Shown one piece after another: positions 1 to 64,000 of a stretch of 64,000 nucleotides of DNA (position 1 is the stretch's first letter; each line of letters begins with the position of its first letter). Below the pieces are notes generated by a model that worked only from the letters and a program-made list of their open reading frames with translations, was not told the DNA's origin and did no database searches. Origin of the DNA: Buttiauxella selenatireducens. Its GTDB lineage: Bacteria > Pseudomonadota > Gammaproteobacteria > Enterobacterales > Enterobacteriaceae. Location: positions 2,480,001-2,544,000 of the forward strand of contig NZ_CP133838.1 of NCBI RefSeq assembly GCF_031432975.1, in the 5' to 3' direction. The translations under genes and the position numbers were made by a program.

Positions 1-829
1 CAAATACGCTGATGGCATTGTCGAAATGGATGCTCGCGTAGGGCACATCATGGACAAAGTCCGTGAGCTGGGGCTGGATAAAAACACACTGGTTGTTTAT
101 ACCACTGACAATGGCGCCTGGCAGGATGTTTACCCTGATGCGGGTTACACGCCATTCCGTGGAACGAAAGGGACTGTTCGTGAAGGGGGGAATCGTGTGC
201 CAGCCATCGCATGGATGCCGGGTAAGATTAAAGCTGACGTGCGCAACTTTGACATCGTCGGTGGCCTGGATCTGATGGCAACCTTTGCGAAAGTAGGTGG
301 TGTTACACTGCCAACGAAAGACCGTGCCGGGCAGCCAATCATCTTTGATAGCTTCGACATCTCTCCTGTACTGTTTGGTACTGGTAAAGATCCGCGCACT
401 AACTGGTTTTACTTCACCGAAAACGAACTGTCTCCAGGAGCTGTACGCGTAGGAAACTACAAAGCGGTATTCAACCTGCGTGGTGATGACGGCGCGAAAA
501 CTGGCGGGCTTGCGGTTGATACTAACCTCGGCTGGAAAGGGCCAGAGTCTTATGTTGCCGCTGTACCACAGATTTTCGACCTCTGGCAGGATTCTCAAGA
601 ACGTTATGACATCTTCATGAATAACTTTAGCGAGCATACCTGGACATTAGTCAGTATTAACGAAGCTGTGCAAGAACTGATGAAAACCTATGTTAAGTAT
701 CCGCCGCGTAAAGTTCAGAGTGAGGCTTACAACGGCCCAATCACCCTTAGCCAGTACGAGCGTTTCCAGCATGTGCGCGACGCACTGAGCAAGCAAGGAT
801 TCCAGATGACGATGCCTGCTGGTAACTAA
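1..829 (+). CDS. Sulfatase, C-terminal part (5' end outside window)
   Basis: The frame is open from base 2 and runs about 275 residues to a TAA at 827-829. The sulfatase-fold stretch VVYTTDNGAW and the later GTVREGGNRVPAIAWMPG (the family's conserved EGG-RVP segment) identify the C-terminal half of an arylsulfatase-type alkaline phosphatase superfamily enzyme. The N-terminal formylglycine motif (C/S-x-P-x-R) lies upstream of the window, so whether it is the Cys or Ser type cannot be seen. A radical-SAM sulfatase maturase follows at once, as in the E. coli aslA/aslB pairing, which suggests that this enzyme is activated anaerobically by its neighbour. Substrate unknown. Confidence 0.88.
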   Translation, partial: KYADGIVEMDARVGHIMDKVRELGLDKNTLVVYTTDNGAWQDVYPDAGYTPFRGTKGTVREGGNRVPAIAWMPGKIKADVRNFDIVGGLDLMATFAKVGGVTLPTKDRAGQPIIFDSFDISPVLFGTGKDPRTNWFYFTENELSPGAVRVGNYKAVFNLRGDDGAKTGGLAVDTNLGWKGPESYVAAVPQIFDLWQDSQERYDIFMNNFSEHTWTLVSINEAVQELMKTYVKYPPRKVQSEAYNGPITLSQYERFQHVRDALSKQGFQMTMPAGN

Positions 830-842
830 GTTCCTTTGATGC

Positions 843-869
843 AGGGCCTCGCTAAGCTGGTGGGGCCCT
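843..869 (+). terminator. Weak stem-loop between sulfatase and maturase
   Basis: AGGGCC (843-848) pairs with GGCCCT (864-869) across a 15-nt loop, with no U-tract. It may be an attenuator or an mRNA processing element between the two genes rather than a true terminator. Confidence 0.35.
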
Positions 870-903
870 TACTGGTTTGAATAAGAGTGTAAGAGTAAAA
901 GCA

Positions 904-2166
904 ATGAAACACAGTACCACCGTCCCCATTACGCCACTGGCAAAAGCGGCGAACTTTAAAGTGGGATATAAACGACGCTACCACATGATGGCAAAGCCCA
1001 CGGGATCAACCTGTAATCTTGATTGCAGCTACTGCTTTTACTTACATAAAGAAGAATTGCTGGATCAACCACATGACCGGGGTATGGATGACAAAACGCT
1101 GGAAGATTTCATCCGCCAGTACATCGAAAGCCAGGACGGTGAACAAATTATATTCTCATGGCAAGGCGGTGAACCCACATTGATGGGTGTTGATTTCTTT
1201 GAAAAAGTCGTTGCCTTGCAGCGCAAATACCAACCAAAGCACCAGAAGATTGAAAACGATCTCCAGACCAATGCGGTGCTGATTAATGACAGATGGGCCA
1301 GATTTCTCAAAAAACATAATTTTTTAGTGGGCGTCTCTATTGATGGGCCACGTGAATTACACGATCGCCACCGGCTGACCCGCAGCGGAAAACCTACATT
1401 TGATCTGGTGATGAAGGGTATTGATGCACTGAAAAGACATGGTGTGCCCTTCAACGCGCTTGCTGTTGTCAACAGAACCAACGCACGTTTCCCTCTTGAG
1501 GTATATCGCTTCCTGACTCAGGAAATAGGAGCGACGTATATTCAGTTCACACCTTGTGTAGAAGCGGTAGATTTCAAACAGACGGCACCGCAATTCTGGC
1601 ATGACGACATGATTCCGGTAACTGGCAGTCGACGGGCAAAACCTGGCGATCTGGATTCAATTGTGACCGACTGGTCGGTTGACCCGAACGACTGGGGAAC
1701 ATTCCTGATTGCGACATTTAAAGAATGGGTGAGTAAAGATTTGGGGCGAGTTCAGGTAAATCTATTTGAAACCGCAGTCGTGCAAACGATGGGAATGCCT
1801 TCTCAACTCTGTGTTACCGCGCCGTTTTGTGGCAAAGCGCTCGCGATTGAAAAAAATGGCGATGTATTTTCCTGCGACCACTATGTTTATCCTGAATATC
1901 AGCTAGGCAATGTTGCAACAGATAAACTGGATCATCTGGTCTTTTCTGAAAGGCAGAAAGCCTTTGGTATGGGGAAGAAAAATACGCTGCCAAAATACTG
2001 CCTGGAATGTCCTAAGCTAAATCTCTGCTGGGGAGAATGCCCGAAAAACCGTTTAGTCAGGTCGCCCGAGGGTGAACTTGGGCTTAATTATTTGTGCCCG
2101 GGTATCAAGGCGTTTCTAACTTTTGCTAAGCCAGAATTAGAGAGGATTGCTGCGATGTTGGCATGA
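904..2166 (+). CDS. Anaerobic sulfatase-maturating enzyme (radical SAM/SPASM)
   Basis: This 420-residue enzyme should convert the active-site Cys or Ser of the neighbouring sulfatase to formylglycine. The radical-SAM cluster motif CNLDCSYC (C-x3-C-x2-C) lies at residues 37-44. C-terminal cysteines (CGKAL, FSCDHYVYP, CLECPKLNLCWGECP, LCPG) form the SPASM domain with auxiliary Fe-S clusters. It resembles E. coli AslB in length and motif order. The longest reading frame opens at a TTG at 877 with no ribosome binding site. The ATG at 904 has an AAGAG-type purine stretch upstream and is preferred. It probably shares a transcript with the upstream sulfatase. Confidence 0.9.
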   Translation: MKHSTTVPITPLAKAANFKVGYKRRYHMMAKPTGSTCNLDCSYCFYLHKEELLDQPHDRGMDDKTLEDFIRQYIESQDGEQIIFSWQGGEPTLMGVDFFEKVVALQRKYQPKHQKIENDLQTNAVLINDRWARFLKKHNFLVGVSIDGPRELHDRHRLTRSGKPTFDLVMKGIDALKRHGVPFNALAVVNRTNARFPLEVYRFLTQEIGATYIQFTPCVEAVDFKQTAPQFWHDDMIPVTGSRRAKPGDLDSIVTDWSVDPNDWGTFLIATFKEWVSKDLGRVQVNLFETAVVQTMGMPSQLCVTAPFCGKALAIEKNGDVFSCDHYVYPEYQLGNVATDKLDHLVFSERQKAFGMGKKNTLPKYCLECPKLNLCWGECPKNRLVRSPEGELGLNYLCPGIKAFLTFAKPELERIAAMLA

Positions 2167-2181
2167 GTCATTACCAAAGAA

Positions 2182-2208
2182 GTGGGTTGATAGTAAAGGT
2201 CAACCCAC
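2182..2208. terminator. Stem-loop between converging genes
   Basis: GTGGGTTGA (2182-2190) and TCAACCCAC (2200-2208) form a perfect 9-bp stem with a 9-nt loop. It lies between the stop codons of the maturase (+) and the BON lipoprotein (-), so it could terminate either. There is no long U-tract. Confidence 0.6.
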
Positions 2209-2218
2209 CCGGTAGAAT

Positions 2219-2533
2219 TTATTTCACTATCAGAGCATTCTGAACAACCTGCACACCTTTAACCGATTTTGTTACCGCAACGGCTTTATTTGCCTCTGCA
2301 GATGAAGAGACAAAACCACTCAGTTGCACGCGGCCTTTAAATGTTTCAACACTAATATCTGTAGATTTGATTGATTTTTCACTCAGTAACGCAGATTTGA
2401 CTTTGGTAGTGACAACCGTGTCATCAATATAACCACCCGTGCTCTCTTTTTTAGCTGAACCGGCACAGCCTGTTAATACCACGGCGGCCAGGATAGCTGT
2501 GCAAAAAATAGAAACACGCTTTTTAATTGTCAT
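2219..2533 (-). CDS. BON-domain lipoprotein
   Basis: A 104-residue lipoprotein. A short basic N-terminus and hydrophobic stretch lead to the lipobox LTGC (Cys near residue 23). A single BON domain fills residues 35-104, with the VTTKVKSAL start and the GRVQLSGFVSS strand typical of OsmY/DolP relatives. BON domains bind phospholipid in the envelope, and DolP and OsmY are linked to outer-membrane integrity and osmotic stress, so an envelope stress role is likely by family. With one domain it is shorter than OsmY or DolP, which carry two. It stands alone between converging and diverging neighbours. Confidence 0.85.
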   Translation of the reverse strand: MTIKKRVSIFCTAILAAVVLTGCAGSAKKESTGGYIDDTVVTTKVKSALLSEKSIKSTDISVETFKGRVQLSGFVSSSAEANKAVAVTKSVKGVQVVQNALIVK

Positions 2534-2705
2534 TGTTTATATCCTTAAATGAGCAAATATTGTACGGCATATTTTATGTGATAATACGAAAGAAATCAGC
2601 CGTCTTGTTAAACAATATTTGCTGGATATATCGGTTTCAGGGGAGGTGTGTCAATCGAAAGCTTAATCGCCGGTCGCCACAAATGTTCAGTGCTGTTTAT
2701 AGGTA

Positions 2706-2743
2706 CGGTTGCTGCAACGTAACAGGTGACATTGCAGCAACCG
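2706..2743. terminator. 12-bp perfect stem-loop downstream of yibH
   Basis: CGGTTGCTGCAA (2706-2717) and TTGCAGCAACCG (2732-2743) are perfect complements around a 14-nt loop. The element lies 26 bases past the yibH stop and is a likely terminator of yibI-yibH. The gap 2534-2705 shows no convincing gene; a 74-codon frame there lacks any family signal. Confidence 0.6.
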
Positions 2744-2768
2744 GTGTTTAGCGCATTTGCTATCGTAC

Positions 2769-3905
2769 TCAGTGATCAAGATACAGATAGTGCATCCAGC
2801 TCGTCATTCGCAGTAGCACCTTACGCATCACAGAAACATGGGTAAAGTGGTCGGAATAGACCGCAACCTGGGCAAAAATACCATCCGGTAACTCATCGAC
2901 TTGTGCATTTGGCGCAAGCTCAATGATTGCCAGCACGCCGTCACTTCCAGGGGTTAGCGTCAGTGATTGCAGCGTACCCTGGGCCTGATAAGAACCACCC
3001 GGGACGACAGGCAAAATAGTCGTGAGTTTTCCTGGGAAAACCTGCCCTGGCAACGCATTAAAGACCACTTCGGCTTCATCACCCGCTTCTAAACGTAACA
3101 ACGAGTTCTGTCTGAATTGTGCAATAATCTGGCGTTTTTGTTTCGGAATAAACACCATTACCGGCCGTAATGGCAGGGCTGCCGCGTATGTCCCTGGGCG
3201 GATCAGCACTTGTGTCACGTAACCATCACTCGGCGCTCGAACAACGGTCTGATTGAGATTGTATTCAGCTTCATTCAGTTGGGCGCGTAAGCTGACAATT
3301 TGCGATTGCTCACCATTGACCATGCTGTCTAACTGACTTTTGATTTGCGACTGCTCGGCAACCGAACCTTTTACCAGTGCATCCTGAGCAAGGTAGTTCT
3401 GCCGGGCGTTATCAATATCGCTTTCAGAAAAAGGGTTGACCCGCGCTTTACTGCCCTGAAGGTAACGTTGGTAATCTTTAAACAATCTGTCGCGTTCTGC
3501 ACTAACACGGGTTGTATTGGCAATGGCAGCATCAAGTTCCGATCTGAGTGACTCAGTGCCATGAATGGCAGTGGTTAAATCTGCCTTAAGTCGGTCGACA
3601 CGAGCCTGATATCGATTAGGTTCTAATTTAAATAACACGTCTCCTTTTTTAATCATCGTATTTTGTTTATCGGTCACTTCACTCACAATCCCTGTCACTT
3701 GCGGTGTGATTGGAATTGAAATAACTGCTTTTTGCGCCAAAAAAGTATAAGGGTGGTTGTAGTTCATTAATAAAATCAGTGCGCCAATTAAAAATACCCC
3801 TCCCAATGCAGCGGTTGGTACTGTCCATTTATTTACAGGTATTTTAAATATTTTGAATATTGACCATGCAATAGCTACATATGTCAGGATAATGAGTAAA
3901 TCCAT
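2769..3905 (-). CDS. yibH: YibH, HlyD/EmrA-family inner-membrane periplasmic adaptor
   Basis: 378 residues, the same length as E. coli YibH, with near-identical N- and C-termini ([27 protein letters not shown]). There are two hydrophobic segments at about 1-20 and 28-47, then a lipoyl/barrel-sandwich hybrid ([14 protein letters not shown]), a long coiled-coil hairpin (residues about 85-215), a second lipoyl half ([18 protein letters not shown]) and a beta-barrel. Proteins of this kind link an inner-membrane pump to an outer-membrane channel. No pump gene is nearby and the substrate is unknown. It follows yibI after a 4-nt gap and must be co-transcribed with it. Confidence 0.93.
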
Positions 3906-3909
3906 GATA

Positions 3910-4236
3910 TTACTCCGATGGAGTTATTTTATTGTCGCCTAACTTTTGCTCCAGCTCAGAAACCCTTTGCTGTAACGAAGCCAATGAAATCTCTGAGTTT
4001 TGCTGCATTCCCCAGCCACGTTCAGGACGATAGAGCGTGGCCCAAATCCATAAGAATGGCCATATAACATGCAAGGTAAACAAGCTCACCCAACCGGCGA
4101 CGTGGATAGCATCGGCGTGGGGGTGATTACGAGCTTTAGCAATAAGATAAGGAATGTCGTGAAGAATAATGATCCCATAAAAAATAACGAGGAAGACAAA
4201 AATAAGCACGCCGAGCGCGAAGTAATTAAGGAACAT
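3910..4236 (-). CDS. yibI: YibI, DUF3302 inner-membrane protein
   Basis: A small DUF3302 membrane protein that always accompanies YibH-type adaptors. It has one strong N-terminal transmembrane stretch ([18 protein letters not shown]), a second around [16 protein letters not shown], and a C-terminal coiled-coil tail ([17 protein letters not shown]). The frame opens at 4251, but a GAGG element overlapping that ATG is correctly spaced for the ATG at 4236, giving 108 residues beginning MFLNYFALG as in E. coli. It probably stabilises or partners YibH; its biochemical role is not known. Confidence 0.88.
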
Positions 4237-4330
4237 AATGACCTCATACAAATAACTACAGTTCTTTACTAAAGATAGTCGCTATCTATACTACGGGTAA
4301 TGAATTATGTAAATTTACTCTTTTGCTTTA

Positions 4331-4370
4331 AATTCCACATGTTATGAGGTAATTCCACATCTTATGAGGT
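4331..4370. repeat. Two tandem 20-bp repeats upstream of yibI
   Basis: AATTCCACATGTTATGAGGT (4331-4350) is followed directly by a second copy (4351-4370) that differs by one base (G to C at unit position 11). The pair lies in the 4252-4449 gap between yibI and the DUF1508 gene and may be a regulator site for the yibI promoter. No family match is known to me. Confidence 0.8.
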
Positions 4371-4449
4371 GGATGACGCCGGTGTATATCTCTATACATA
4401 ATCATTTATGTGTACATACGCTGCGCCATCCAGGATTTTCTCTTGCTGT

Positions 4450-4638
4450 TTACTCCGTTTCGTCGCGAATATCGGTAGTGGCTCCATTCTTCTGTACCGA
4501 CTCAATTCCTTTTTGCGCGGCAGCTTTCGACGAATACATCTCGCTTTGGGCAATAATCTGCCCGTTTGATGCCTTTAACACGAAATAAAATGGCTCAGCA
4601 GTCGCTTTCGTTGATTTCTTTAACACGTAGTGTCCCAT
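4450..4638 (-). CDS. DUF1508 (YegP-type) single-repeat protein
   Basis: A 62-residue protein made of one DUF1508 repeat: GHYVLKKSTKATAEPFYFVL, then ASNGQIIAQSEMYSSKAAAQ and GIESVQKNG. E. coli YegP has two such repeats in 110 residues, so this is a one-repeat form. The frame could extend to 4794, but the extra 52 residues have no family similarity, and the ATG at 4638 has GGAG seven bases upstream. DUF1508 proteins are small, often stress-responsive and of unknown biochemical role. Confidence 0.82.
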   Translation of the reverse strand: MGHYVLKKSTKATAEPFYFVLKASNGQIIAQSEMYSSKAAAQKGIESVQKNGATTDIRDETE

Positions 4639-4804
4639 AAAAAATCTCCGCTTTACCCCAGACCCTTTGTCTGTGGAATAGGGTAAATATAGTGCATTCA
4701 CCAGGCGAGGCGGAACGTGGGAGAAAGTGGTGGCAAAAGCTTGATCTGCGTCATAAATAAGAGCATATTTTGCGGCAGGTTTTTCAGATTTCAAATTTAT
4801 AAAA

Positions 4805-4978
4805 ATGACCCTTTATCAGAGTATGTTAGTTTTTTATGCCGTGATGTCGTTAATAACTGGTTTTATCACCTGGTTTTTGGCTAAAGATACGAAACGAATT
4901 AAACTGTTGAGTTCTGTGCTGGTGGGAGCCACCTGGCCGATGAGTTTTCCGGTCGCTTTAATGTTCTCGCTGTTTTAA
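4805..4978 (+). CDS. ortT: OrtT/GhoT-family small membrane toxin (57 aa)
   Basis: An ATG at 4805 opens a 57-codon frame ending in TAA at 4976-4978. The peptide starts MTLYQSMLVFYAVM and ends GATWPMSFPVALMFSLF. That ending, the LLSSVLVGATW segment and the exact length of 57 match the GhoT/OrtT family of membrane-lytic toxins (GhoT from the type V GhoST system; OrtT, an orphan relative linked to stringent stress). Two hydrophobic segments (about 7-25 and 36-54) flank a basic loop (AKDTKRIK). No GhoS-like antitoxin gene is seen on either side, and the N-terminus resembles OrtT more than GhoT. It sits between the divergent DUF1508 gene and yqfB. Confidence 0.85.
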   Translation: MTLYQSMLVFYAVMSLITGFITWFLAKDTKRIKLLSSVLVGATWPMSFPVALMFSLF

Positions 4979-5008
4979 TTTTCTTTACGTTTTTTACCTG
5001 GATGCGCA

Positions 5009-5323
5009 ATGAATGACATTACTTTTTTTCAGCGTTTTGAGAGTGATATCGTAGCCGGTCGCAAAACCATTACGCTACGTGACGCCTCTGAATCACACTT
5101 TACGACGGGCCAGCAGTTGCGCGTCGGGCGTTACGAAGATGACGTCTATTTTTGCACTATCGAAGTTATCAGCGTGACGCCGGTGATGCTCGACGAACTG
5201 ACGCAGGAGCATGCTCGCCAGGAAAATATGACGCTGCCTCAGCTTAAAGAGGTGATTGCTGATATTTATCCGGGTTTGACGGCGCTTTATGCGATTGTTT
5301 TTAGGTTGGTTACAGCAGCTTAA
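5009..5323 (+). CDS. yqfB: N4-acetylcytidine amidohydrolase YqfB
   Basis: A 104-residue ASCH-domain protein; E. coli YqfB has 103. The diagnostic stretches [44 protein letters not shown] and [19 protein letters not shown] align with YqfB along its whole length. YqfB hydrolyses N4-acetylcytidine to cytidine and acetate and so is a nucleoside salvage enzyme. The conserved Lys of the GRKTIT motif lies in the active site by family knowledge. It starts 30 bases after ortT on the same strand and ends at a strong stem-loop shared with convergent ydcH. Confidence 0.93.
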
Positions 5324-5332
5324 AAAACACAA

Positions 5333-5355
5333 AGGAAGGGGAGTTTCCCCTTCCT
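5333..5355. terminator. Bidirectional terminator yqfB/ydcH
   Basis: AGGAAGGGGA (5333-5342) and TCCCCTTCCT (5346-5355) form a perfect 10-bp stem with a 3-nt loop. On the minus strand it is followed by a T-rich run ending in six T, so it fits ydcH best and may also serve yqfB. Confidence 0.8.
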
Positions 5356-5369
5356 GAATACGCCCCTGG

Positions 5370-5585
5370 TTATTGACTCGCTTTCTTCAACATCTGATAC
5401 AACTCATCTTTCAGCCGCAACTTCTCTTTTTTCATCTGTACGACTTTTTCGTTGTATCCCGTCCCTTGCGGCCCTCCCTTGCGTAAAATTTCATCGTCGA
5501 GCTGATTGTGCTTGTCAAACAAGCTGAGGAAACGCGGGTTAGCGGATTTTAATTCGTTAATCAATTCACGGTACTCAGGAAACAT
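5370..5585 (-). CDS. ydcH: YdcH, DUF465 small coiled-coil protein
   Basis: 71 residues against 74 in E. coli YdcH. It begins MFPEYRELINELK and keeps the family core NPRFLSLFDKHNQLDDEI and VVQMKKEKLRLKDELYQML. It is predicted to be a helical hairpin of coiled-coil type (DUF465/SlyX-like). Function is not established. An AGGAGG-like purine stretch precedes the ATG. Confidence 0.9.
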   Translation of the reverse strand: MFPEYRELINELKSANPRFLSLFDKHNQLDDEILRKGGPQGTGYNEKVVQMKKEKLRLKDELYQMLKKASQ

Positions 5586-5859
5586 TGCAAACCTCCTGGA
5601 CTGTTATTTGGGGTAGGTGATGAATGGTATATGACCTGGCAGTTGCTGCCACTTGCAGTGTAGGCACCGCTGGCTGCGAATTGGAAGCATAGCTTGGTAA
5701 GGGTTTGTCAATTTGCGATCCACGAGGCGCGTTAACAATTTCGAATAGAATTTCGCCACTTCCCACCTTGCGTAACGGCAAAAATTGATAACGACAATCT
5801 CAATTGCATGTGCTAAAACATAGCTATGATATATCTTACGAATGCAAAGAGAGAACCGA
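5586..5859. promoter_or_regulatory. ydcH/yqjH divergent region with two palindromes
   Basis: The 274-base gap carries the promoters of ydcH and of yqjH-yqjI. Just ahead of yqjH two palindromes sit end to end: CATAGCTATG at 5819-5828 and GATATATC at 5828-5835, about 25 bases before the start codon. Since yqjI encodes a PadR-type repressor known in E. coli to control yqjH and itself, these are candidate YqjI operators. A 68-codon frame at 5575-5781 has no family signal and was not called. Confidence 0.55.
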
Positions 5860-6621
5860 ATGACCTTGCAAACTAAACCTAATCATCCTCAACGCGTAAA
5901 AAACGACCTCCAATTCCGTCAGTTAACCGTTAAAAGCAAAGAGACCGTTGCGGGCTGTTTTTATCGCATTGTTTTTAGCAGTCCAGAATTAGCGGGGTTC
6001 ACCTCACGGGGATTTGATGACCATGTGAAAGTGTTTTTCCCGCCGGAAGACGGTGATTTTATTCGTCCGTCAGTGACTGACGACGGAATTGTATGGGGGG
6101 AAGGCCAGCGTCCTCTTTCTCGCGATTACACACCGCTGGCATTTGATGCCACGCGTAACGAATTGACGCTGGATTTCTACATTCACGACGGTGGCGTCGC
6201 AAGCCTGTGGGCTGGAAACGCAACTGTTGGCGACACGCTCTTAATTGGCGGGCCACGCGGTTCACTGGTGGTTCCGACCGATTACTCATTCCAGCTCTAC
6301 ATCTGTGATGAAAGCGGTTTACCTGCCGTTCGCCGTCGTCTGCTGTCATTACCAGAACATATTGTTCCCACTGTGCTGGTTAACAGCCATCACGCGCAAA
6401 GCCTCGAGTATCTGTGTGAGTTCCAACACGCGCAGATTCACAGGCTTGATACCGAATCTATCGCTAAACACATCAGCACGATTGACTTCCCGGCGAGCGA
6501 CTATTTTGTCTGGGTCACCGGAGAAGGCCGCGATGTGAAACAACTGAGCGATGCACTGCTGGAAACTCACGGTCTGGACGCGGATTACGTGCGTGCTGTG
6601 GCTTACTGGCATCATAAATAA
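5860..6621 (+). CDS. yqjH: YqjH, NADPH-dependent ferric-chelate reductase
   Basis: 253 residues; E. coli YqjH has 254. It is a siderophore-interacting flavoprotein that reduces ferric siderophores in the cytosol to release iron. It has an N-terminal FAD-binding barrel with the SRDYTPLAFD segment (family R-x-Y-T/S motif), DFYIHDGGVASLWA, the GDTLLIGGPRGS phosphate-binding stretch, and a C-terminal NAD(P)H-type domain ending FVWVTGEGRDVKQLSDALL and YVRAVAYWHHK. The frame opens at 5842, but the AGAGAG stretch there is placed to serve the ATG at 5860. It is followed after 10 bases by its regulator gene. Confidence 0.93.
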   Translation: MTLQTKPNHPQRVKNDLQFRQLTVKSKETVAGCFYRIVFSSPELAGFTSRGFDDHVKVFFPPEDGDFIRPSVTDDGIVWGEGQRPLSRDYTPLAFDATRNELTLDFYIHDGGVASLWAGNATVGDTLLIGGPRGSLVVPTDYSFQLYICDESGLPAVRRRLLSLPEHIVPTVLVNSHHAQSLEYLCEFQHAQIHRLDTESIAKHISTIDFPASDYFVWVTGEGRDVKQLSDALLETHGLDADYVRAVAYWHHK

Positions 6622-6631
6622 GGAAACTGAT

Positions 6632-7228
6632 ATGAGAATCCATCAACTACATCAACAATTTTGTGCGAAACATGAACGCCACGAAAGACACGGTTTGCAT
6701 GGTGGTCATCACGGCCATGACCATAACGAAAAGGGCTGTATGGGCGGTGGTAAAGGGCGCATGCGCCGTGAACGCCTGTTTGATGCCAACGACATCCGTC
6801 TGCTGATCCTCCATTTCCTCTCAAGTAACACCGCGCACGGTTACGAGTTGATCAAATCTATTGAGGCGATTGCAAAAGGCGAATATGTCCCAAGTCCCGG
6901 GATTATCTATCCGAACCTCTCTTTGCTTGAGGAGATGGGGTTGATTACGGCCGTGCAAAGCGACAGCAGCAAAAAAGCGTGGATGCTGACTGAAGAAGGG
7001 CACACGTCACTGGCCGAACAGCAAGATGAACTCAGCCATGTGATTGCACGTCTGGAGTCGTTAGGCGTACTGGGGGATAACCGCCGTATCCCGGAAATAC
7101 AGCGGGCGATTCATAATTTCAAAATTGCGCTTAACACTAAACTCGGCCAAACCGATCTGCCTAAAGAGACGTTGTACAGCATCATCGACACATTAGATCA
7201 GGCGGCTAAAGACATCGAACGGAGTTAA
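6632..7228 (+). CDS. yqjI: YqjI, metal-responsive PadR-family repressor
   Basis: 198 residues. The His-rich N-terminus (HERHERHGLHGGHHGHDH, then EKGCMGGG) is a likely metal-binding tail; E. coli YqjI responds to nickel and iron. A PadR winged helix covers about residues 45-125 (LLILHFLSSNTAHGYELIK; VPSPGIIYPNLSLLEEMGLI), with a C-terminal dimerisation helix. The ATG at 6632 is chosen because AGGA at 6621-6624 overlaps the yqjH stop. In E. coli yqjH and yqjI are divergent; here they are co-directional and almost certainly one transcript, so YqjI should autoregulate through the yqjH promoter. Confidence 0.92.
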   Translation: MRIHQLHQQFCAKHERHERHGLHGGHHGHDHNEKGCMGGGKGRMRRERLFDANDIRLLILHFLSSNTAHGYELIKSIEAIAKGEYVPSPGIIYPNLSLLEEMGLITAVQSDSSKKAWMLTEEGHTSLAEQQDELSHVIARLESLGVLGDNRRIPEIQRAIHNFKIALNTKLGQTDLPKETLYSIIDTLDQAAKDIERS

Positions 7229-7254
7229 TTTCTCTTTTTCTCTGCAATGAAGCA

Positions 7255-7281
7255 TAAAGTTTTGAGTGTATCTGCCGAAAC
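7255..7281 (+). promoter_or_regulatory. Sigma-28 (FliA) flagellar promoter of tsr
   Basis: TAAAGTTT (7255-7262), an 11-base spacer and GCCGAAAC (7274-7281) match the FliA consensus TAAAGTTT-N11-GCCGATAA in 14 of 16 positions. It lies 34 bases upstream of the tsr start, as expected for a class 3 chemotaxis gene. Confidence 0.88.
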
Positions 7282-7314
7282 TATATGCTTCTGTTGTCAT
7301 GAGAACGCAAGAGC

Positions 7315-8979
7315 ATGTTAAATCGCATAAAAGTTGTAACCAGTCTTCTCTTTGTGCTGGGTTTATTTGGTGTCTTACAGATGACATCCGGTGGGTTGTT
7401 CTTCAACGCGCTAAAAAACGACAAAGAAAACTTCACGGTGCTGCAAACCATTCGCCAGCAGCAGTCCACGCTCAACGGTAGCTGGGTGGCGTTATTGCAA
7501 ACCCGTAACACGCTAAACCGTGCGGGCATCCGTCATATGATGGATACCAACAATATTGGTAGCGGCGCGACGGTAAATGAGCTGATGCTCATCGCCAGCC
7601 AATCGTTGAAGCAGGCGGAAAAGGAGTGGGCTGAGTATGAAGCATTGCCACACGACCCGCGCCAAAGCGAACAATCCATTAATGAAATCAAGCGTAATTA
7701 CGATATTTACCACGGCGCACTCGCTGAGCTGATTCAATTGTTGGGTGCGGGGAAAATTAACGAATTCTTCGATCAACCGACGCAGAAATACCAGGATGGC
7801 TTTGAGAAAGAGTACGTCAGTTATCTGCAACAAAATGACCAGCTATATCAACAAGCGGTAGACGACAATAATCAGTCTTACTCGCAGGCTATTTGGATCC
7901 TTATTGTGATTCTGGCCCTGGTTGCGGCGGCGATTGTCACCGTCTGGTTGGGCATCAAGAAAACCCTGATTGAGCCGCTGCATCGCCTGATTGAAAGCAT
8001 TCGTCATATTGCCAGCGGTGACCTGGTGCGGACGATTGATGTGGAAGGCACCAATGAGATGGGGCAACTGGCCGCCACCCTACGCCACATGCAGTCTGAA
8101 CTGATGAGTACGGTAAGTGATGTGCGTCATGGCGCGAACGCGATTTATAGCGGTGCCAGCGAAATTTCTATCGGTAACAACGATCTTTCTTCCCGTACTG
8201 AGCAGCAAGCCGCTTCGCTTGAAGAAACGGCCGCCAGCATGGAAGAGTTGACCGCGACGGTGAAACAGAATGCGGAAAATGCACGTCAGGCCAGCCAACT
8301 GGCATTGAGTGCTTCCGAAACCGCGCAGAAGGGCGGCAAAGTGGTGGATAACGTGGTGCGCACCATGAACGACATCGCCAGCAGCTCGAAGAAAATTGCT
8401 GACATTACTAGCGTCATTGATGGTATTGCCTTCCAGACCAACATCCTGGCACTGAATGCCGCCGTTGAAGCCGCACGTGCGGGTGAGCAAGGGCGGGGTT
8501 TTGCGGTGGTTGCCGGTGAAGTACGCAATCTGGCGCAGCGCAGTGCGCAGGCTGCCAAAGAGATCAAAGGCCTGATCGAAGATTCCGTCAGCAAAGTGGA
8601 TACCGGTTCAACGCTGGTTGAAAGTGCAGGCGAAACCATGGGTGAAATTGTTAATGCGGTGACCCGCGTGACCGATATCATGGGCGAGATCGCGTCGGCA
8701 TCCGATGAGCAAAGCCGTGGGATCGATCAGGTTGGGCTGGCGGTTTCTGAAATGGACCGTGTAACGCAGCAGAACGCCGCATTGGTTGAAGAGTCTGCCG
8801 CAGCCGCTTCAGCACTTGAAGAACAGGCCAGCCGTCTGACTCAGGCCGTTGCTGTATTTCGTATTAACCAGGAAGTAAGAACTGAATCCCGCAGCGTCGA
8901 GCCAAAACTCACACTTGCACCGACGATGATTCGTAAGACCGCCGTCAGCGAGTCAAACGAGAATTGGGAAACGTTTTAA
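7315..8979 (+). CDS. tsr: Serine chemoreceptor Tsr
   Basis: A 554-residue methyl-accepting chemotaxis protein. TM1 is at about 7-30, the periplasmic four-helix domain at 31-190, TM2 at 191-214, a HAMP domain follows, then the signalling hairpin with the invariant tip around [20 protein letters not shown]. The serine-binding residues of E. coli Tsr are present at the same numbers (Arg64, Asn68, Arg69, Thr156 in FFDQPTQ), so the ligand is very likely serine. The C-terminal NWETF pentapeptide is the docking site for CheR and CheB. It stands alone with its own sigma-28 promoter and terminator. Confidence 0.96.
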
Positions 8980-8986
8980 GTCTTCA

Positions 8987-9012
8987 GGCGGGTAAGCATC
9001 GTATTACCCGCC
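8987..9012 (+). terminator. Intrinsic terminator of tsr
   Basis: GGCGGGTAA (8987-8995) and TTACCCGCC (9004-9012) form a 9-bp stem with an 8-nt loop, followed by ATTTTTG. It also overlaps the 3' side of convergent hipT. Confidence 0.88.
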
Positions 9013-9022
9013 ATTTTTGCCA

Positions 9023-10072
9023 TTAAATCTGCGCTTCATCCAGACGCATCAAACGATCCAGCCGCTGGTGGTAACAACGCAGCGTTGCTTCCACATCTTT
9101 TACCGGCATAAACGAATCACGGTATACCGCATCCACAATGCGACTCTCTTTTTGCAAATCGTGAAGCAATTTAACGATGAGTTTATCCGTCATTCCCATG
9201 CTCAAACCGAGCGCATGAAAATCCATACCGAGATATTCGCCATAAGCCGTTTTAAAACCCGGTGCCAGTTCGCGGTCGCCTTCTTCACACGATAATAGCG
9301 GCAGTGCCATAAAACCCGAGCTAAAAATAGCGGGATAGGGTGCAACAGAAACAAAATCATAAACCGGTGAGAGCGACGGCTCGCCGATTCGCGGGTGAAT
9401 CAAGCCGAAATTACGCAGGTGCATATCGTTGTTACCCAACAAATAGGCATACGCAATGCGCCGGAACAGATCGATTTTAAACGCGATGTTGCTATTCACA
9501 TGTTGAGTCAGAAACTCAGACAGTTGCTGATAACTCACATACTGCTTTCCGTCACTGCCCGTTTTCCCGTACTTTTCGCCCACATTCATCGCCGCATCAA
9601 GCTGTTCCTGATGAATGGCCGCACCGGTTTGTCTGTCCCGGTCAAAACGGCGGATAACAAAGGCTAATTCGCGGGGGCCATCCTGCTCGGGCGCAAAACT
9701 CACCAGGCCGTGTGACGGCACGTCAAACCCCAGCCGAGCCATCAGCGTCATGGTGGCGTGTTCATTCTCGGCCAGATGGGGGAATTCCGCGGGAGAGGGT
9801 TTGAGAATGTACTCACCCTGGTGTTCAACCACGGCAAATTCCCCATCCTGCACAACCATCTGAAGCTTAGGTTGATACCCTGAGATACTCATGCCGCGCT
9901 GGGCTTTCGGCAATTCATGAATAAATTCACTGCGCGTAAAACTTAGTTTAGGATTCACTTTGCCAGAGCCAGTCAGATGTCTCAGACCTTTGGTCGAATA
10001 ACCGGACTCTTGCTCTTTAGCCAGCACCAGCGGAGTTAAAAGAATGTGGCAACGCGGCGGTAATCCCATCAT
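9023..10072 (-). CDS. hipT: HipT, HipA-like Ser/Thr kinase toxin
   Basis: 349 residues: the kinase half of HipA without its N-subdomain 1, as in the HipBST systems. The Gly-rich loop GMSISGYQPKL carries the SIS pair (Ser62 and Ser64 here), the autophosphorylation sites of E. coli O127 HipT. ATP-binding Lys91 (YILKP), catalytic Asp216 (NNDMHLRN) and metal-binding Asp239 (VYDF) are all present, so the kinase should be active. The O127 HipT phosphorylates tryptophanyl-tRNA synthetase and stops translation; the same target here is an inference. The start codon overlaps the hipS stop (TAATG) behind AGGAGG, so the genes are translationally coupled. Confidence 0.9.
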   Translation of the reverse strand: MMGLPPRCHILLTPLVLAKEQESGYSTKGLRHLTGSGKVNPKLSFTRSEFIHELPKAQRGMSISGYQPKLQMVVQDGEFAVVEHQGEYILKPSPAEFPHLAENEHATMTLMARLGFDVPSHGLVSFAPEQDGPRELAFVIRRFDRDRQTGAAIHQEQLDAAMNVGEKYGKTGSDGKQYVSYQQLSEFLTQHVNSNIAFKIDLFRRIAYAYLLGNNDMHLRNFGLIHPRIGEPSLSPVYDFVSVAPYPAIFSSGFMALPLLSCEEGDRELAPGFKTAYGEYLGMDFHALGLSMGMTDKLIVKLLHDLQKESRIVDAVYRDSFMPVKDVEATLRCYHQRLDRLMRLDEAQI

Positions 10073-10386
10073 TAATCCTCCTGAATGTTGACCAGTTGCA
10101 CTGCACCAATCAGGTTTTTACCGTTATCGATAAGCATCCCGAGAAGGTCATGTTCGTCGCGCTGTTGCAGTTGGCTGTAACGCTTTTTCAACCACCCCTC
10201 GGGCGCCAGAGAGGAGAAGAACGGTGGTAAGGTTTGGCTGCGAAAACGGCCGACACGCACCGGCAAACTCAGTGAAAGCGGCGGGCCGATATAGTCAGCG
10301 CGATAACTAAATTCATAACCGTCGTCATCCTGGCGCAATTCGCCCACCGGCTCGCCGTATAACCACACCTCTACACGGCGGCGCAT
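10072..10386 (-). CDS. hipS: HipS, small HipA N-subdomain antitoxin
   Basis: 104 residues corresponding to the N-subdomain 1 of HipA (VEVWLYGEPVGEL, SLPVR, PPFFSSLAPEGWLKKRY, DLLGMLIDNGKNLIGAVQ). In the tripartite HipBST system this small protein, not HipB, neutralises the kinase, inserting a tryptophan near its active site. Trp65 is at the equivalent place here (APEGW). It overlaps hipB by 16 bases and hipT by 3. A split of a longer hipA by frameshift is unlikely because both junctions carry proper ribosome binding sites and the lengths match known HipS and HipT. Confidence 0.88.
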   Translation of the reverse strand: MRRRVEVWLYGEPVGELRQDDDGYEFSYRADYIGPPLSLSLPVRVGRFRSQTLPPFFSSLAPEGWLKKRYSQLQQRDEHDLLGMLIDNGKNLIGAVQLVNIQED

Positions 10387-10694
10387 AGCTTCACACCTAA
10401 TGCTTCGGCTACGCGTAACACGGTGCCAAATTTGACCTGCTCGGGATCTTTAAACAGACGTTTGAGCGTTGAAGCTGACACTCCTGTTTGTAGCTCAAGA
10501 GTCGCAAGATCGATATCCAGCGCTTTGCGGCGCAGGTTCAGTTTTTGCCCCAGTTGTGCTGAGGTCGCGATAACTTGATCGTCGATCAGGCTATCTGATT
10601 CTTGCGCGCGTAACGTCACTGCTTTTTTTACGTCATTCAATAATTCGCTCATGGCATGCAGTTTGTCGGTGAGCGTGTCATTGTCGTAGTTCAT
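10371..10694 (-). CDS. hipB: HipB, HTH antitoxin/autorepressor of hipBST
   Basis: 107 residues. An N-terminal helical extension (about 1-45) precedes a Cro/C1-type helix-turn-helix (residues about 55-105: LGQKLNLRRKALDIDLATLE, TGVSASTLKRLF, FGTVLRVAEALGV). It should bind operators upstream and repress the operon. The frame opens at 10712, but AAGG lies six bases ahead of the ATG at 10694, giving the shorter start MNYDNDTL. First gene of the operon hipB-hipS-hipT. Confidence 0.88.
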   Translation of the reverse strand: MNYDNDTLTDKLHAMSELLNDVKKAVTLRAQESDSLIDDQVIATSAQLGQKLNLRRKALDIDLATLELQTGVSASTLKRLFKDPEQVKFGTVLRVAEALGVKLCAAV

Positions 10695-11007
10695 ACATGA
10701 CCTTAAATTCATATAAAAGAACAGTAATAGGTTTTATATGAGCTTAAAATGGCTTTTTGTGCCACATATGACCTATTACTTAATTTTTTAATAAAAATGG
10801 TTCATTTACGGTCTTTTGTCAATCCTATGGGTCAAAAAGAGTATTTTTTGTTCCTGGATTAATAATTTTAGACCTTTTATGAGCTACTTGAAGGCGGCGA
10901 AAGCTGGCTTATCCAGTTTTTGGCTAACGAAATGTAAATTAATTGTTTCACTCATATGAACGGAAACCTTATTAATGAAGGCATGTTAATCAACACGAGT
11001 TTGTTGC
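10695..11007. promoter_or_regulatory. hipBST promoter region with long inverted repeat
   Basis: A perfect 10-bp inverted repeat, AGTAATAGGT (10723-10732) and ACCTATTACT (10771-10780), lies just upstream of hipB, with CATAT-type sequence continuing the symmetry inward (TATATG / CATATG). These are probable HipB operator arms whose 38-base spacing would suit looping or two dimers. The rest of the gap is AT-rich and must hold the promoter of the 11008 operon on the plus strand; no clear -35/-10 pair was picked. Confidence 0.68.
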
Positions 11008-12030
11008 ATGTCATATCGAATCAGCCTGCTGGATAAAAGCCCGGTCGCGAAGGACGAGACTCCCGGCGACGCCCTGAAACACACGCTGCATCTGGCTCAA
11101 CTTGCAGAGGCCTGGGGTTATCACCGCTTCTGGATTGCCGAGCACCATAACACTTCAAGGCTGGCAAGCCCGTCACCGGAACTGCTTATTGCATGGATAG
11201 TCGGGCAAACCCAGCGTATTCGTGTCGGTTCAGGTGGGGTGATGTTGCAACACTACAGCCCTTACAAAGTGGCGGAAAACTTCAATCTGTTGGCAAGCCT
11301 TGCGCCGGGGCGTGTTGATCTCGGTGTGGGTAAAGCACCAGGCGGTTTACCCCTATCTACCCAGGCGTTGCAGCGCGGTGGGCAGGATAAAGCGTCGTTT
11401 GCCGACAAACTCACCGAGCTTGATAACTGGCTTACGTTGCCTGCCGCACCAGACGAAGAAGAAACCTTACGAGCCACACCGGTTCCTGCGCGCGGTGCCG
11501 ATCGCTTTTTGCTGGGGGCAAGCCTTGAAAGTGCAGCCCTTGCTGTAAGCCTTGACTGGAACTTCGTTTATGCCGCCCACCTGAATGGCGATAAAAACTT
11601 AATGCGCCAGGTGCTTACCGCCTGGAGCAGTAAAAGCCAGCGTGACACGGTGGTGGCCGTGCAGGTGATTGTCGCCGCGGACGAAGAAAAAGCGGCTGAA
11701 CTGGCAAGCCAGGTGGAAATCTGGAGCGTTGAGCTGGAAAACAGCCAGCGTGTCAGCGTTGCAAGCGTTGCCCAGGCGCACGCATTTTCTCGCCAGGCGG
11801 GCAGTGCCATCAAACGTATTGAACGCCGCGAACCTTCGTTGCTGAAAGGTACCGCACAGACGGTTCATGCGGGTCTTGCGGCACTGAGCCAGGAATTTGG
11901 TATCGACGAATTCATTATTGATACCCCCATTACCGATCCCATCGCACGTTTACAGTCGTTGCGTTTGTTGGCAGGCGTTGAGCAGACGAAGCCAGTGTCT
12001 GATTTTGCTGCCGAACATGAAGCCTGGTAA
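11008..12030 (+). CDS. LLM-class (MsnO8-type) flavin-dependent monooxygenase
   Basis: A 340-residue luciferase-like protein: AEAWGYHRFWIAEHHNTSR, RIRVGSGGVMLQHYSPYKVA and APGRVDLGVGKAPGG are the usual bacterial-luciferase superfamily segments. It should use reduced flavin supplied by a separate reductase, which is absent from this operon. It is the first gene of an eight-gene operon that includes a second, NtaA-type monooxygenase, a deacylase, an acetyltransferase and an ABC importer. By analogy with the B. subtilis ytm/ytn operon it may take part in cleaving C-S bonds. The exact substrate is not deducible. Confidence 0.85.
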   Translation: MSYRISLLDKSPVAKDETPGDALKHTLHLAQLAEAWGYHRFWIAEHHNTSRLASPSPELLIAWIVGQTQRIRVGSGGVMLQHYSPYKVAENFNLLASLAPGRVDLGVGKAPGGLPLSTQALQRGGQDKASFADKLTELDNWLTLPAAPDEEETLRATPVPARGADRFLLGASLESAALAVSLDWNFVYAAHLNGDKNLMRQVLTAWSSKSQRDTVVAVQVIVAADEEKAAELASQVEIWSVELENSQRVSVASVAQAHAFSRQAGSAIKRIERREPSLLKGTAQTVHAGLAALSQEFGIDEFIIDTPITDPIARLQSLRLLAGVEQTKPVSDFAAEHEAW

Positions 12031-12040
12031 GGGGAAGCCA

Positions 12041-13177
12041 ATGACATTCGCCCCTCAGACATTCAAAGAACAGCTCATCGACTGGCGACGCGAGTTGCAC
12101 CAAAACCCGGAGTTATCCGGGCAGGAAGTTGCGACCACCACGCGCATACGTCACTGGCTGGAGACGGCTGGATTGCGACTGTTGCCTTATCAGCTTGCAA
12201 CCGGAGTGGTGGCTGAAGTCGGTCAAGGGGAAAAGGTGATTGCGCTGCGTGCCGATATTGACGCGCTGCCCATTCAGGAAACCAGTGGCGTGCCGTTTAG
12301 TTCACGACACGATGGCGTGATGCATGCCTGCGGGCATGATGTTCACAGCAGCGTCATGCTCGGGGCCGCCCTGTTGTTAAAAGAACGGGAGTCGCAATTA
12401 TCCGGGCGCGTCCGTCTGTTGTTTCAACCGGCGGAAGAAAACTTCACGGGAGCGAAGGCGCTGATTAAGGCCGGTGCGCTGGAAAACGTGTCCGCTATTT
12501 TTGGCATGCATAACGAGCCTGGCTTACCGGTAGGCACTTTTGCCACAAGAGGCGGCGCATTCTATGCCAACGTCGATCGTTTCGTGTTACGGGTGCGGGG
12601 CAAGGGCGCCCATGCCGCACGACCACAAGAGGGTAATGACGCCATCGTGATTGCCAGCCAACTGGTGATTGCCCTGCAAACTATTGCCAGTCGCAATATC
12701 GATACGCTGGATTCTGTCGTGGTCAGTGTGACGCGAATCCAGGGGGGGAATACCTGGAATGTATTGCCGGAAAGTGTCGAACTGGAAGGAACAGTGCGCA
12801 CGCATCGCGCCGATATTCAGCAACAGGTAGAGAAGCGCATCAGTGAGATTGCAGCCGGTTTAGCCAGTGCGTTTGGCGCACAAATTGAAGTGGAATGGTT
12901 CAACGGGCCAATCACATTGAATAACGATGATAAATGGGCGGCATTTGCGATGCAGGCCGCAAAAGATGCGGGCTACCAGACACAAACCTCTGAACTGCAT
13001 ATGGGCGGTGAAGACTTTGCCGTTTATTTGCAAACGATCCCCGGTGCGTTTGTCAGTATTGGCAGCAACAGCACTTACGGGTTACATCATTCGGCCTTTA
13101 ATCCGGATGAAGCATTAATTGAAGATGCAGCAAGATATTTCGCCACGCTTGCTGAACAGGCGCTACTCGCAAACTAA
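12041..13177 (+). CDS. M20-family N-acyl amino acid amidohydrolase
   Basis: 378 residues. The family's metal ligands appear in [19 protein letters not shown] (Cys-His pair), the catalytic Glu pair in [16 protein letters not shown], then [27 protein letters not shown] in the lid domain and MGGEDFAVY near the end. These are typical of hippurate hydrolase or N-acetylcysteine deacetylase (SndA-like) enzymes. The start at 12041 follows GGGGAAG by four bases, 10 bases after the LLM stop; a longer frame from 11897 only overlaps that gene. In this context it may deacetylate an N-acetyl-S-substituted cysteine or its product. Confidence 0.87.
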
Positions 13178-13194
13178 ATATTCGGAGCATAAAT

Positions 13195-14517
13195 ATGTCA
13201 AACAACAGACAATTGCGCCTGGGAACCATCCTGCATGGCGCTTCAGGAAATATGTCGGCATGGCGCCATCCGGCGGCTATTCCCGATGCCAGTATTAATT
13301 TTGATTTTGTAAAAGAGACAGCGTTAAAAGCCGAACAGGGAAAACTCGATTTTTTATTTGTCGCTGACGGCTTATATATCAATGAAAAATCTATTCCTCA
13401 TTTTTTGAATAGATTCGAGCCATTAACGGTGCTGTCGGCATTAGCCAGCGTCACCACGCATTTAGGGTTGGTCGGTACACTGTCGACATCCTATAGCGAA
13501 CCCTTCACCGTGGCGCGCCAGTTTGCCAGCCTTGACCATTTAAGCAAAGGGCGCGCGGGCTGGAACGTGGTGACTTCACCGCTGGAAGGCTCGGCAAAGA
13601 ACTTCTCCCGTGACAAACATCCAGAACATGCACTGCGTTATCGCATTGCCGATGAGTTTCTGGACGTCGTGAAAGGGCTATGGGACTCCTGGGAAGAAGA
13701 CGCGTTTATTCGTGATAAAGCCAGCGGGCAATTCTTTGACCCTAAAAAATTGCACACGCTGAATCATCATGGCGATTTCTTTAAAGTCGCAGGGCCGCTG
13801 AATATTTCCCGCACACCACAAGGTCGGCCAATTGTATTCCAGGCTGGCGCATCAGATGACGGTAAGAAATTAGCCGCGCATCACGCTGACGCTATTTTTA
13901 CTCATCACGACACGCTTGAAGAAGCACAGCATTTTTATCGTGATGTAAAAGGGCAACTGGAGAGTCATGGTCGCCATAACGATGATTTGAAAATATTCCA
14001 GGGCGTGAGTGTGATTGTCGGCAGCGATGCTGATGACGTAGAACACCAATATCAAACCACGGCAGCACTGGTGTCGATAGAAGACGCACTGAATTATCTT
14101 GGCCGCTATTTCGAACATCACGATTTCAGCCAATACCCGCTTGATGAGCCGTTCCCGGATATCGGCGACCTGGGGCAGAACAGCTTCCGCAGTACCACTG
14201 ATGAAATTAAACGTAATGCCCGTGAACGCAATCTGACCTTACGGCAGGTCGCACTGGAAGCGGCATCCCCGCGACCGCGTTTTGCGGGCACCGCCCAACA
14301 AGTTGCTGATGGATTACAGCAGTGGTTCGAAAGCCATGCCGCCGACGGTTTTATCATTCAGGGCGGTACACCCGATACCTTCCCACGCTTTGTGGATGAA
14401 GTGGTGCCGGTGCTGCAAGCGCGTGGCTTATTCCGCAAGGAATATCCGGGTACGACGCTGCGCGAAACGTTGGGGTTAGCTGAACCGAGCTATCGATTTA
14501 AAAAGTCATCACTTTAA
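13195..14517 (+). CDS. NtaA/SnaA/DszA-family FMNH2-dependent monooxygenase
   Basis: 440 residues, the normal size for the nitrilotriacetate monooxygenase component A family. It has [20 protein letters not shown] at the N-terminus, [33 protein letters not shown], and the C-terminal [20 protein letters not shown]. Members oxidatively cleave C-N or C-S bonds with FMNH2 and O2; B. subtilis YtnJ is a relative in sulfur scavenging. It directly follows the amidohydrolase (17-base gap) and precedes the ABC importer genes, so it is the probable core enzyme of the operon. Confidence 0.88.
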
Positions 14518-14560
14518 AAACCAACCATTTAAAACACACAACAATAAGAGAGAACCTGCT

Positions 14561-15496
14561 ATGCAAAAATCATCGCTCATCCTTGCAATCGCTCTGGCAC
14601 TTTCGTCGGCACAAACACTGGCACAGGACGTCACGATTAACGGCACCGGCGTCAGTATTGAAGCCAATAAAACGCCCATCAATACCGTAGTGAACCCGCA
14701 GGCTGTCGCACAACTGCCAAAAGATTATCGCTTTGCGGTACCGGGTAAATTCACTGTGGCGGTCGCTGGGCTCAACCAACCGCCGCTGACGGTATTTTCA
14801 GACGACAACAAAACGCTGCTCGGTAGCGAAGTGGATATTGCCCGTCTGGTGGCCGACAGCTTAGGGCTTGAGCTCAACGTGGTGCCGACGTCCTGGGAAG
14901 ACTGGCCACTGGGTGTAGCGTCGGGCAAATACGACGCGGCCATCAGCAATATTACCGTGACCAAAGATCGCAAACAGAAATTCGACTTTGCGACCTATCG
15001 TAAAGACTCGCTCGGTTTCTACGTGAAATCAGACAGCCCATTTAAAACGATTGAGAAAGCAGAAGATATCGCCGGGCTGCGCATTATCGTCGGCTCCGGG
15101 ACCAATCAGGAATCTATTTTGTTGGCGTGGAACGAAGCAAACCTGAAGAAAGGGCTTAAACCTTTCACGCCGGTTTACACCAAAGACGATGCAGCACAAA
15201 CCCTGGCTTTACAGTCTGGCCGAGCTGACGCGTACTTTGGCCCGAACGTCATCGGCGCATGGAAAGCAGCGCTCAATCAGAAAACAAAGTTAGTTGGTGT
15301 AGTTGATGGCGGTTGGCCGAAAGCGGCGCATATCGCTGTCACGCTGAAAAAAGAGAGCGGCCTGGTTGAACCGGTACAAACCGCGCTCAATGGCGTTATT
15401 AAAAACGGCGATTACAACAAAGTACTGAGCCGCTGGGGGGAAAGCGTTGAGAAAATCCCTGCATCCGAAATTAACCCTGATGGCCTTGGCGATTAA
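14561..15496 (+). CDS. ABC importer periplasmic amino-acid-type binding protein (1)
   Basis: 311 residues with a clear Sec signal (hydrophobic 5-17, cut after AQTLA). The mature part is an SBP family 3 protein: FTVAVAGLNQPPLTVFSDDN, GSEVDIARLVADSLGLEL, then SWEDWPLGVASGKYDAAISN and TYRKDSLGFYVKSDS. It is close in sequence to the second binding protein of the same operon (17746-18642), sharing SxEDWPLG-type and GTNQE segments. It delivers ligand to the permease and ATPase downstream. Family 3 proteins bind polar or sulfur amino acids; cystine-like or S-modified cysteine ligands would fit. Confidence 0.9.
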   Translation: MQKSSLILAIALALSSAQTLAQDVTINGTGVSIEANKTPINTVVNPQAVAQLPKDYRFAVPGKFTVAVAGLNQPPLTVFSDDNKTLLGSEVDIARLVADSLGLELNVVPTSWEDWPLGVASGKYDAAISNITVTKDRKQKFDFATYRKDSLGFYVKSDSPFKTIEKAEDIAGLRIIVGSGTNQESILLAWNEANLKKGLKPFTPVYTKDDAAQTLALQSGRADAYFGPNVIGAWKAALNQKTKLVGVVDGGWPKAAHIAVTLKKESGLVEPVQTALNGVIKNGDYNKVLSRWGESVEKIPASEINPDGLGD

Positions 15497-15506
15497 GGAG
15501 CGGTCT

Positions 15507-16010
15507 ATGCGCGAACAATTTCGTGATGTTTCCCCGGAAGCACCGGAGCTCCAGCCGATTATTACCGGTTTATTTGGCGAGTATGAGGCGCGTTATGGGG
15601 ACTATTTTTCCCGTGACGCCGAAGTGGAACTCACCGAGTGGTATCTGGCACCGCAAGGGTTATTCATTGTTCTGGAAAGAGACGGCGAGATTATTGCCAC
15701 CGGTGCGTATAAGCCATTCGATGAACATACCGCTGAAATCAAACGTATCTGGACTCATTCCTCATTGCGCAAACAAGGGATTGCGCAGCGCATGATGCGT
15801 GAACTGGAAAGCAGGGCGCAGATTGCCGGTTACAGCCACGTTTATCTGACCACCGGTTTTCGTCAGCCGGAAGCGGTGAAGCTTTATCTAAGCCTCGGCT
15901 ATCAACCGCAGTTCGATATTCAACGCAACCCCGAAGAGTACAGCGTGGCACCGTTCGACGGGCGCCTGCGTTTTACCAAAACGCTGGCTCGTCTGAGCAA
16001 AACGGCCTGA
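15507..16010 (+). CDS. GNAT-family N-acetyltransferase
   Basis: A 167-residue GNAT enzyme. The acetyl-CoA pyrophosphate-binding motif is RKQGIAQRMM (about residues 90-99, Q/R-x-x-G-x-A pattern), preceded by the strand EIKRIWTHSSL and followed by YSHVYLTTG and a bulge near EAVKLYLSLGYQ. The ATG at 15507 has AAGGAG upstream and begins 11 bases after the binding-protein gene; a longer frame from 15447 overlaps that gene. In the comparable B. subtilis operon the acetyltransferase N-acetylates S-(2-succino)cysteine before oxidative cleavage, which is the basis for the pathway inference here. Confidence 0.87.
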   Translation: MREQFRDVSPEAPELQPIITGLFGEYEARYGDYFSRDAEVELTEWYLAPQGLFIVLERDGEIIATGAYKPFDEHTAEIKRIWTHSSLRKQGIAQRMMRELESRAQIAGYSHVYLTTGFRQPEAVKLYLSLGYQPQFDIQRNPEEYSVAPFDGRLRFTKTLARLSKTA

Positions 16011-16019
16011 GGAATGATC

Positions 16020-16958
16020 ATGACTAGACTATCAACCCCACCATCAACCATTAAAGTCGTTCCGGCGCGTTATCCGCTACGAACACTGGGCGCGGTTGTC
16101 GCACTGTTTGTGCTGGCGATTGTCATTCAGTCGGTGGCGTTTAACCCACGCTGGGAATGGAGCGTGTTTGCGCGCTGGTTCTTCGACCCGGTCATCCTTG
16201 AGGGGCTGGCGCAAACCTTATTGTTGACGCTGATTGGCACCGTGCTCAGCGTGATATTGGGTGGTTTGCTGGCGCTCGCCAGGCTTTCATCGTCATGGCT
16301 GCTCAATAGCCTGGCGTGGGGTTATATCTGGCTGTTTCGATCGCTGCCGCTGATCGTGGTGCTGATCATTCTCTATAACTTCTCGTATCTCTACGACACG
16401 CTCTCAATTGGTATCCCGTTTACTCAGATAAGCTGGGGAAGTTACCAGACGATTAACGTGCTCGGGCAGTTTTCTACCGCTGTGGTGGGGCTGACGCTTG
16501 TGCAAAGCGCTTATACCGCTGAGATTATTCGCGGCGGCTTTTTAGGTGTCGATCACGGGCAGTATGAAGCGGCAGCGGCATTAGGGTTACCCGCATGGCG
16601 ACGCACGCTGCGCATTATTTTGCCGCAGGCGCTACGTACTATTTTACCGTCCGGTTTCAACGAGATTATCAGTCTCGCGAAAGGCACGGCGATGGTTTAC
16701 GTGCTGGCAATGCCGGAGCTGTTCTACACCATTCAGATGATCTACAACCGCACCCAGGAAGTTATTCCACTGCTGATGGTCGGCGCGGCCTGGTATCTGG
16801 TTATCACCAGCGTGTTGTCCCTCATTCAGCATCTGGTTGAACGTTGGCTGGCACGCAGTGAACGCCGCTCGGCGATCAATCAACAAAATCCTGTTCGCCA
16901 CTCATCTCGTCAGCCTGTGCTGCACACTCAGGAGGCCGCTCATGTCCCACTTCCATAG
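16020..16958 (+). CDS. ABC importer permease (polar amino acid type)
   Basis: A 312-residue inner-membrane permease with one N-terminal membrane helix and a HisM/ArtQ-like core (about five helices). The signature EAA loop is GQYEAAAALGLPAWRRTLRIILPQALRT, written here in part only; GLTLVQSAYTAEIIRGGFLG precedes it. The ATG at 16020 is preferred over 16014 because GGA at 16011-16013 gives proper spacing. It overlaps the ATPase gene by 17 bases. A single permease gene implies a homodimeric membrane domain. Confidence 0.9.
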   Translation: MTRLSTPPSTIKVVPARYPLRTLGAVVALFVLAIVIQSVAFNPRWEWSVFARWFFDPVILEGLAQTLLLTLIGTVLSVILGGLLALARLSSSWLLNSLAWGYIWLFRSLPLIVVLIILYNFSYLYDTLSIGIPFTQISWGSYQTINVLGQFSTAVVGLTLVQSAYTAEIIRGGFLGVDHGQYEAAAALGLPAWRRTLRIILPQALRTILPSGFNEIISLAKGTAMVYVLAMPELFYTIQMIYNRTQEVIPLLMVGAAWYLVITSVLSLIQHLVERWLARSERRSAINQQNPVRHSSRQPVLHTQEAAHVPLP

Positions 16959-17736
16959 CCAAACAAGCCATAACCAAACCGGCCACATTTCGATTACCGG
17001 CGTCAGTAAATTTTTTGGCCGCCATAAGGCGCTGGATAACATTTCTCTGGAGCTGGAACCCGGCTCCGTGACGGTGATTCTGGGGCCGTCGGGCTCGGGT
17101 AAATCCACGCTGCTGCGCGCCATTAACCACCTTGAGCGCGTTGATGAAGGCTTTATTCAGATTGATGGCGATTACATTGGCTATCGTCAGGCGGGCGATA
17201 AGCTGTACGAACTGAAAGAAAAGGAGATCCTGCGCCAGCGCGTGAACGTGGGTTATGTGTTCCAGAACTTCAATTTGTTCCCGCATCTCACGGTGCTGGA
17301 AAACCTGATTGAAGCACCGATTGCCCACAAACAGCTCAATCGTAAGCAAGCCATTGAACAGGCTTATGAGCTACTGGATGTCGTTGGATTACGCAATAAA
17401 GCGGATGCCTGGTCGCGTCATCTTTCCGGCGGGCAACAGCAGCGTATTGCTATTGCTCGTGCGCTGGCACTGCGTCCTCGCGTGATGCTGTTTGATGAGC
17501 CGACTTCTGCACTCGACCCGGAGCTGGTGGGGGAAGTGCTCGACGTGATTAAAAAACTGGCACGTTCAGGTACGACGCTGGTGGTCGTGACGCATGAAAT
17601 CGGTTTTGCCCGCGAAGTGGCGGATAACGTGGTGTTTATGGTGGACGGGAAAATTGTGGAGCAAGGTAGCAGTGACGAGGTGCTTAACCATCCGCAACAC
17701 TCACGAACGCGTCAGTTTTTATCTAAGGTTCTATAA
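16942..17736 (+). CDS. ABC importer ATP-binding protein (GlnQ type)
   Basis: 264 residues. Walker A GPSGSGKST, Q-loop VFQNFNLFPHL, signature LSGGQQQR, Walker B VMLFDEPTSALD and the H-loop VTHEIGFA are all intact, so it should hydrolyse ATP. It belongs to the polar amino acid uptake family. The start chosen is the ATG at 16942 with AGGAGG eight bases upstream, inside the end of the permease gene; the longer frame from 16837 is an overlap artefact. A His- and Gln-rich N-terminus (HFHSQTSHNQTGH) is slightly unusual. Confidence 0.93.
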   Translation: MSHFHSQTSHNQTGHISITGVSKFFGRHKALDNISLELEPGSVTVILGPSGSGKSTLLRAINHLERVDEGFIQIDGDYIGYRQAGDKLYELKEKEILRQRVNVGYVFQNFNLFPHLTVLENLIEAPIAHKQLNRKQAIEQAYELLDVVGLRNKADAWSRHLSGGQQQRIAIARALALRPRVMLFDEPTSALDPELVGEVLDVIKKLARSGTTLVVVTHEIGFAREVADNVVFMVDGKIVEQGSSDEVLNHPQHSRTRQFLSKVL

Positions 17737-17745
17737 GGAGCAGGC

Positions 17746-18642
17746 ATGAAATTTGTCCCACTGGCGCTATTAATGATGAGCACCACGCTTTACGCACAAG
17801 GAAGTCTTGATCTCAAGGCGAATGAACAACCGATTCATGCCGCTAAAGACCCGATTGCTATTAGCAAAATTCCGCAAGGCTATCAGTTTGTTGAGCCGGG
17901 TACGCTAACGGTGGCGATTTCCGCGCTCAACTCACCGCCGCTGGCAATGCTGGCCAGTGATAATCGCACAAGGATCGGCAGCGATCCGGATATCGCGCGG
18001 CTGCTGGCCGATAGTTTAGGGCTGAAACTCAAACTGGTTCCGACGGCATGGGAGGACTGGCCGCTTGGGATTACTTCCGGGCGCTACGATGTGGCGCTGG
18101 TGAATATTGCGGTGACCGAGCAGCGTAAAACGAAATTCGATTTCGCGACCTATCGTGTCGATTCGCTGGCGTTCTCGGTAAAATCAGACAGTCCGATTCA
18201 GAAAATCAGCGGGCCAACAGACGTTGCGGGTTTACGCATCATTTTAGGTTCTGGCACCAATCAGGAAAAAATCCTGTTGGGTTGGAATGAAATTAATGAA
18301 CGCGAAGGGCGCAAACCGGCACAACCGATTTATCTGACGGATGACGCTTCCGGCAATTTGTATATTCAGGCGGGTCGCGCGGATGCCACTTTTGGTCCGC
18401 AAAGTGTGGCAGCTTATAAAGCGGCACTGACCGGAACCACTCGGGTTGTCGGTCTTGGTCCGAAAAAGGCGTATGTTGCCACTACCACCAAAAAAGGGAA
18501 TGGGCTGGTATACGCGCTGCAAGCTGCACTGGATGGCACGGTGAAACGCGGTGAGTACCAGCAAGTGCTGGATCGCTGGGGAGAAAAGGGCGAAGAAGTG
18601 GCTACGTCTGAGGTGAATCCGCCTGGGATTACCTATCCGTAG
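17746..18642 (+). CDS. ABC importer periplasmic binding protein (2)
   Basis: 298 residues with a signal peptide (MKFVPLALLMMSTTLYAQ). It is a paralogue of the 14561 gene product, sharing SALNSPPLAML, SDPDIARLLADSLGLKLKLV, AWEDWPLG and ILGSGTNQEKILLGWNE. Two binding proteins for one permease/ATPase pair suggest that the importer accepts two related ligands, as with YtmJ and YtmK in B. subtilis. It is the last gene of the operon and ends 11 bases from the convergent TetR gene. Confidence 0.9.
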   Translation: MKFVPLALLMMSTTLYAQGSLDLKANEQPIHAAKDPIAISKIPQGYQFVEPGTLTVAISALNSPPLAMLASDNRTRIGSDPDIARLLADSLGLKLKLVPTAWEDWPLGITSGRYDVALVNIAVTEQRKTKFDFATYRVDSLAFSVKSDSPIQKISGPTDVAGLRIILGSGTNQEKILLGWNEINEREGRKPAQPIYLTDDASGNLYIQAGRADATFGPQSVAAYKAALTGTTRVVGLGPKKAYVATTTKKGNGLVYALQAALDGTVKRGEYQQVLDRWGEKGEEVATSEVNPPGITYP

Positions 18643-18653
18643 CACTTTGCCGA

Positions 18654-19232
18654 TTAAGCCAATAGCGCCAGGCTGACAAAGCCATGAATATCTTCCAATG
18701 CCTGTTCGCGTGCGAGCGGCGCACTGTCGATAATCAGTTGATCCGAATACCCGTTCAGCAACGAGCCTAGCTGACGGGTAACGCGCCCGACATCAGTCTG
18801 ACGAAACACTCCGCTTTGAATACCCGCCTCGATAATGCTCGCCAGCAAAGCGTCCCATTTTTCCGTAAGCCGCAGCGCAAAATCGGCATACACCGTGTTA
18901 TGTACCGCAAGACGCCACAATGAACCGTACAACTCCCACGCCGCGTCTGCGCGGTCAGGCAAATAATCATCGATGAAAATGTTCAGCCCGCGTTCTGGGG
19001 CTACCGCGCGGGTCTTTTGCGTAAAAGATTCCAGTTCCGCATACATAAAGCGTGAAAAGGCCTCAAGACACAGCGTCTGCCAGTCGGGAAAGTAGTGATA
19101 AATATGGCTGCGGGCAATGCCGACACTTTCTGTTAACTCGCGCGTGGTGACCTTTTCCACCCCTTTTTCGGTGAACAATACGATCGCCGCATCAAGAATA
19201 TTCTCTTTTAGAACAGATGCTTTTTCTTTCAT
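18654..19232 (-). CDS. TetR-family repressor
   Basis: 192 residues. An N-terminal helix-turn-helix lies at about 10-55 (ENILDAAIVLFTEKGVEKVT, then GIARSHIYHYFPDWQTL), with an all-helical ligand-binding domain after it. The frame could start at 19292, but that would run through two palindromic operators; the ATG at 19232 has GAAGG upstream and is chosen. It is divergent from the 19327 gene and should repress both genes through the paired operators in the gap. The ligand is unknown. Confidence 0.9.
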   Translation of the reverse strand: MKEKASVLKENILDAAIVLFTEKGVEKVTTRELTESVGIARSHIYHYFPDWQTLCLEAFSRFMYAELESFTQKTRAVAPERGLNIFIDDYLPDRADAAWELYGSLWRLAVHNTVYADFALRLTEKWDALLASIIEAGIQSGVFRQTDVGRVTRQLGSLLNGYSDQLIIDSAPLAREQALEDIHGFVSLALLA

Positions 19233-19251
19233 CACAGTACCTTCGTTGACT

Positions 19252-19300
19252 TTGAGCAAGTGCTCAAATAGAATCTTTTCATTCTTGAGCAACCGCTCAA
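19252..19300. promoter_or_regulatory. Two 16-bp TetR operator palindromes
   Basis: TTGAGCAAGTGCTCAA (19252-19267) and TTGAGCAACCGCTCAA (19285-19300) share the perfect 6-bp arms TTGAGC/GCTCAA around a 4-base centre. Their centres are 33 bp apart, about three helical turns, so two repressor dimers would bind the same DNA face. They fill the gap between the divergent TetR gene and the ABC-TM gene. Confidence 0.88.
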
Positions 19301-19326
19301 GGATAACAATCTAAGAAGTTAAAGTC

Positions 19327-20220
19327 ATGTCTACTTGTCATCAAACCGCGCAGATTAAACCCTCGCTCGGTGCATTGAACACCATAAAAAAAATCGCAAA
19401 ACTCCACAGTAAAAAGCTGATTATTACGCTGATGCTGGTGGTCGCTGAGAACGTCGTTTACTTGCTGTATCCCTTAATGGCGGGCTTTGCCATCAACGCT
19501 ATCATCAAGGGGCAATCGCTACATGCGTTGCTGTATGCGCTGGTGGTTTTTATTATGTGGGCGATAGGTGCTGCACGCCGCAGCATGGATACGCGCACTT
19601 TTGCCAGAATTTACGCTGGTCTGGCTGTGCCGGTTATCCTGGCGCAGCGTAAAGACGATCATAGCCATTCTACTATTGCTGCCCGCGTGACGTTGTCACG
19701 TGAATTTGTGAATTTCTTTGAAACACACCTGCCTTTGTTGATTACGTCGCTGGCTTCCATCATCGGTGCGGTGATTATGCTACTGACTATTGAGTTCTGG
19801 GCGGGTGTTGCGTGCCTTGGGGTGCTGATCTTCTTCTCACTCTTTTTACCGAGTTACACGCGTAAAAACGAAATGCTGTACGAGAAACTCAATGACCGAC
19901 TAGAAAAGGAAGTGGGTTTCGTGGGGACAGCCAGTGAAAACACGCTCAACAAGCACTACAACTTTTTGGCGCGGGTGCGCATTCGGTTGTCTGACCGGGA
20001 AGCTTATGGCTATCTGTCGATTGGTATTGCCGCAGCGTTCCTGTTCGCCACGACCATTTGGCTAATGACTGTGAAGGGCGTCGGGAACGCCGGGCATATT
20101 TACTCGGTCATGACCTACATGTGGATGTTTGCCATGAGCCTTGATGACGGCCCATCTCTGCTGGAAAAATACTCGCAGCTTAAAGAGATAGGCAAGCGGG
20201 TGAACACCGGGCTGGTGTAA
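19327..20220 (+). CDS. ABC-exporter-type six-TM protein without an ATPase domain
   Basis: 297 residues with five or six hydrophobic segments (about 34-60, 68-83, 130-150, 155-175, 230-250, 258-275) in the order of an ABC exporter membrane domain, including the SREFVNFFETHLPLLITS and FLPSYTRKNEMLYEKLNDR intracellular-loop-like parts. No Walker or signature motif is present, and the gene stops cleanly at 20220, 12 bases before the end of tyrP. It may partner an ATPase encoded elsewhere or act in another way. Its control by the divergent TetR regulator suggests a role in handling a small toxic molecule. Confidence 0.75.
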   Translation: MSTCHQTAQIKPSLGALNTIKKIAKLHSKKLIITLMLVVAENVVYLLYPLMAGFAINAIIKGQSLHALLYALVVFIMWAIGAARRSMDTRTFARIYAGLAVPVILAQRKDDHSHSTIAARVTLSREFVNFFETHLPLLITSLASIIGAVIMLLTIEFWAGVACLGVLIFFSLFLPSYTRKNEMLYEKLNDRLEKEVGFVGTASENTLNKHYNFLARVRIRLSDREAYGYLSIGIAAAFLFATTIWLMTVKGVGNAGHIYSVMTYMWMFAMSLDDGPSLLEKYSQLKEIGKRVNTGLV

Positions 20221-20232
20221 TCGCTAAAGGAA

Positions 20233-21444
20233 TTAACCCACGTCAGGCAATGCGCCGGTGGCAATCAACGCCTGGATAACAATGACCGCAACCCCGCAGG
20301 CAAAGACTAAAATGAGCAGCGGTTTGCCACCGGCGACACGGTAAACCGCGTCAGTTTGAGCCTGGCGACTTTTCCATACCAACAGCGACGGGATGATCAG
20401 CGCCAGAATCGCCAGCGCAACACCTGCATAACCCAGCGCCATCACAAAACCTTGTGGATAGAACAGGGCGAAGACCAGCGGCGGAACAAAGGTCATCAGC
20501 CCTGTTTGCATGCGCCCGGACGCTTTACGGTTGCGGTTGAACAAATCGCTCAGGTAATCAAACAACCCTAACGACACTCCCAGGAATGAGGTGGCCAGCG
20601 CCAGGTCGGCAAATAAGTGAACCGCCAGCTCAACATGCGGTGAGGCCACCACTTCACGAACAGCCTGCAACAAACCATTCAACCCGGAATGATTGGCTAA
20701 CAGCCCACTGAATACGCCGGAATCAATCGCACCCAACGTCGCGACTTGCCAGAAAATATAAGCCACTAACGGGATTGCGCTGCCGATGATAAACACCCAA
20801 CGCAACTTACGCAGATTCCCGTCAAGATAGCTGACAATGCTTGGTACGCTGCCATGGAAACCAAACGAGGTGAAAATTACCGGAATGGCAGAAAGTGCGA
20901 GGCCTTTTTCCAGCGGTAACGTCAGCAGATTGGTGTGATGGATATGCGGCATCATCAACGCCAGCATCACCACCAACATAACAATCTTGGCGCTGAATAA
21001 TATGCGGTTAAACATATCCACCATATGTGTGCCGATACAAACAACCCCACCGGCAACAACCGTGAACAGTAACACCCCAGTGGAAACAGAAATCGTCGTT
21101 GAGAACCATTGACTGAGGCTTGCTGACAACAACTCGCCCGCACCGCTGATATACGCCGCGGTTAACGCATACATCAGGAATAACATGCTAAAACCGGTGA
21201 GCCATTGCCCCGGTTTACCGAGATAACGCCGGGCGAGTGTGCCCAGACCGGTATCGGCGGAAACGTGTTGATAAACCTCCACTAATAGCAGTGCGGTGTA
21301 ACACATGAGGCCCCAAAGGCCGACCAACAAAAGCAAGGTTACGCCAAAACCAACCCCTGCTGACGCCAGCGGCATTGCCAGCATTCCTGCGCCAATTGTG
21401 GTTCCTGCGACGATAAAGATACTGCCAAGAGTGCGATTCTTCAC
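20233..21444 (-). CDS. tyrP: Tyrosine-specific transporter TyrP
   Basis: 403 residues, as in E. coli TyrP, with the same start ([20 protein letters not shown]), [40 protein letters not shown] and [20 protein letters not shown]. It belongs to the aromatic amino acid permease (HAAAP) family with about 11 membrane helices and imports tyrosine by proton symport. Tandem TyrR boxes lie upstream on its strand, matching the known TyrR control of E. coli tyrP (repressed with tyrosine, activated with phenylalanine). Confidence 0.95.
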
Positions 21445-21512
21445 GCTTCCCTCTGAATTTACGCTTGTTATAACGACATTGTGCCGCGCAGGTTAAGGGA
21501 TTGCGGTGAGTC

Positions 21513-21553
21513 CGTCAAATGTGAGTTACAACGTGTGTAATGATTTATTTACG
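21513..21553 (-). promoter_or_regulatory. Tandem TyrR boxes upstream of tyrP
   Basis: TGTAAT-N6-TTTACG (21536-21553) matches the TyrR consensus TGTAAA-N6-TTTACA in 10 of 12 positions. A weaker neighbour CGTCAA-N6-GTTACA lies at 21513-21530. The strong/weak pair with centres 23 bp apart repeats the layout known for E. coli tyrP. Confidence 0.78.
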
Positions 21554-21673
21554 ATTAAGGGCGATTGTCTAAAGTCTCCACAAGAAAACGAGCGGATTGT
21601 GCCTGGCGTTTGCCCGGAAAGACTGAATCTTCGCTACGCTTAGTGCTGTGATGTGCTCAAAGAGGGTGCCGAA

Positions 21674-22003
21674 ATGATTGAGAATTTGTTTACACATTTT
21701 CCCGATGCGGTAGCGCATCAGGAGGCGGAAACATTTGAAGCACTGTTAACCGCACCCAACATAAAAATTGAAAGAATCATTTCTACCGGGCAATCCACAC
21801 CCCCTGACACCTGGTACTGCCAGGATGAGTGTGAGTGGGTCATTGTGTTGCAAGGTTCTGCTGGTTTACGTTTTGAGCAAGAAGCGCAGACGCGAATACT
21901 TTACCCTGGCGATTTCGTCAATATTCCCGCGAAGTGCCGTCACCGTGTTGAGTGGACGGATGCGAAGGGGCCTACGATTTGGCTTGCGGTGCACTATTTA
22001 TAG
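21674..22003 (+). CDS. Small cupin-domain protein
   Basis: 109 residues. Cupin motif 1-like CEWVIVLQGSAGLRFE and motif 2-like LYPGDFVNIPAKCRHRVEWT mark a single beta-barrel; usual metal ligands are reduced (one Glu, one late His). Metal binding is therefore uncertain. The frame opens at a GTG at 21653, but GAGGG sits properly ahead of the ATG at 21674. Function unknown. It is convergent with tynA and not obviously part of the amine pathway. Confidence 0.82.
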   Translation: MIENLFTHFPDAVAHQEAETFEALLTAPNIKIERIISTGQSTPPDTWYCQDECEWVIVLQGSAGLRFEQEAQTRILYPGDFVNIPAKCRHRVEWTDAKGPTIWLAVHYL

Positions 22004-22014
22004 AGCTTAAGGGG

Positions 22015-22048
22015 AAAAAAGGGGGATGTCGCTTACGCTAATCCCCCC
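22015..22048 (-). terminator. Intrinsic terminator of tynA
   Basis: On the minus strand a GGGGGAT/ATCCCCC stem (plus-strand arms 22041-22047 and 22021-22027) is followed by six T. It lies 20 bases past the tynA stop, between tynA and the convergent cupin gene. Confidence 0.85.
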
Positions 22049-22067
22049 TCTGGTCATCTACTGCGTC

Positions 22068-24329
22068 TTACTTCTGCTCTTTTTTCCCTGCCAGATTCAG
22101 CGTGGGCGTTTCATCAAAGAAGTTCCACGGTTTCAGCAGCGTGTGGACCCATTCTGTTGGCATGATTGGCCACTCTTCAGCGCGAGCAACGTGGGTGGTA
22201 CCGGTGGTCATCCAAACCACGTCATCCTGGTTATCCAGTGACTGATTATCCTTGCTGTACAGACCAAGCCCGGTGTCGTGTGCCGAACGGTTCGGGTATT
22301 TGCCTTCCGGGTAACGTTCATCAGGGTTGTAACGCGTCACCCACAACTGTTTATCCATAAAGCTCAGGCGGTGATAAATCCACTCGTCTGGGGCGAACTT
22401 CGCGCCGGTTGCCACCGGATGCGTGCCGCCTGCATACGGGATGATTTGGTAAGAAACCGGGTTGCCCATTTTGTTCTCTTTACTGGTGTTGCTCAGTAAA
22501 CGAATCGTGCCTGGGTCAAACTTCTGCGCGGCATCCTGCTCAGTCGTAATGTCATGCTGATTGATTTGCATGGTACTGGTGCGCGGGCCGCCAGCGGTGT
22601 TCGGTTTCACTTCCGGGTCGAGTGCGACCAGTTTGTTGTTCTCACCATCCACATCCATATCCAGGCGGAAGTTGTAGATGTGTTGGTGTGTGGTGCCAAC
22701 GATATTGTGGTCGATAAGCGTGCCGTATTTAGTATCGTCTTTGGCGGTTTCATCGTGCATGGTTTTGGCTTTCACGCCTTTCACCGCTTCAATGCCGGTT
22801 GCGCCTGCATCGATGCCGATAGTGCCGTTCTGGTGGAATACCCAGTCAAAGATGTAATCGTAGTTGCCCACGGTACTGATCCAACGCACGACCAGTTCGC
22901 GGCGTTCGGTACTGATATTCGGTTGGCCCATTTCCTGATGTTTATATTCAGGCCCGGCGTAGCGTTCAAAAATGGCGACGGCGTGCGGGATAGTGGTCGG
23001 TTTGCCGGTGTAATCAGCGATAGTTTCATCCAGCAATACCGCATTGCCTGGTGCATCTTTGCCACGTGCAATAGGGGATGTCAGCGTACCCATGCCGTAA
23101 TCACCCGCATCCAGATACGCTTTGAAATACCAGCCAACGTCTGGGTCGCCGTAAGGGACGATCATGCCGCCCAGCGACCCTTCGTACATCACTTTACGTT
23201 TGTTGCCGTTATCGTTGAAGGTCACGGTCGAAAGAATCGGCCCAACACGCGAGTTCAGACGCAGGTGGAAATCCCAGTTCTGCCAGTGAATGGTATCGCC
23301 GGTGATGGTGTAGTTTTTGCCTTCAGGTTCAATGATTTCTAGCGGTTTAATGGTTGGCGCCGTGCGGTCGCGGCCATCAAACGGACGCGGATTCATCGGG
23401 ACCGGGATCACCTGGCCTTCTTCAATCTTGATGATTTTTTTCTGCTCAAGATCGACTACGGCGACAAGGTTTTCAATCGGATGCGCCCAGTAGTTGCCAT
23501 CACCCGTATCCAGATAACTCACAACTTTAAGCAGGCGCTGGTTCTGTTCCAGGCCATCTTTGCCATCAAAGAAACCGACTGTGAGCGGGGTAGTAATGAC
23601 TTTTGTTGGGTCGTCGATGCCATGTTTCTTCAGCGCTTCAGCGTACTCTTTACTGCCGTTGATAATGGTCTGCACGCTGACGAAATCGTCAATCAGAACC
23701 ATGCCGTGCGCACCTTCAATCGGTGTCCACGACACGACTTTCCCGGCGTCTAAATCCACCACACCTTCAACGATATGGATCCCGTCGAGCATAATCACAT
23801 CCGCCTGACGAGGAGCGGTCACTGCCGCGCCGCTCATGACAAACTGCCAGACCTGATCTTTTGGCGGCTCGTGCAGCGATATTTCGGTAAAGCGGGTCCC
23901 GCTTTTAAATTCAGGCGCTGCCTGGACAATTGACACCGCTTTTGATATTTCATCGGCGGTCAATGAATTAAGCGGATGTGGTTTTTTCTCGACGGCGAAA
24001 GTTTGATCCAGACCAGACTGGAAGACCTCGTTAATAAAGGTTTCTGAAATATACGCTTTCTTATTTTTAAAGATAATCGGCACTTGTAGCTGCAATGTTT
24101 TGCCATTCACCATCGCTGATTTGGCATTGGGTTTAACTTTCACAAATGCGCCGTCTTTAACGATGGTGAACATCTGTGCATAGTCATCCCACTGAATATC
24201 TGCACCAAACTCCGTCAGTGTTTTTTCCATCGGCACCATATGTGCCTCGCCGCCGTGGGCAAGGGCGCCTGAAGAGGTCAGGAGTGCGATTGCTAAAGCC
24301 AGGGCTTTCTTTCCGGTAGTTAAATTCAT
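22068..24329 (-). CDS. tynA: Primary (copper/TPQ) amine oxidase TynA
   Basis: A periplasmic enzyme of 753 residues that oxidises phenylethylamine, tyramine and similar amines to aldehydes with release of NH3 and H2O2. It has a signal peptide (1-24, cut after GALA) and an N-terminal D1 domain typical of the E. coli enzyme (WDDYAQMFTIVKDGAFVKVK). The catalytic-base segment is YLDAGDYGMG, and the tyrosine that becomes topaquinone is Tyr490 in VGNYDY. The copper ligands are in TTHQHIYNF plus a later His. FeaB, encoded at 40323, takes the phenylacetaldehyde onward. In E. coli tynA adjoins feaB; here paaZ and the paa operon lie between them. Confidence 0.97.
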   Translation of the reverse strand: MNLTTGKKALALAIALLTSSGALAHGGEAHMVPMEKTLTEFGADIQWDDYAQMFTIVKDGAFVKVKPNAKSAMVNGKTLQLQVPIIFKNKKAYISETFINEVFQSGLDQTFAVEKKPHPLNSLTADEISKAVSIVQAAPEFKSGTRFTEISLHEPPKDQVWQFVMSGAAVTAPRQADVIMLDGIHIVEGVVDLDAGKVVSWTPIEGAHGMVLIDDFVSVQTIINGSKEYAEALKKHGIDDPTKVITTPLTVGFFDGKDGLEQNQRLLKVVSYLDTGDGNYWAHPIENLVAVVDLEQKKIIKIEEGQVIPVPMNPRPFDGRDRTAPTIKPLEIIEPEGKNYTITGDTIHWQNWDFHLRLNSRVGPILSTVTFNDNGNKRKVMYEGSLGGMIVPYGDPDVGWYFKAYLDAGDYGMGTLTSPIARGKDAPGNAVLLDETIADYTGKPTTIPHAVAIFERYAGPEYKHQEMGQPNISTERRELVVRWISTVGNYDYIFDWVFHQNGTIGIDAGATGIEAVKGVKAKTMHDETAKDDTKYGTLIDHNIVGTTHQHIYNFRLDMDVDGENNKLVALDPEVKPNTAGGPRTSTMQINQHDITTEQDAAQKFDPGTIRLLSNTSKENKMGNPVSYQIIPYAGGTHPVATGAKFAPDEWIYHRLSFMDKQLWVTRYNPDERYPEGKYPNRSAHDTGLGLYSKDNQSLDNQDDVVWMTTGTTHVARAEEWPIMPTEWVHTLLKPWNFFDETPTLNLAGKKEQK

Positions 24330-24417
24330 GAAATTCTCACTCTTGGCTGATGTGTTTTATTGTTGTGTGTTTATAAAAGGGCATGAATTCAACATAACAA
24401 CTTCTGCGACCAGATAT

Positions 24418-24454
24418 ATTGTGCTGCTTGCCAACTTCTTTGTTGGCTTTGCCA
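24418..24454 (-). promoter_or_regulatory. Tandem FeaR-type sites upstream of tynA
   Basis: Read on the minus strand, TGGCA-N8-AAA (24439-24454) is followed 21 bp later by TGGCA-N8-AAT (24418-24433). The first is a full match to the FeaR motif TGNCA-N8-AAA, the second a match in all but one base. The tynA start is 88 bases downstream. The 21-bp direct-repeat period is the same as in the feaB promoter. Confidence 0.72.
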
Positions 24455-24456
24455 AA

Positions 24457-24570
24457 TTAGTTAAAACTCCCTCTCCTTTGAGAGAGGGTTGGGATTAGTT
24501 AAAACTCTCTCTCCTTTGGGAGAGGGTTGGGATTAGTTAAAACTCTCTCTCCTTTGGGAGAGGGTTGGGG
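24457..24570. repeat. Three tandem 38-bp repeats with internal hairpin
   Basis: Units begin at 24457, 24495 and 24533 (TTAGTTAAAACTC...). Each holds CTCTCC-TTTG-GGAGAG, a short hairpin followed by GGTTGGG. The sequence resembles the CCCTCTCC/GGAGAGGG palindromic repeats common between enterobacterial genes. It lies between tynA and the 3' end of paaZ and could end paaZ transcription. Too few, too short and spacerless for a CRISPR array. Confidence 0.85.
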
Positions 24571-24581
24571 TGAGGGGAATA

Positions 24582-26627
24582 TTAAGCGTCAAAATCCCCA
24601 TTCTTACGTGCAACCAGCGTCAAAATGGAATACAACGCAACAGACTGCTTTTCCTGGTTCAGCACGTCCACCGCCCATTCCACGACGCCGACCGGTTTAT
24701 CTTCCGCCGTTTTCTGCGATTTGGCCGTTTTGCGCTTGCAGGTCAGACGGACTTGCAGGGTATCGCCGATTTTTACCGGTTCGATAAAGCGCAGGTTCTC
24801 CATTCCGTAGTTGGCAATAACAGGCCCCACACCTGGGTCAACAAACAGGCCTGCTGCGGCAGAAACCACAAAGTAACCGTGGGCCACACGCTCGCCAAAG
24901 AACGATTCTGCCGCGCCGATTTTGTCAACGTGGGCGTAGAAATGGTCACCACTGAGGTTGGCAAAATTGACAATATCGGCTTCGGTAATGGTGCGACGAG
25001 CCGTCAGCAAGCTCTCACCAACCTGCAAATCTTCAAAGTGTTTACGGAACGGATGGATGGCATCTTCTTTAACTGCCGCACCGTAGCTCCATTGCTTGCT
25101 CACCGCCGCCAGCATGGATGGGCTGCCCTGAATCGCCGTACGTTGCAGGTAATGTTTCACCGCACGCAAGCCACCCAGCTCCTCACCGCCACCCGCACGC
25201 CCAGGGCCACCGTGTACCAACATCGGCAGTGGCGAACCGTGGCCGGTAGATTCCACGGAAGATTCCTGATTGAGTACCTGAATACGCCCATGCGCACGGG
25301 CAGCACCCAGAATAAACTGGCGCGCAATATCGCCATTCGCCGTCACCAGCGTTCCCGCAAGACTCCCCTGGCCTGCACGGGCAAGTGACATTGCGTGTTC
25401 CGCATTGAGATAAGGCATCACGGTGGCAACCGGGCCGAAAGCTTCCAGTTCATGAACCGCAGGCGTTTCATCCGGCTGGAGACACAACAACAGCGTCGGT
25501 GGGAAGAATGCGCCAGCGCGAGAAGTGTCTGCTTCACCGCCGACCACCACTTTGCACCCCGCGTTAATCAGCTGCTGGACTTTGCTCTGGACATCATCAC
25601 GCTGCTCAAGACTGACCAGCGCCCCCATCTTCACGCCTTCCTGGGCCGGGTCGCCGGGCTGGATTTTGGCAAGTTTTGCCTGCAACGCTTGCGTTACGTT
25701 TTCCAGTTGCGCCTGTGGAACGATGATGCGGCGAATAGCGGTACATTTTTGCCCGGCTTTTGCCGTCATTTCACGCACCACTTCACGGATAAACAGCGCA
25801 AATTCCGGCTGTTCTGGCGTGACATCTTCCCCCAGCACACAACAGTTCAGGGAGTCCGCTTCCATGGTAAAGGGCACTGAGCGGGCAACAACATTAGGGT
25901 GACAACGTAACTTCTGGCCGGTGTTTGTAGAACCGGTGAACGTCACCACATCCTGCTCGTCGAGCAAATCAAACAGGTTAGCAACGCCACCACAAATCAG
26001 ACTGATTGCGCCGTCTGGCACCAGCCCTGAATCAACAATCGACTTCACCATTGCCTGAGTCAATTGGGCGCTGGCGGTGCCGGGCTTAATGATGGCAGGC
26101 ATGCCTGCAAGCCACGTTGGCGCCAGTTTTTCCAGCATTCCCCAGCAAGGGAAGTTAAACGCGTTGATGTGCAGCGCCACGCCGGATTTCGACGTCAGCA
26201 CATGGCGGGCGGCAAATCCACCTTGTTTAGACAGCGGGATCATTTCGTCTTCTGGCCATAACACATCATCGGGTAGCTCACGGTTTCCCATGCCCGCGTA
26301 GGCGAATAGGGTGCCGATACCGCCCTCGATATCCACCCAGCTATCCGCGCGCGTTGCACCGGTCTGATATGAAATCGCGTAAAACGACTCTTTGTTTGCC
26401 AGCAGATGTTTTGCGACTGCTTTGAGCATTGCGGCGCGTTGAACAAAGGTCATTGAGCGTAATGCGGTGCCGCCGTTGTCGATGGCGTAACGGCGCGCCT
26501 GCGCCATATCCAGCCCTTCGCTGGTCACCTGGTACAACGCTTCGCCGCTAATTGCATGATTTATCGTGCGTTCTTTGCCGTGACCCATCACCCACTGACC
26601 AGACAGATAGCTTGTTAACTGTTGCAT
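24582..26627 (-). CDS. paaZ: PaaZ, oxepin-CoA hydrolase/aldehyde dehydrogenase
   Basis: 681 residues. The N-terminal aldehyde dehydrogenase domain (about 1-515) has nucleophile Cys295 (GQKCTAIRR) and Glu256 (MEADSLN), the same numbers as E. coli PaaZ. The C-terminal MaoC-like hydratase domain (about 530-681) carries the Asp-His dyad in [10 protein letters not shown] and [13 protein letters not shown]. It opens the oxepin-CoA ring and oxidises the resulting semialdehyde to 3-oxo-5,6-dehydrosuberyl-CoA. It is transcribed divergently from paaA, as in E. coli, from a shared regulatory gap. Confidence 0.97.
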
Positions 26628-26913
26628 CTCACACCCCGTTAAGCATTACGTTTAATTGCCTCAATGGTTGATTTGCGAATCATAAAAATCAAGATGTAAT
26701 TTAATAATATATTAACAATGTGATTGCGCGTGTTTTTCGATATTTGCTCATATATATGAATAATAAGAGTTATTTAAAATTTATCGTGATAATGCTCACA
26801 AAGCGTATGTGTTAATTTTGGCGTTTTGATTAACTTATCTGTAACTTTTAATCATCAAGTGATTCGCATAAACGCAATTATCGAATCTATTTTGAATCAT
26901 AAAAGGTGATGAC
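26628..26913. promoter_or_regulatory. paaZ/paaA divergent promoters: CRP and PaaX-type sites
   Basis: A CRP-like site CGTGA-N6-TCACA (26785-26800) lies centrally, one base from the TGTGA-N6-TCACA consensus. Next to paaZ is the near-palindrome TGATTTGCGAATCA (26669-26682). Next to paaA are TGATTCG (26860-26866) and CGAATC (26882-26887). GAATCATA recurs at 26677-26684, 26894-26901 and again in the paaX promoter (37475-37482), so it is a candidate PaaX half-site. E. coli paa promoters are known to need CRP and to be repressed by PaaX. Confidence 0.7.
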
Positions 26914-27843
26914 GTGACTGAACAACACCGCTTTGATGAGCGAATCGCACAGGAAATTGCTATCGAACCGCAGGACTGGATGCCTGATGAATACCGCAAA
27001 ACCCTGATCCGCCAGATTGGGCAACACGCCCATTCCGAGATCGTTGGCATGCTGCCGGAAGGCAACTGGCTGACCCGCGCCCCAAGCCTGAAGCGCAAAG
27101 CTATTTTGTTAGCGAAGGTGCAAGACGAAGCCGGGCATGGGCTTTATCTGTATAGCGCGGCGGAGACGCTGGGCTGCGCACGTGAAGACATCTACCAGAA
27201 GATGCTCGACGGCAAGATGAAATACTCCTCCATTTTCAATTATCCCACGCTGAACTGGGCCGATATTGGCGTGATCGGCTGGCTGGTTGATGGCGCGGCG
27301 ATCGTTAATCAGGTCGCGCTGTGCCGCACCTCCTACGGCCCGTATGCCCGTGCGATGGTGAAAATTTGCAAAGAAGAGAGCTTCCATCAACGCCAGGGTT
27401 TTGAAGCCTGCACCGTACTGGCTGAAGGCAGCGAAGAGCAGCGCCAGATGTTGCAAGACGCCATCAACCGTTTCTGGTGGCCTGCGTTGATGATGTTTGG
27501 CCCGAACGATGACAACTCGCCAAACAGCGCCCAGAGCCTTGCCTGGAAAATCAAACGTTTTGGCAATGACGAACTGCGCCAGCGCTTTGTGGACAACACC
27601 GTACCGCAAGTCGAAATGCTCGGCATGACGGTGCCGGACGAAGGTCTGCACTGGAACGACGCCACCGGACATTACGAGTTCAGTGAAATTGACTGGCACG
27701 AATTTAATGAAGTGATTGCAGGACGCGGGCTGTGCAACGAAGAGCGGCTGGCCGCCAAACGCAAAGCCTGGGAAGAGGGTACGTGGGTACGAGAAGCCGG
27801 CCTTGCTTACGCCGAAAAACAACACGCCCGCACTGTCGCCTGA
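26914..27843 (+). CDS. paaA: PaaA, catalytic subunit of phenylacetyl-CoA epoxidase
   Basis: A 309-residue carboxylate-bridged di-iron protein. The ligand motifs E-x2-H appear as [12 protein letters not shown] and [12 protein letters not shown]. It is near identical to E. coli PaaA ([34 protein letters not shown]-type region). With PaaC it forms the core that inserts oxygen into phenylacetyl-CoA to give the 1,2-epoxide. The start is a GTG at 26914 behind AAAGGTGAT; an out-of-frame ATG at 26909 stops at once. First gene of paaABCDEFGHIJK. Confidence 0.97.
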
Positions 27844-27854
27844 AGGAGAATTTT

Positions 27855-28142
27855 ATGAGCAATGTTCACTGGCCGTTATATGAAGTCTTTATCCGAAGCA
27901 AACAGGGCTTGTCGCATCGTCACGTTGGCAGCTTGCACGCCGCTGATGAACAAATGGCACTGGAAAACGCCCGCGATGCCTACACCCGCCGTTCTGAAGG
28001 CTGTTCAATCTGGGTAGTAAAGGCGAGTGAGATCGTCGCGTCACAACCCGAAGAGCGTGGTGCGTTTTTTGATCCTGCGGAAAGCAAAATTTATCGCCAC
28101 CCCACGTTTTACACCATCCCTGATGGCATCGAGCACATGTGA
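27855..28142 (+). CDS. paaB: PaaB, structural subunit of the epoxidase
   Basis: A 95-residue protein starting MSNVHWPLYEVFIRSKQGLS with the typical HVGSLHAADEQMALENARDA and ending TFYTIPDGIEHM. PaaB bridges PaaAC heterodimers in the multicomponent epoxidase and has no cofactor of its own. It follows paaA after 11 bases with AAGGAG ahead of its ATG, and paaC begins 8 bases later. Confidence 0.95.
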   Translation: MSNVHWPLYEVFIRSKQGLSHRHVGSLHAADEQMALENARDAYTRRSEGCSIWVVKASEIVASQPEERGAFFDPAESKIYRHPTFYTIPDGIEHM

Positions 28143-28150
28143 GGCGCGAA

Positions 28151-28906
28151 ATGACTTATTCCCCATTAACCACCTACACCTTGCGCATCGGCGATACCTG
28201 TCTGGTGCTGGCTCAACGCTTAACGGGCTGGTGCGGACACGCGCCGGAGTTAGAGATTGATCTGGCGTTAGCCAACATCGGTCTGGATTTACTCGGCCAG
28301 GCGCGCAATTTCCTGACCTATGCCGCTGAACTTCAGGGCGAAGCGCTTGATGAAGACAAACTGGCATTTGGTCGCGACGAACGTCAGTACTGCAATGTTT
28401 TACTGGCCGAACAACCGAACGGCGACTTTGCCGACACATTGATGCGCCAGTATCTGCTGGATGCCTGGCATGTGGCGCTGTTTGAGCGCCTGGCGCAGAG
28501 CCGCGATACCCAGCTTGCCGCCATTGCCGCGAAAGCGATTAAAGAAGTGCGTTATCACCTGCGATTCAGCCGTGGCTGGTTGGTGCGCTTAGGCAACGGT
28601 ACGGAATTCTCTCAGCAAAAAATGCAGCACTCACTGAACAAACTGTGGCGTTTTAGCGGCGAAATGTTTGTGGCCGACGAGCTGGAAATTAGCCTGGCGC
28701 AGCAAGGTATCGCCGTCGACCCACGCACGCTGCGTGCGACGTGGGAGGCGGAAGTCTTCGGCGCTCTGCTGGAGGCCACACTCGTCAAACCACAGGAAGC
28801 GCAATATCGCACGGGCGGAAAGCAGGGGCTGCACACCGAGCATCTCGGCCCGTTACTGGCGGAAATGCAGTATCTGCAACGCGCTTACCCTAATCAGCAG
28901 TGGTAG
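28151..28906 (+). CDS. paaC: PaaC, structural subunit of the epoxidase
   Basis: 251 residues, ferritin-like fold related to PaaA but without the complete set of iron ligands. Conserved stretches are RIGDTCLVLAQRLTGWCGHA, ANIGLDLLGQARNFL and AIKEVRYHLRFSRGWLVRL. It pairs with PaaA and helps bind phenylacetyl-CoA. The ATG at 28151 follows GAGG and is preferred to the in-frame GTG at 28139, which overlaps the paaB end. Confidence 0.96.
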   Translation: MTYSPLTTYTLRIGDTCLVLAQRLTGWCGHAPELEIDLALANIGLDLLGQARNFLTYAAELQGEALDEDKLAFGRDERQYCNVLLAEQPNGDFADTLMRQYLLDAWHVALFERLAQSRDTQLAAIAAKAIKEVRYHLRFSRGWLVRLGNGTEFSQQKMQHSLNKLWRFSGEMFVADELEISLAQQGIAVDPRTLRATWEAEVFGALLEATLVKPQEAQYRTGGKQGLHTEHLGPLLAEMQYLQRAYPNQQW

Positions 28907-28916
28907 TGAGGTAAAG

Positions 28917-29417
28917 ATGCAAACTCTCGATGTGGTTGAACCGGCACAAGTTCGCGAGGTATGGCGCATTCTCGGGCAAATCAGCGACCCGGAAATCCCG
29001 GTGCTGACCATCACCGACCTTGGCATGGTGCGCAGTGTTCATCATCGTGATGACGGTTGGCACATTGGTTTCACGCCAACCTATTCAGGCTGCCCGGCTA
29101 CCGAGTTTCTGCTTAAGGCGATTCGCGAAGCGATGGATCAGGCTGAGCTGCATCCGGTGCATATCGAGCAGATGCTGCACCCGGCGTGGACCACCGACTG
29201 GATGACGCCTGCGGCCAAAACACGTTTGCGTGAATACGGCATCAGCCCGCCACAAGGACACGCTTGCCACGCCACATCAGCCGCCGTGGACGTCAGTTGC
29301 CCGCGCTGCGGCAGTTTACACACCTCGCTGATTAGCGAATTCGGTTCCACGGCCTGCAAAGCGTTGTATCGCTGCGATAGCTGCCGTGAACCCTTTGATT
29401 ACTTTAAATGTATTTGA
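28917..29417 (+). CDS. paaD: PaaD, iron-sulfur maturation-type protein (MIP18 family)
   Basis: 166 residues. The N-terminal MIP18/DUF59 domain has SDPEIPVLTITDLGMVR and the key Cys in SGCPATEFLL. The C-terminal zinc-ribbon-like part has VSCPRCGSLHT and YRCDSCREPFDYFKC. PaaD is needed for epoxidase function, probably by helping Fe-S assembly in PaaE. It starts 10 bases after paaC with a modest ribosome site and ends 7 bases before paaE. Confidence 0.95.
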   Translation: MQTLDVVEPAQVREVWRILGQISDPEIPVLTITDLGMVRSVHHRDDGWHIGFTPTYSGCPATEFLLKAIREAMDQAELHPVHIEQMLHPAWTTDWMTPAAKTRLREYGISPPQGHACHATSAAVDVSCPRCGSLHTSLISEFGSTACKALYRCDSCREPFDYFKCI

Positions 29418-29424
29418 GGTTGCC

Positions 29425-30492
29425 ATGACGACGTTCCATTCGCTAAAAGTGGCGCGCATTGAGCAGGAAACTCCTGAAGCGGTTGCCATCACGTTTGAAG
29501 TGCCTGCGGATTTGCAGACACATTATGCGTTCAAACCCGGCCAGCATTTGACTCTGAAAACGCGTCTGGGCGGTGAAGAACTGCGCCGTTGTTACTCCAT
29601 TTGTCGCGCCGAACAGCCGGGTGAGATTTGCGTGGCGGTGAAAGCCATTGAAGGCGGACGCTTTTCGCAATACGCCGTCACCGACCTGGTGGCGGGCGTG
29701 GCGATGGACGTGATGATCCCGCAGGGGACATTTGGTTACCAACCGCAACCGGAAACCACCGGCAACTATTTAGCACTGGCGGTCGGCTCTGGCATCACGC
29801 CAATGCTCGCCATCGTCAGCGCGACACTGGCTACCGAACCCAATAGCCGCGTGACACTGGTTTACGGCAACCGTAGCAGCCGCAGCATGATGTTCCGCAC
29901 CGCACTTGCCGATCTGAAAGACCGCTACCCGCAGCGCCTGCAACTTATTTACCTGTTTAGCCAGGAAGTACAGGAAAGCGAACTGCTCAGCGGACGTCTT
30001 GACGGCGCGAAAATCAAGGCGCTGGGTGACCATCTGCTAAATGTAAAAGGCTTTGATCGGACCTTCATTTGTGGGCCACAGAGCATGATGCTGGAAACCG
30101 AAGCCGCGCTGCTGGAAATGGGTGTCGCCCAACAAAACATTTTCATCGAACACTTCAACACGCCCGGCACCGCTCCGAGCCGTAAAAGCCGCGAGCAGGC
30201 CGCCGGAAAAGTGGTGACGCTGCGCCAGGACGGGCGCGACCGCAAAATTACGCTCGACTCCCACGACGAAAGCATCCTCGACGCAGCCTTGCGCCAGGGC
30301 GCGGATCTGCCCTACGCCTGTAAAGGCGGCGTGTGCGCTACTTGCCGCTGCAAAGTGGTGAGCGGTGAAGTGGAGATGGGCGTCAATTACAGCCTCGAGC
30401 CGGATCAACTGGCGGCGGGTTACATCCTGAGTTGCCAGGCACTGCCAAAAGGCGACAACGTCGTGATCGACTTTGACGCGCAGGGGTTGTGA
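29425..30492 (+). CDS. paaE: PaaE, reductase subunit of the epoxidase
   Basis: 355 residues. The FAD-binding barrel has RRCYSICRA, the NAD(P)H domain has GSGITPMLAIVSATL and TFICGPQSMM, and the C-terminal plant-type [2Fe-2S] domain has CKGGVCATCRCKV with the fourth Cys in ILSCQ. It passes electrons from NADPH to the PaaA di-iron site. The stop overlaps the paaF start (TGATG). Confidence 0.96.
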   Translation: MTTFHSLKVARIEQETPEAVAITFEVPADLQTHYAFKPGQHLTLKTRLGGEELRRCYSICRAEQPGEICVAVKAIEGGRFSQYAVTDLVAGVAMDVMIPQGTFGYQPQPETTGNYLALAVGSGITPMLAIVSATLATEPNSRVTLVYGNRSSRSMMFRTALADLKDRYPQRLQLIYLFSQEVQESELLSGRLDGAKIKALGDHLLNVKGFDRTFICGPQSMMLETEAALLEMGVAQQNIFIEHFNTPGTAPSRKSREQAAGKVVTLRQDGRDRKITLDSHDESILDAALRQGADLPYACKGGVCATCRCKVVSGEVEMGVNYSLEPDQLAAGYILSCQALPKGDNVVIDFDAQGL

Positions 30493-31259
30493 TGAACGAA
30501 CTGTTAAGCAGCCAAAAACAGCGAGTGCTGACGCTGACGCTAAACCGCCCGGAAGCCCGCAATGCCTTGAACAACGCGCTGCTGGAGCAACTTGCACAGG
30601 CACTTGAGAAAGCACAACACGACGACAGCGTTGGCGCAGTGGTTATCACCGGTAATGCACGGTTTTTCGCCGCCGGAGCCGATCTCAAAGAGATGGCCAG
30701 CCGTGATATGCCCGCGACCTTAAACGACCCGCGCCCACAGCTTTGGGCGCGCATTGAACGATTCCCTAAGCCTTTGCTGGCAGCCGTCAACGGTTATGCG
30801 TTAGGGGCTGGCTGCGAGCTGGCCATGCTTTGCGACATCGTGCTGGCCGGGGATAACGCCAGTTTCGGATTGCCGGAAATCACGCTGGGCATTATGCCAG
30901 GCGCTGGCGGGACGCAGCGTCTGATTCGTTGCGTCGGGAAAGCCCTGGCTTACCGCATGGTGTTGACCGGTGAAGCGATTAACGCAACACAGGCGCAGCA
31001 GGCGGGGCTGGTTGCGGAGGTCACTCCGGCTGCGTTAACGCTGGAATACAGCCAGAAACTGGCGGCACGTATCGCGCAACATGCGCCGTTGGCGTTGCAG
31101 GCAGCAAAAATGGCGCTGCGCCAGGCACACGAGATTTCACTTACACAGGGTTTGCAGCAAGAGCGTCAGCTTTTCACGCTATTGGCTGCGACCGAAGACC
31201 GGCAGGAAGGCATCGCCGCATTCCTGGAAAAACGACCCGCTGCGTTTAAAGGACGATAA
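30492..31259 (+). CDS. paaF: PaaF, 2,3-dehydroadipyl-CoA hydratase
   Basis: A 255-residue crotonase-family enzyme. The oxyanion-hole segments are FFAAGADLKEM and YALGAGCELAM, with catalytic Glu residues in LPEITLGIMPGAGGTQRL. It hydrates 2,3-dehydroadipyl-CoA to 3-hydroxyadipyl-CoA, the substrate of PaaH. The length equals E. coli PaaF when the ATG at 30492 (overlapping the paaE stop) is used in place of the GTG one codon earlier. Confidence 0.95.
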   Translation: MNELLSSQKQRVLTLTLNRPEARNALNNALLEQLAQALEKAQHDDSVGAVVITGNARFFAAGADLKEMASRDMPATLNDPRPQLWARIERFPKPLLAAVNGYALGAGCELAMLCDIVLAGDNASFGLPEITLGIMPGAGGTQRLIRCVGKALAYRMVLTGEAINATQAQQAGLVAEVTPAALTLEYSQKLAARIAQHAPLALQAAKMALRQAHEISLTQGLQQERQLFTLLAATEDRQEGIAAFLEKRPAAFKGR

Positions 31260-31261
31260 CC

Positions 31262-32047
31262 ATGAATTTCATTCTTAGCGATGTGCAACACGGCGTGATG
31301 ACGCTGACGCTTAATCGCCCTGAACGCCTGAACAGTTTTAACGATGAAATGCACCGCCAACTGGCTGAGGTTTTGACCCAGGCCGAGCGTGACGACTCCA
31401 TCCGCTGCCTGCTGATCACGGGCGCAGGGCGCGCATTTTGTGCAGGACAGGACTTAAACGACCGTAACGTCGACCCGACGGGTGCTGCGCCGGACTTAGG
31501 CGCGTCGGTGGAAAATTTCTATAACCCGCTGGTTAAGCGCCTGGCAAAACTGCCAAAACCGGTGATCGCCGCGGTTAACGGTGTTGCCGCCGGTGCCGGT
31601 GCAACCCTTGCGTTGGGATGCGACATGGTTATCGCAGCACGCTCAGCGAATTTTATTATGTCTTTCAGTAAATTGGGTTTGGTTCCTGACTGTGGTGGCA
31701 CCTGGTACCTGCCGCGTCTGGCCGGACGGGCGCGCGCCATGGGACTGGCATTGATGGGCGATAAACTCAGCGCGCAGCAGGCTCTCGACTGGGGCATGAT
31801 CTGGCAAGTCGTTGATGACGAGTCATTAAACGACACCGCCCGACAGCTCGCCACGCACTTTGCCAGCCAGCCGACGTTTGGCCTGGGGCTGGTGAAGCAG
31901 GCGCTCTATGCCTCGGAAACCAATACGCTCAATGAACAACTCGACCTGGAGCGTGATTACCAACGCCTGGCGGGACGCAGCGAAGATTATCGCGAAGGGG
32001 TGTCGGCATTCCTGACAAAACGCCCTCCGGTGTTTAAGGGGAAATGA
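31262..32047 (+). CDS. paaG: PaaG, ring-1,2-epoxyphenylacetyl-CoA isomerase
   Basis: 261 residues, crotonase fold. The segments FCAGQDLNDRNV, GVAAGAGATLALGCDMVIAA and KLGLVPDCGGTWYLPRL are typical, with an Asp in the last where hydratases have Glu, as expected of the isomerase. It converts the ring epoxide to oxepin-CoA and also shifts double bonds during beta-oxidation. It lies 2 bases from paaF and overlaps paaH. Confidence 0.95.
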   Translation: MNFILSDVQHGVMTLTLNRPERLNSFNDEMHRQLAEVLTQAERDDSIRCLLITGAGRAFCAGQDLNDRNVDPTGAAPDLGASVENFYNPLVKRLAKLPKPVIAAVNGVAAGAGATLALGCDMVIAARSANFIMSFSKLGLVPDCGGTWYLPRLAGRARAMGLALMGDKLSAQQALDWGMIWQVVDDESLNDTARQLATHFASQPTFGLGLVKQALYASETNTLNEQLDLERDYQRLAGRSEDYREGVSAFLTKRPPVFKGK

Positions 32048-33531
32048 TGATGCTGACTCCACATTCAGTTATCGCCGTGATTGGCAGCGGAACCATGGGG
32101 GCAGGAATTGCTCAGGTTGCTGCTCAGGCGGGGCATCAGGTCAGGATTTATGATATCCAGCCAGGCGCCGCGGCGCGTGCCATCGATGGTATCGCCACAA
32201 CACTCAGCGCTCGGGTGACAAAGGGCAAGCTTTCAGAAACCGACAAAAATGCCACCGTTAACCGTTTACTGGCGGCACAGAGTATTAGTGAACTGGCTGA
32301 TGCGGCACTGGTGATTGAAGCGGCTGCTGAGCAAATCGATATCAAACAGGCGATTTTCCGTGAGCTTGCAGCGGTGTGCTCGCCCGACACGACGTTCGCC
32401 AGTAACACCTCATCAATTTCCATTACCGCGATTGCCAGCGGCGTTGAACACCCGCAGCGCGTTGCTGGGCTGCATTTCTTTAATCCGGCTCCGGTAATGA
32501 AACTGGTGGAAGTGGTGAGCGGGCTGGAAACCTCGCCCGCCGTGCTGGAAAGCCTGACTGAACTTGCGCTCCGTTGGGGGAAACAGCCCGTGCGTTGCCA
32601 CTCCACGCCGGGATTTATTGTCAACCGCGTCGCGCGTCCTTTTTATGCTGAAGCGTGGCGGGCACTGGAAGAACAGATTGCACCCGCTGGCGTGATTGAT
32701 GCGGCACTGCGCGACTGCGGCGGCTTCCCAATGGGGCCGCTTGCGCTAACAGATTTGATTGGTCAGGACGTTAACTTTGCCGTGACGTGTTCGGTGTTCA
32801 ACGGCTTCTGGCAGGAGCGACGTTTTTTACCGTCACTGATTCAACAAGAACTGGTGCTGGGTAAACGTCTGGGCAAGAAAACCGGGCAGGGTGTGTTTAG
32901 CTGGCCGCTCAATGAATCCTTGCCCTATCAGGCGGTACAGCCCGTCAGTGCGCAAGCCGGGCACATTCAACGCCACGGTCGCGCAGCATGGCTCAATAAT
33001 ACGGATTCTTGTGACAGTGTCACTGATTCATCTCTGGAACTCGATGACGTTTGGGTACAAGTCACACAAGGTGAAACGGCGACTCAACTGGCAAAACGCC
33101 TGCAACGCCCAGTGGTATTGCTGGATTTGGTAAATGACTGGCAGCGCTCTCCGCTGGTTGTACTAGCGGCGGCAGCAGGTAATACGCCGGAACAAACCGC
33201 CAAAGTGGTTCGTTTCTTCCAGCAGCAGGGCAAACAGGTACTGATGCTGAGCGATTACCCTGGCATGTTGGTGTGGCGCACCGTGGCAATGTTGGCCAAT
33301 GAAGCGTCGGACGCGCTGCAAAAAGGGGTGGCCTGCGAACAAGACATTGATACCGCCATGCGTCTGGGAGTGAATTATCCACACGGCCCGCTGGCGTGGG
33401 GGGCAGAACTTGGCTGGCAGAACGTGCTGCGTCTGCTGGAAAACCTGCAACAACATTACGGCGAGGAGCGCTATCGCCCGACATCGCTGCTGCGTCAACG
33501 TGCACTGCTGGAGACTCAACATGAGCATTAA
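32047..33531 (+). CDS. paaH: PaaH, 3-hydroxyadipyl-CoA dehydrogenase
   Basis: 494 residues, made of two 3-hydroxyacyl-CoA dehydrogenase units. The NAD-binding motif is GSGTMGAGIAQVAAQAG, then NTSSISITAIA, HFFNPAPVMKLVEVVSG and STPGFIVNRVARPFY. The C-terminal repeat ends DTAMRLGVNYPHGPLAWG. It oxidises 3-hydroxyadipyl-CoA with NAD+. Three ATGs stand in a row (32044, 32047, 32050); AAGGGG at 32036-32041 favours the second or third. Confidence 0.95.
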   Translation: MMLTPHSVIAVIGSGTMGAGIAQVAAQAGHQVRIYDIQPGAAARAIDGIATTLSARVTKGKLSETDKNATVNRLLAAQSISELADAALVIEAAAEQIDIKQAIFRELAAVCSPDTTFASNTSSISITAIASGVEHPQRVAGLHFFNPAPVMKLVEVVSGLETSPAVLESLTELALRWGKQPVRCHSTPGFIVNRVARPFYAEAWRALEEQIAPAGVIDAALRDCGGFPMGPLALTDLIGQDVNFAVTCSVFNGFWQERRFLPSLIQQELVLGKRLGKKTGQGVFSWPLNESLPYQAVQPVSAQAGHIQRHGRAAWLNNTDSCDSVTDSSLELDDVWVQVTQGETATQLAKRLQRPVVLLDLVNDWQRSPLVVLAAAAGNTPEQTAKVVRFFQQQGKQVLMLSDYPGMLVWRTVAMLANEASDALQKGVACEQDIDTAMRLGVNYPHGPLAWGAELGWQNVLRLLENLQQHYGEERYRPTSLLRQRALLETQHEH

Positions 33532-33946
33532 TGCATGGGCCAACGCCCGGGAAATGTACGCCCGCGATAACTGTGCGCAGCAGATGGGTATTGAAATCCA
33601 GGAGATGGGTGAAGGTTTTGCACGCCTGACGATGACCATTACGGAATCCATGCTCAACGGCCACCAGACCTGCCACGGCGGGCAACTGTTTACGCTTGCT
33701 GACACCGCGTTTGCCTATGCCTGCAACAGCCAGGGGTTGGCAGCCGTAGCATCCGGTTGCAGCATCGATTTTGTCCGGCCTGGGCTTGCGGGCGACACAC
33801 TTACCGCGATTGCTCAGGTGCGCACGCAGGGGCGTTTAACCGGCGTCTATGACATTGAAATTCTTAATCAGCACGAGAAAACGATAGCCCTGTTCCGCGG
33901 GCGTTCGCATCGCATCGGCACAACTGTTTCTGGAGCCAAACTATGA
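33521..33946 (+). CDS. paaI: PaaI, hydroxyphenylacetyl-CoA thioesterase
   Basis: 141 residues, hotdog fold. The segment NGHQTCHGGQLFTLADTAFA holds the family's active-site Asp, followed by ASGCSIDFVRPGLAGDTL. It hydrolyses ring-hydroxylated phenylacetyl-CoAs, recovering CoA from dead-end products. The start at 33521 lies inside the end of paaH (11-base overlap), and the stop overlaps the paaJ ATG. Confidence 0.95.
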   Translation: MSINAWANAREMYARDNCAQQMGIEIQEMGEGFARLTMTITESMLNGHQTCHGGQLFTLADTAFAYACNSQGLAAVASGCSIDFVRPGLAGDTLTAIAQVRTQGRLTGVYDIEILNQHEKTIALFRGRSHRIGTTVSGAKL

Positions 33947-35151
33947 ACGACGCATTTATCTGTGACGGTGTAAGAACGCCCATTGGTCGTTACGGCGGAG
34001 CACTTTCCTCCGTACGTGCCGATGATCTGGCCGCCATCCCGCTTAAAGAGTTGATGGCGCGTTACCCGAATCTTGACTGGAACGCGGTGGACGATGTTCT
34101 CCTCGGCTGTGCAAATCAGGCGGGGGAAGATAACCGTAACGTTGCACGCATGGCGACATTGTTAGCGGGTCTGCCGCAGACAATTTCTGGCACCACGATT
34201 AACCGCCTCTGCGGCTCGGGTCTAGATGCGTTAGGTATGGCTGCGCGGGCAATCAAAGCCAGTGATGCCGGGTTAATCATTGCCGGTGGCGTGGAGTCAA
34301 TGTCACGCGCACCGTTCGTGATGGGCAAGGCAACGACCCCATTCCAGCGGCAGGCAGAGATGTTCGATACCACTATCGGCTGGCGTTTTGTGAACCCGCT
34401 CATGGCTGAACACTTTGGTACTGACAGCATGCCGGAAACGGCAGAGAATGTAGCTGAGTTGTTAAGCATAACCCGTGACGATCAAGATGCGTTCGCGTGG
34501 CGTAGCCAACAACGTGCAGAGCAAGCACGTAAAAATGGTGTGCTGGCGCAGGAAATCGTACCGGTGGTATTGAAGGGTAAGAAAGGGGCGGTGACGGAAG
34601 TTCGCGAAGATGAACATCCTCGTCCTGAAACAACTTTGCAACAACTTAATGGATTGAAAGCACCGTTCCGCAAAAACGGGGTGATCACCGCAGGCAATGC
34701 TTCTGGCGTAAACGATGGTGCCGCAGCGCTGATTATTGCAAGCGAAGCTGCTGCCCACCGTCACGGTTTAACGCCACGAACCCGCATTGTGGCGATGGCA
34801 ACCGCGGGTGTCGAACCGCGCTTGATGGGACTTGGACCGGTACCTGCCACCCGTAAGGTGTTGGAACTGGCCGGACTTTCTATCAACGATATGGATGTCA
34901 TCGAACTCAATGAGGCCTTTGCCGCGCAGGCGCTGGGAGTGTTACGACAATTGGGGCTGCCTGACGACGCCTCACATGTTAATCCCAACGGCGGCGCGAT
35001 TGCATTAGGCCATCCATTGGGCATGAGTGGAGCCCGACTGGCGCTAGCCGCCAGCCACGAACTGCATCGTCGCAAGGGACGTTTCGCCCTGTGTACGATG
35101 TGTATCGGTGTTGGCCAGGGCATTGCCCTGATCCTTGAGCGTGTGAGCTAA
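33943..35151 (+). CDS. paaJ: PaaJ, 3-oxoadipyl-CoA/3-oxo-5,6-dehydrosuberyl-CoA thiolase
   Basis: 402 residues. The nucleophilic Cys is in INRLCGSGLDALG, the His in NPNGGAIALGHPLGMSGAR and the second Cys in CTMCIGVGQG. It performs two thiolytic steps, yielding acetyl-CoA and finally succinyl-CoA. The start overlaps paaI by 4 bases (ATGA). Confidence 0.96.
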   Translation: MNDAFICDGVRTPIGRYGGALSSVRADDLAAIPLKELMARYPNLDWNAVDDVLLGCANQAGEDNRNVARMATLLAGLPQTISGTTINRLCGSGLDALGMAARAIKASDAGLIIAGGVESMSRAPFVMGKATTPFQRQAEMFDTTIGWRFVNPLMAEHFGTDSMPETAENVAELLSITRDDQDAFAWRSQQRAEQARKNGVLAQEIVPVVLKGKKGAVTEVREDEHPRPETTLQQLNGLKAPFRKNGVITAGNASGVNDGAAALIIASEAAAHRHGLTPRTRIVAMATAGVEPRLMGLGPVPATRKVLELAGLSINDMDVIELNEAFAAQALGVLRQLGLPDDASHVNPNGGAIALGHPLGMSGARLALAASHELHRRKGRFALCTMCIGVGQGIALILERVS

Positions 35152-35173
35152 TCAACCCTGCGAGTACCCTATA

Positions 35174-36490
35174 ATGATAAACACAACAACTAAGCTGGAA
35201 CCGATTGAAACCGCGTCGCTTGATGAGCTGCAGGCCTTACAAACGCAGCGTATGAAATGGACGCTTAACCACGCCTACAACAACGTGCCGATGTACAAAC
35301 GTAAATTTGACGCGGTAGGTGTGCATCCTGATGATTTCAAAGAGCTGAAAGATATTCGGCTCTTTCCGTGCACCACAAAACAGGATTTGCGCGATAACTA
35401 CCCGTTTGACACCTTTGCTGTGCCGATGGAGCAGGTCGTACGTATCCACGCGTCATCTGGCACCACCGGTAAACCAACGGTTGTCGGTTATACGCAAAAA
35501 GACATTGATACCTGGGCCGACATCGTTGCCCGTTCTTTGCGTGCTGCCGGCGGTACGCCAAAAGACAAAATTCATGTGGCTTATGGTTACGGCTTATTTA
35601 CCGGCGGCCTTGGGGCGCACTATGGTGCTGAGCGCCTTGGGGCGACGGTTATCCCAATGTCAGGCGGGCAAACAGAGAAACAGGCTCAGCTTATTCGTGA
35701 TTTCCGCCCTGATATGATTATGGTGACGCCATCCTGGTGCCTGAATCTGATTGAAGAGCTGGAACGCCAGATGGGCGGGGATGCGCGGGATTGTTCGCTG
35801 CGTGTTGGGGTGTTTGGTGCCGAACCGTGGACACACGCCATGCGCCGTGAAATCGAACGTCGCCTGGGGATCACCGCACTGGATATTTACGGTTTGTCTG
35901 AAGTGATGGGACCGGGTGTGGCGATGGAGTGTCTGGAAACCACCGACGGCCCGACCATTTGGGAGGATCACTTCTATCCTGAAATCGTCGACCCGATTAG
36001 CGGTACACCGCTGGAAGATGGCGAGCAGGGCGAATTGCTGTTTACCACGCTAACCAAAGAAGCGCTGCCGGTGATTCGTTACCGGACACGCGACCTGACC
36101 CGCTTACTGCCAGGCACCGCGCGCACAATGCGTCGCATGGACCGCATTACCGGACGTTCAGACGATATGCTGATCATCCGTGGTGTGAATGTGTTCCCGT
36201 CGCAGCTCGAAGAAGAGATTGTGAAGTTTGAACACCTTGCGCCGCATTATCAGTTGGAAGTGCATCGCGACGGCCATCTCGACACGCTTTCCGTTAAGGT
36301 GGAGCTGAAAGAGAGCAGTTTGCATCTGAGTCAGGAACAGCGTTGTTCTGTCTGCCATCAGTTGCGCCATCGTATTAAGTCCATGGTCGGTATTTCTACG
36401 GATATCAGCATTGTGAACTGCGGTAGCCTGCCGCGCTCGGAAGGAAAAGCGATTCGCGTTTGCGATTTACGCCAGGCGGCTAATCAGTAA
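35174..36490 (+). CDS. paaK: PaaK, phenylacetate-CoA ligase
   Basis: A 438-residue adenylate-forming enzyme. The A3 motif is ASSGTTGKPTVVGYT; later GVFGAEPWTHAMR, YGLSEVMGPG and the hinge GRSDDMLIIRGVNVFPSQLE. It makes phenylacetyl-CoA, the first intermediate and the inducer that releases PaaX. Last gene of the paaA-K run; a strong stem-loop follows. Confidence 0.96.
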   Translation: MINTTTKLEPIETASLDELQALQTQRMKWTLNHAYNNVPMYKRKFDAVGVHPDDFKELKDIRLFPCTTKQDLRDNYPFDTFAVPMEQVVRIHASSGTTGKPTVVGYTQKDIDTWADIVARSLRAAGGTPKDKIHVAYGYGLFTGGLGAHYGAERLGATVIPMSGGQTEKQAQLIRDFRPDMIMVTPSWCLNLIEELERQMGGDARDCSLRVGVFGAEPWTHAMRREIERRLGITALDIYGLSEVMGPGVAMECLETTDGPTIWEDHFYPEIVDPISGTPLEDGEQGELLFTTLTKEALPVIRYRTRDLTRLLPGTARTMRRMDRITGRSDDMLIIRGVNVFPSQLEEEIVKFEHLAPHYQLEVHRDGHLDTLSVKVELKESSLHLSQEQRCSVCHQLRHRIKSMVGISTDISIVNCGSLPRSEGKAIRVCDLRQAANQ

Positions 36491-36494
36491 CTTT

Positions 36495-36514
36495 CACGCC
36501 CCTGCGGGGGCGTG
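36495..36514. terminator. Terminator after paaK, shared with convergent TA genes
   Basis: CACGCCCC (36495-36502) pairs with GGGGCGTG (36507-36514), 8 bp, followed by TTTA. It separates the paaA-K operon from the minus-strand pair at 36516-37255. Confidence 0.8.
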
Positions 36515-36515
36515 T

Positions 36516-36893
36516 TTACGAGGCGAGAATTCGGGCTTCCATGGCGCTGTCGACGATAATTTCAAAATCGGTAAACAGCGCTTTAGGTGTGACTTTGCGA
36601 CCCGTTTTAATCAGATCAACAAATCCGTACCCGTTTAGCGTCTGCAAAGTGACTGACAAATTACTGAGTTGACGATTCGACAAAGCCGCCAGTTCAGTGA
36701 TTGTTTCAGGTTGATGTTCGGCTATGAGTCGCAAGAGTGCGATGTTTTCAGGGTTGAGGATTTGGCCCAACGCGTTGAGGGATGTGAACCAAATTTTAGG
36801 TTCATCCGGTGCCCGTTGATACTTCCCGGACACGATAGCAAGCATATGTTTTTGGATAAGTTCATTCTGCATGATACCAATTCTTGCCTTCAT
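36516..36893 (-). CDS. Winged-helix (HVO_A0114/MarR-like) protein, putative antitoxin
   Basis: 125 residues. The C-terminal two thirds read as a winged helix: NPENIALLRLIAEHQPETIT, ELAALSNRQLSNLSVTLQTL, GYGFVDLIKTGRKVTPKAL. Small regulators like this are the usual partners of TumE/DUF6516 proteins. Its start overlaps the end of the upstream gene by 4 bases (ATGA), so the two are translationally coupled with the toxin-like gene first. The expected role is to neutralise the partner and repress the pair. Assigned by family likeness and context. Confidence 0.72.
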   Translation of the reverse strand: MKARIGIMQNELIQKHMLAIVSGKYQRAPDEPKIWFTSLNALGQILNPENIALLRLIAEHQPETITELAALSNRQLSNLSVTLQTLNGYGFVDLIKTGRKVTPKALFTDFEIIVDSAMEARILAS

Positions 36894-37255
36894 CGCTTTC
36901 TCCTTGATTTGATGATCTCATCACTGTGTTTAAAAAAATCTTCCAGCAGTTGTGACGCTGAGGAAAATTCATAGAAATGTCCTTTATCAGACGATGTCAG
37001 GTGAACGTGATCCCGGACGATTCGACTGCCAAACTTCCCATTGCTAGCCGCTCTGATGCCATGTGCATTGTCATAACCAAAAATACGCGTGTTGTACTTA
37101 TTATGTAAGGTTAACGAATAACGAATACCGTGCGGACAAAGGACCGAAAGTGGAACGCGCCAGGCTTCAGCTTTCCACCAAAACCCATCGTCCATATGAA
37201 CAACGACACCATGAAGTTCCAGTAACCACTGCAAGCCAAAATCTTCTCTTTCCAT
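36890..37255 (-). CDS. TumE-family (DUF6516) putative toxin
   Basis: 121 residues. The strands GIRYSLTLHN, RIFGYDNAHG and DHVHLTSSDKGHFYEFSS, then the helix ASQLLEDFFKHSDEII, fit the TumE/DUF6516 family, whose members are found beside small HTH genes as toxin-antitoxin pairs; the activity is not settled. It lies between paaK and paaX on the opposite strand, a place that is empty in E. coli, so the pair looks like an insertion. No transposase or clear flanking repeat is visible. Confidence 0.7.
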   Translation of the reverse strand: MEREDFGLQWLLELHGVVVHMDDGFWWKAEAWRVPLSVLCPHGIRYSLTLHNKYNTRIFGYDNAHGIRAASNGKFGSRIVRDHVHLTSSDKGHFYEFSSASQLLEDFFKHSDEIIKSRRKR

Positions 37256-37562
37256 CGAGCAAAATCCTTACTTATGACCCAATCATAATATTGGTTTGTT
37301 TTTTATGCAATCGAAGAATGAAGGGGAAAAAATGGCTGTACAACACACGAGGTAAACAACGTGGAAGCACCTCGCAAAATGCAACATTTTGACTGATGAG
37401 TTGTGGCGTTCTGCGGCGCTGTGGTTCGGCGCAATCAATAAACAATGCATGTATTAATTAAATATCAAAATTGTGAATCATATTTGTAATGGCATGATTT
37501 TTATTATCTTTGTTGTGCTATGTTTTAGGTATTGACGGTTTAAACGGAACTTTCGGCTATTT
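37256..37562. promoter_or_regulatory. paaX promoter region and upstream of the TA pair
   Basis: The 307-base gap holds the promoter of the putative TA pair (minus strand) and of paaX (plus strand). GAATCATA at 37475-37482, within TGTGAATCATATTTG, repeats the motif seen beside paaZ and paaA and may be a PaaX site. A 109-codon plus-strand frame here (37063-37392) overlaps the TumE-like gene and has no family signal. Confidence 0.5.
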
Positions 37563-38495
37563 ATGAGCAACAAACTGGAACAGTTTATTCAGCAGGCGGT
37601 CAGTGCCGTTCCCATTAGCGGAACATCGCTGATTGTCTCTTTGTACGGTGATGCTCTGGCTCATCGCGGTGGGGAAATCTGGCTTGGAAGCCTTGCGACC
37701 ATGCTGGAGTCACTCGGTTTCGGCGAACGTTTCGTGCGCACTTCGTTATTCAGACTCAACAAAGAAGGCTGGCTTGACGTGGAACGCGTCGGGCGGCGTA
37801 GCTTTTATCGCCTGACCGAGATGGGCCAGCGTATGACCCGCCGTGCTGAAGCAAAAATCTACCGTGCTGGCCAACCTGAATGGGATGGCAAGTGGTTGCT
37901 GTTACTTTCTGAAGGGCTTGAGAAAAACACCCTGCAACAGGTAAAAAAACAGCTTATCTGGCAGGGATTTGGCACGCTTGCGCCGAGCCTGATGGCCTCA
38001 CCGTCGCAAAATCTTGCCGATGTACAGAGCTTGCTGCATGAAGCCGGTGTTGCAGATAACGTCATCTGTTTTGAAGCCAGCTCCCCCCTTCAGGCCTCGG
38101 AAACCGCGCTCAAAGCGCGAGTCGAAGAGTGCTGGTTACTCACCGATAAAAATGAACGCTACGGCGAGTTTATTAACTCGTTTCGCCCGTTATTGCCGTT
38201 GCTGCGTGAAGCGGACGAGAGCGAACTGACTCCACTGCGCTGTTTCCAGATCCAACTTCTGCTGATCCATTTCTATCGTCGCGTAGTGTTAAAAGACCCA
38301 CTGCTGCCGGACGAATTGCTGCCGCCGCACTGGCAGGGGCAAAGCGCCCGCCAACTGTGCATCAACATTTATCAACGTGTTGCCCCCGGCGCGCTGCAGT
38401 TCGTTAGTGAACATGGCGAAACCTCGGTTGGCGACTTGCCGCAGCCGGGAAGCGGTTATTTCCAGCGTTTTGCTGGTATCAACGTGAATCCGTAA
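37563..38495 (+). CDS. paaX: PaaX, phenylacetyl-CoA-responsive repressor
   Basis: 310 residues; E. coli PaaX has about 316. The N-terminal winged helix (about 15-90) has ISGTSLIVSLYGDALAHRGG and FGERFVRTSLFRLNKEGWL, and the body has the PaaX C-terminal domain (LRCFQIQLLLIHFYRRVVL; LLPPHWQG). It represses paaZ and paaA promoters until phenylacetyl-CoA accumulates. Here it is cut off from paaK by the toxin-antitoxin insertion and so depends on its own promoter. paaY follows after 9 bases. Confidence 0.95.
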   Translation: MSNKLEQFIQQAVSAVPISGTSLIVSLYGDALAHRGGEIWLGSLATMLESLGFGERFVRTSLFRLNKEGWLDVERVGRRSFYRLTEMGQRMTRRAEAKIYRAGQPEWDGKWLLLLSEGLEKNTLQQVKKQLIWQGFGTLAPSLMASPSQNLADVQSLLHEAGVADNVICFEASSPLQASETALKARVEECWLLTDKNERYGEFINSFRPLLPLLREADESELTPLRCFQIQLLLIHFYRRVVLKDPLLPDELLPPHWQGQSARQLCINIYQRVAPGALQFVSEHGETSVGDLPQPGSGYFQRFAGINVNP

Positions 38496-38504
38496 GGGAA
38501 GATT

Positions 38505-39095
38505 ATGCCTGTATATCAAATCGATGGGCTTACGCCCGTGGTACCGGAAGACAGTTATGTGCATCCCACAGCCGTATTGATTGGCGATGTGATTATTGGC
38601 CATCGGGTATATATCGGGCCCAATGCCAGCTTACGCGGCGACTTTGGGCGCATCATCGTTAAAGATGGCGCTAACGTTCAGGATAATTGCGTGATGCACG
38701 GTTTCCCGGAGCAGGACACCATTGTTGAAGAGGACGGGCACATCGGGCATGGTGCGATCCTGCACGGCTGTTTGATTGGCAAAAATGTGTTGATTGGCAT
38801 GAATGCGGTCATCCTTGATGGCGCACAAATTGGCGAAAACAGTATTGTTGGCGCCACGGCGTTCGTTAAAGCGAGAGCTGAATTTGGCGCCAATCAGATG
38901 ATCCTGGGCAGCCCGGCAAAATTCGTGCGTGAGTTACGTGCGGATGAAATTGAGTGGAAGAAGAAGGGCACGCGTGAGTATCAGGAACTGGTGATTCGCT
39001 GCCAGCAAACGATGCATCAGGTTGAACCGTTGCGTGAAGTTGAAGCCAATCGCCATGAAAAAACGATGGGCAGCGTTTATCAGCCAAAATCGTAG
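38505..39095 (+). CDS. paaY: PaaY, thioesterase with hexapeptide repeats
   Basis: 196 residues, left-handed beta-helix (gamma-carbonic-anhydrase-like): [20 protein letters not shown], then [28 protein letters not shown] with metal-type His residues. E. coli PaaY is a thioesterase acting on 2-hydroxycyclohepta-1,4,6-triene-1-formyl-CoA and preventing CoA depletion. Same length as the E. coli protein; co-transcribed with paaX. Confidence 0.95.
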
Positions 39096-39156
39096 CGCCT
39101 GGCAAGAACCGAAGAAAATGCAGGGCGGTGTTGTCGCTTATCCACCCTGCAAAACC

Positions 39157-40065
39157 CTATTGCCAGCGCTTACGGTACTCCCCAGGTGATACGCCGAAAC
39201 GAAGCTTAAATGCGGTCGAAAAGTGACTGTGATCGGTGAATCCCCAGTTATAGCCAATACCTGCCAGTTTCTCGGTAGCGCTCGCGGTGCGCAGCGCTTG
39301 TGCACATAAATCCAGGCGGCGGTTTTTAATGTATTGCGCTACCACAAGGCCTTTATCGGCGAACATACGGTACAGGCTGCGCACAGACATTCCTGCTTCA
39401 CTGGCAATCCATTCCGGGCGCAGATCTTCTGACTGAATATGGCTATCAATCAGCCCCATTACGCGCTCAAGTTGTTTATCACGCCTGGAGTGCGGGGCAT
39501 CGCGCATCTGCAACATCGGACGGAGCAGGCAGATAATCGCCTCCAGTGCGGCTTCGCTTTCACAGATATTCAGAGTGGGGTTTTTCATACTTTCATGGAG
39601 CAGGCGCTGGCTCATTTTCACCACCGGCATGTCGGCACTCAGCCGTTGCGCACAAGGCAGATCGCCCGAACGCCGGTTTTGTTCAATTAAGTGACGCGGA
39701 ACCAGCAGCGAGATTTGTTTCGTGGGCTGGGTATACATAATGCTACACGGGCGGGAAGCGTCGATAAGGGTGATATCACCGCCGTGCAAGACGGCCTGAT
39801 TGTTGCCTTGTTCCAGAACCGCCTCGCCATCAAGCTGAAACACGGTGTAAAACCAGGCGTCGTTGCTGCGGGCGACTTCATATTGAGAGCGGAACAGGCG
39901 CGAATGCGCGGTTTCTACCACACTCAGTTTCATGGCATTGGCGTGATACTCCTGCAAAGATCCGTGGAATCCGCCATCTAAAAGTTGCCCGGAGAAAGGG
40001 CCGCAGGCGCGGTTGATATGCTCGAGCCAATTATCAAAACGCTCGTTACTTGCCGATTCAGCCAT
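39157..40065 (-). CDS. feaR: FeaR, AraC-family activator of tynA and feaB
   Basis: 302 residues. The N-terminal sensing domain has SNDAWFYTVFQLDGEAVLEQ and ITLIDASRPCS; the C-terminal AraC HTH domain has EWIASEAGMSVRSLYRMFAD, GLVVAQYIKNRRLDLCAQAL and WGFTDHSHFSTAFKLRFG. These align with E. coli FeaR throughout. FeaR activates tynA and feaB when aromatic amines or aldehydes are present. It is divergent from feaB, with FeaR-type sites in the gap. Confidence 0.95.
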   Translation of the reverse strand: MAESASNERFDNWLEHINRACGPFSGQLLDGGFHGSLQEYHANAMKLSVVETAHSRLFRSQYEVARSNDAWFYTVFQLDGEAVLEQGNNQAVLHGGDITLIDASRPCSIMYTQPTKQISLLVPRHLIEQNRRSGDLPCAQRLSADMPVVKMSQRLLHESMKNPTLNICESEAALEAIICLLRPMLQMRDAPHSRRDKQLERVMGLIDSHIQSEDLRPEWIASEAGMSVRSLYRMFADKGLVVAQYIKNRRLDLCAQALRTASATEKLAGIGYNWGFTDHSHFSTAFKLRFGVSPGEYRKRWQ

Positions 40066-40217
40066 TGTTCACCTCACCAAATGCACCCACGGTGCCACGT
40101 GTTAATTCATTGTTACAGCTTGCGCGATACGAGAGAAGGTCTTCGCGTCTGGTATAGGAATTCACTATAGATAAATTGGGCGATAAAACGGCGAGCTTTG
40201 TCGCCAATTGTGTGGGC

Positions 40218-40254
40218 TGTCACAGGGAACAAAGTAATTGTCAGGCAGATGAAA
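40218..40254 (+). promoter_or_regulatory. Tandem FeaR binding sites upstream of feaB
   Basis: TGTCACAGGGAACAAA (40218-40233) and TGTCAGGCAGATGAAA (40239-40254) both match TGNCA-N8-AAA fully and repeat with a 21-bp period, two helical turns. The feaB start is 68 bases downstream, suitable for class II-type activation. The rest of the 40066-40322 gap is the feaR promoter side, with no other site recognised. Confidence 0.82.
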
Positions 40255-40322
40255 ACCATTTATGCCGCCAGACCCTAGACTTCAGGCAGGGCTTCTCGCC
40301 ATGACGATAATAAGGAGAAACT

Positions 40323-41822
40323 ATGTCTGCTAATACTGTTGCTGTTCTCGAGTCGGTTCAATCTTTCCTGGCACGCAATCATGGGCTGTATATTGACGGA
40401 AACTGGCAGTCTTCTGGTTCTTCATCACGCCTGAGTGTCTATAACCCAGCGGACGGGCAACAAATCGCAACCAGCGCTGATGCCAACGAAGCGGATGTCG
40501 ATAAAGCCGTGACCTCGGCCTGGCGTGCATTCACCAGCGGTGTGTGGGCCAATATGCTGCCTGCCGCCCGTGAACGAATCTTGCTGAAATTTGCTGACCT
40601 GGTTGAGCAACACGCTGAGGAGCTGGCGCAGCTTGAAACTCTCGAGCAGGGCAAGTCCATCAATATTTCCCGTGCCTTCGAAGTGGGCTGTGCGCTTAAC
40701 TGGATGCGTTACACCGCAGGGCTTACAACCAAAATCAGTGGGCGCACGTTAGATGTGTCGATTCCGATGCCTGAAGGCGCTCGCTACCAGGCATGGACGA
40801 GAAAAGAGCCGGTCGGCGTGGTTGCAGGCATTGTGCCGTGGAACTTCCCGTTGCTGATTGGGATGTGGAAAGTGATGCCGGCACTCGCCGCAGGCTGTTC
40901 GATTGTGGTCAAGCCGTCGGAAACCACACCGCTGACCCTTCTGCGTGTTGCGGAATTAGCCAGCGAAGCCGGTGTACCCGATGGCGTCTTTAACGTCGTG
41001 ACGGGGAGCGGTGCAGTCTGCGGGCGCGCGCTTTCACAACATCCGCTGATCGCAAAAGTGAGTTTCACCGGTTCTACCGCGACGGGCAAAGGTATTGCAC
41101 GTGCGGCGGCGGATCGTTTAACTCACGTTACGCTGGAATTGGGCGGCAAAAATCCGGCCATCGTGCTCAAAGATGCCGACCCGGCGATGGTGATTGAAGG
41201 GTTAATGGCCGGGAGTTTCCTGAATCAGGGACAAGTTTGCGCGGCCAGTTCACGCATCTACATTGAATCTCCGCTGTTTGACACCCTGGTGAGTGGGTTT
41301 GAGCAAGCGGTGAAATCGCTGTCCGTCGGTGCGGGCATGGATATGACCACGCACATAAATCCGTTGGTGTCTAAAACGCATCAGCAAAAAGTGGCCAGTT
41401 ATCTGGATGACGCTAAGCGCAATCATGCTGAGATTATCAGCGGAAATGCTGCGCCGAAAGGCGAGGGTTACTACGTCACGCCTACACTTGTGGTCAATCC
41501 TGCGGCGGAATTGCGCTTGAATCATGAGGAAGTGTTCGGTCCAGTGGTGAATCTGGTTCGGGTTAACGATGCGGAAGAAGCGCTGCGCCTGGCGAATGAT
41601 ACCGAATATGGTTTAACGGCCAGCCTGTGGACGAATAACTTGCAGGCGGCAATGAGTTATTCATCGCGCATTCAGGCGGGCACGGTTTGGGTAAACAGCC
41701 ATACGCTTATTGATGCCAATATGCCTTTTGGTGGCATGAAACAATCGGGTTCTGGCCGAGACTTTGGCCCAGACTGGCTGGATGCCTACACGGAATTAAA
41801 ATCAATTTGTGTGCGTTATTAA
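40323..41822 (+). CDS. feaB: FeaB, phenylacetaldehyde dehydrogenase
   Basis: 499 residues. Aldehyde dehydrogenase fold with [32 protein letters not shown], catalytic Glu in TLELGGKNP and Cys in [12 protein letters not shown]. It aligns with E. coli FeaB throughout ([19 protein letters not shown]). It oxidises phenylacetaldehyde made by TynA to phenylacetate for PaaK. AAGGAG lies six bases ahead of the ATG. Confidence 0.96.
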
Positions 41823-41827
41823 TTAAA

Positions 41828-41856
41828 AACCCCGGAGCAATCCGGGGTTATTTTTT
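41828..41856. terminator. Bidirectional terminator feaB/digH
   Basis: AACCCCGGA (41828-41836) and TCCGGGGTT (41841-41849) form a 9-bp stem with a GCAA tetraloop, followed by a T-run to 41856 and preceded by an A-run. It lies between the convergent feaB and digH stops. Confidence 0.92.
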
Positions 41857-41864
41857 GACTCGCC

Positions 41865-43124
41865 TTAGCTGCCCCAACGGCTTTTAAGGTAGCTGACGGC
41901 TTCACGCGTCTGCGGTTGATTGAGATAGTCTTCCCTGAACAAAATAGTGCCGTCGATGTGTGGCATTGATTCGTTCATATCAAGCTGTTTTTTCAGCTCC
42001 GGTACGCCGCCGTTGATCACCCAGTCTGGCTCGACCTTCGAACGCTCACCGACCTTATACAGCGCAACGCCAATATAGAGGCGCGTATGGGTAGGTTTCA
42101 CCACCTCTGACCACCATTTTGCCAATACATCGTAACGGGCAGCGTCACGGGCGAACGGCCAGTACAATTGCGGGGCGATATAATCCAGCAGGCCTTGTTG
42201 CACCCACTGACGGGTATCAGCGAATGATTCATCGTATGCCGCAGCTCCTCGCGTATCAGAACCCGCCGGGTCGAATGAGCGATTGCGCCATACACCGGCA
42301 GGGCTAACACCGAATTCAACGCCTGGTTTCAACTGCTTAATCGTGCGAGAAACCTGTTCTATTAATTGCTGAGTATTGTGGCGTCGCCAGTCCGCTTTTG
42401 CGTTAAATGCCTGCCCATATTGTTTAAAGGTCTGGCTGTCGTTTAGCGCAGAGCCGGGGGACTCGGTGTAGAAATAATCATCAAACTGTACGCCGTCAAT
42501 ATCATAACCTTTGACCACCTCAGCCACGATGCTGGTTATCCAGTCACGCGCTTCAGGAATACCAGGGTCGACGACGAAACGGTCGCCCGCCGTACGGATC
42601 CAGTCGCGATGCAGGACATAAACACTCGACGGATTCGCAGACAACGTGCGGTTGAGTCTGGCAACGGTTGACGATGTCGTGTTGGTGGAAACTCGGTAAG
42701 GGTTAAACCAGGCGTGGACCTTAATGCCACGTTTATGCGCTTCTTCAATCATAAATTGCAGCGGGTCGTAGCCAGGGTTCTCACCAATATTCCCCGTAAA
42801 TACATCAGACCACGGCAAAATTTTTGATGACCAAAGAGCCGTACCGTCCGGTTTAACCTGGAAGAAAACGGTGTTAATACCAAGGCTCTTCAGCTTATCA
42901 AGTTTGTCGGTGAGCGCCTTTTGTTGCACGCGTATGCGAACATCAGGGTCACTGATATCAGCAGAAGAGACCGGTGGCCAGTCGAGGCGCGACACGGTCG
43001 CAAGCCAGACACCCCGCATCGGTTCACGCGTTTGATCCGTTTTCCCATGAGCAGGAGGCGTCACAGACGGCAACGGAGTTACCAGCGATTTCGGCGGTTT
43101 GGATGAACAACTGGCGAGTAACAA
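41865..43124 (-). CDS. digH: DigH-type peptidoglycan glycosidase, GH10-like lipoprotein (start unclear)
   Basis: At least 419 residues aligning with E. coli DigH (formerly YddW), an outer-membrane lipoprotein that cuts denuded glycan strands. The conserved parts are PMRGVWLATVSRLDWPPVSS, NTVFFQVKPDGTALW, HAWFNPYRVS, VDGVQFDDYFYTESPGS and GVSPAGVWRNRS. The start is odd. The first usable codon in frame is a TTG at 43124 inside the signal peptide, yet the codons before it read KSKKLGTLVAAVLLLASC, a full lipoprotein signal. No ATG, GTG or TTG precedes them in frame before a stop. One extra A in the A5 run near 43152 would link a GTG at 43168 (MFLNRKK...). Confidence 0.85.
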   Translation of the reverse strand: MLLASCSSKPPKSLVTPLPSVTPPAHGKTDQTREPMRGVWLATVSRLDWPPVSSADISDPDVRIRVQQKALTDKLDKLKSLGINTVFFQVKPDGTALWSSKILPWSDVFTGNIGENPGYDPLQFMIEEAHKRGIKVHAWFNPYRVSTNTTSSTVARLNRTLSANPSSVYVLHRDWIRTAGDRFVVDPGIPEARDWITSIVAEVVKGYDIDGVQFDDYFYTESPGSALNDSQTFKQYGQAFNAKADWRRHNTQQLIEQVSRTIKQLKPGVEFGVSPAGVWRNRSFDPAGSDTRGAAAYDESFADTRQWVQQGLLDYIAPQLYWPFARDAARYDVLAKWWSEVVKPTHTRLYIGVALYKVGERSKVEPDWVINGGVPELKKQLDMNESMPHIDGTILFREDYLNQPQTREAVSYLKSRWGS

Positions 43125-43301
43125 AACAGCGGCAACAAGGGTGCCTAACTTTTTCGATTTAAGAACACGGGAAACGCTGCGAGGGCTGCTGATGATAGAC
43201 TCCAGTTTTTTCAGGGCGCGGCTAAAAGAATTATTCTCTTATGATTTAAATTTAAGTCAATCAAACCCGCTACCCAGAATGGCCTGGTTTGTTATTTGTC
43301 T

Positions 43302-43520
43302 TCAATTCTCCTTCAAATGAAGACGTCCATTTTCCATGATCAGAACCCGATCAGCAGAAGCGAGAGTCTCTGGCCTGTGGGCGATAAGAAGAACGGGTAT
43401 TCCCGTTTGACGCAGGGTCTGGCTGATGATGATTTCGCTTTCCACATCCAGATGACTTGTCGCTTCATCAAGCAACAGAAAACCAGGATTCTTGTACAGC
43501 GCTCGGGCTAAAAGCAACAC
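43302..43520 (-). pseudogene. C-terminal remnant of a CvaB-type bacteriocin ABC exporter
   Basis: 72 residues covering only the end of an ABC ATPase: LLLARALYKNPGFLLLDEAT (Walker B), SHLDVESE (D-loop) and LIAHRPETLASADRVLIMEN (H-loop). The SHLD and AHRPET wording is that of colicin V exporters (CvaB/RaxB). The C39 peptidase, membrane and Walker A parts are missing; a stop (TAA) lies just upstream in frame. It cannot be active. It lies downstream of a microcin-like precursor gene and two small membrane protein genes, implying a former export system. Confidence 0.82.
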
Positions 43521-43561
43521 GATATTTTATCAGAAGGCAATAACGCCGAGTCATTACTCAC

Positions 43562-43777
43562 TTACAATTTCCTTTTAGGAGAAATCACTTTTAATATATA
43601 GGGAAGCATCTTCATCAAGATAGTAATGGATGAATGAAATGTGAAAACAATCAAGATGAATTTTGAAAATCCAGCAGGCAAAGAATACCATGTTAAAAAT
43701 GCGACGGAAGAACCACTTAGCAATGATGCACCAATCAGAACACCGAGTATCACAGTAATAAATTTTACTAATGCCAT
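43562..43777 (-). CDS. Small two-helix membrane protein, immunity-like
   Basis: 71 residues with two hydrophobic segments (about 5-28, FITVILGVLIGASLLSGSSV; and 39-61) and a basic tail (ISPKRKL). GGAAG sits ahead of the ATG. No family is recognised. Size, topology and place between a microcin-like precursor and a CvaB-type exporter remnant recall microcin immunity proteins, which are small inner-membrane proteins. That role is an inference from context. The flanking DNA is markedly AT-rich compared with digH and the secretion genes. Confidence 0.55.
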   Translation of the reverse strand: MALVKFITVILGVLIGASLLSGSSVAFLTWYSLPAGFSKFILIVFTFHSSITILMKMLPYILKVISPKRKL

Positions 43778-43906
43778 TGCATCTTCCGCCGGATAGTTAT
43801 TTATCTTTTACTGGCCGCACCCTCTACACCACTACTGCTAACAAGGGTTAAACCATTCCTTTAGCCACAAATGAATAATATTTATTACCTGACTGGCCTT
43901 TAGCTA

Positions 43907-44125
43907 CTAACTAACCAATTTAGTTATTGTTAACAGAATTCTAGAAACAGCAGGTGGAATTAATTTCCCACAAGTATATATAACACTAGATATAGTGAAT
44001 ATTTTCACTGCAATTTGGATGACTGTACATGCCTCTAAGTGATTTAGCATAGTTACGGAATTATAAGCTATAAAAATAGACAAAATCACTGCTATCGTAG
44101 TGCTCAGATGCTTACCCACATTCAT
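43907..44125 (-). CDS. Small two-helix membrane protein, immunity-like (2)
   Basis: 72 residues, two hydrophobic segments (about 8-27, LSTTIAVILSIFIAYNSVTM; and 33-55) and a basic C-terminal part. Size and layout are the same as for the 43562-43777 product, but sequence similarity between them is low. The ribosome binding site is weak. Not recognised; it may be a second immunity protein or an accessory peptide of the same microcin-like locus. Confidence 0.5.
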   Translation of the reverse strand: MNVGKHLSTTIAVILSIFIAYNSVTMLNHLEACTVIQIAVKIFTISSVIYTCGKLIPPAVSRILLTITKLVS

Positions 44126-44179
44126 AATATATACCGGTCAAAATTAACGGAATTGAGCGCATTACTTTTGGTATCAGGT

Positions 44180-44365
44180 TTACACGCCTTGGACAGTCGC
44201 ATCAGTCGCATCAGTCGCATCAGTCGCATAATTCGGCTGAAAACCATTAGCTTTCTCTCTATATCCATTGTTTGTAGAATTATTATTTACAACGGCACGA
44301 TCGGAGACATTATCACCACTAACTAAAGCGATCTCATCTAAACTTAATTCTCTGATATTAGACAT
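44180..44365 (-). CDS. Microcin-like precursor peptide with double-glycine-type leader
   Basis: 61 residues. The N-terminus MSNIRELSLDEIALVSGDN follows the class II microcin leader pattern M-R-E-L-x-x-x-E-x-x-x-V-S-G, except that the residue after the Gly is Asp rather than Gly or Ala. The remaining 42 or so residues are polar (Asn-rich, then ATD repeats), unlike hydrophobic class II microcins, so it may be divergent or decayed. The frame extends to 44476, but AGGG lies ahead of the ATG at 44365 and the leader starts there. Genes for two small membrane proteins and an exporter remnant follow. Confidence 0.6.
   Translation of the reverse strand: MSNIRELSLDEIALVSGDNVSDRAVVNNNSTNNGYREKANGFQPNYATDATDATDATVQGV
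44194..44229. repeat. Four perfect 9-bp tandem repeats inside the microcin-like gene
   Basis: CAGTCGCAT repeats four times without error (44194-44229). On the coding (minus) strand it encodes the Ala-Thr-Asp repeats near the C-terminus of the precursor. A multiple-of-three unit would change peptide length without breaking the frame. Confidence 0.9.
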
Positions 44366-44505
44366 AAAATCCCTTTTAAATGCTTTTAGCAAAAAGTGCT
44401 GATCAACTATTACACATACAAATTGTAAGTGGATAGTGATTATTTGTAAAAAAACAAAAATCAGGAATATTCCCATACAATAACTACATTCAAGGCTGAT
44501 CCCTA

Positions 44506-45843
44506 TCAGTACTCTTTAAACGCCAGTTCCAGGCGTGCGATCAGCGGTTTGAACAGGTAGCTTAAGAATGTCCGCTCGCCGGTTTTTATCGTCACACTTG
44601 CTGGCATGCCAGCTTTAATCTTGTAGTCTCCCAGTAAATGCACGCCTTCGGCGGAAACTTGTACCTCGGCAAGGTAATAGGGTTGTTGTGTGACTTCATC
44701 AATTAAGCGGTCGGCGGAGATGGTTAAGACACGGGCAGGCACCGACGGTAATAAAGCGTGATTGAGGGCAGGGAATAGCACATCAACCGTTAACCCCGGC
44801 ACCAGTTTATCAATAGCGTGTACCGGTATTTTGGCATCGATTTGCAAGGGTTGTCTGGCGGCAATAATATCCATTAAATGCTCGCCTGGCTGAATGACAC
44901 CGCCCACCGTACTGACTTTGACATCCAGCACGATACCGTCAATCGGCGAGCGAATTTCCGTGTTATCCAGTTCGTGACGTGTCGAAACCAGTTCATCTTC
45001 CAGCATGGCGACTTCTTTTTGTTTTTCCGTTAACTCGGATTCCACTTCCCGCAAATATTGGTGGCGCACCTGATACGCTTTGATTTTCAATTCATTTTGT
45101 TGTGATTTTAGTTTGGCAATATTCAGAATATCCTCTGATACACTGCCGGATATTTCCGCGGCTTCACGTTCCAGCACCAGTAATTGTGCTTTGGGGTAGT
45201 AGTTTTTTTCACTGAGCGCTCTTATTGCGCTTAATTCTCTGGTGATCAGGTTGAACTGGTGATCCCGATAACCCTTTATTCTGTTTAGATTTTCAGTTTG
45301 CCCCAAAAGGCCATCGAGTGTTTCCTGAATCATGGATAATTCATCCTCGATCGTTTTTTTGCGGGTATCAAATAATTTGGCTTGCAGGTTTCGCACTTCG
45401 GCCAAACGCTTATTATCGGCAAATTTCTCGGTCAGGGTATTATCGAAAGCAATAGTATCCAGGCCGTCTCTTTCCGCCAGCAAACGATCTTCAATGCTTT
45501 TTGCTGAAATATATTGTGCATTTAATGCGCTGTACCGCATGTCGAGCTGCATTTTGTCCAGGCGAACTAATACCTGATCCTTTTTGACGACGTCTCCTTC
45601 TTTAATAAAAATATCGGTTACCCGACCACCGCTCAGGTGTTGAATCGTTTTACGGTTACTCGAAACTGTCACCGTGCCGTCAGCCACAACACCGGCATCC
45701 AAAGGTGCCTGTACCGCCCAAAACAAGAAGCCACCAACGCCCAGAACAATGACGATTATTCCGCGCAAGATAGGCGGCCAGATGCGCGTATCCACACGGT
45801 CTGAGCCAGCTGCTTTATCGTTTTTTTCGTTGTTTTTCATCAT
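44506..45843 (-). CDS. HlyD/PrtE-type membrane fusion protein of type I secretion
   Basis: 445 residues. One N-terminal membrane helix (about 25-47, ILRGIIVIVLGVGGFLFWAV), then a biotinyl-lipoyl half (KTIQHLSGGRVTDIFIKEGD), a long coiled coil (about 105-300), and a C-terminal barrel with RSPIDGIVLDVKVSTVGGVI and GMPASVTIKTGERTFLSYL. It bridges the ABC protein and a TolC-like outer-membrane channel, which is not encoded nearby; housekeeping TolC is the likely partner. The start codons overlap the ABC gene's stop, so the two are coupled. Confidence 0.93.
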   Translation of the reverse strand: MMKNNEKNDKAAGSDRVDTRIWPPILRGIIVIVLGVGGFLFWAVQAPLDAGVVADGTVTVSSNRKTIQHLSGGRVTDIFIKEGDVVKKDQVLVRLDKMQLDMRYSALNAQYISAKSIEDRLLAERDGLDTIAFDNTLTEKFADNKRLAEVRNLQAKLFDTRKKTIEDELSMIQETLDGLLGQTENLNRIKGYRDHQFNLITRELSAIRALSEKNYYPKAQLLVLEREAAEISGSVSEDILNIAKLKSQQNELKIKAYQVRHQYLREVESELTEKQKEVAMLEDELVSTRHELDNTEIRSPIDGIVLDVKVSTVGGVIQPGEHLMDIIAARQPLQIDAKIPVHAIDKLVPGLTVDVLFPALNHALLPSVPARVLTISADRLIDEVTQQPYYLAEVQVSAEGVHLLGDYKIKAGMPASVTIKTGERTFLSYLFKPLIARLELAFKEY

Positions 45844-47582
45844 CAGGCCTCACGTTGCTGTTCATTACTTGATGAAGGTGCGGTTGACACGGGTTTTAAA
45901 ATGTTGGCTTGTCGTAGGCTGGTGAAAACCTGGTCGCGGGTTCCAAATTCCTGTATGGCTCCCTCATTGAGCAGTAAGACTTTATTGACCACACCGAGCA
46001 GCGTCGGGCGATGCGAGATAATGACCGTGGTTTGCCCCTGAGTACGCAGGGTATTAATCGCCTTAACCAGGGCGAGTTCACCGGCATCATCCAGATTGGC
46101 ATTCGGTTCATCCAGTACGATGAAAGCGGGATTGTTATAGACGGCACGCGCCAGACCAATACGCTGCCGCTGCCCACCGGATAACTGGTGTCCGCCCGCG
46201 CCGAGGAGCGTGTCGTAGCCCTGCGGCAGGCGTAAAATCATCTCGTGTACACCAGCAAGAACCGCGGCGGCCACAATAAGTTCGCTATCATTTTTTTCAA
46301 AACGGGCGATGTTTTGCGCGATGCTGCCGTCAAACAATTCAACTTCTTGCGGCAGATAGCCAATGGCAGGGCCGAGTAACGCTTTATCCCATTGGCAAAT
46401 ATCTGCGCCATCCAGGCGAACCTTGCCAGATAACGGTGCCCATACGCCGACCAGCAGCTTCGCAAGCGAGGTTTTTCCTGATGCGGAAGGGCCAATAATG
46501 CCCAGCACTTCCCCTTGTTCCAGTTGGAATGAGATATTACGCAACAGGGGTGCTTTCTGACCGGGGGCGGCAGCAAACACGCTTTCTACGCTGATATTTC
46601 CTTTTGGGCGCGGCAAAGTCAGGATGTCTTTAGGCGCCGGGTAATCCTTGAGCAACGTCGATAACTGGTGCCAGGCGCTACGAAACTGCACAAACTGCTT
46701 CCAGCTACCAATGATTTGCTCCACCGGGTTCAGAACTCTTCCAAGAATGATGGACGAGGCAATCATCAGCCCCGGGGTAATTTGCCCCCCGATCACCAGT
46801 AATGCGCCGGCACCCAGTGCGACAGATTGCAGTAGTACACGCACAAAGCGGCTCAAACTGCTTAACCCTGCGTTTTTATCGGCTATCTGCGTTTGTAAAA
46901 CCAGCACTTTGCTGTGCTGCTCCTGCCAGTTGAGTTTCAGGGTGGAAAGCATTCCCATTGCTTCAATGGCATCCGAATTTTGCAATTGTTTATTGAGTTT
47001 GGTGGCGTTGTTGATGGTCAACGCATGAGCTTGTTGAATAGGGCGTTTGGTTGATATTTCAGAAACCACTGTCAGGGCAAATAATATGAGTATCCCCCCC
47101 AGGGCAAGATACCCGAGCAGCGGATGGACAATAAATGCAATGAATAAATAAATCGGCGTCCAGGGTATATCAAGCAACGCAAATAAACTGTTACCGGAAA
47201 GAAACTGGCGAATTTGGTCCAGCTCTGCCAGCGACTGGGCAGGGTTATTTTCGCCAGTTGAAACCTTTCTTTTAAACGCGGCATTAAACACTAATTGGCT
47301 TAATTTTACGTCCAGTCGGTTGCCAAGTCTGACCATAACACTTGAGCGGGCAGACTCAATCATCGCAATAACGATGTATAGACCGACTATCAGTAAGGTT
47401 AACATCAGTAATGTCGTGGTATTTTTACTGACTAAAACTCGGTCGTAGACCTGCAACATATAGATTGCCGGCGCCAGCATAAGCATATTAATCACACAAC
47501 TAAAAAACAGCAGCATAATAAATGTGGATTTCGTTCCCTTTAATGCATTCTTCAGTTCTGTTGGCGTATGCTGGCGCGACAT
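45843..47582 (-). CDS. PrtD-type type I secretion ABC transporter
   Basis: 579 residues. A six-helix membrane domain (about 20-310) precedes an ATPase domain with Walker A GPSASGKTS, signature LSGGQRQRIGLA, Walker B AFIVLDEPNANLD and the H-loop ISHRP. There is no N-terminal peptidase or peptidase-like extension, so it belongs to the PrtD/AprD group that exports RTX proteins with uncleaved C-terminal signals. The cargo is very probably the peroxidase encoded 10 bases upstream. Confidence 0.94.
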   Translation of the reverse strand: MSRQHTPTELKNALKGTKSTFIMLLFFSCVINMLMLAPAIYMLQVYDRVLVSKNTTTLLMLTLLIVGLYIVIAMIESARSSVMVRLGNRLDVKLSQLVFNAAFKRKVSTGENNPAQSLAELDQIRQFLSGNSLFALLDIPWTPIYLFIAFIVHPLLGYLALGGILILFALTVVSEISTKRPIQQAHALTINNATKLNKQLQNSDAIEAMGMLSTLKLNWQEQHSKVLVLQTQIADKNAGLSSLSRFVRVLLQSVALGAGALLVIGGQITPGLMIASSIILGRVLNPVEQIIGSWKQFVQFRSAWHQLSTLLKDYPAPKDILTLPRPKGNISVESVFAAAPGQKAPLLRNISFQLEQGEVLGIIGPSASGKTSLAKLLVGVWAPLSGKVRLDGADICQWDKALLGPAIGYLPQEVELFDGSIAQNIARFEKNDSELIVAAAVLAGVHEMILRLPQGYDTLLGAGGHQLSGGQRQRIGLARAVYNNPAFIVLDEPNANLDDAGELALVKAINTLRTQGQTTVIISHRPTLLGVVNKVLLLNEGAIQEFGTRDQVFTSLRQANILKPVSTAPSSSNEQQREA

Positions 47583-47592
47583 AGTTTTCTCC

Positions 47593-50500
47593 TTACGCGA
47601 TCAATGAACTATTGCCATTGTTAGCGGCAAAGGTTGATGGTATTTCCAGAATAAAATCACCGATGGTAACGGTGGTTGAATTAACACCGACTAAGGTAAT
47701 CGTGTCAGCGCCGACGCTGACAACGGTATTCCCACCACTACCGGAGATCCCAACGTTTGCCGCAAAATTACCCGCGGTAATGCCCAGCAAACTCAGATCG
47801 AGGTAATCCTGCCCGCCTGCGGGAGCACTGTCGAATCCGGTGATACGATCCTGCCCAAAGCTTGCGCTGAAGGCGAAGATGTCTTCCCCGGTGCCGCCAT
47901 CCATGTTGTCATTACCCGCTTGACCATTGAGTATGTCGTTGCCGGTTCCTCCCGCCATAACATCGGCACCTGCGCCACCAATCATGACGTCGTTGCCGTT
48001 TCCACCCTGAAGATTATCGATTCCGTCGCCGCCATCCAGGAAGTCATTCCCCCCTCCGCCTGACACCTGGTCGTTGCCGCCCATCCCAAACAGCGAGTCA
48101 TTACCATTACCGCCGGTAATAATGTTGGCGATGGCATTCCCTGTACCGATGAAATTGCCTGTCCCGGTGTACACCAGTTCTTCAACGTTATCGGTCAAAT
48201 CGTAACTGCTGAGGTTGGTTCGAACGACATCCGTCCCGCCATTCGCGCCTTCTATGACAACATCACCCGCATTATCAACGATGTAAGTGTCGTTACCGAC
48301 ACCACCCGTCATGCTGTCAGCACCCAGGCCGCCATCGAGTGTGTCGTTTCCGGCATCCCCTTGCAGGATATCGTTACCGGCTTCACCCAACAGGTTGTCA
48401 TTGCCTGCACCACCGACCAGCAAATCGTCGCCCGCCCGTCCTTGTAGGGTATCGTTGCCACCTTCGCCGCGCAGGATGTCACTCCATGCGGTACCGTTGA
48501 GGTTGTCAGTACCGTTATTACCCACCATCAGATCGCCGACAGGCTGCGTTGTGGTAGAAGTCAGGACAACAGGGGGGTTACCCTCATCATCAACGACGGT
48601 GACGACCACCTGCAACGTCCGACCCACCGCGGCCTGGCCTGGTGTATATGTGGCAGCAGTCGCTCCGAGAATGTTGGTAAACCCGTTCCCGTTCGCGTTG
48701 CTCATTCTCCACTGGTAGCTAAAATTACCCCCGCTCAGGCCGTCAGCATCGGTAATACCGGAAACAACAGCGGTAAGCGTCAGGCTTTCGGTTGGTGTCA
48801 GGTCATTGATGACCGGCTGCCCCTGGGTTGCCTGATTTCGTGGCACAACAGCCTGTGTTTGGCTTGAAACCAGTCTTTCCGCATCACCCATCTGGTCATT
48901 GAAACTGGCGACCACGCGCAATGCTGCCCCCTGGGCTGTTCCCGGCACCCGGAACTCAGCCCCGGTTGCCTGATCCCGCCATTCGCCGCCGATAAAGGCC
49001 TGCCATGTCAGTGTTATTGCGGCGTTAGCGGCAATACCGTTGCCATCACTTAAATTAGCCAGGTTGACTCGCAGAAGGTCGCCCACCTGAGGTGTCGCAT
49101 TACTGATGGCGAGATTCCCGGTAGCCTGTTGTGCCGTCACCCATAGCTGCTTGCCGTCGCCAAACTCCAGTTTTTCGATGTTCAGCAGGCGGTCAATACC
49201 ATCATTGAGGTTCAATGCGGCATTTGGCGTGGCATGGTCGACACGCAGACTGCCGTCCGCCATACGGGTAAAGACGTAGTTGCTGCTGATATCACGATAA
49301 ACCGCAACGTCGATGTCTCCGCTGTTATTCTCACGCAGGATCTCACGCACAATGGAGAGTTGGTCGGGTTTTAAGGTGCCAGCCAGCATGTAAGATTTCA
49401 GCTCGTTCATGCCGTCCACACTGGTGATACCCGGCAAACCACTGACCGCAATGCGTACGTTCAGCCATGAGTCGCCATCAATAATGTCATTACCTGCTTT
49501 ACCGGTTATGCGGTCGCTGCCGCCGCCGCCGAGTAAAATATCGCCGCCGTTATCGGGGTTAAACAGCACGGCATTCGGGTCAGAAGAACGTGCAACGCCG
49601 AGGATCTGTTGCAGCCCCGCAATCCGGTCAGCCCCTTCCTGAGTCAGATTATTGGAAAGCGGAACACCCTGAACCGGCGCAGTGCCGAGAGGTTGCTCAG
49701 TGCCCGTTAACACGTCGTTGTGTTTCCAGCCCGATAACCCTTCGACCAGGTCGAAACGATCCCGCAGGATAAATTCCTGTTGGTTGACGAAAATCGGAAT
49801 ACCGAGGTCAGAGTTAGCGCCATTTGGGTCGCCTTTATGGATTGCCCAGTCGAAACCGGCCATCCCATTATTGCGCTGAATACCCGCGCCCTGAACCATG
49901 ATGTCGTCACCTGCTTCGCCATCATAGTCAGTATCGTTACCCTGGCCGTTCAGCACGTCGTGACCGACAATCGTACTGTTGAAGAACAACTCGGAGTTCT
50001 CACCGGTCAGCGAGTCAAACCCGTCACCGCCTTCCAACCAGTCGTCACCTTCATTGCCAAGCAGGGCATCACCACCGGAACCACCCTGTACAAAGTCATT
50101 ATCGCGACCTGCAAAGACTTCCTGTGCATCTTCGCCCACCACGATAAAATCACTGCCGCTGCCACCGAAGACCAGATCGTTACCGTTACCCGAGAAGATG
50201 ACGTCATGACCCGCATCGCCATGCAGGAAGTCGGCATCCCCAACAGGCGTCCCGGTGTCAGTAATAATGTCATCGCCGTCACCGCCGTGGACCACGTCAG
50301 CTTCATCACCACCATCAAGGCGGTCATCGCCCGCATCACCCCACAGGCTGTCGATACCTTTACCGCCGATGAGCGTATCGTTACCGGCAGTACCACCCAG
50401 CACCACATGACCGTCACCGGTATATTTAAGGTAACCGCCGTCTTTTGCACCGTCGCCGTCAACATCCGTTGTGGCCTCACGCCGAACCAGCAGCGGGCTC

Positions 50501-52959
50501 AGCAGATCTTTCAATTGATTTCCCCATTTCGGATCGAGTTCGGTTTGCAACACACGGTTGACTTCAAAAATATGGTCCGGGGTCTGGAACAGGTTAGCGG
50601 GCAGGTGAGAGGAACCACTTTCACCCAGATCGCTGTTGCGCATCACCAGCGCGGAGAATGAGTTTGCTTCCAGCTCGTTGAGTAAGTTCAACCCCTGGAC
50701 ACGGCTCAGATAGTAGAACCGGTCGCCGTCTTGCAGCATTTCCATTTGCGTTTCAAAGACAAAGTTAAAGGTTGAACCGAGCATTCCACCGAACTCGTTT
50801 TTGCGCTCAGCAAGGCCGCCAATCCAGAAATCGATCATATTCAGACCGGTTTCTTGTGTCGCCCAGGCACCCGTGCTGTTGAAGAAATCCATCGCATCAG
50901 AAGGCGGTGAGATATGGTTTTTCTCGTCGCCAAACAGCAGGAAGTTGACCGCCGCGCGTTTCCCTTCAAGGGTGGTGGCATTCAAAATCAGCTCATGCTG
51001 GCCGTAGGCGGCCATAAAGTTGATGATGGAAGCCGGGTTTTTCAGGTAAGTCGTGAAATCCGCCCAACTGGTGTAAGGCCGTAACTCGCTGTTACCGGTT
51101 AACTCAAAGAATTGCTCGCGCGCCTGGTTCAGCGTCGGCATTCCTGTATCACGGCCACGGGCAATGTTGAGTGCCCCTAAATCAAGCGGAAGGCCGATTA
51201 GGTTGTTACGCAGGGCATCGGTAATAAATTCATCAATTTCGTTACCCACTTGCCGCGTCATGCCGCGAACAATCGCACCGATGGCCTGGTCATCGGAAAC
51301 CGTTGCACCGTTAATTTGATTAAAGGCGACCGGATTGAGGAAGGCGGCAATCAGGCCAATATCGCCATTTTCCATATCAATGTCGGTACGAGCGACCGTT
51401 TCAGTCAGCATCGAGTGGCCAAAACGGTAAACCACGTGTGCAAACTCAGCGAAGATAGCCGGATTGATGTCTGCACTGTTGGAGAAGACAAACGGATCGA
51501 CCGCCGGTTGTACGGTACGAGCGAACTCTTCGAAAACAAGGTGCTGGTATTGCATCTCAGTAGTGAAACGACCTGCCTGGAATAGGTATTCTCCGTTCCA
51601 GACCAGAGTGCTGGTATCAGCAGGCAGTGTTTCGATCTGGTGATTCGGCATTAACCATTGGTTAATCAGGCCAACATCACCGGTCGCCAGCAGGGTGGTT
51701 TTATACTCTTCGACCAGGCGGTTATGCTCGCTGTGAAACACTGCATGCACGGCGGTCAGGCCGATATTTTCGTTACCGCGCCCGTCACCCGTGATGAAAT
51801 GCCGATCGAGCAGTTCATCATCGTAGGTTCCTGGAGCCTGAACGCCACCAATCGCATCGTCGCTATCCGCCACCAGACCTTTCGGATTGGCAGTATGGGC
51901 AATGTCATCGAGGAAAGCGTGGCCGGTACGGACGGTATTTGGCGGTAAAAAACCTTCGTTAGCTTCAATCAAACCACCAGGGAGATCGTCTGTGGCTGCG
52001 GTAACAATCTGCACTTTACCGTTTTCACTTAAGATCAAATTGCCGTAACGGTCAGTCGCCAGCAGCGGAACGTTAAACACATCCTGATCGGTAAGTTTAA
52101 TTCCGAGTAAGGTTTCAGCCTGGTTCTTAACATCTGCCCAGGTAGCCAGGCCACCGTTTGCTCCACCTAATAAATTACCCGTAGGTTCGGGTTTCCCATC
52201 AATTAATACATATTCGCGGATGAATATCTGATGGGAAGGGTGAGAGGTGTAGGTTTGGTTTTGATCAATAAATGGGGTGGTCAGGTTTTTTGTTTCATGA
52301 TTAGCGTCTACTTCTGCCCGGGTTAATATCATGAAGTTATTAGGATTAGGGTTGTCTTTTGTAGGCGCTACAAATAAAGGGTCATCAGGTTGCAACTCAA
52401 TGAAAACAATGCCATTGCCCCCTTTAGGAATTAAATCCAGTCCATGGTCAAAAAACTGACCAAAGAATGTCATCCAGCCATTAAAAGCAGGGGACAGACC
52501 AATATCGGGAGACAGGTTAGGAATGGACAAACTGCCATTTGCCGACGTTGCGCCTCCCCCTGGCGCACCAGCCAGATCTTCATGTGCTTCAACCGCAGCG
52601 GGGTTGGTGGCCGTCTGATCTGAAATTAAGTTACTGATAATACGCGGGTCTGCATCTTTGACCATTCCCCCAATTTGGGTGTAACTGGTCATGTTATCCG
52701 CATCTTGTAAGTTCAATGCGGTGAGTCTTGGCATAGTTTGGTCGGCTGAGCCGTAGAGTTCCTGTCCGGGCAGGAGGTTATTCCACGAACCATCTACTGT
52801 ACGTAACCCGTAAGGCAATAACGGGCTGGAAACAGCATCACGCAGGTCTTCGCCATTGATACTGCCGTCTGCGTTTGTTGCTCCTTCTGATATTTTGATC
52901 TGCTTAAGGATAAATGCAAGGTCGTGGAGCGTGACCGTAAAGTCATATTGTGAGGCCAT
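47593..52959 (-). CDS. Secreted animal-type haem peroxidase with RTX repeats (1788 aa)
   Basis: The peroxidase domain (about 150-780) keeps the distal His172 in FFGQFFDHGLDL, the Arg394/Glu397 pair in GDGRGNENIG, HAVFHSEHNRL, proximal His515 in YRFGH and DLGALNIARGRDTGMPTLN. RTX block 1 (about 850-1020) and block 2 (about 1445-1690) hold many GGxGxDxLxG nonapeptides that fold on calcium. Ig-like stretches (YQWRMSNANG; LTWQAFIGGEWRD) lie between them. There is no N-terminal signal peptide; the end (TVTIGDFILEIPS) suits a C-terminal type I signal. Related bacterial RTX haem peroxidases include Mn(II)-oxidising MopA; substrate here unknown. First gene of the operon with its exporter. Confidence 0.93.
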   Translation of the reverse strand: MASQYDFTVTLHDLAFILKQIKISEGATNADGSINGEDLRDAVSSPLLPYGLRTVDGSWNNLLPGQELYGSADQTMPRLTALNLQDADNMTSYTQIGGMVKDADPRIISNLISDQTATNPAAVEAHEDLAGAPGGGATSANGSLSIPNLSPDIGLSPAFNGWMTFFGQFFDHGLDLIPKGGNGIVFIELQPDDPLFVAPTKDNPNPNNFMILTRAEVDANHETKNLTTPFIDQNQTYTSHPSHQIFIREYVLIDGKPEPTGNLLGGANGGLATWADVKNQAETLLGIKLTDQDVFNVPLLATDRYGNLILSENGKVQIVTAATDDLPGGLIEANEGFLPPNTVRTGHAFLDDIAHTANPKGLVADSDDAIGGVQAPGTYDDELLDRHFITGDGRGNENIGLTAVHAVFHSEHNRLVEEYKTTLLATGDVGLINQWLMPNHQIETLPADTSTLVWNGEYLFQAGRFTTEMQYQHLVFEEFARTVQPAVDPFVFSNSADINPAIFAEFAHVVYRFGHSMLTETVARTDIDMENGDIGLIAAFLNPVAFNQINGATVSDDQAIGAIVRGMTRQVGNEIDEFITDALRNNLIGLPLDLGALNIARGRDTGMPTLNQAREQFFELTGNSELRPYTSWADFTTYLKNPASIINFMAAYGQHELILNATTLEGKRAAVNFLLFGDEKNHISPPSDAMDFFNSTGAWATQETGLNMIDFWIGGLAERKNEFGGMLGSTFNFVFETQMEMLQDGDRFYYLSRVQGLNLLNELEANSFSALVMRNSDLGESGSSHLPANLFQTPDHIFEVNRVLQTELDPKWGNQLKDLLSPLLVRREATTDVDGDGAKDGGYLKYTGDGHVVLGGTAGNDTLIGGKGIDSLWGDAGDDRLDGGDEADVVHGGDGDDIITDTGTPVGDADFLHGDAGHDVIFSGNGNDLVFGGSGSDFIVVGEDAQEVFAGRDNDFVQGGSGGDALLGNEGDDWLEGGDGFDSLTGENSELFFNSTIVGHDVLNGQGNDTDYDGEAGDDIMVQGAGIQRNNGMAGFDWAIHKGDPNGANSDLGIPIFVNQQEFILRDRFDLVEGLSGWKHNDVLTGTEQPLGTAPVQGVPLSNNLTQEGADRIAGLQQILGVARSSDPNAVLFNPDNGGDILLGGGGSDRITGKAGNDIIDGDSWLNVRIAVSGLPGITSVDGMNELKSYMLAGTLKPDQLSIVREILRENNSGDIDVAVYRDISSNYVFTRMADGSLRVDHATPNAALNLNDGIDRLLNIEKLEFGDGKQLWVTAQQATGNLAISNATPQVGDLLRVNLANLSDGNGIAANAAITLTWQAFIGGEWRDQATGAEFRVPGTAQGAALRVVASFNDQMGDAERLVSSQTQAVVPRNQATQGQPVINDLTPTESLTLTAVVSGITDADGLSGGNFSYQWRMSNANGNGFTNILGATAATYTPGQAAVGRTLQVVVTVVDDEGNPPVVLTSTTTQPVGDLMVGNNGTDNLNGTAWSDILRGEGGNDTLQGRAGDDLLVGGAGNDNLLGEAGNDILQGDAGNDTLDGGLGADSMTGGVGNDTYIVDNAGDVVIEGANGGTDVVRTNLSSYDLTDNVEELVYTGTGNFIGTGNAIANIITGGNGNDSLFGMGGNDQVSGGGGNDFLDGGDGIDNLQGGNGNDVMIGGAGADVMAGGTGNDILNGQAGNDNMDGGTGEDIFAFSASFGQDRITGFDSAPAGGQDYLDLSLLGITAGNFAANVGISGSGGNTVVSVGADTITLVGVNSTTVTIGDFILEIPSTFAANNGNSSLIA

Positions 52960-53834
52960 AAATAATTACCCCTATTTTACTCTCAAGATCTTTCATCATT
53001 CGTTTCTGCCGCTTTGATAAAAAGGGCAGAAGAATGAACCGTTTTCTAAGAACTGGTTATTCGATTGCTGTTGTGTGTCTAAAATCCTTATTATTTAAAT
53101 TAAATTATCGCCATCCAGTGTTGAGTAATTCTCCATGAATATTAATTAGCAGGTTAAGTTATTTATCGTATTTGCCGAGAGTTACGCATGTGCACGCGGC
53201 CTCCACATTTTGAAAATGCGGATGCATTCGAGGCAAATAAGCTTTAGAAAGTGACGTTAACAATCTGGGTGGTTTATTGAGGTTTTCATCTCACATTACA
53301 TTTTTGTTATGATCATAACTATGGTTTCTCCCGGCATTACTTCTCTCATACTTTTTTATTAAAATGTAAAAATGAACATATTTTGTCATATGTATTTCAC
53401 AGCTCAGTCCATTTTGACTATTAGAACCTTCAATATTAAGCAGTTAAAGTATGAATTCACACAAGCTTTGCGGCAAGTGATTCCATGGCTACCTGTTTGA
53501 TAAATATTGTTTTTTATTTATGTGGCAAGCAGTATTGGAGGGATGTTTTCTTATATGTTACAAATAAGAAATAGTCTCATTATCAATGGTCAGAGATGCG
53601 TCTTTTCATTTCTTTACATTCTGATTTGACATAAAAACTGTTTTGCTGCGGGGGTGTGATTAAATATCAGTCAGGAAATAACCATTAAAGGTTATTAATT
53701 GTATTCTGGGAAAAAAGGTTTTTTGTTGTTTCACTCATGCCCCTGATGGGGCATTTCGCGATTTACCCTTTGTACGCATGAATAATCGATTCAGTCAGAC
53801 ATTTCTTTGGGATAATTAAAACTTATACCCTCAA
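52960..53834. promoter_or_regulatory. 875-base AT-rich gap upstream of the peroxidase operon
   Basis: No reading frame of note. It should contain the peroxidase promoter. A perfect 14-bp palindrome GTTATGATCATAAC lies at 53306-53319, and a 7-bp stem-loop ATGCCCC-TGAT-GGGGCAT at 53737-53754, near the 3' end of the hydroxyproline operon but followed by no T-run. The length and base composition suggest acquired DNA or extensive regulation. Confidence 0.55.
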
Positions 53835-55103
53835 TTAATTTATATCCTTTGGCGGCTGGGGCGTAAGGTTGACCAACGTTTCGAGCCGTACCGGAGTCAA
53901 CGGTACTCTTGGTTGCGGCAGGGGCCAGTCAAGCAGATAGCGCGCGGCGGTGGCACAAATTTTCCCCTGACAAGCCCCCATACCACAGCGGCTGTTCAGT
54001 TTGGCGGCCGTCCAACCCTTGTGGCGACTTATCTGTCCCAGCGAGACATCCTCACAGCGGCACAAAAAGGTGTCGGCGGTACCCAGGGTTTTCAGTCTGG
54101 GATTAAGCACAAACGTTTGGCTCACCGCAGCGGCAAAACGCTGCCATTTACTGCGTTTTTCCAGCAATGCCCGAGCGGACGCGATATTACCGCTGGCGGC
54201 ATACCCGGCGATTGCACCTTCCGCCAAAGCCAGTTCACTGCCACCCACACCCGTACATTCACCCGCCGCATACAGATTGGTAATACTGGTTTGTTGCATA
54301 TCATCGACAGCAATGGCCGCATTTTCTATTCGGCAACCCATTAACATGGCTAACTCAATATTTGCCACCAGCCCGAATCCGCAGGCTAATCGAGAGCAGT
54401 CTATTGTTCGAACCTTTCCACCCTGTTGGACACGGACAGCCGTGAGCCGCTGCTGGCCTTGCGCTTCCAGAACATAACTATTGGCTCGATAGTGTCGGTT
54501 CATTAAACGTAATGATTGCCGCACTTTTTCGGGCCAATGCCAGAGCCCGCTGGCGAAACGGGCCAGGCTTGTGACAGAAGCCTGCTCGGCCAGCAACGTG
54601 ACCTTACCGCCCGCTTGAGTGACGCTATCGGCAACAGCAAGTAATAACGGGCCACTGCCTGCAATGACAACCCGCTCACCTTGAAGCGATAAGCCATTTT
54701 TGATTTGTGCCTGCAATCCCCCCGCACCCGTCACGCCGGGCAGCGTCCAGCCAGGGAAGGGCAGTAACAGTTCGCGCGCGCCGCAGCATAAGATCAAACG
54801 TTGATAGTCGATAGTCCCGCACCCTTTGTCGTTCTCGTACAGGAGCTGCTGTGGCCCGCTTTGTGCCACAACTTTTGTGCCACTGAGCAAGGTGACGTTA
54901 TCCAACGCCGTAATAGCTTGCCGATAAAACTGTGCGAGCGTGGGTAATACAGCCGCAGGCCCATCACGCCAGATTTGTCCGCCAGGACGAGGGTTATCAT
55001 CCAGCATCACTATGTGTTTCTGGCTTTCGCTTGCGGCCAACGCGGCGGCCATCCCGGCTGGACCTGCACCGATAATCAATACTTCGCAGCGCACGTTATT
55101 CAT
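53835..55103 (-). CDS. D-hydroxyproline dehydrogenase, FAD/NAD-binding alpha-type subunit
   Basis: 422 residues. The FAD motif is LIIGAGPAGMAAALAASES, a second Rossmann motif is VVIAGSGPLLLAVADSV, and AAGECTGVGG follows. A C-terminal BFD-like [2Fe-2S] domain has FLCRCEDVSLGQI and CGMGACQGKICA. This is the HcnB-like subunit of three-subunit dehydrogenases for D-hydroxyproline or D-proline. Its start overlaps the small ferredoxin-like gene (ATGA). Last gene of a four-gene minus-strand operon. Confidence 0.88.
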   Translation of the reverse strand: MNNVRCEVLIIGAGPAGMAAALAASESQKHIVMLDDNPRPGGQIWRDGPAAVLPTLAQFYRQAITALDNVTLLSGTKVVAQSGPQQLLYENDKGCGTIDYQRLILCCGARELLLPFPGWTLPGVTGAGGLQAQIKNGLSLQGERVVIAGSGPLLLAVADSVTQAGGKVTLLAEQASVTSLARFASGLWHWPEKVRQSLRLMNRHYRANSYVLEAQGQQRLTAVRVQQGGKVRTIDCSRLACGFGLVANIELAMLMGCRIENAAIAVDDMQQTSITNLYAAGECTGVGGSELALAEGAIAGYAASGNIASARALLEKRSKWQRFAAAVSQTFVLNPRLKTLGTADTFLCRCEDVSLGQISRHKGWTAAKLNSRCGMGACQGKICATAARYLLDWPLPQPRVPLTPVRLETLVNLTPQPPKDIN

Positions 55104-55348
55104 TTATTCCCACTCCTTTCGATTTTCATCCCGCCCTGGCACAAGGTTTGGCAAGCCAATCTTTGTATGCCATCGATGATGACCCGACATTCCTGACACA
55201 CGCCCATGCCACAAAAAGCCGCACGCGGTTGCTGGCTAACGGATATCCGGCAGTGATCCTGTCCGCTTGCGCTGAGGGCTGCGGCCACGGTGATACCTTC
55301 CTGTACCTGACAGGGAAGCCCGGCGATGGTTAAGGAGATCAGTTTCAT
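55100..55348 (-). CDS. D-hydroxyproline dehydrogenase, [2Fe-2S] small subunit
   Basis: 82 residues, HcnA-like. Cysteines in AFCGMGVCQECRV, with another in LACQT, bind a plant-type [2Fe-2S] cluster. It links electron flow between the two flavin subunits encoded on either side; both junctions overlap by 4 bases (ATGA), which indicates tight co-translation of the complex. Confidence 0.88.
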   Translation of the reverse strand: MKLISLTIAGLPCQVQEGITVAAALSASGQDHCRISVSQQPRAAFCGMGVCQECRVIIDGIQRLACQTLCQGGMKIERSGNK

Positions 55349-56460
55349 AAGAGGGACTCTTCTGTGGCGAACATACGCGCAGCGAGATAAGGGGTGTCAT
55401 CAATGGCTGTGCGCTGTTGTTGAATTTGTGCCGCGATCAGCGCAGCACTTCCCAACGCGGTGGTGACGCCCAATCCTTCATGCCCGAGTGCCAACCAAAG
55501 CCATGGATAAGCAGGATGGGGACCGAGCAAGGGGAGCCCGTCGGCTGATGCGGCCCGAAATCCCGCCCAGCAGCGGATGATGCTCATTTTTGCAAGGCCT
55601 GGCAGGAAATCGGTGGCGCGTTTGAGCATGGTGGCAAGCAATGGCATGTCAATTGCCGTGTCGAGCGTGTCAAACTGGCGTGAGGAGCCGATCAGCAATT
55701 GCCCGGTCGGACGAGCCTGAACGTTAAATGCCACCGAGGTACCCTTTGCCGCATGCGCGCTGGCTCCGTAGCCTAGCTCTACCAATTGATGCTTCACCGT
55801 ATGCGGGTAGCGATCGGTGATGGCCAGTTGGCCTTTTTTCGCTCTGAGTAGCGGAGTTGGCAAGAGCTTATCGGCTTGTAATCCACAGGCGAGCGTTATC
55901 ACCGGCGCGCTAAGTCGCTGCCCGCTGGCTAAAACCACAGCCTGCTGTTCTAACGCGACCACTTCGCCATAGACCCGCTGGACGGCTTCACCCGCGTCTT
56001 CAATTAACCAGCGAGCGGCATTAGGGGCATAAATAATGCCGTCTCCCGGTACGTGCAAACCGCCCGCTAATCCGCCACGCAGCATGGGTTCAAGCTGTGC
56101 AACCTGTTGTGAACTCAGCATTTCACTGTTCACACCCAATGCCGCCATCCGTTGCTTTTTAACTTCCGCAATGGCCATTTCTTCTGGTTTTTCTGCGATC
56201 CACAGCGTGCCGCAACCTTGCCAGGCACAGTTGTCGGGCATACGGTCTACCACGCCGCGCCACAAATTCAGGGAGTAGCTGCTCAGCGCCAATTCTGCGG
56301 GATTATCATCCATACAAACCAGATGCCCCATACCCGCCGCGGTGGCGCCAGGGAGTTGATCGTCAACCAGTAACACCCTTAACCCTTGCTGTGCTAATTG
56401 CCAGGCGCAGGCCGCACCGATAATACCCGCGCCAATGACAATCGCATCGGCGGTAGCCAT
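55345..56460 (-). CDS. D-hydroxyproline dehydrogenase, DadA-like catalytic beta-type subunit
   Basis: 371 residues. N-terminal FAD motif AIVIGAGIIGAACAWQLAQQ and a C-terminal glycine-oxidase-like segment (CWAGFRAASADGLPLLGPHP; LALGHEGLGVTTALGSA). It should oxidise cis-4-hydroxy-D-proline to the pyrroline. An upstream in-frame ATG exists at 56475, but the ATG at 56460 overlaps the epimerase stop (TAATG) behind GGGGGA and gives the natural start [10 protein letters not shown]. Confidence 0.87.
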   Translation of the reverse strand: MATADAIVIGAGIIGAACAWQLAQQGLRVLLVDDQLPGATAAGMGHLVCMDDNPAELALSSYSLNLWRGVVDRMPDNCAWQGCGTLWIAEKPEEMAIAEVKKQRMAALGVNSEMLSSQQVAQLEPMLRGGLAGGLHVPGDGIIYAPNAARWLIEDAGEAVQRVYGEVVALEQQAVVLASGQRLSAPVITLACGLQADKLLPTPLLRAKKGQLAITDRYPHTVKHQLVELGYGASAHAAKGTSVAFNVQARPTGQLLIGSSRQFDTLDTAIDMPLLATMLKRATDFLPGLAKMSIIRCWAGFRAASADGLPLLGPHPAYPWLWLALGHEGLGVTTALGSAALIAAQIQQQRTAIDDTPYLAARMFATEESLL

Positions 56461-57410
56461 TAACGGATCCCCCATGCAAAAGCGTCACGTTCATCCAGCA
56501 AAAGTTGGCTATCAGCACAGACAAAAGCCTGGCCGCGAATAAAAGGTGTCACGCGATTACCCGTATTGGGCTGGTAATATCCGCTGAATTCACTGCCGAT
56601 CACACTGGCCTGTCGCCACACTTCACCTGGCTGTAATTTACCGTCTGCGGCAAGGCACGCGAGTTTGGCGCTGGTTCCGGTACCACACGGCGAGCGGTCG
56701 TAAGCCTTACCTGGGCACAAGACGAAATTGCGGCTGTCAGCGTGTTCATCGGCACAGAACAGCTCGATATGGTCGATGACCCCGCCGTCTTCACCGTAGA
56801 TCCCCGCGTTTTCTAACGCCTGTCGGACCGCCCAACTAAAGGCGGTGAGGGCGTCAATATTGTTTGTGGAAATAGCCAGATGATGGTCGCTGATGAGAAA
56901 GAACCAGTTTCCTCCCCATGCAATATCGCCGGTTACCACGCCATAGCCGTCAACCTGCACAGCGACCTGCTGACGGTAGCGCCAGGCGGGGACATTTTCG
57001 ATAGTGACGCTGCCATCGGTATGTAGTGTGGCGCTTACCGTGCCGACTGGGGTTTCAATCAGGTGTTCGCCAACTCCGATGCGGCCCAGGTATGCCAGGG
57101 AGGTGATTAACCCAATCGTGCCGTGGCCGCACATGCCCAGATAACCCGTATTATTGAAAAAGATCACCCCGGCTGCGGCCTCAGGTGAGCAGGGTTTGCA
57201 GAGCAAAGCCCCGACTAAAACATCGTTGCCACGGGGTTCCAGAATGACGGCGCTGCGCCAGTCATCATACTGTTGGGCGAAGCGCGCTTTACGCTCAGCC
57301 ATGCTGCCGTTCCCCAGGTCAGGGAAACCATCGATAATCAGCCGGGTAGGTTCACCGCCGGTGTGGGAATCGATCGCGCGTAATGCGATGAAGGGGGATG
57401 CAGGTGTCAT
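56460..57410 (-). CDS. 4-hydroxyproline 2-epimerase (proline racemase family)
   Basis: 316 residues. Both catalytic cysteines are present: Cys94 in GMCGHGTIG and Cys242 in SPCGTGTSA. Family members with Thr in the second place are trans-3-hydroxyproline dehydratases, so this one is an epimerase. [10 protein letters not shown] at the N-terminus is also typical. It converts trans-4-hydroxy-L-proline to cis-4-hydroxy-D-proline for the dehydrogenase downstream. First gene of its operon, divergent from the AraC-type regulator. Confidence 0.92.
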
Positions 57411-57644
57411 CGGAGTCTCTCAATGGTTAATTAAATGTTACCAATGGATGTAGACTGACCGAAAACTTGCTATCACGGCTTGACCTGTTTCGGCAAAGGA
57501 AATGCCGAAATTAGCACAATGCAAAAAGTATGCGGCAATCCGCATAATCAATCGAACGCGCTTGATAAGTTAATAAAAAGTTAATATTGATCCAGGTGAG
57601 TTAAAAACAACCCACTATGGCCATTCGCGGGAAAAGGTATTTCT
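57411..57644. promoter_or_regulatory. Divergent control region with two inverted repeats
   Basis: TTTCGGCA (57488-57495) and TGCCGAAA (57503-57510) form a perfect 8-bp inverted repeat with a 7-base spacer. ATGCGG-CAAT-CCGCAT lies at 57530-57545. They are placed between the epimerase operon and the PAS-AraC gene and are candidate operators for that regulator or a catabolic activator. Confidence 0.6.
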
Positions 57645-58490
57645 ATGCGATTAACCCAAAGCTTTGATGCCCTTCCGCTGACTCCCTGTACCGCTGAGCA
57701 GGAAGCGGAGGAGTCATTTGCTGTCGATCAACTCAAACTGCTCTGTGATGGCCTGGCACAACAGCGCCCCAGTTCGTTACGGAGTATGTTGAATTCACTG
57801 GCATTGATTGCACCGCTACTTAACGCCATTCCCAATGTGGTGTTCTTTATCAAAGACCGGCAGGCGCGCTATCTGCTGGCGAATCTCACATTAGCCAAAC
57901 GTTGTGGTTTTAAAACGGTGACGCCGCTGTTAGGTAAAACCTCGGCAGACGTGTTTCCGACACAGTTGGGTTCAGGCTACACCGAGCAAGATCTTCGGGT
58001 GTTACACCAGGGCGTGCAGATTCAGGATCAGCTTGAAATGCACCTTTATAGCGGCCGTGAAACGGGCTGGTGTCTGACGCAAAAGCTGGCGCTGTATGAC
58101 CGGCAGGGCAAGATTATCGGCATGGCCGGGATCTCACATGACCTGCAGGAAGCGAAAGCGAATCATCCGGCTTATCAACGGTTGGCGGCGTTGGATATTT
58201 ACATCCGCCAGCATTACGACAGGCCGATTGCGATGGACGAATTACGCACGCTGACCGGGCTTTCCGTTGCGCAAATTGAGCGTTACTGCAAACGTATTTT
58301 CCACCTGACACCGCGTCAGATGATCCACAAAGTTCGGCTTGAGAAAGCCACTGAACTGTTGGCAAGCGACTTGCCCATTACCGATATCGCCATACAGTGT
58401 GGCTATACAGACCACAGCGCTTTTAGCCGCCAGTTTAAAGCCATGACCGGCGCTACCCCTCGCGATTTCCGTGCCACGTTAGTTCCCTAA
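57645..58490 (+). CDS. PAS-domain AraC-family regulator of the hydroxyproline genes
   Basis: 281 residues. A PAS-like sensor (about 60-160) runs from NAIPNVVFFIKDRQARYLLA through TSADVFPTQLGSGYTEQDL to GKIIGMAGISHDL. The AraC HTH domain (about 180-281) has ELRTLTGLSVAQIERYCKRI and IAIQCGYTDHSAFSRQFKAM. Its place between the two oppositely directed catabolic operons suggests that it controls both, with a hydroxyproline-derived inducer. Confidence 0.87.
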   Translation: MRLTQSFDALPLTPCTAEQEAEESFAVDQLKLLCDGLAQQRPSSLRSMLNSLALIAPLLNAIPNVVFFIKDRQARYLLANLTLAKRCGFKTVTPLLGKTSADVFPTQLGSGYTEQDLRVLHQGVQIQDQLEMHLYSGRETGWCLTQKLALYDRQGKIIGMAGISHDLQEAKANHPAYQRLAALDIYIRQHYDRPIAMDELRTLTGLSVAQIERYCKRIFHLTPRQMIHKVRLEKATELLASDLPITDIAIQCGYTDHSAFSRQFKAMTGATPRDFRATLVP

Positions 58491-58685
58491 TTACCTGAAG
58501 TTATTCGTTTTATGATGCGGCTGCGTCAGAGTATTTGCTGCGCGCCGCTCTCCATCATTATGCCAATTTCGTCCTCGCATTCGGTGAAAACCGTCAAGCC
58601 GCTACTGAGAATACAGGTCAATCTGTTATCGAATTTCACCAAATATTAACCATCAATTAACAACTCAGGCGATAGGACAAAAACG

Positions 58686-59606
58686 ATGAGCCATAAAGCG
58701 ATTAACTGGAGTGGTGTGTTCCCTGCGGTCAGTACTCAGTTCCGCAAAGATTTTTCTCTGGACCTGGATGCGACCCATGCGGTGATTAAAAACCTGGTCA
58801 AAGACGGTGTTTCTGGCCTGGTGGTATGTGGCACGGTGGGTGAGAACACCTCGATGACCACGCAGGAAAAACTGGCGGTGATTGAAGTGGCGAAAGACGC
58901 CGCGCAAGGCAAAGTGCCTGTCATCGCAGGGATTGCCGAATTTACTACCGCCTTTGCGCAGAACATGGCGCGTGAAGCGGAAAAAGCCGGTGTTGATGGC
59001 GTGATGGTGATGCCTGCTCTGGTTTATTCTTCGAAACCGCATGAAACGGCAGCACATTTCCGCAGCGTGGCCAGCGCCACCGATTTGCCGATCATGGTCT
59101 ACAACAACCCGCCTATTTATAAAAATGATGTCACGCCGGACATCCTGACCTCGCTGGTCGATTGCGACAACATCGTCTGTTTCAAAGACTCTTCTGGCGA
59201 TACCCGTCGCTTTATCGATTTACGCAATGCGGTCGGCGATCGCTTTGTGTTATTCGCAGGCCTGGACGATGTGGTCCTGGAAAGCCTCGCCGTGGGCGCA
59301 GAAGGGTGGATCTCTGGCATGTCCAATGCTTTCCCACGCGAAGGGGAAACCTTGTTCCGCCTGGCTAAGCAAAAACGTTTCGAAGAAGCTCTGGCTCTGT
59401 ATAGCTGGTTTATGCCGTTGCTGCATCTGGATGCTCGCCCGGATCTGGTGCAGTGCATCAAGCTGTGTGAAGAGCGCGTTGGCCGTGGCAGTGCGGTGAC
59501 CCGTCCGCCACGTTTGGCATTGCAGGGAGAAACGTTGAAAGAAGTGACGGCGATCATCGATACCGCCCTGGCAAACCGTCCGGCGCTGCCAGACGTCGGC
59601 CTGTAA
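58686..59606 (+). CDS. Pyrroline-4-hydroxy-2-carboxylate deaminase (DapA/NAL family)
   Basis: 306 residues, TIM barrel of the dihydrodipicolinate synthase family. The Schiff-base Lys is in NIVCFKDSSGD, the Tyr in IMVYNNPPIYKNDV, and VVCGTVGENTSMT forms the carboxylate-binding loop. Given its neighbours it most likely converts 1-pyrroline-4-hydroxy-2-carboxylate to 2-oxoglutarate semialdehyde with loss of ammonia. The gap 58491-58685 holds its promoter; no operator was picked there. Confidence 0.88.
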   Translation: MSHKAINWSGVFPAVSTQFRKDFSLDLDATHAVIKNLVKDGVSGLVVCGTVGENTSMTTQEKLAVIEVAKDAAQGKVPVIAGIAEFTTAFAQNMAREAEKAGVDGVMVMPALVYSSKPHETAAHFRSVASATDLPIMVYNNPPIYKNDVTPDILTSLVDCDNIVCFKDSSGDTRRFIDLRNAVGDRFVLFAGLDDVVLESLAVGAEGWISGMSNAFPREGETLFRLAKQKRFEEALALYSWFMPLLHLDARPDLVQCIKLCEERVGRGSAVTRPPRLALQGETLKEVTAIIDTALANRPALPDVGL

Positions 59607-59618
59607 TCAACCATAACG

Positions 59619-59637
59619 GCCCGGCATTTTACCGGGC
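59619..59637 (+). terminator. Stem-loop after the deaminase gene
   Basis: GCCCGG (59619-59624) pairs with CCGGGC (59632-59637), followed by TTTAT. It is 12 bases past the stop and inside the presumed operon, so partial termination is likely. Confidence 0.7.
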
Positions 59638-59666
59638 TTTATCGGGCAATCGAACAGGGGAAACCG

Positions 59667-61283
59667 ATGTCGACACACAGCACTTACGCCCTAAGTGGCA
59701 AACAGTTTATTGGCGGGCAGCGCATTGCCAGCGGTGACGCCGAACTCATCAGCCTACGGGCCGATAATCAACAGCCAACAGGCTACCGTTTCTATCAAGC
59801 AAGCCTTACAGAAGTTGATGCCGCCGCACAGGCTGCGGCTCGAGCCTTTAACGTCTATTCACAAACCAGTGCCGAGCAGCGAGCTGATTTTCTTGCCGCA
59901 ATCGCTGATGAACTGGATGCGTTGGGGGACGATTTTTTTGCTTTTGCCGCACAAGAGACGGCACTGCCTCTCCCACGTCTGACCGGTGAGCGAGGAAGAA
60001 CAAGCGGGCAGATGCGTTTATTCGCCGAATTGTTACGCAGTGGTCGCGTGCACGGGGCAAAGATTGATAGCGCATTACCCGATCGTACGCCGCTGCCAAG
60101 ACCGGATTTACGCCAGTATCGCACCGCTATCGGTCCTGTAGCTGTGTTTGGTGCCAGCAACTTTCCTCTGGCGTTTTCCACCGCCGGTGGGGATACCGCT
60201 GCCGCGTTAGCCGCGGGTTGTCCGGTGGTATTCAAGGCTCATAGTGGCCATATGATCACCGCTGAATTAACCGCGCTGGCTATTGAGCGTGCCGTGCAAA
60301 AACAGCAGATGCCTGCGGGTGTCTTCAATATGGTATTCGGTGGCAGCATCGGCGCCGATTTGGTGCAACATCCGGCGATTCAGGCCGTGGGATTTACCGG
60401 TTCATTGCAAGGTGGCCGGGCATTATTTGATTTAGCCATGCAACGTCCACAACCGATCCCCGTGTTTGCCGAAATGTCGAGCATCAACCCGGTCGTTGTC
60501 ATGCCGCAGGCGCTGGCTCAGCGTGGCGAAAAGATTGCCCAGGAATTGGTTTCTTCTTTTACGCTCGGCTGCGGTCAGTTCTGCACTAAGCCGGGTCTCA
60601 TTATCGGTAAGCGTAGTGCGGCTTTCACGCAGTTGATCGCTGATTTGCAAATGCGTGTTAATGCCAGCCCGCCGCAGACCATGCTGAATGCCGGAACCCG
60701 GGACCATTATCTCAGCGGTTTGCAGGCATGGGATCAACATCCACAGCTACATCATCTGGCCGGAAGCAGAGCAGAGCACGCTCACCTGGCGGTCGCCCAG
60801 CTCTATCAGGCCGATTGCCAATTATTGCTCAATGCCGATCCTCTTTTGCAGCAAGAAGTCTTTGGCCCGGTGGCGATTGTCGTGGAAGTCGCAGACCAGC
60901 AGCAGTTGCTTGCTGCGTTGGAAAACTTGCAAGGGCAGTTGACCGCCACGCTGTTAGCCGATGAGGAAGACCTTGGCGAGGCGAGTGCATTGGCGCAGTT
61001 ACTCACCCGTAAAGCGGGGCGAGTGCTGTTTAACGGCTACCCAACAGGTGTGGAAGTCTGCGAGGCGATGGTTCACGGCGGGCCTTATCCGGCAACCAGT
61101 GATTCACGTGGAACTTCGGTCGGAACCCTGGCTATCGAGCGGTTTTTGCGTCCCGTCTGCCTGCAAAACTATCCCGCCGCACTGTTACCTCCAGCACTAC
61201 AGGACAGCAACCCGCTGAACCTGCTGCGCTTAGTTAACGGTGAATACACTCGCGCAGCCCTGCATTCGCCTGCCACTCATTAA
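59667..61283 (+). CDS. 2-oxoglutarate semialdehyde dehydrogenase
   Basis: 538 residues, larger than common aldehyde dehydrogenases as is usual for the KGSADH group of hydroxyproline and pentose pathways. The segments FGASNFPLAFSTAGGDTAAA, FAEMSSINPVVVMP (Glu) and GCGQFCTKPGLI (nucleophilic Cys) are present. It yields 2-oxoglutarate for the TCA cycle. The permease gene follows after 20 bases. Confidence 0.92.
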   Translation: MSTHSTYALSGKQFIGGQRIASGDAELISLRADNQQPTGYRFYQASLTEVDAAAQAAARAFNVYSQTSAEQRADFLAAIADELDALGDDFFAFAAQETALPLPRLTGERGRTSGQMRLFAELLRSGRVHGAKIDSALPDRTPLPRPDLRQYRTAIGPVAVFGASNFPLAFSTAGGDTAAALAAGCPVVFKAHSGHMITAELTALAIERAVQKQQMPAGVFNMVFGGSIGADLVQHPAIQAVGFTGSLQGGRALFDLAMQRPQPIPVFAEMSSINPVVVMPQALAQRGEKIAQELVSSFTLGCGQFCTKPGLIIGKRSAAFTQLIADLQMRVNASPPQTMLNAGTRDHYLSGLQAWDQHPQLHHLAGSRAEHAHLAVAQLYQADCQLLLNADPLLQQEVFGPVAIVVEVADQQQLLAALENLQGQLTATLLADEEDLGEASALAQLLTRKAGRVLFNGYPTGVEVCEAMVHGGPYPATSDSRGTSVGTLAIERFLRPVCLQNYPAALLPPALQDSNPLNLLRLVNGEYTRAALHSPATH

Positions 61284-61303
61284 AAAACTGGAAAGCTAAC
61301 CAT

Positions 61304-62869
61304 ATGACAACACAGGGCAAATTTAAAAAGCAGCTGACACTTACCGATTTGACGTTTATCGGCCTTGGCGCAATTTTTGGTTCCGGATGGTTATTCGCCG
61401 CAAGCCACGTGGCGTCTATCGCGGGGCCTGCCGGGATCTATTCGTGGTTGATCGGCGGGGTCGCGGTGCTGTTGCTCGGCATTGTTTATTGCGAACTGGG
61501 AGCCGCACTTCCTCGCGCCGGGGGCATCATTCGTTATCCGGTGTTTTCCCACGGGGAATTGATGGGATACCTGTTGGGGTTTATCACACTGATTGCGTTT
61601 TCCAGCCTGATCTCGATAGAAATCGTGGCTGCACGGCAATATGCAGCGGCCTGGTTCCCGGCACTTAGCAAGCCGGGATCAGGCGATCCCACCCTGATAG
61701 GCTGGGTGGTGCAATTCATCTTGCTGTGCATTTTCTTTACGCTGAATTACTACAGTGTCAAAACCTTCGCTAAATCCAATAACCTGATAAGTATTCTAAA
61801 GTTCATTGTGCCGGTGTTGGTTATCGTGGTGCTGTTCACGTTCTTCAAACCTGAAAACTTGCACAGCCAGGGGTTTGCTCCCTTTGGTTCAGCCGGGGTG
61901 GAAGCGGCTATTTCTGCCGGTGGGATTATCTTCGCCTATCTGGGGTTAACGCCCATTATTTCTGTCGCCAGCGAAGTACAAAACCCGCAGCGTACTATCC
62001 CGATAGCCCTGATCTTGTCAGTGGTGCTTTCCACCATTATCTATGTGCTGCTGCAACTGGCCTTCCTCGGCAGCATACCTTCCGAATTGCTGAGCGGTGG
62101 CTGGCAGAACATCAGCCAACACTTCTCGCTGCCGTACCGTGATATTGCCGTCACGCTGGGGATGGGATGGTTGGCCTTCCTGGTGGTGAGCGATGCCATT
62201 ATTTCGCCAAGTGGCACCGGCAATATCTATATGAATGCTACGCCACGCGTCGTATACGGATGGGCGCGGGCAGGGACGTTCTTCAAAATTTTTACCCGTG
62301 TCGATGGTGAGTCGGGTATTCCGCGTCCGGCGCTGTGGTTAACATTCGGACTTTCTATCTTCTGGACATTGCCGTTCCCGTCCTGGGAAAAGCTGATTGG
62401 GGTGGTTTCTGCCGCGCTGGTTCTGAGCTACGCCATTGCTCCGGTTACCGCAGCCGGATTACGCCGCAACGCACCGGACATGCCGCGACCGTTCTTTGTC
62501 AGGGGTTTTAGCGTATTAGGGCCAGTGTCGTTCATCATCTCGGCATTGATCGTTTACTGGTCTGGCTGGAACACCGTCTCATGGTTGCTTGGCCTGCAAA
62601 TTGTGATGTTCTTTGTCTATATCCTGTTTAAAAACAAAGTGCCGACTCACACTGTCAGCCTGAAACAGCAAGTCTGGTCGTCACTGTGGCTGATTGCTTT
62701 CTACGCATTGATTATCGTGGCTTCGTATCTGGGCAGTTTTGGTGGCATCAACGCGATTGGCCACCCGTGGGATACCTTATTGGTGGCCAGCATCGCGCTG
62801 CTGATTTATTACTGGGGAGCTTACACTTGTTTGCCTCAGGCCAATTTTGTCGGAGATGAGGAAGAGTGA
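61304..62869 (+). CDS. APC-family amino acid permease, probable hydroxyproline importer
   Basis: 521 residues, about 12 membrane helices. The N-terminal segment LTDLTFIGLGAIFGSGWLFA carries the G-x-G-x-x-x-G unwound-helix motif of APC transporters; SAGGIIFAYLGLTPIISVAS and VASEVQNPQRTIPIA follow. Its position among hydroxyproline genes suggests that substrate. The stop overlaps the next gene's start (TGATG). Confidence 0.87.
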   Translation: MTTQGKFKKQLTLTDLTFIGLGAIFGSGWLFAASHVASIAGPAGIYSWLIGGVAVLLLGIVYCELGAALPRAGGIIRYPVFSHGELMGYLLGFITLIAFSSLISIEIVAARQYAAAWFPALSKPGSGDPTLIGWVVQFILLCIFFTLNYYSVKTFAKSNNLISILKFIVPVLVIVVLFTFFKPENLHSQGFAPFGSAGVEAAISAGGIIFAYLGLTPIISVASEVQNPQRTIPIALILSVVLSTIIYVLLQLAFLGSIPSELLSGGWQNISQHFSLPYRDIAVTLGMGWLAFLVVSDAIISPSGTGNIYMNATPRVVYGWARAGTFFKIFTRVDGESGIPRPALWLTFGLSIFWTLPFPSWEKLIGVVSAALVLSYAIAPVTAAGLRRNAPDMPRPFFVRGFSVLGPVSFIISALIVYWSGWNTVSWLLGLQIVMFFVYILFKNKVPTHTVSLKQQVWSSLWLIAFYALIIVASYLGSFGGINAIGHPWDTLLVASIALLIYYWGAYTCLPQANFVGDEEE

Positions 62870-63903
62870 TGCTAAAGGAAGAAATGGCTGTGAAAAATAC
62901 CGTCAATCTTACGCTGCAAGAAGCCTGGCAGCTGGCGTATCAAGCTTTGTATCGCAATGGTTTCAGTGCCAGACAGGCCGATGCGGTGGCAAAAAATGTC
63001 ACCGCCGGAGAGCGCGATGGCTGCCATTCTCATGGTTTGTATCGTGTGTTGGGTTGCGTTCGTTCGCTGCAAGCTGGCAAGGTGGCGGCAGATGCTGAGT
63101 CGACCCTCATCGATAGCGCCCCGGCAGTGTTACGTGTTGATGCGCATGGCGCGTTCTCGCTATTGGCTTATCAGGCGGCGCTGCCTGAATTTGTCGCCAA
63201 AGTCCGTCACTGTGGCATTGCCGCGCTGGCAATCAATCATTGCGTTCATTTTTCTGCGCTGTGGGCGGATATCGAACCGCTTACCGAACAGGGGTTGGTT
63301 GCGCTGGCCTGCACCCCAAGCCATGCCTGGGTCACACCCGCTGGAGGCACCCAACCTTTATTTGGCACCAATCCAATCGCTTTTGGATGGCCGCGTCAGG
63401 GGAAACCTCCGTTTGTGTTTGATATGGCGACCAGTGCCGCCGCACGGGGCGAGATTGAACTTCATCGCCGCGCGAATAAGCCGCTGCCAGAGGGTTGGGG
63501 GATTGATAGTCATGGCAAACCGTCTACCGATGCCGCCAGCGTACTGCAAGGTGCAATGTTGACGTTCGGTGGACATAAAGGATCAGCACTGGCAGCAATG
63601 GTGGAACTGATCGCCGGGCCATTGATTGGGGATATGACCAGCAAAGAATCGTTGGCATACGACCAACAGACAGGTTCTTCGCCTTATGGCGGAGAGCTGA
63701 TTATTGCGATGGACCCTGAGCGTTTTCTGGGCGCGGATAAAGAGGCGTATTTAGCCAAAGCGGAAGTGCTATTCAACGATATGGCCGCGCAAGGAGCCCG
63801 CATCCCTGGTGAACGGCGCTTTAAGGCGCGTCAGCACAGTGAGCAGTTTGGTGTGGAATTACCCCTGACGTTATATGAAGAGATCGTGGCATTGAGTCAG
63901 TAA
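62869..63903 (+). CDS. Ldh-family (malate/L-lactate dehydrogenase type 2) reductase
   Basis: About 344 residues. The family core ERDGCHSHGLYRV, LVALACTPSHAWVTPAGG, LFGTNPIAFGWPR and FGGHKGSALAAMVELIAG marks NAD(P)H-dependent ketimine reductases, such as pyrroline-2-carboxylate/piperideine-2-carboxylate reductase. In hydroxyproline clusters such an enzyme turns pyrroline-2-carboxylate into L-proline. The ATG at 62869 overlaps the permease stop behind GAGGAAG; the ATG at 62884 behind AAGGAAG is an equally good alternative (MAVKNTVNL). Confidence 0.87.
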   Translation: MLKEEMAVKNTVNLTLQEAWQLAYQALYRNGFSARQADAVAKNVTAGERDGCHSHGLYRVLGCVRSLQAGKVAADAESTLIDSAPAVLRVDAHGAFSLLAYQAALPEFVAKVRHCGIAALAINHCVHFSALWADIEPLTEQGLVALACTPSHAWVTPAGGTQPLFGTNPIAFGWPRQGKPPFVFDMATSAAARGEIELHRRANKPLPEGWGIDSHGKPSTDAASVLQGAMLTFGGHKGSALAAMVELIAGPLIGDMTSKESLAYDQQTGSSPYGGELIIAMDPERFLGADKEAYLAKAEVLFNDMAAQGARIPGERRFKARQHSEQFGVELPLTLYEEIVALSQ

Positions 63904-63934
63904 CACGGTAAAATCACGTGCTGAAAATCGTGAT

Positions 63935-63990
63935 GCTACGTGAATTTTGACAGGGTTGATGGTCTGCCAAATGCTCAGAATTCACGTAGC
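63935..63990. repeat. 12-bp perfect inverted repeat after the last gene
   Basis: GCTACGTGAATT (63935-63946) and AATTCACGTAGC (63979-63990) are perfect complements 32 bases apart; after one mismatch TGA/TCA pair inside them. A smaller repeat ATCACG/CGTGAT (63913-63934) lies just before. It is either a terminator-like structure or an interspersed palindromic element; the window ends here. Confidence 0.75.
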
Positions 63991-64000
63991 GCACGCATCC

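What the first reader, a model, noticed from the sequence alone, without database searches (positions are those of the whole stretch)
43302..44365. AT-rich islet with microcin-like precursor, two immunity-like proteins and a decayed CvaB-type exporter
Seen: a 61-residue peptide whose first 19 residues follow the class II microcin leader pattern (RELSLDEIALVSG), two co-directional genes for 71- and 72-residue two-helix proteins, then the last 72 residues of a colicin V-type exporter. Known: class II microcins use exactly these parts. Inference: an unlisted microcin family or its remains. The polar, repeat-bearing mature part and Asp after the leader Gly are not like known microcins. With the exporter truncated, the cell may keep immunity only, or use another exporter.
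Basis: partly seen in the sequence, partly recalled or inferred. Interest (0 to 1): 0.82.

Follow-up and report, generated by a model that had tools for sequence, protein, structure and literature searches.

The report
Decayed microcin locus with surviving immunity genes
This short AT-rich stretch is the wreck of a known type of bacterial peptide-toxin operon: the toxin gene and its exporter are broken, while two small membrane proteins that probably protect cells against such toxins are still intact.

Summary
In detail: a 61-residue leader-bearing ORF, intact 72- and 71-residue two-helix ORFs and the last 72 residues of an exporter lie on the minus strand. The islet (about 43284-44503) is the remnant of a microcin S / microcin PDI-type class IIa microcin locus, not a new kind. 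Relatives of the peptide in Enterobacter sp. CC120223-11 and a Pluralibacter MAG are 120 and 115 aa, and a homologue of the 72-residue protein follows them directly. The window's copy lacks about 106 bp, the hydrophobic Gly-rich core; its 3' end survives out of frame, and the double-glycine site reads Gly-Asp. That explains the polar, repeat-bearing 'mature part'. The 71-residue protein belongs to the family of McpI, the reported immunity protein of microcin PDI. The adaptor is gone, only the exporter tail remains, and the genome's single other C39 match lacks the catalytic residues. A same-species genome and eight other same-genus genomes with both flanks seen lack the islet here. Best reading: toxin and export dead, immunity possibly still working. 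Orphan immunity beside a truncated toxin gene is a published kind. By-products: an unannotated McpI-like gene in the microcin S operon and an uncatalogued immunity-like family.

The parts
43284..44503 (.). Islet present in this genome only; replaces 54 bp of the same-species genome G009 between a HlyD-type adaptor gene and a DigH/YddW-like glycosyl hydrolase gene
   Evidence: flanking proteins 99.8-100% identical in G009; the 54 bp of G009 includes a hairpin-like GAGTGG..CCACTC (by eye) also seen in G007, G008 and G004, so absence looks ancestral
44314..44447 (-). Leader start and upstream region conserved with intact microcin loci
   Evidence: 75% DNA identity to G006 over 134 bp; alignment with two other loci; one search lists a 10-of-12 promoter-like site at 44450-44422, but such sites are at chance level in the region (6 found, 4.9 expected)
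44180..44365 (-). Truncated MccS/MccPDI-type microcin precursor (61 aa): leader kept, Gly-Asp in place of the double glycine, hydrophobic core deleted, frame ends early
44194..44229 (-). 9-bp unit x4 perfect tandem array inside the truncated precursor (reads DAT DAT DAT)
44144..44187 (-). Surviving 3' end of the original precursor gene, out of frame with the leader's end (CKPD.. in one frame, QFR-stop in another)
   Evidence: three-frame translation and DNA alignment with G387 and G210
43907..44125 (-). 72-aa two-helix protein, intact; homologue sits directly after the precursor in three other microcin clusters; probable immunity protein
43562..43777 (-). 71-aa two-helix protein of the McpI family (immunity protein of microcin PDI), intact
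43302..43520 (-). Last 72 residues of a C39-peptidase ABC exporter (McsB/CvaB type); peptidase, membrane domain, Walker A and signature motif missing

Best explanation
A decayed microcin S / microcin PDI-type class IIa microcin locus, probably once with more than one toxin-immunity cassette sharing one exporter. Shown: the toxin gene has lost its hydrophobic core and its cleavage doublet; no CAAX-type gene and no membrane-fusion adaptor of this system is found, and all but the tail of the C39-ABC exporter is gone; two small membrane-protein genes are full length. Inferred: no active microcin is made or exported, and the two small proteins, if still expressed from the preserved upstream region, sit in the inner membrane and block incoming microcins of this group, leaving an immunity-only islet. 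That they are maintained by selection is not shown (I give current immunity function about 0.5).
For: Homology of all four ORFs to MccS/MccPDI-type clusters. L039 is the mccPDI locus: its precursor has Cys at 57, 90, 109, 118, as stated for McpM in PMC5311971, and the next gene is the relative of the 71-aa ORF. Three other loci (E. soli, Pluralibacter MAG, Enterobacter sp. CC120223-11) carry a pep61-type precursor followed by the 72-aa homologue, and further on an adaptor and a C39-ABC exporter; a CAAX gene of full length in two, a CAAX fragment match in E. soli. CC120223-11 and E. soli hold tandem cassettes. DNA alignment shows a 106-bp gap and the surviving out-of-frame 3' end. All 9 precursors aligned keep GG. 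No McsI or adaptor match in the islet and only the tail of McsB. No other precursor match and no catalytic C39 exporter in the genome. The exporter tail shows 33 synonymous against 7 non-synonymous differences to G006, so decay is recent. Parallels: McpI-type genes stand alone in G314 and G195; in G365 a precursor with an early in-frame stop stands before an open McpI-type gene, with no C39 match in the genome; in E. soli the pep61-type precursor reads in two frames while the 72-aa homologue is open.
Against: Immunity function of the window's proteins was not tested. Because the decay looks recent, two intact 71-72 codon ORFs could be open by chance of time. The 72-aa family has no tested member. 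Only one genome carrying the islet is available. A remnant of a second precursor before the 71-aa gene was sought and was not significant. In most (not all) McpI-type loci seen, a precursor-like gene is still there, so solitary immunity genes are the minority.
Confidence: 0.86

Rival explanations
1. Pure debris: the locus arrived or decayed recently, and the two small ORFs are open only because there has been little time; they do nothing. (A sub-reading of the best explanation, differing on present function.)
For: Exporter tail still reads as under purifying selection (33 syn: 7 non-syn), so the decay is young; the islet is in one of ten same-genus genomes with both flanks seen; promoter-like sites are at chance level.
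Against: The toxin gene carries several lesions while both immunity-type ORFs carry none; solitary McpI-type genes recur in two other genomes, one with pN/pS 0.23 to its relative in the microcin S operon.
Confidence: 0.4
2. The 61-aa peptide is itself a functional short secreted peptide (bacteriocin or signal) that uses another exporter.
For: Leader well conserved; a short 55-aa precursor-like ORF next to an McpI-type gene exists in two Pantoea plasmids with no exporter annotated in the fetched stretches.
Against: Double-glycine doublet lost; core deleted with an out-of-frame 3' remnant; no catalytic C39 exporter in the genome; no hydrophobic segment, maximum 19-residue hydropathy 0.41, against 1.49 and 1.24 in the two full-length relatives.
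Confidence: 0.04
3. A toxin-antitoxin-like or addiction module unrelated to microcin export.
For: Small peptide plus small membrane proteins in an AT-rich islet.
Against: The parts, including the exporter tail, match microcin S/PDI-type clusters and follow their order, apart from the two immunity-type genes standing side by side.
Confidence: 0.03

Closest known systems
Microcin S locus mcsS-mcsI-mcsA-mcsB (E. coli G3/10, pSYM1; PMC3316575, passages read)
   Same: Leader MSNIRELS(F/L)DEIALVSG, exporter tail 84% identical over 64 aa, small two-helix ORF after the precursor (38.7% identical over 62 aa to the 71-aa protein)
   Different: Window has lost the core of the precursor, the CAAX immunity gene mcsI, mcsA and most of mcsB, and has an extra 72-aa gene; the small ORF of pSYM1 is not annotated as a gene on its strand in PLSDB's table and the paper counts four genes
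Microcin PDI locus mcpM-mcpI-mcpA-mcpD-mcpB (PMC5311971, passages read)
   Same: 71-aa protein is of the McpI family, the reported immunity protein; same leader type
   Different: No working precursor or exporter in the window; the 72-aa protein has no counterpart there; the 71-aa (McpI-type) and 72-aa families are not detectably related
Tandem microcin cassettes of Enterobacter sp. CC120223-11 and Enterobacter soli ATCC BAA-2102, single cassette of a Pluralibacter MAG
   Same: Precursor type and 72-aa homologue in the same order
   Different: They keep adaptor and exporter; precursor 120 aa (CC120223-11) and 115 aa (Pluralibacter); the E. soli one reads in two frames
Orphan bacteriocin immunity genes beside truncated toxin genes in E. 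coli plasmids (PMC12546727, passages read)
   Same: Immunity gene kept, toxin gene heavily truncated
   Different: Here in the genome's single 5.2-Mb contig, so a chromosome, in a microcin S/PDI-type locus of another genus

Membership tests
Class II microcin system (working) | Precursor with N-terminal leader ending in a double-glycine (GG or GA) site | tested here: not met
   Leader matches but the doublet reads Gly-Asp; GG in 9 of 9 precursors aligned
Class II microcin system (working) | Core peptide of the MccS/MccPDI type (Gly-rich hydrophobic segment, Cys) | tested here: not met
   106-bp gap against the full-length relative G387; 3' end out of frame
Class II microcin system (working) | C39-peptidase ABC exporter | tested here: not met
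   Only a 72-aa tail here; the single other C39 match in the genome (723-aa protein, E 1.8e-4) aligns Leu, Gly and Glu with the Cys, His and Asp of McsB exporters
Class II microcin system (working) | Membrane-fusion adaptor of the CvaA/McsA type | tested here: not met
   No McsA match in the islet; the neighbouring HlyD gene 44506-45843 is a type I hlyD adaptor next to a PrtD-type ABC gene and is present in relatives without the islet
Class II microcin system (working) | Dedicated immunity gene next to the precursor | tested here: met
   By homology and position only: 72-aa homologue directly follows the precursor in 3 other loci; 71-aa protein is McpI-type
McpI immunity family | Sequence homology to McpI of the mccPDI locus and its relatives | tested here: met
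   Profile without the window hits at E 3.2e-22; LLSG motif invariant in 6 of 6 rows
McpI immunity family | Confers protection against microcin PDI / its cognate microcin | not testable with these tools
   Needs a killing assay
Orphan immunity gene | Immunity-type gene without a cognate intact toxin in the genome | tested here: met
   No other precursor-profile match at E <= 1 in the genome; a toxin too diverged for that profile would be missed

The most novel reading that the evidence does not exclude
The islet is a chromosomal immunity-only island kept by selection against two different microcin S/PDI-group toxins, and its 72-aa protein is the first described member of a separate immunity family. 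With the McpI-like gene that I find unannotated inside the microcin S operon, it would mean that this microcin group regularly pairs a small two-helix immunity protein with a CAAX-type protein, and that the small one is what recipients keep.
Probability: 0.3. Interest if true: 0.55.

Novelty: new member of a known kind. Interest (0 to 1): 0.36.

Why it matters
It turns an apparent new microcin family into an explained relic, and warns that short polar 'mature parts' after a good leader can be deletion products. It points to an overlooked McpI-like gene in the well-studied microcin S operon, and to solitary McpI-type genes in other genomes, which bear on whether microcin immunity is kept for protection against neighbours.

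Tried and rejected
Rejected: an intact new microcin (deletion and lost GG); export by another exporter; homology between the 71- and 72-aa families (hhalign probability 2.5, E 0.019; the 72-aa profile's second hit in the window is the 71-aa ORF, but at E 0.14). Tried without result: Pfam and NCBIfam gave no meaningful family for the three small ORFs, nor NCBIfam for nine relatives; the 72-aa protein had no plasmid hit. A second precursor remnant before the 71-aa gene scored within the range of shuffles (18-22 against shuffle maxima 26-29 in five comparisons). The 20-nt imperfect inverted repeat around the gene block was reached in 5 of 100 Markov simulations. In one search (35 of 392 genomes at E <= 0.1) the hits other than the own copy, G210 and G387 lie at E 0.002-0.1, several with stop codons, and were treated as chance. 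In one search (19 of 392 genomes at E <= 0.001) hits weaker than about E 1e-8 are shaky: BLAST found no other part around L105 and L111 and only general ABC matches around L114. A motif scan for precursors was too strict (it found 2) and was not used. Structure prediction could not be completed; topology rests on hydropathy only. The host genus was not named: the only named scan does not show the own record.

Full report
What is there. On the minus strand, between a HlyD-type adaptor gene (44506-45843) and a DigH/YddW-like glycosyl hydrolase gene (41865-43124; Pfam GHL10, the DigH/YddW name is recalled), lie in transcription order a 61-aa ORF, a 72-aa ORF, a 71-aa ORF and a 72-residue exporter tail. 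The stretch is AT-rich (GC 0.35). NCBIfam recognises the exporter tail (best match: an NHLP-type bacteriocin exporter, E 3.8e-18, far below its cut-off because only the tail is present); Pfam and NCBIfam give nothing meaningful for the three small ORFs.

Relatives of the parts. The first 41 residues of the peptide match 71 plasmid records of Enterobacterales, E 0.02 at best; the 40 rows listed have 53.7-54.5% identity and include pSYM1, the microcin S plasmid of E. coli G3/10 (PMC3316575, passages read). The 71-aa protein matches 76 plasmid records; in the five of them that I opened it follows a precursor-like ORF, as it does in pSYM1. In one, the E. coli plasmid L039, that precursor has cysteines at 57, 90, 109 and 118, the positions given for McpM (PMC5311971, passages read), so by the published gene list the neighbour is McpI, reported there as the immunity gene. 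The 72-aa protein has no plasmid match. In all three the homologue follows a pep61-type precursor, with adaptor and C39-ABC exporter further on; a full-length CAAX gene in two, a CAAX fragment match in E. soli, where the pep61-type precursor itself reads in two frames. Profiles made only from homologues found the window ORFs at E 1.6e-10, 3.2e-22 and 3.7e-23.

What is broken. Against the 120-aa precursor of G387 the window gene has a gap of 106 bp that removes the cysteine-bearing, Gly-rich hydrophobic core, and ends early; the 3' end of the old gene (CKPD.. in one frame, QFR-stop in another) is still readable around and after the stop. The position after the conserved leader glycine is Asp, where 9 of 9 aligned precursors have the second Gly. 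Queries with McsI and McsA of intact loci find nothing in the islet, and McsB finds only the tail, the end of the ATP-binding domain. That tail shows 33 synonymous and 7 non-synonymous differences to the intact exporter of G006 over 64 codons, so most of its history was under selection and the decay is recent.

Where it came from. A second genome of the same species (G009), with the flanking proteins 99.8-100% identical, has 54 bp in place of the 1.2-kb islet. Of the ten other same-genus genomes, eight show both flanks in the fetched stretch, 115-362 bp apart (1,384 bp here); in G010 only the hydrolase gene was found and for G005 the site was not fetched. By eye G009 shares a hairpin-like sequence after the adaptor gene with G007, G008 and G004, so the empty state looks ancestral. 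Same-genus genomes G006 and G004 hold intact microcin clusters at other places. E. soli and CC120223-11 hold tandem cassettes followed by one full adaptor-exporter pair in the stretch; the window's two unrelated immunity-type genes fit a former locus of this kind. A remnant of a second precursor was looked for and not found at significance.

Can anything still be exported? The own genome has one match to the C39 peptidase family at E <= 0.001, in a 723-aa exporter. Aligned with four McsB-type exporters it has Leu, Gly and Glu where they have the Cys, His and Asp that make up the recalled catalytic triad. G009 has a match of the same size and score. No second precursor was found in the genome. 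So the peptide is very unlikely to be matured or secreted by the known route.

Is the immunity alive? Hydropathy shows two membrane segments in each protein and none in the peptide (the two full-length relatives of the peptide also stay below the cut-off of 1.5, at 1.49 and 1.24). Both ORFs are full length against their relatives. pN/pS of the window proteins to relatives is 0.44-0.64 with synonymous sites near saturation, similar to equally distant pairs among the relatives; this neither shows nor excludes present selection. Parallels exist. In G314 and G195 a McpI-type gene stands alone: no precursor by BLAST in the fetched stretch or by profile in the genome, and no intact C39 exporter (G314 no match, G195 one weak match in a 160-aa frame; surroundings). 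The G314 gene has pN/pS 0.23 to the pSYM1 ORF. In G365 the precursor has an early in-frame stop while the McpI-type frame next to it is open, and the genome has no C39 match. On the other side, most of the McpI-type loci opened still have a precursor-like match near by. Orphan immunity genes, some beside heavily truncated toxin genes, are described for E. coli plasmids (PMC12546727, passages read). I therefore hold an immunity-only relic as likely, and present immunity function as about even.

Novelty. The kind is known (microcin S/PDI-type locus; orphan immunity beside a truncated toxin). New in detail: the 72-aa family, for which Pfam and NCBIfam gave nothing meaningful (one relative in NCBIfam), and an McpI-like gene in the microcin S operon, not annotated on its strand in PLSDB's table of pSYM1 although pN/pS to McpI is 0.30. 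The microcin S paper counts four genes and tested two small ORFs, whose identity I could not establish; in the passages seen they were tested for inhibitory activity. I did not see the McpI-microcin S link in the passages read of seven papers, found by searches; other papers listed there were not opened, and the library lacks most subscription papers.

Noticed in passing
L035 9533-9730 (pSYM1, minus strand): The microcin S operon contains a small two-helix ORF between mcsS and mcsI that is 73% identical to McpI over 66 aa (measured on the G236 copy); it is not annotated on that strand, and an ORF on the opposite strand is annotated instead.
   Followed up: partly
L039 7200-7436 (mccPDI locus): The gene after mcpI (mcpA by the published order) is an internally deleted version of the CAAX-type McsI: its two ends match McsI residues 4-57 and 186-212.
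   Followed up: partly
L096 6701-6898 (G314), L097 7179-7379 (G195): Solitary McpI-type immunity genes without precursor and without an intact C39 exporter in the genome.
   Followed up: partly
L099 6055-6609 (G365, minus strand): Precursor-like gene with an early in-frame stop before an open McpI-type frame, no C39 match in the genome: a second dead-toxin, open-immunity pair.
   Followed up: partly
L115 6649-8703 (Enterobacter soli): Array of three precursor-like genes, two of them readable only in two frames, one adaptor-exporter pair, and only a CAAX fragment: a half-decayed relative of the window locus.
   Followed up: no
L040 6815-7192, L042 7815-8192 (Pantoea plasmids): A 55-aa leader-bearing, Gly/Ser/Cys-rich ORF with a GA site overlaps an McpI-like gene; no exporter is annotated in the fetched stretches. 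A possible short-core branch of the family.
   Followed up: no
L101 (G312), L104 (G371): Precursor-like genes next to McpI-like genes with atypical N-termini: the G371 one has no double glycine near its start, the G312 one has a GG but no usual leader; G371 has no C39 match in the genome.
   Followed up: no
L095 6902-11523 (G236:C1): A complete microcin S cluster, McsS 100% identical to pSYM1, lies on a 4.38-Mb contig, so apparently in a chromosome.
   Followed up: no
window 43551-43570 and 44420-44439: Imperfect 20-nt inverted repeat (17 of 20) bounding the three small genes; reached in 5 of 100 simulations, so perhaps chance.
   Followed up: partly
window 44506-52959: Next to the islet: a type I secretion pair (HlyD- and PrtD-type) and a 1,788-aa protein with an animal-type haem peroxidase domain and RTX repeats; the HlyD-type gene is also present in relatives without the islet.
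   Followed up: no
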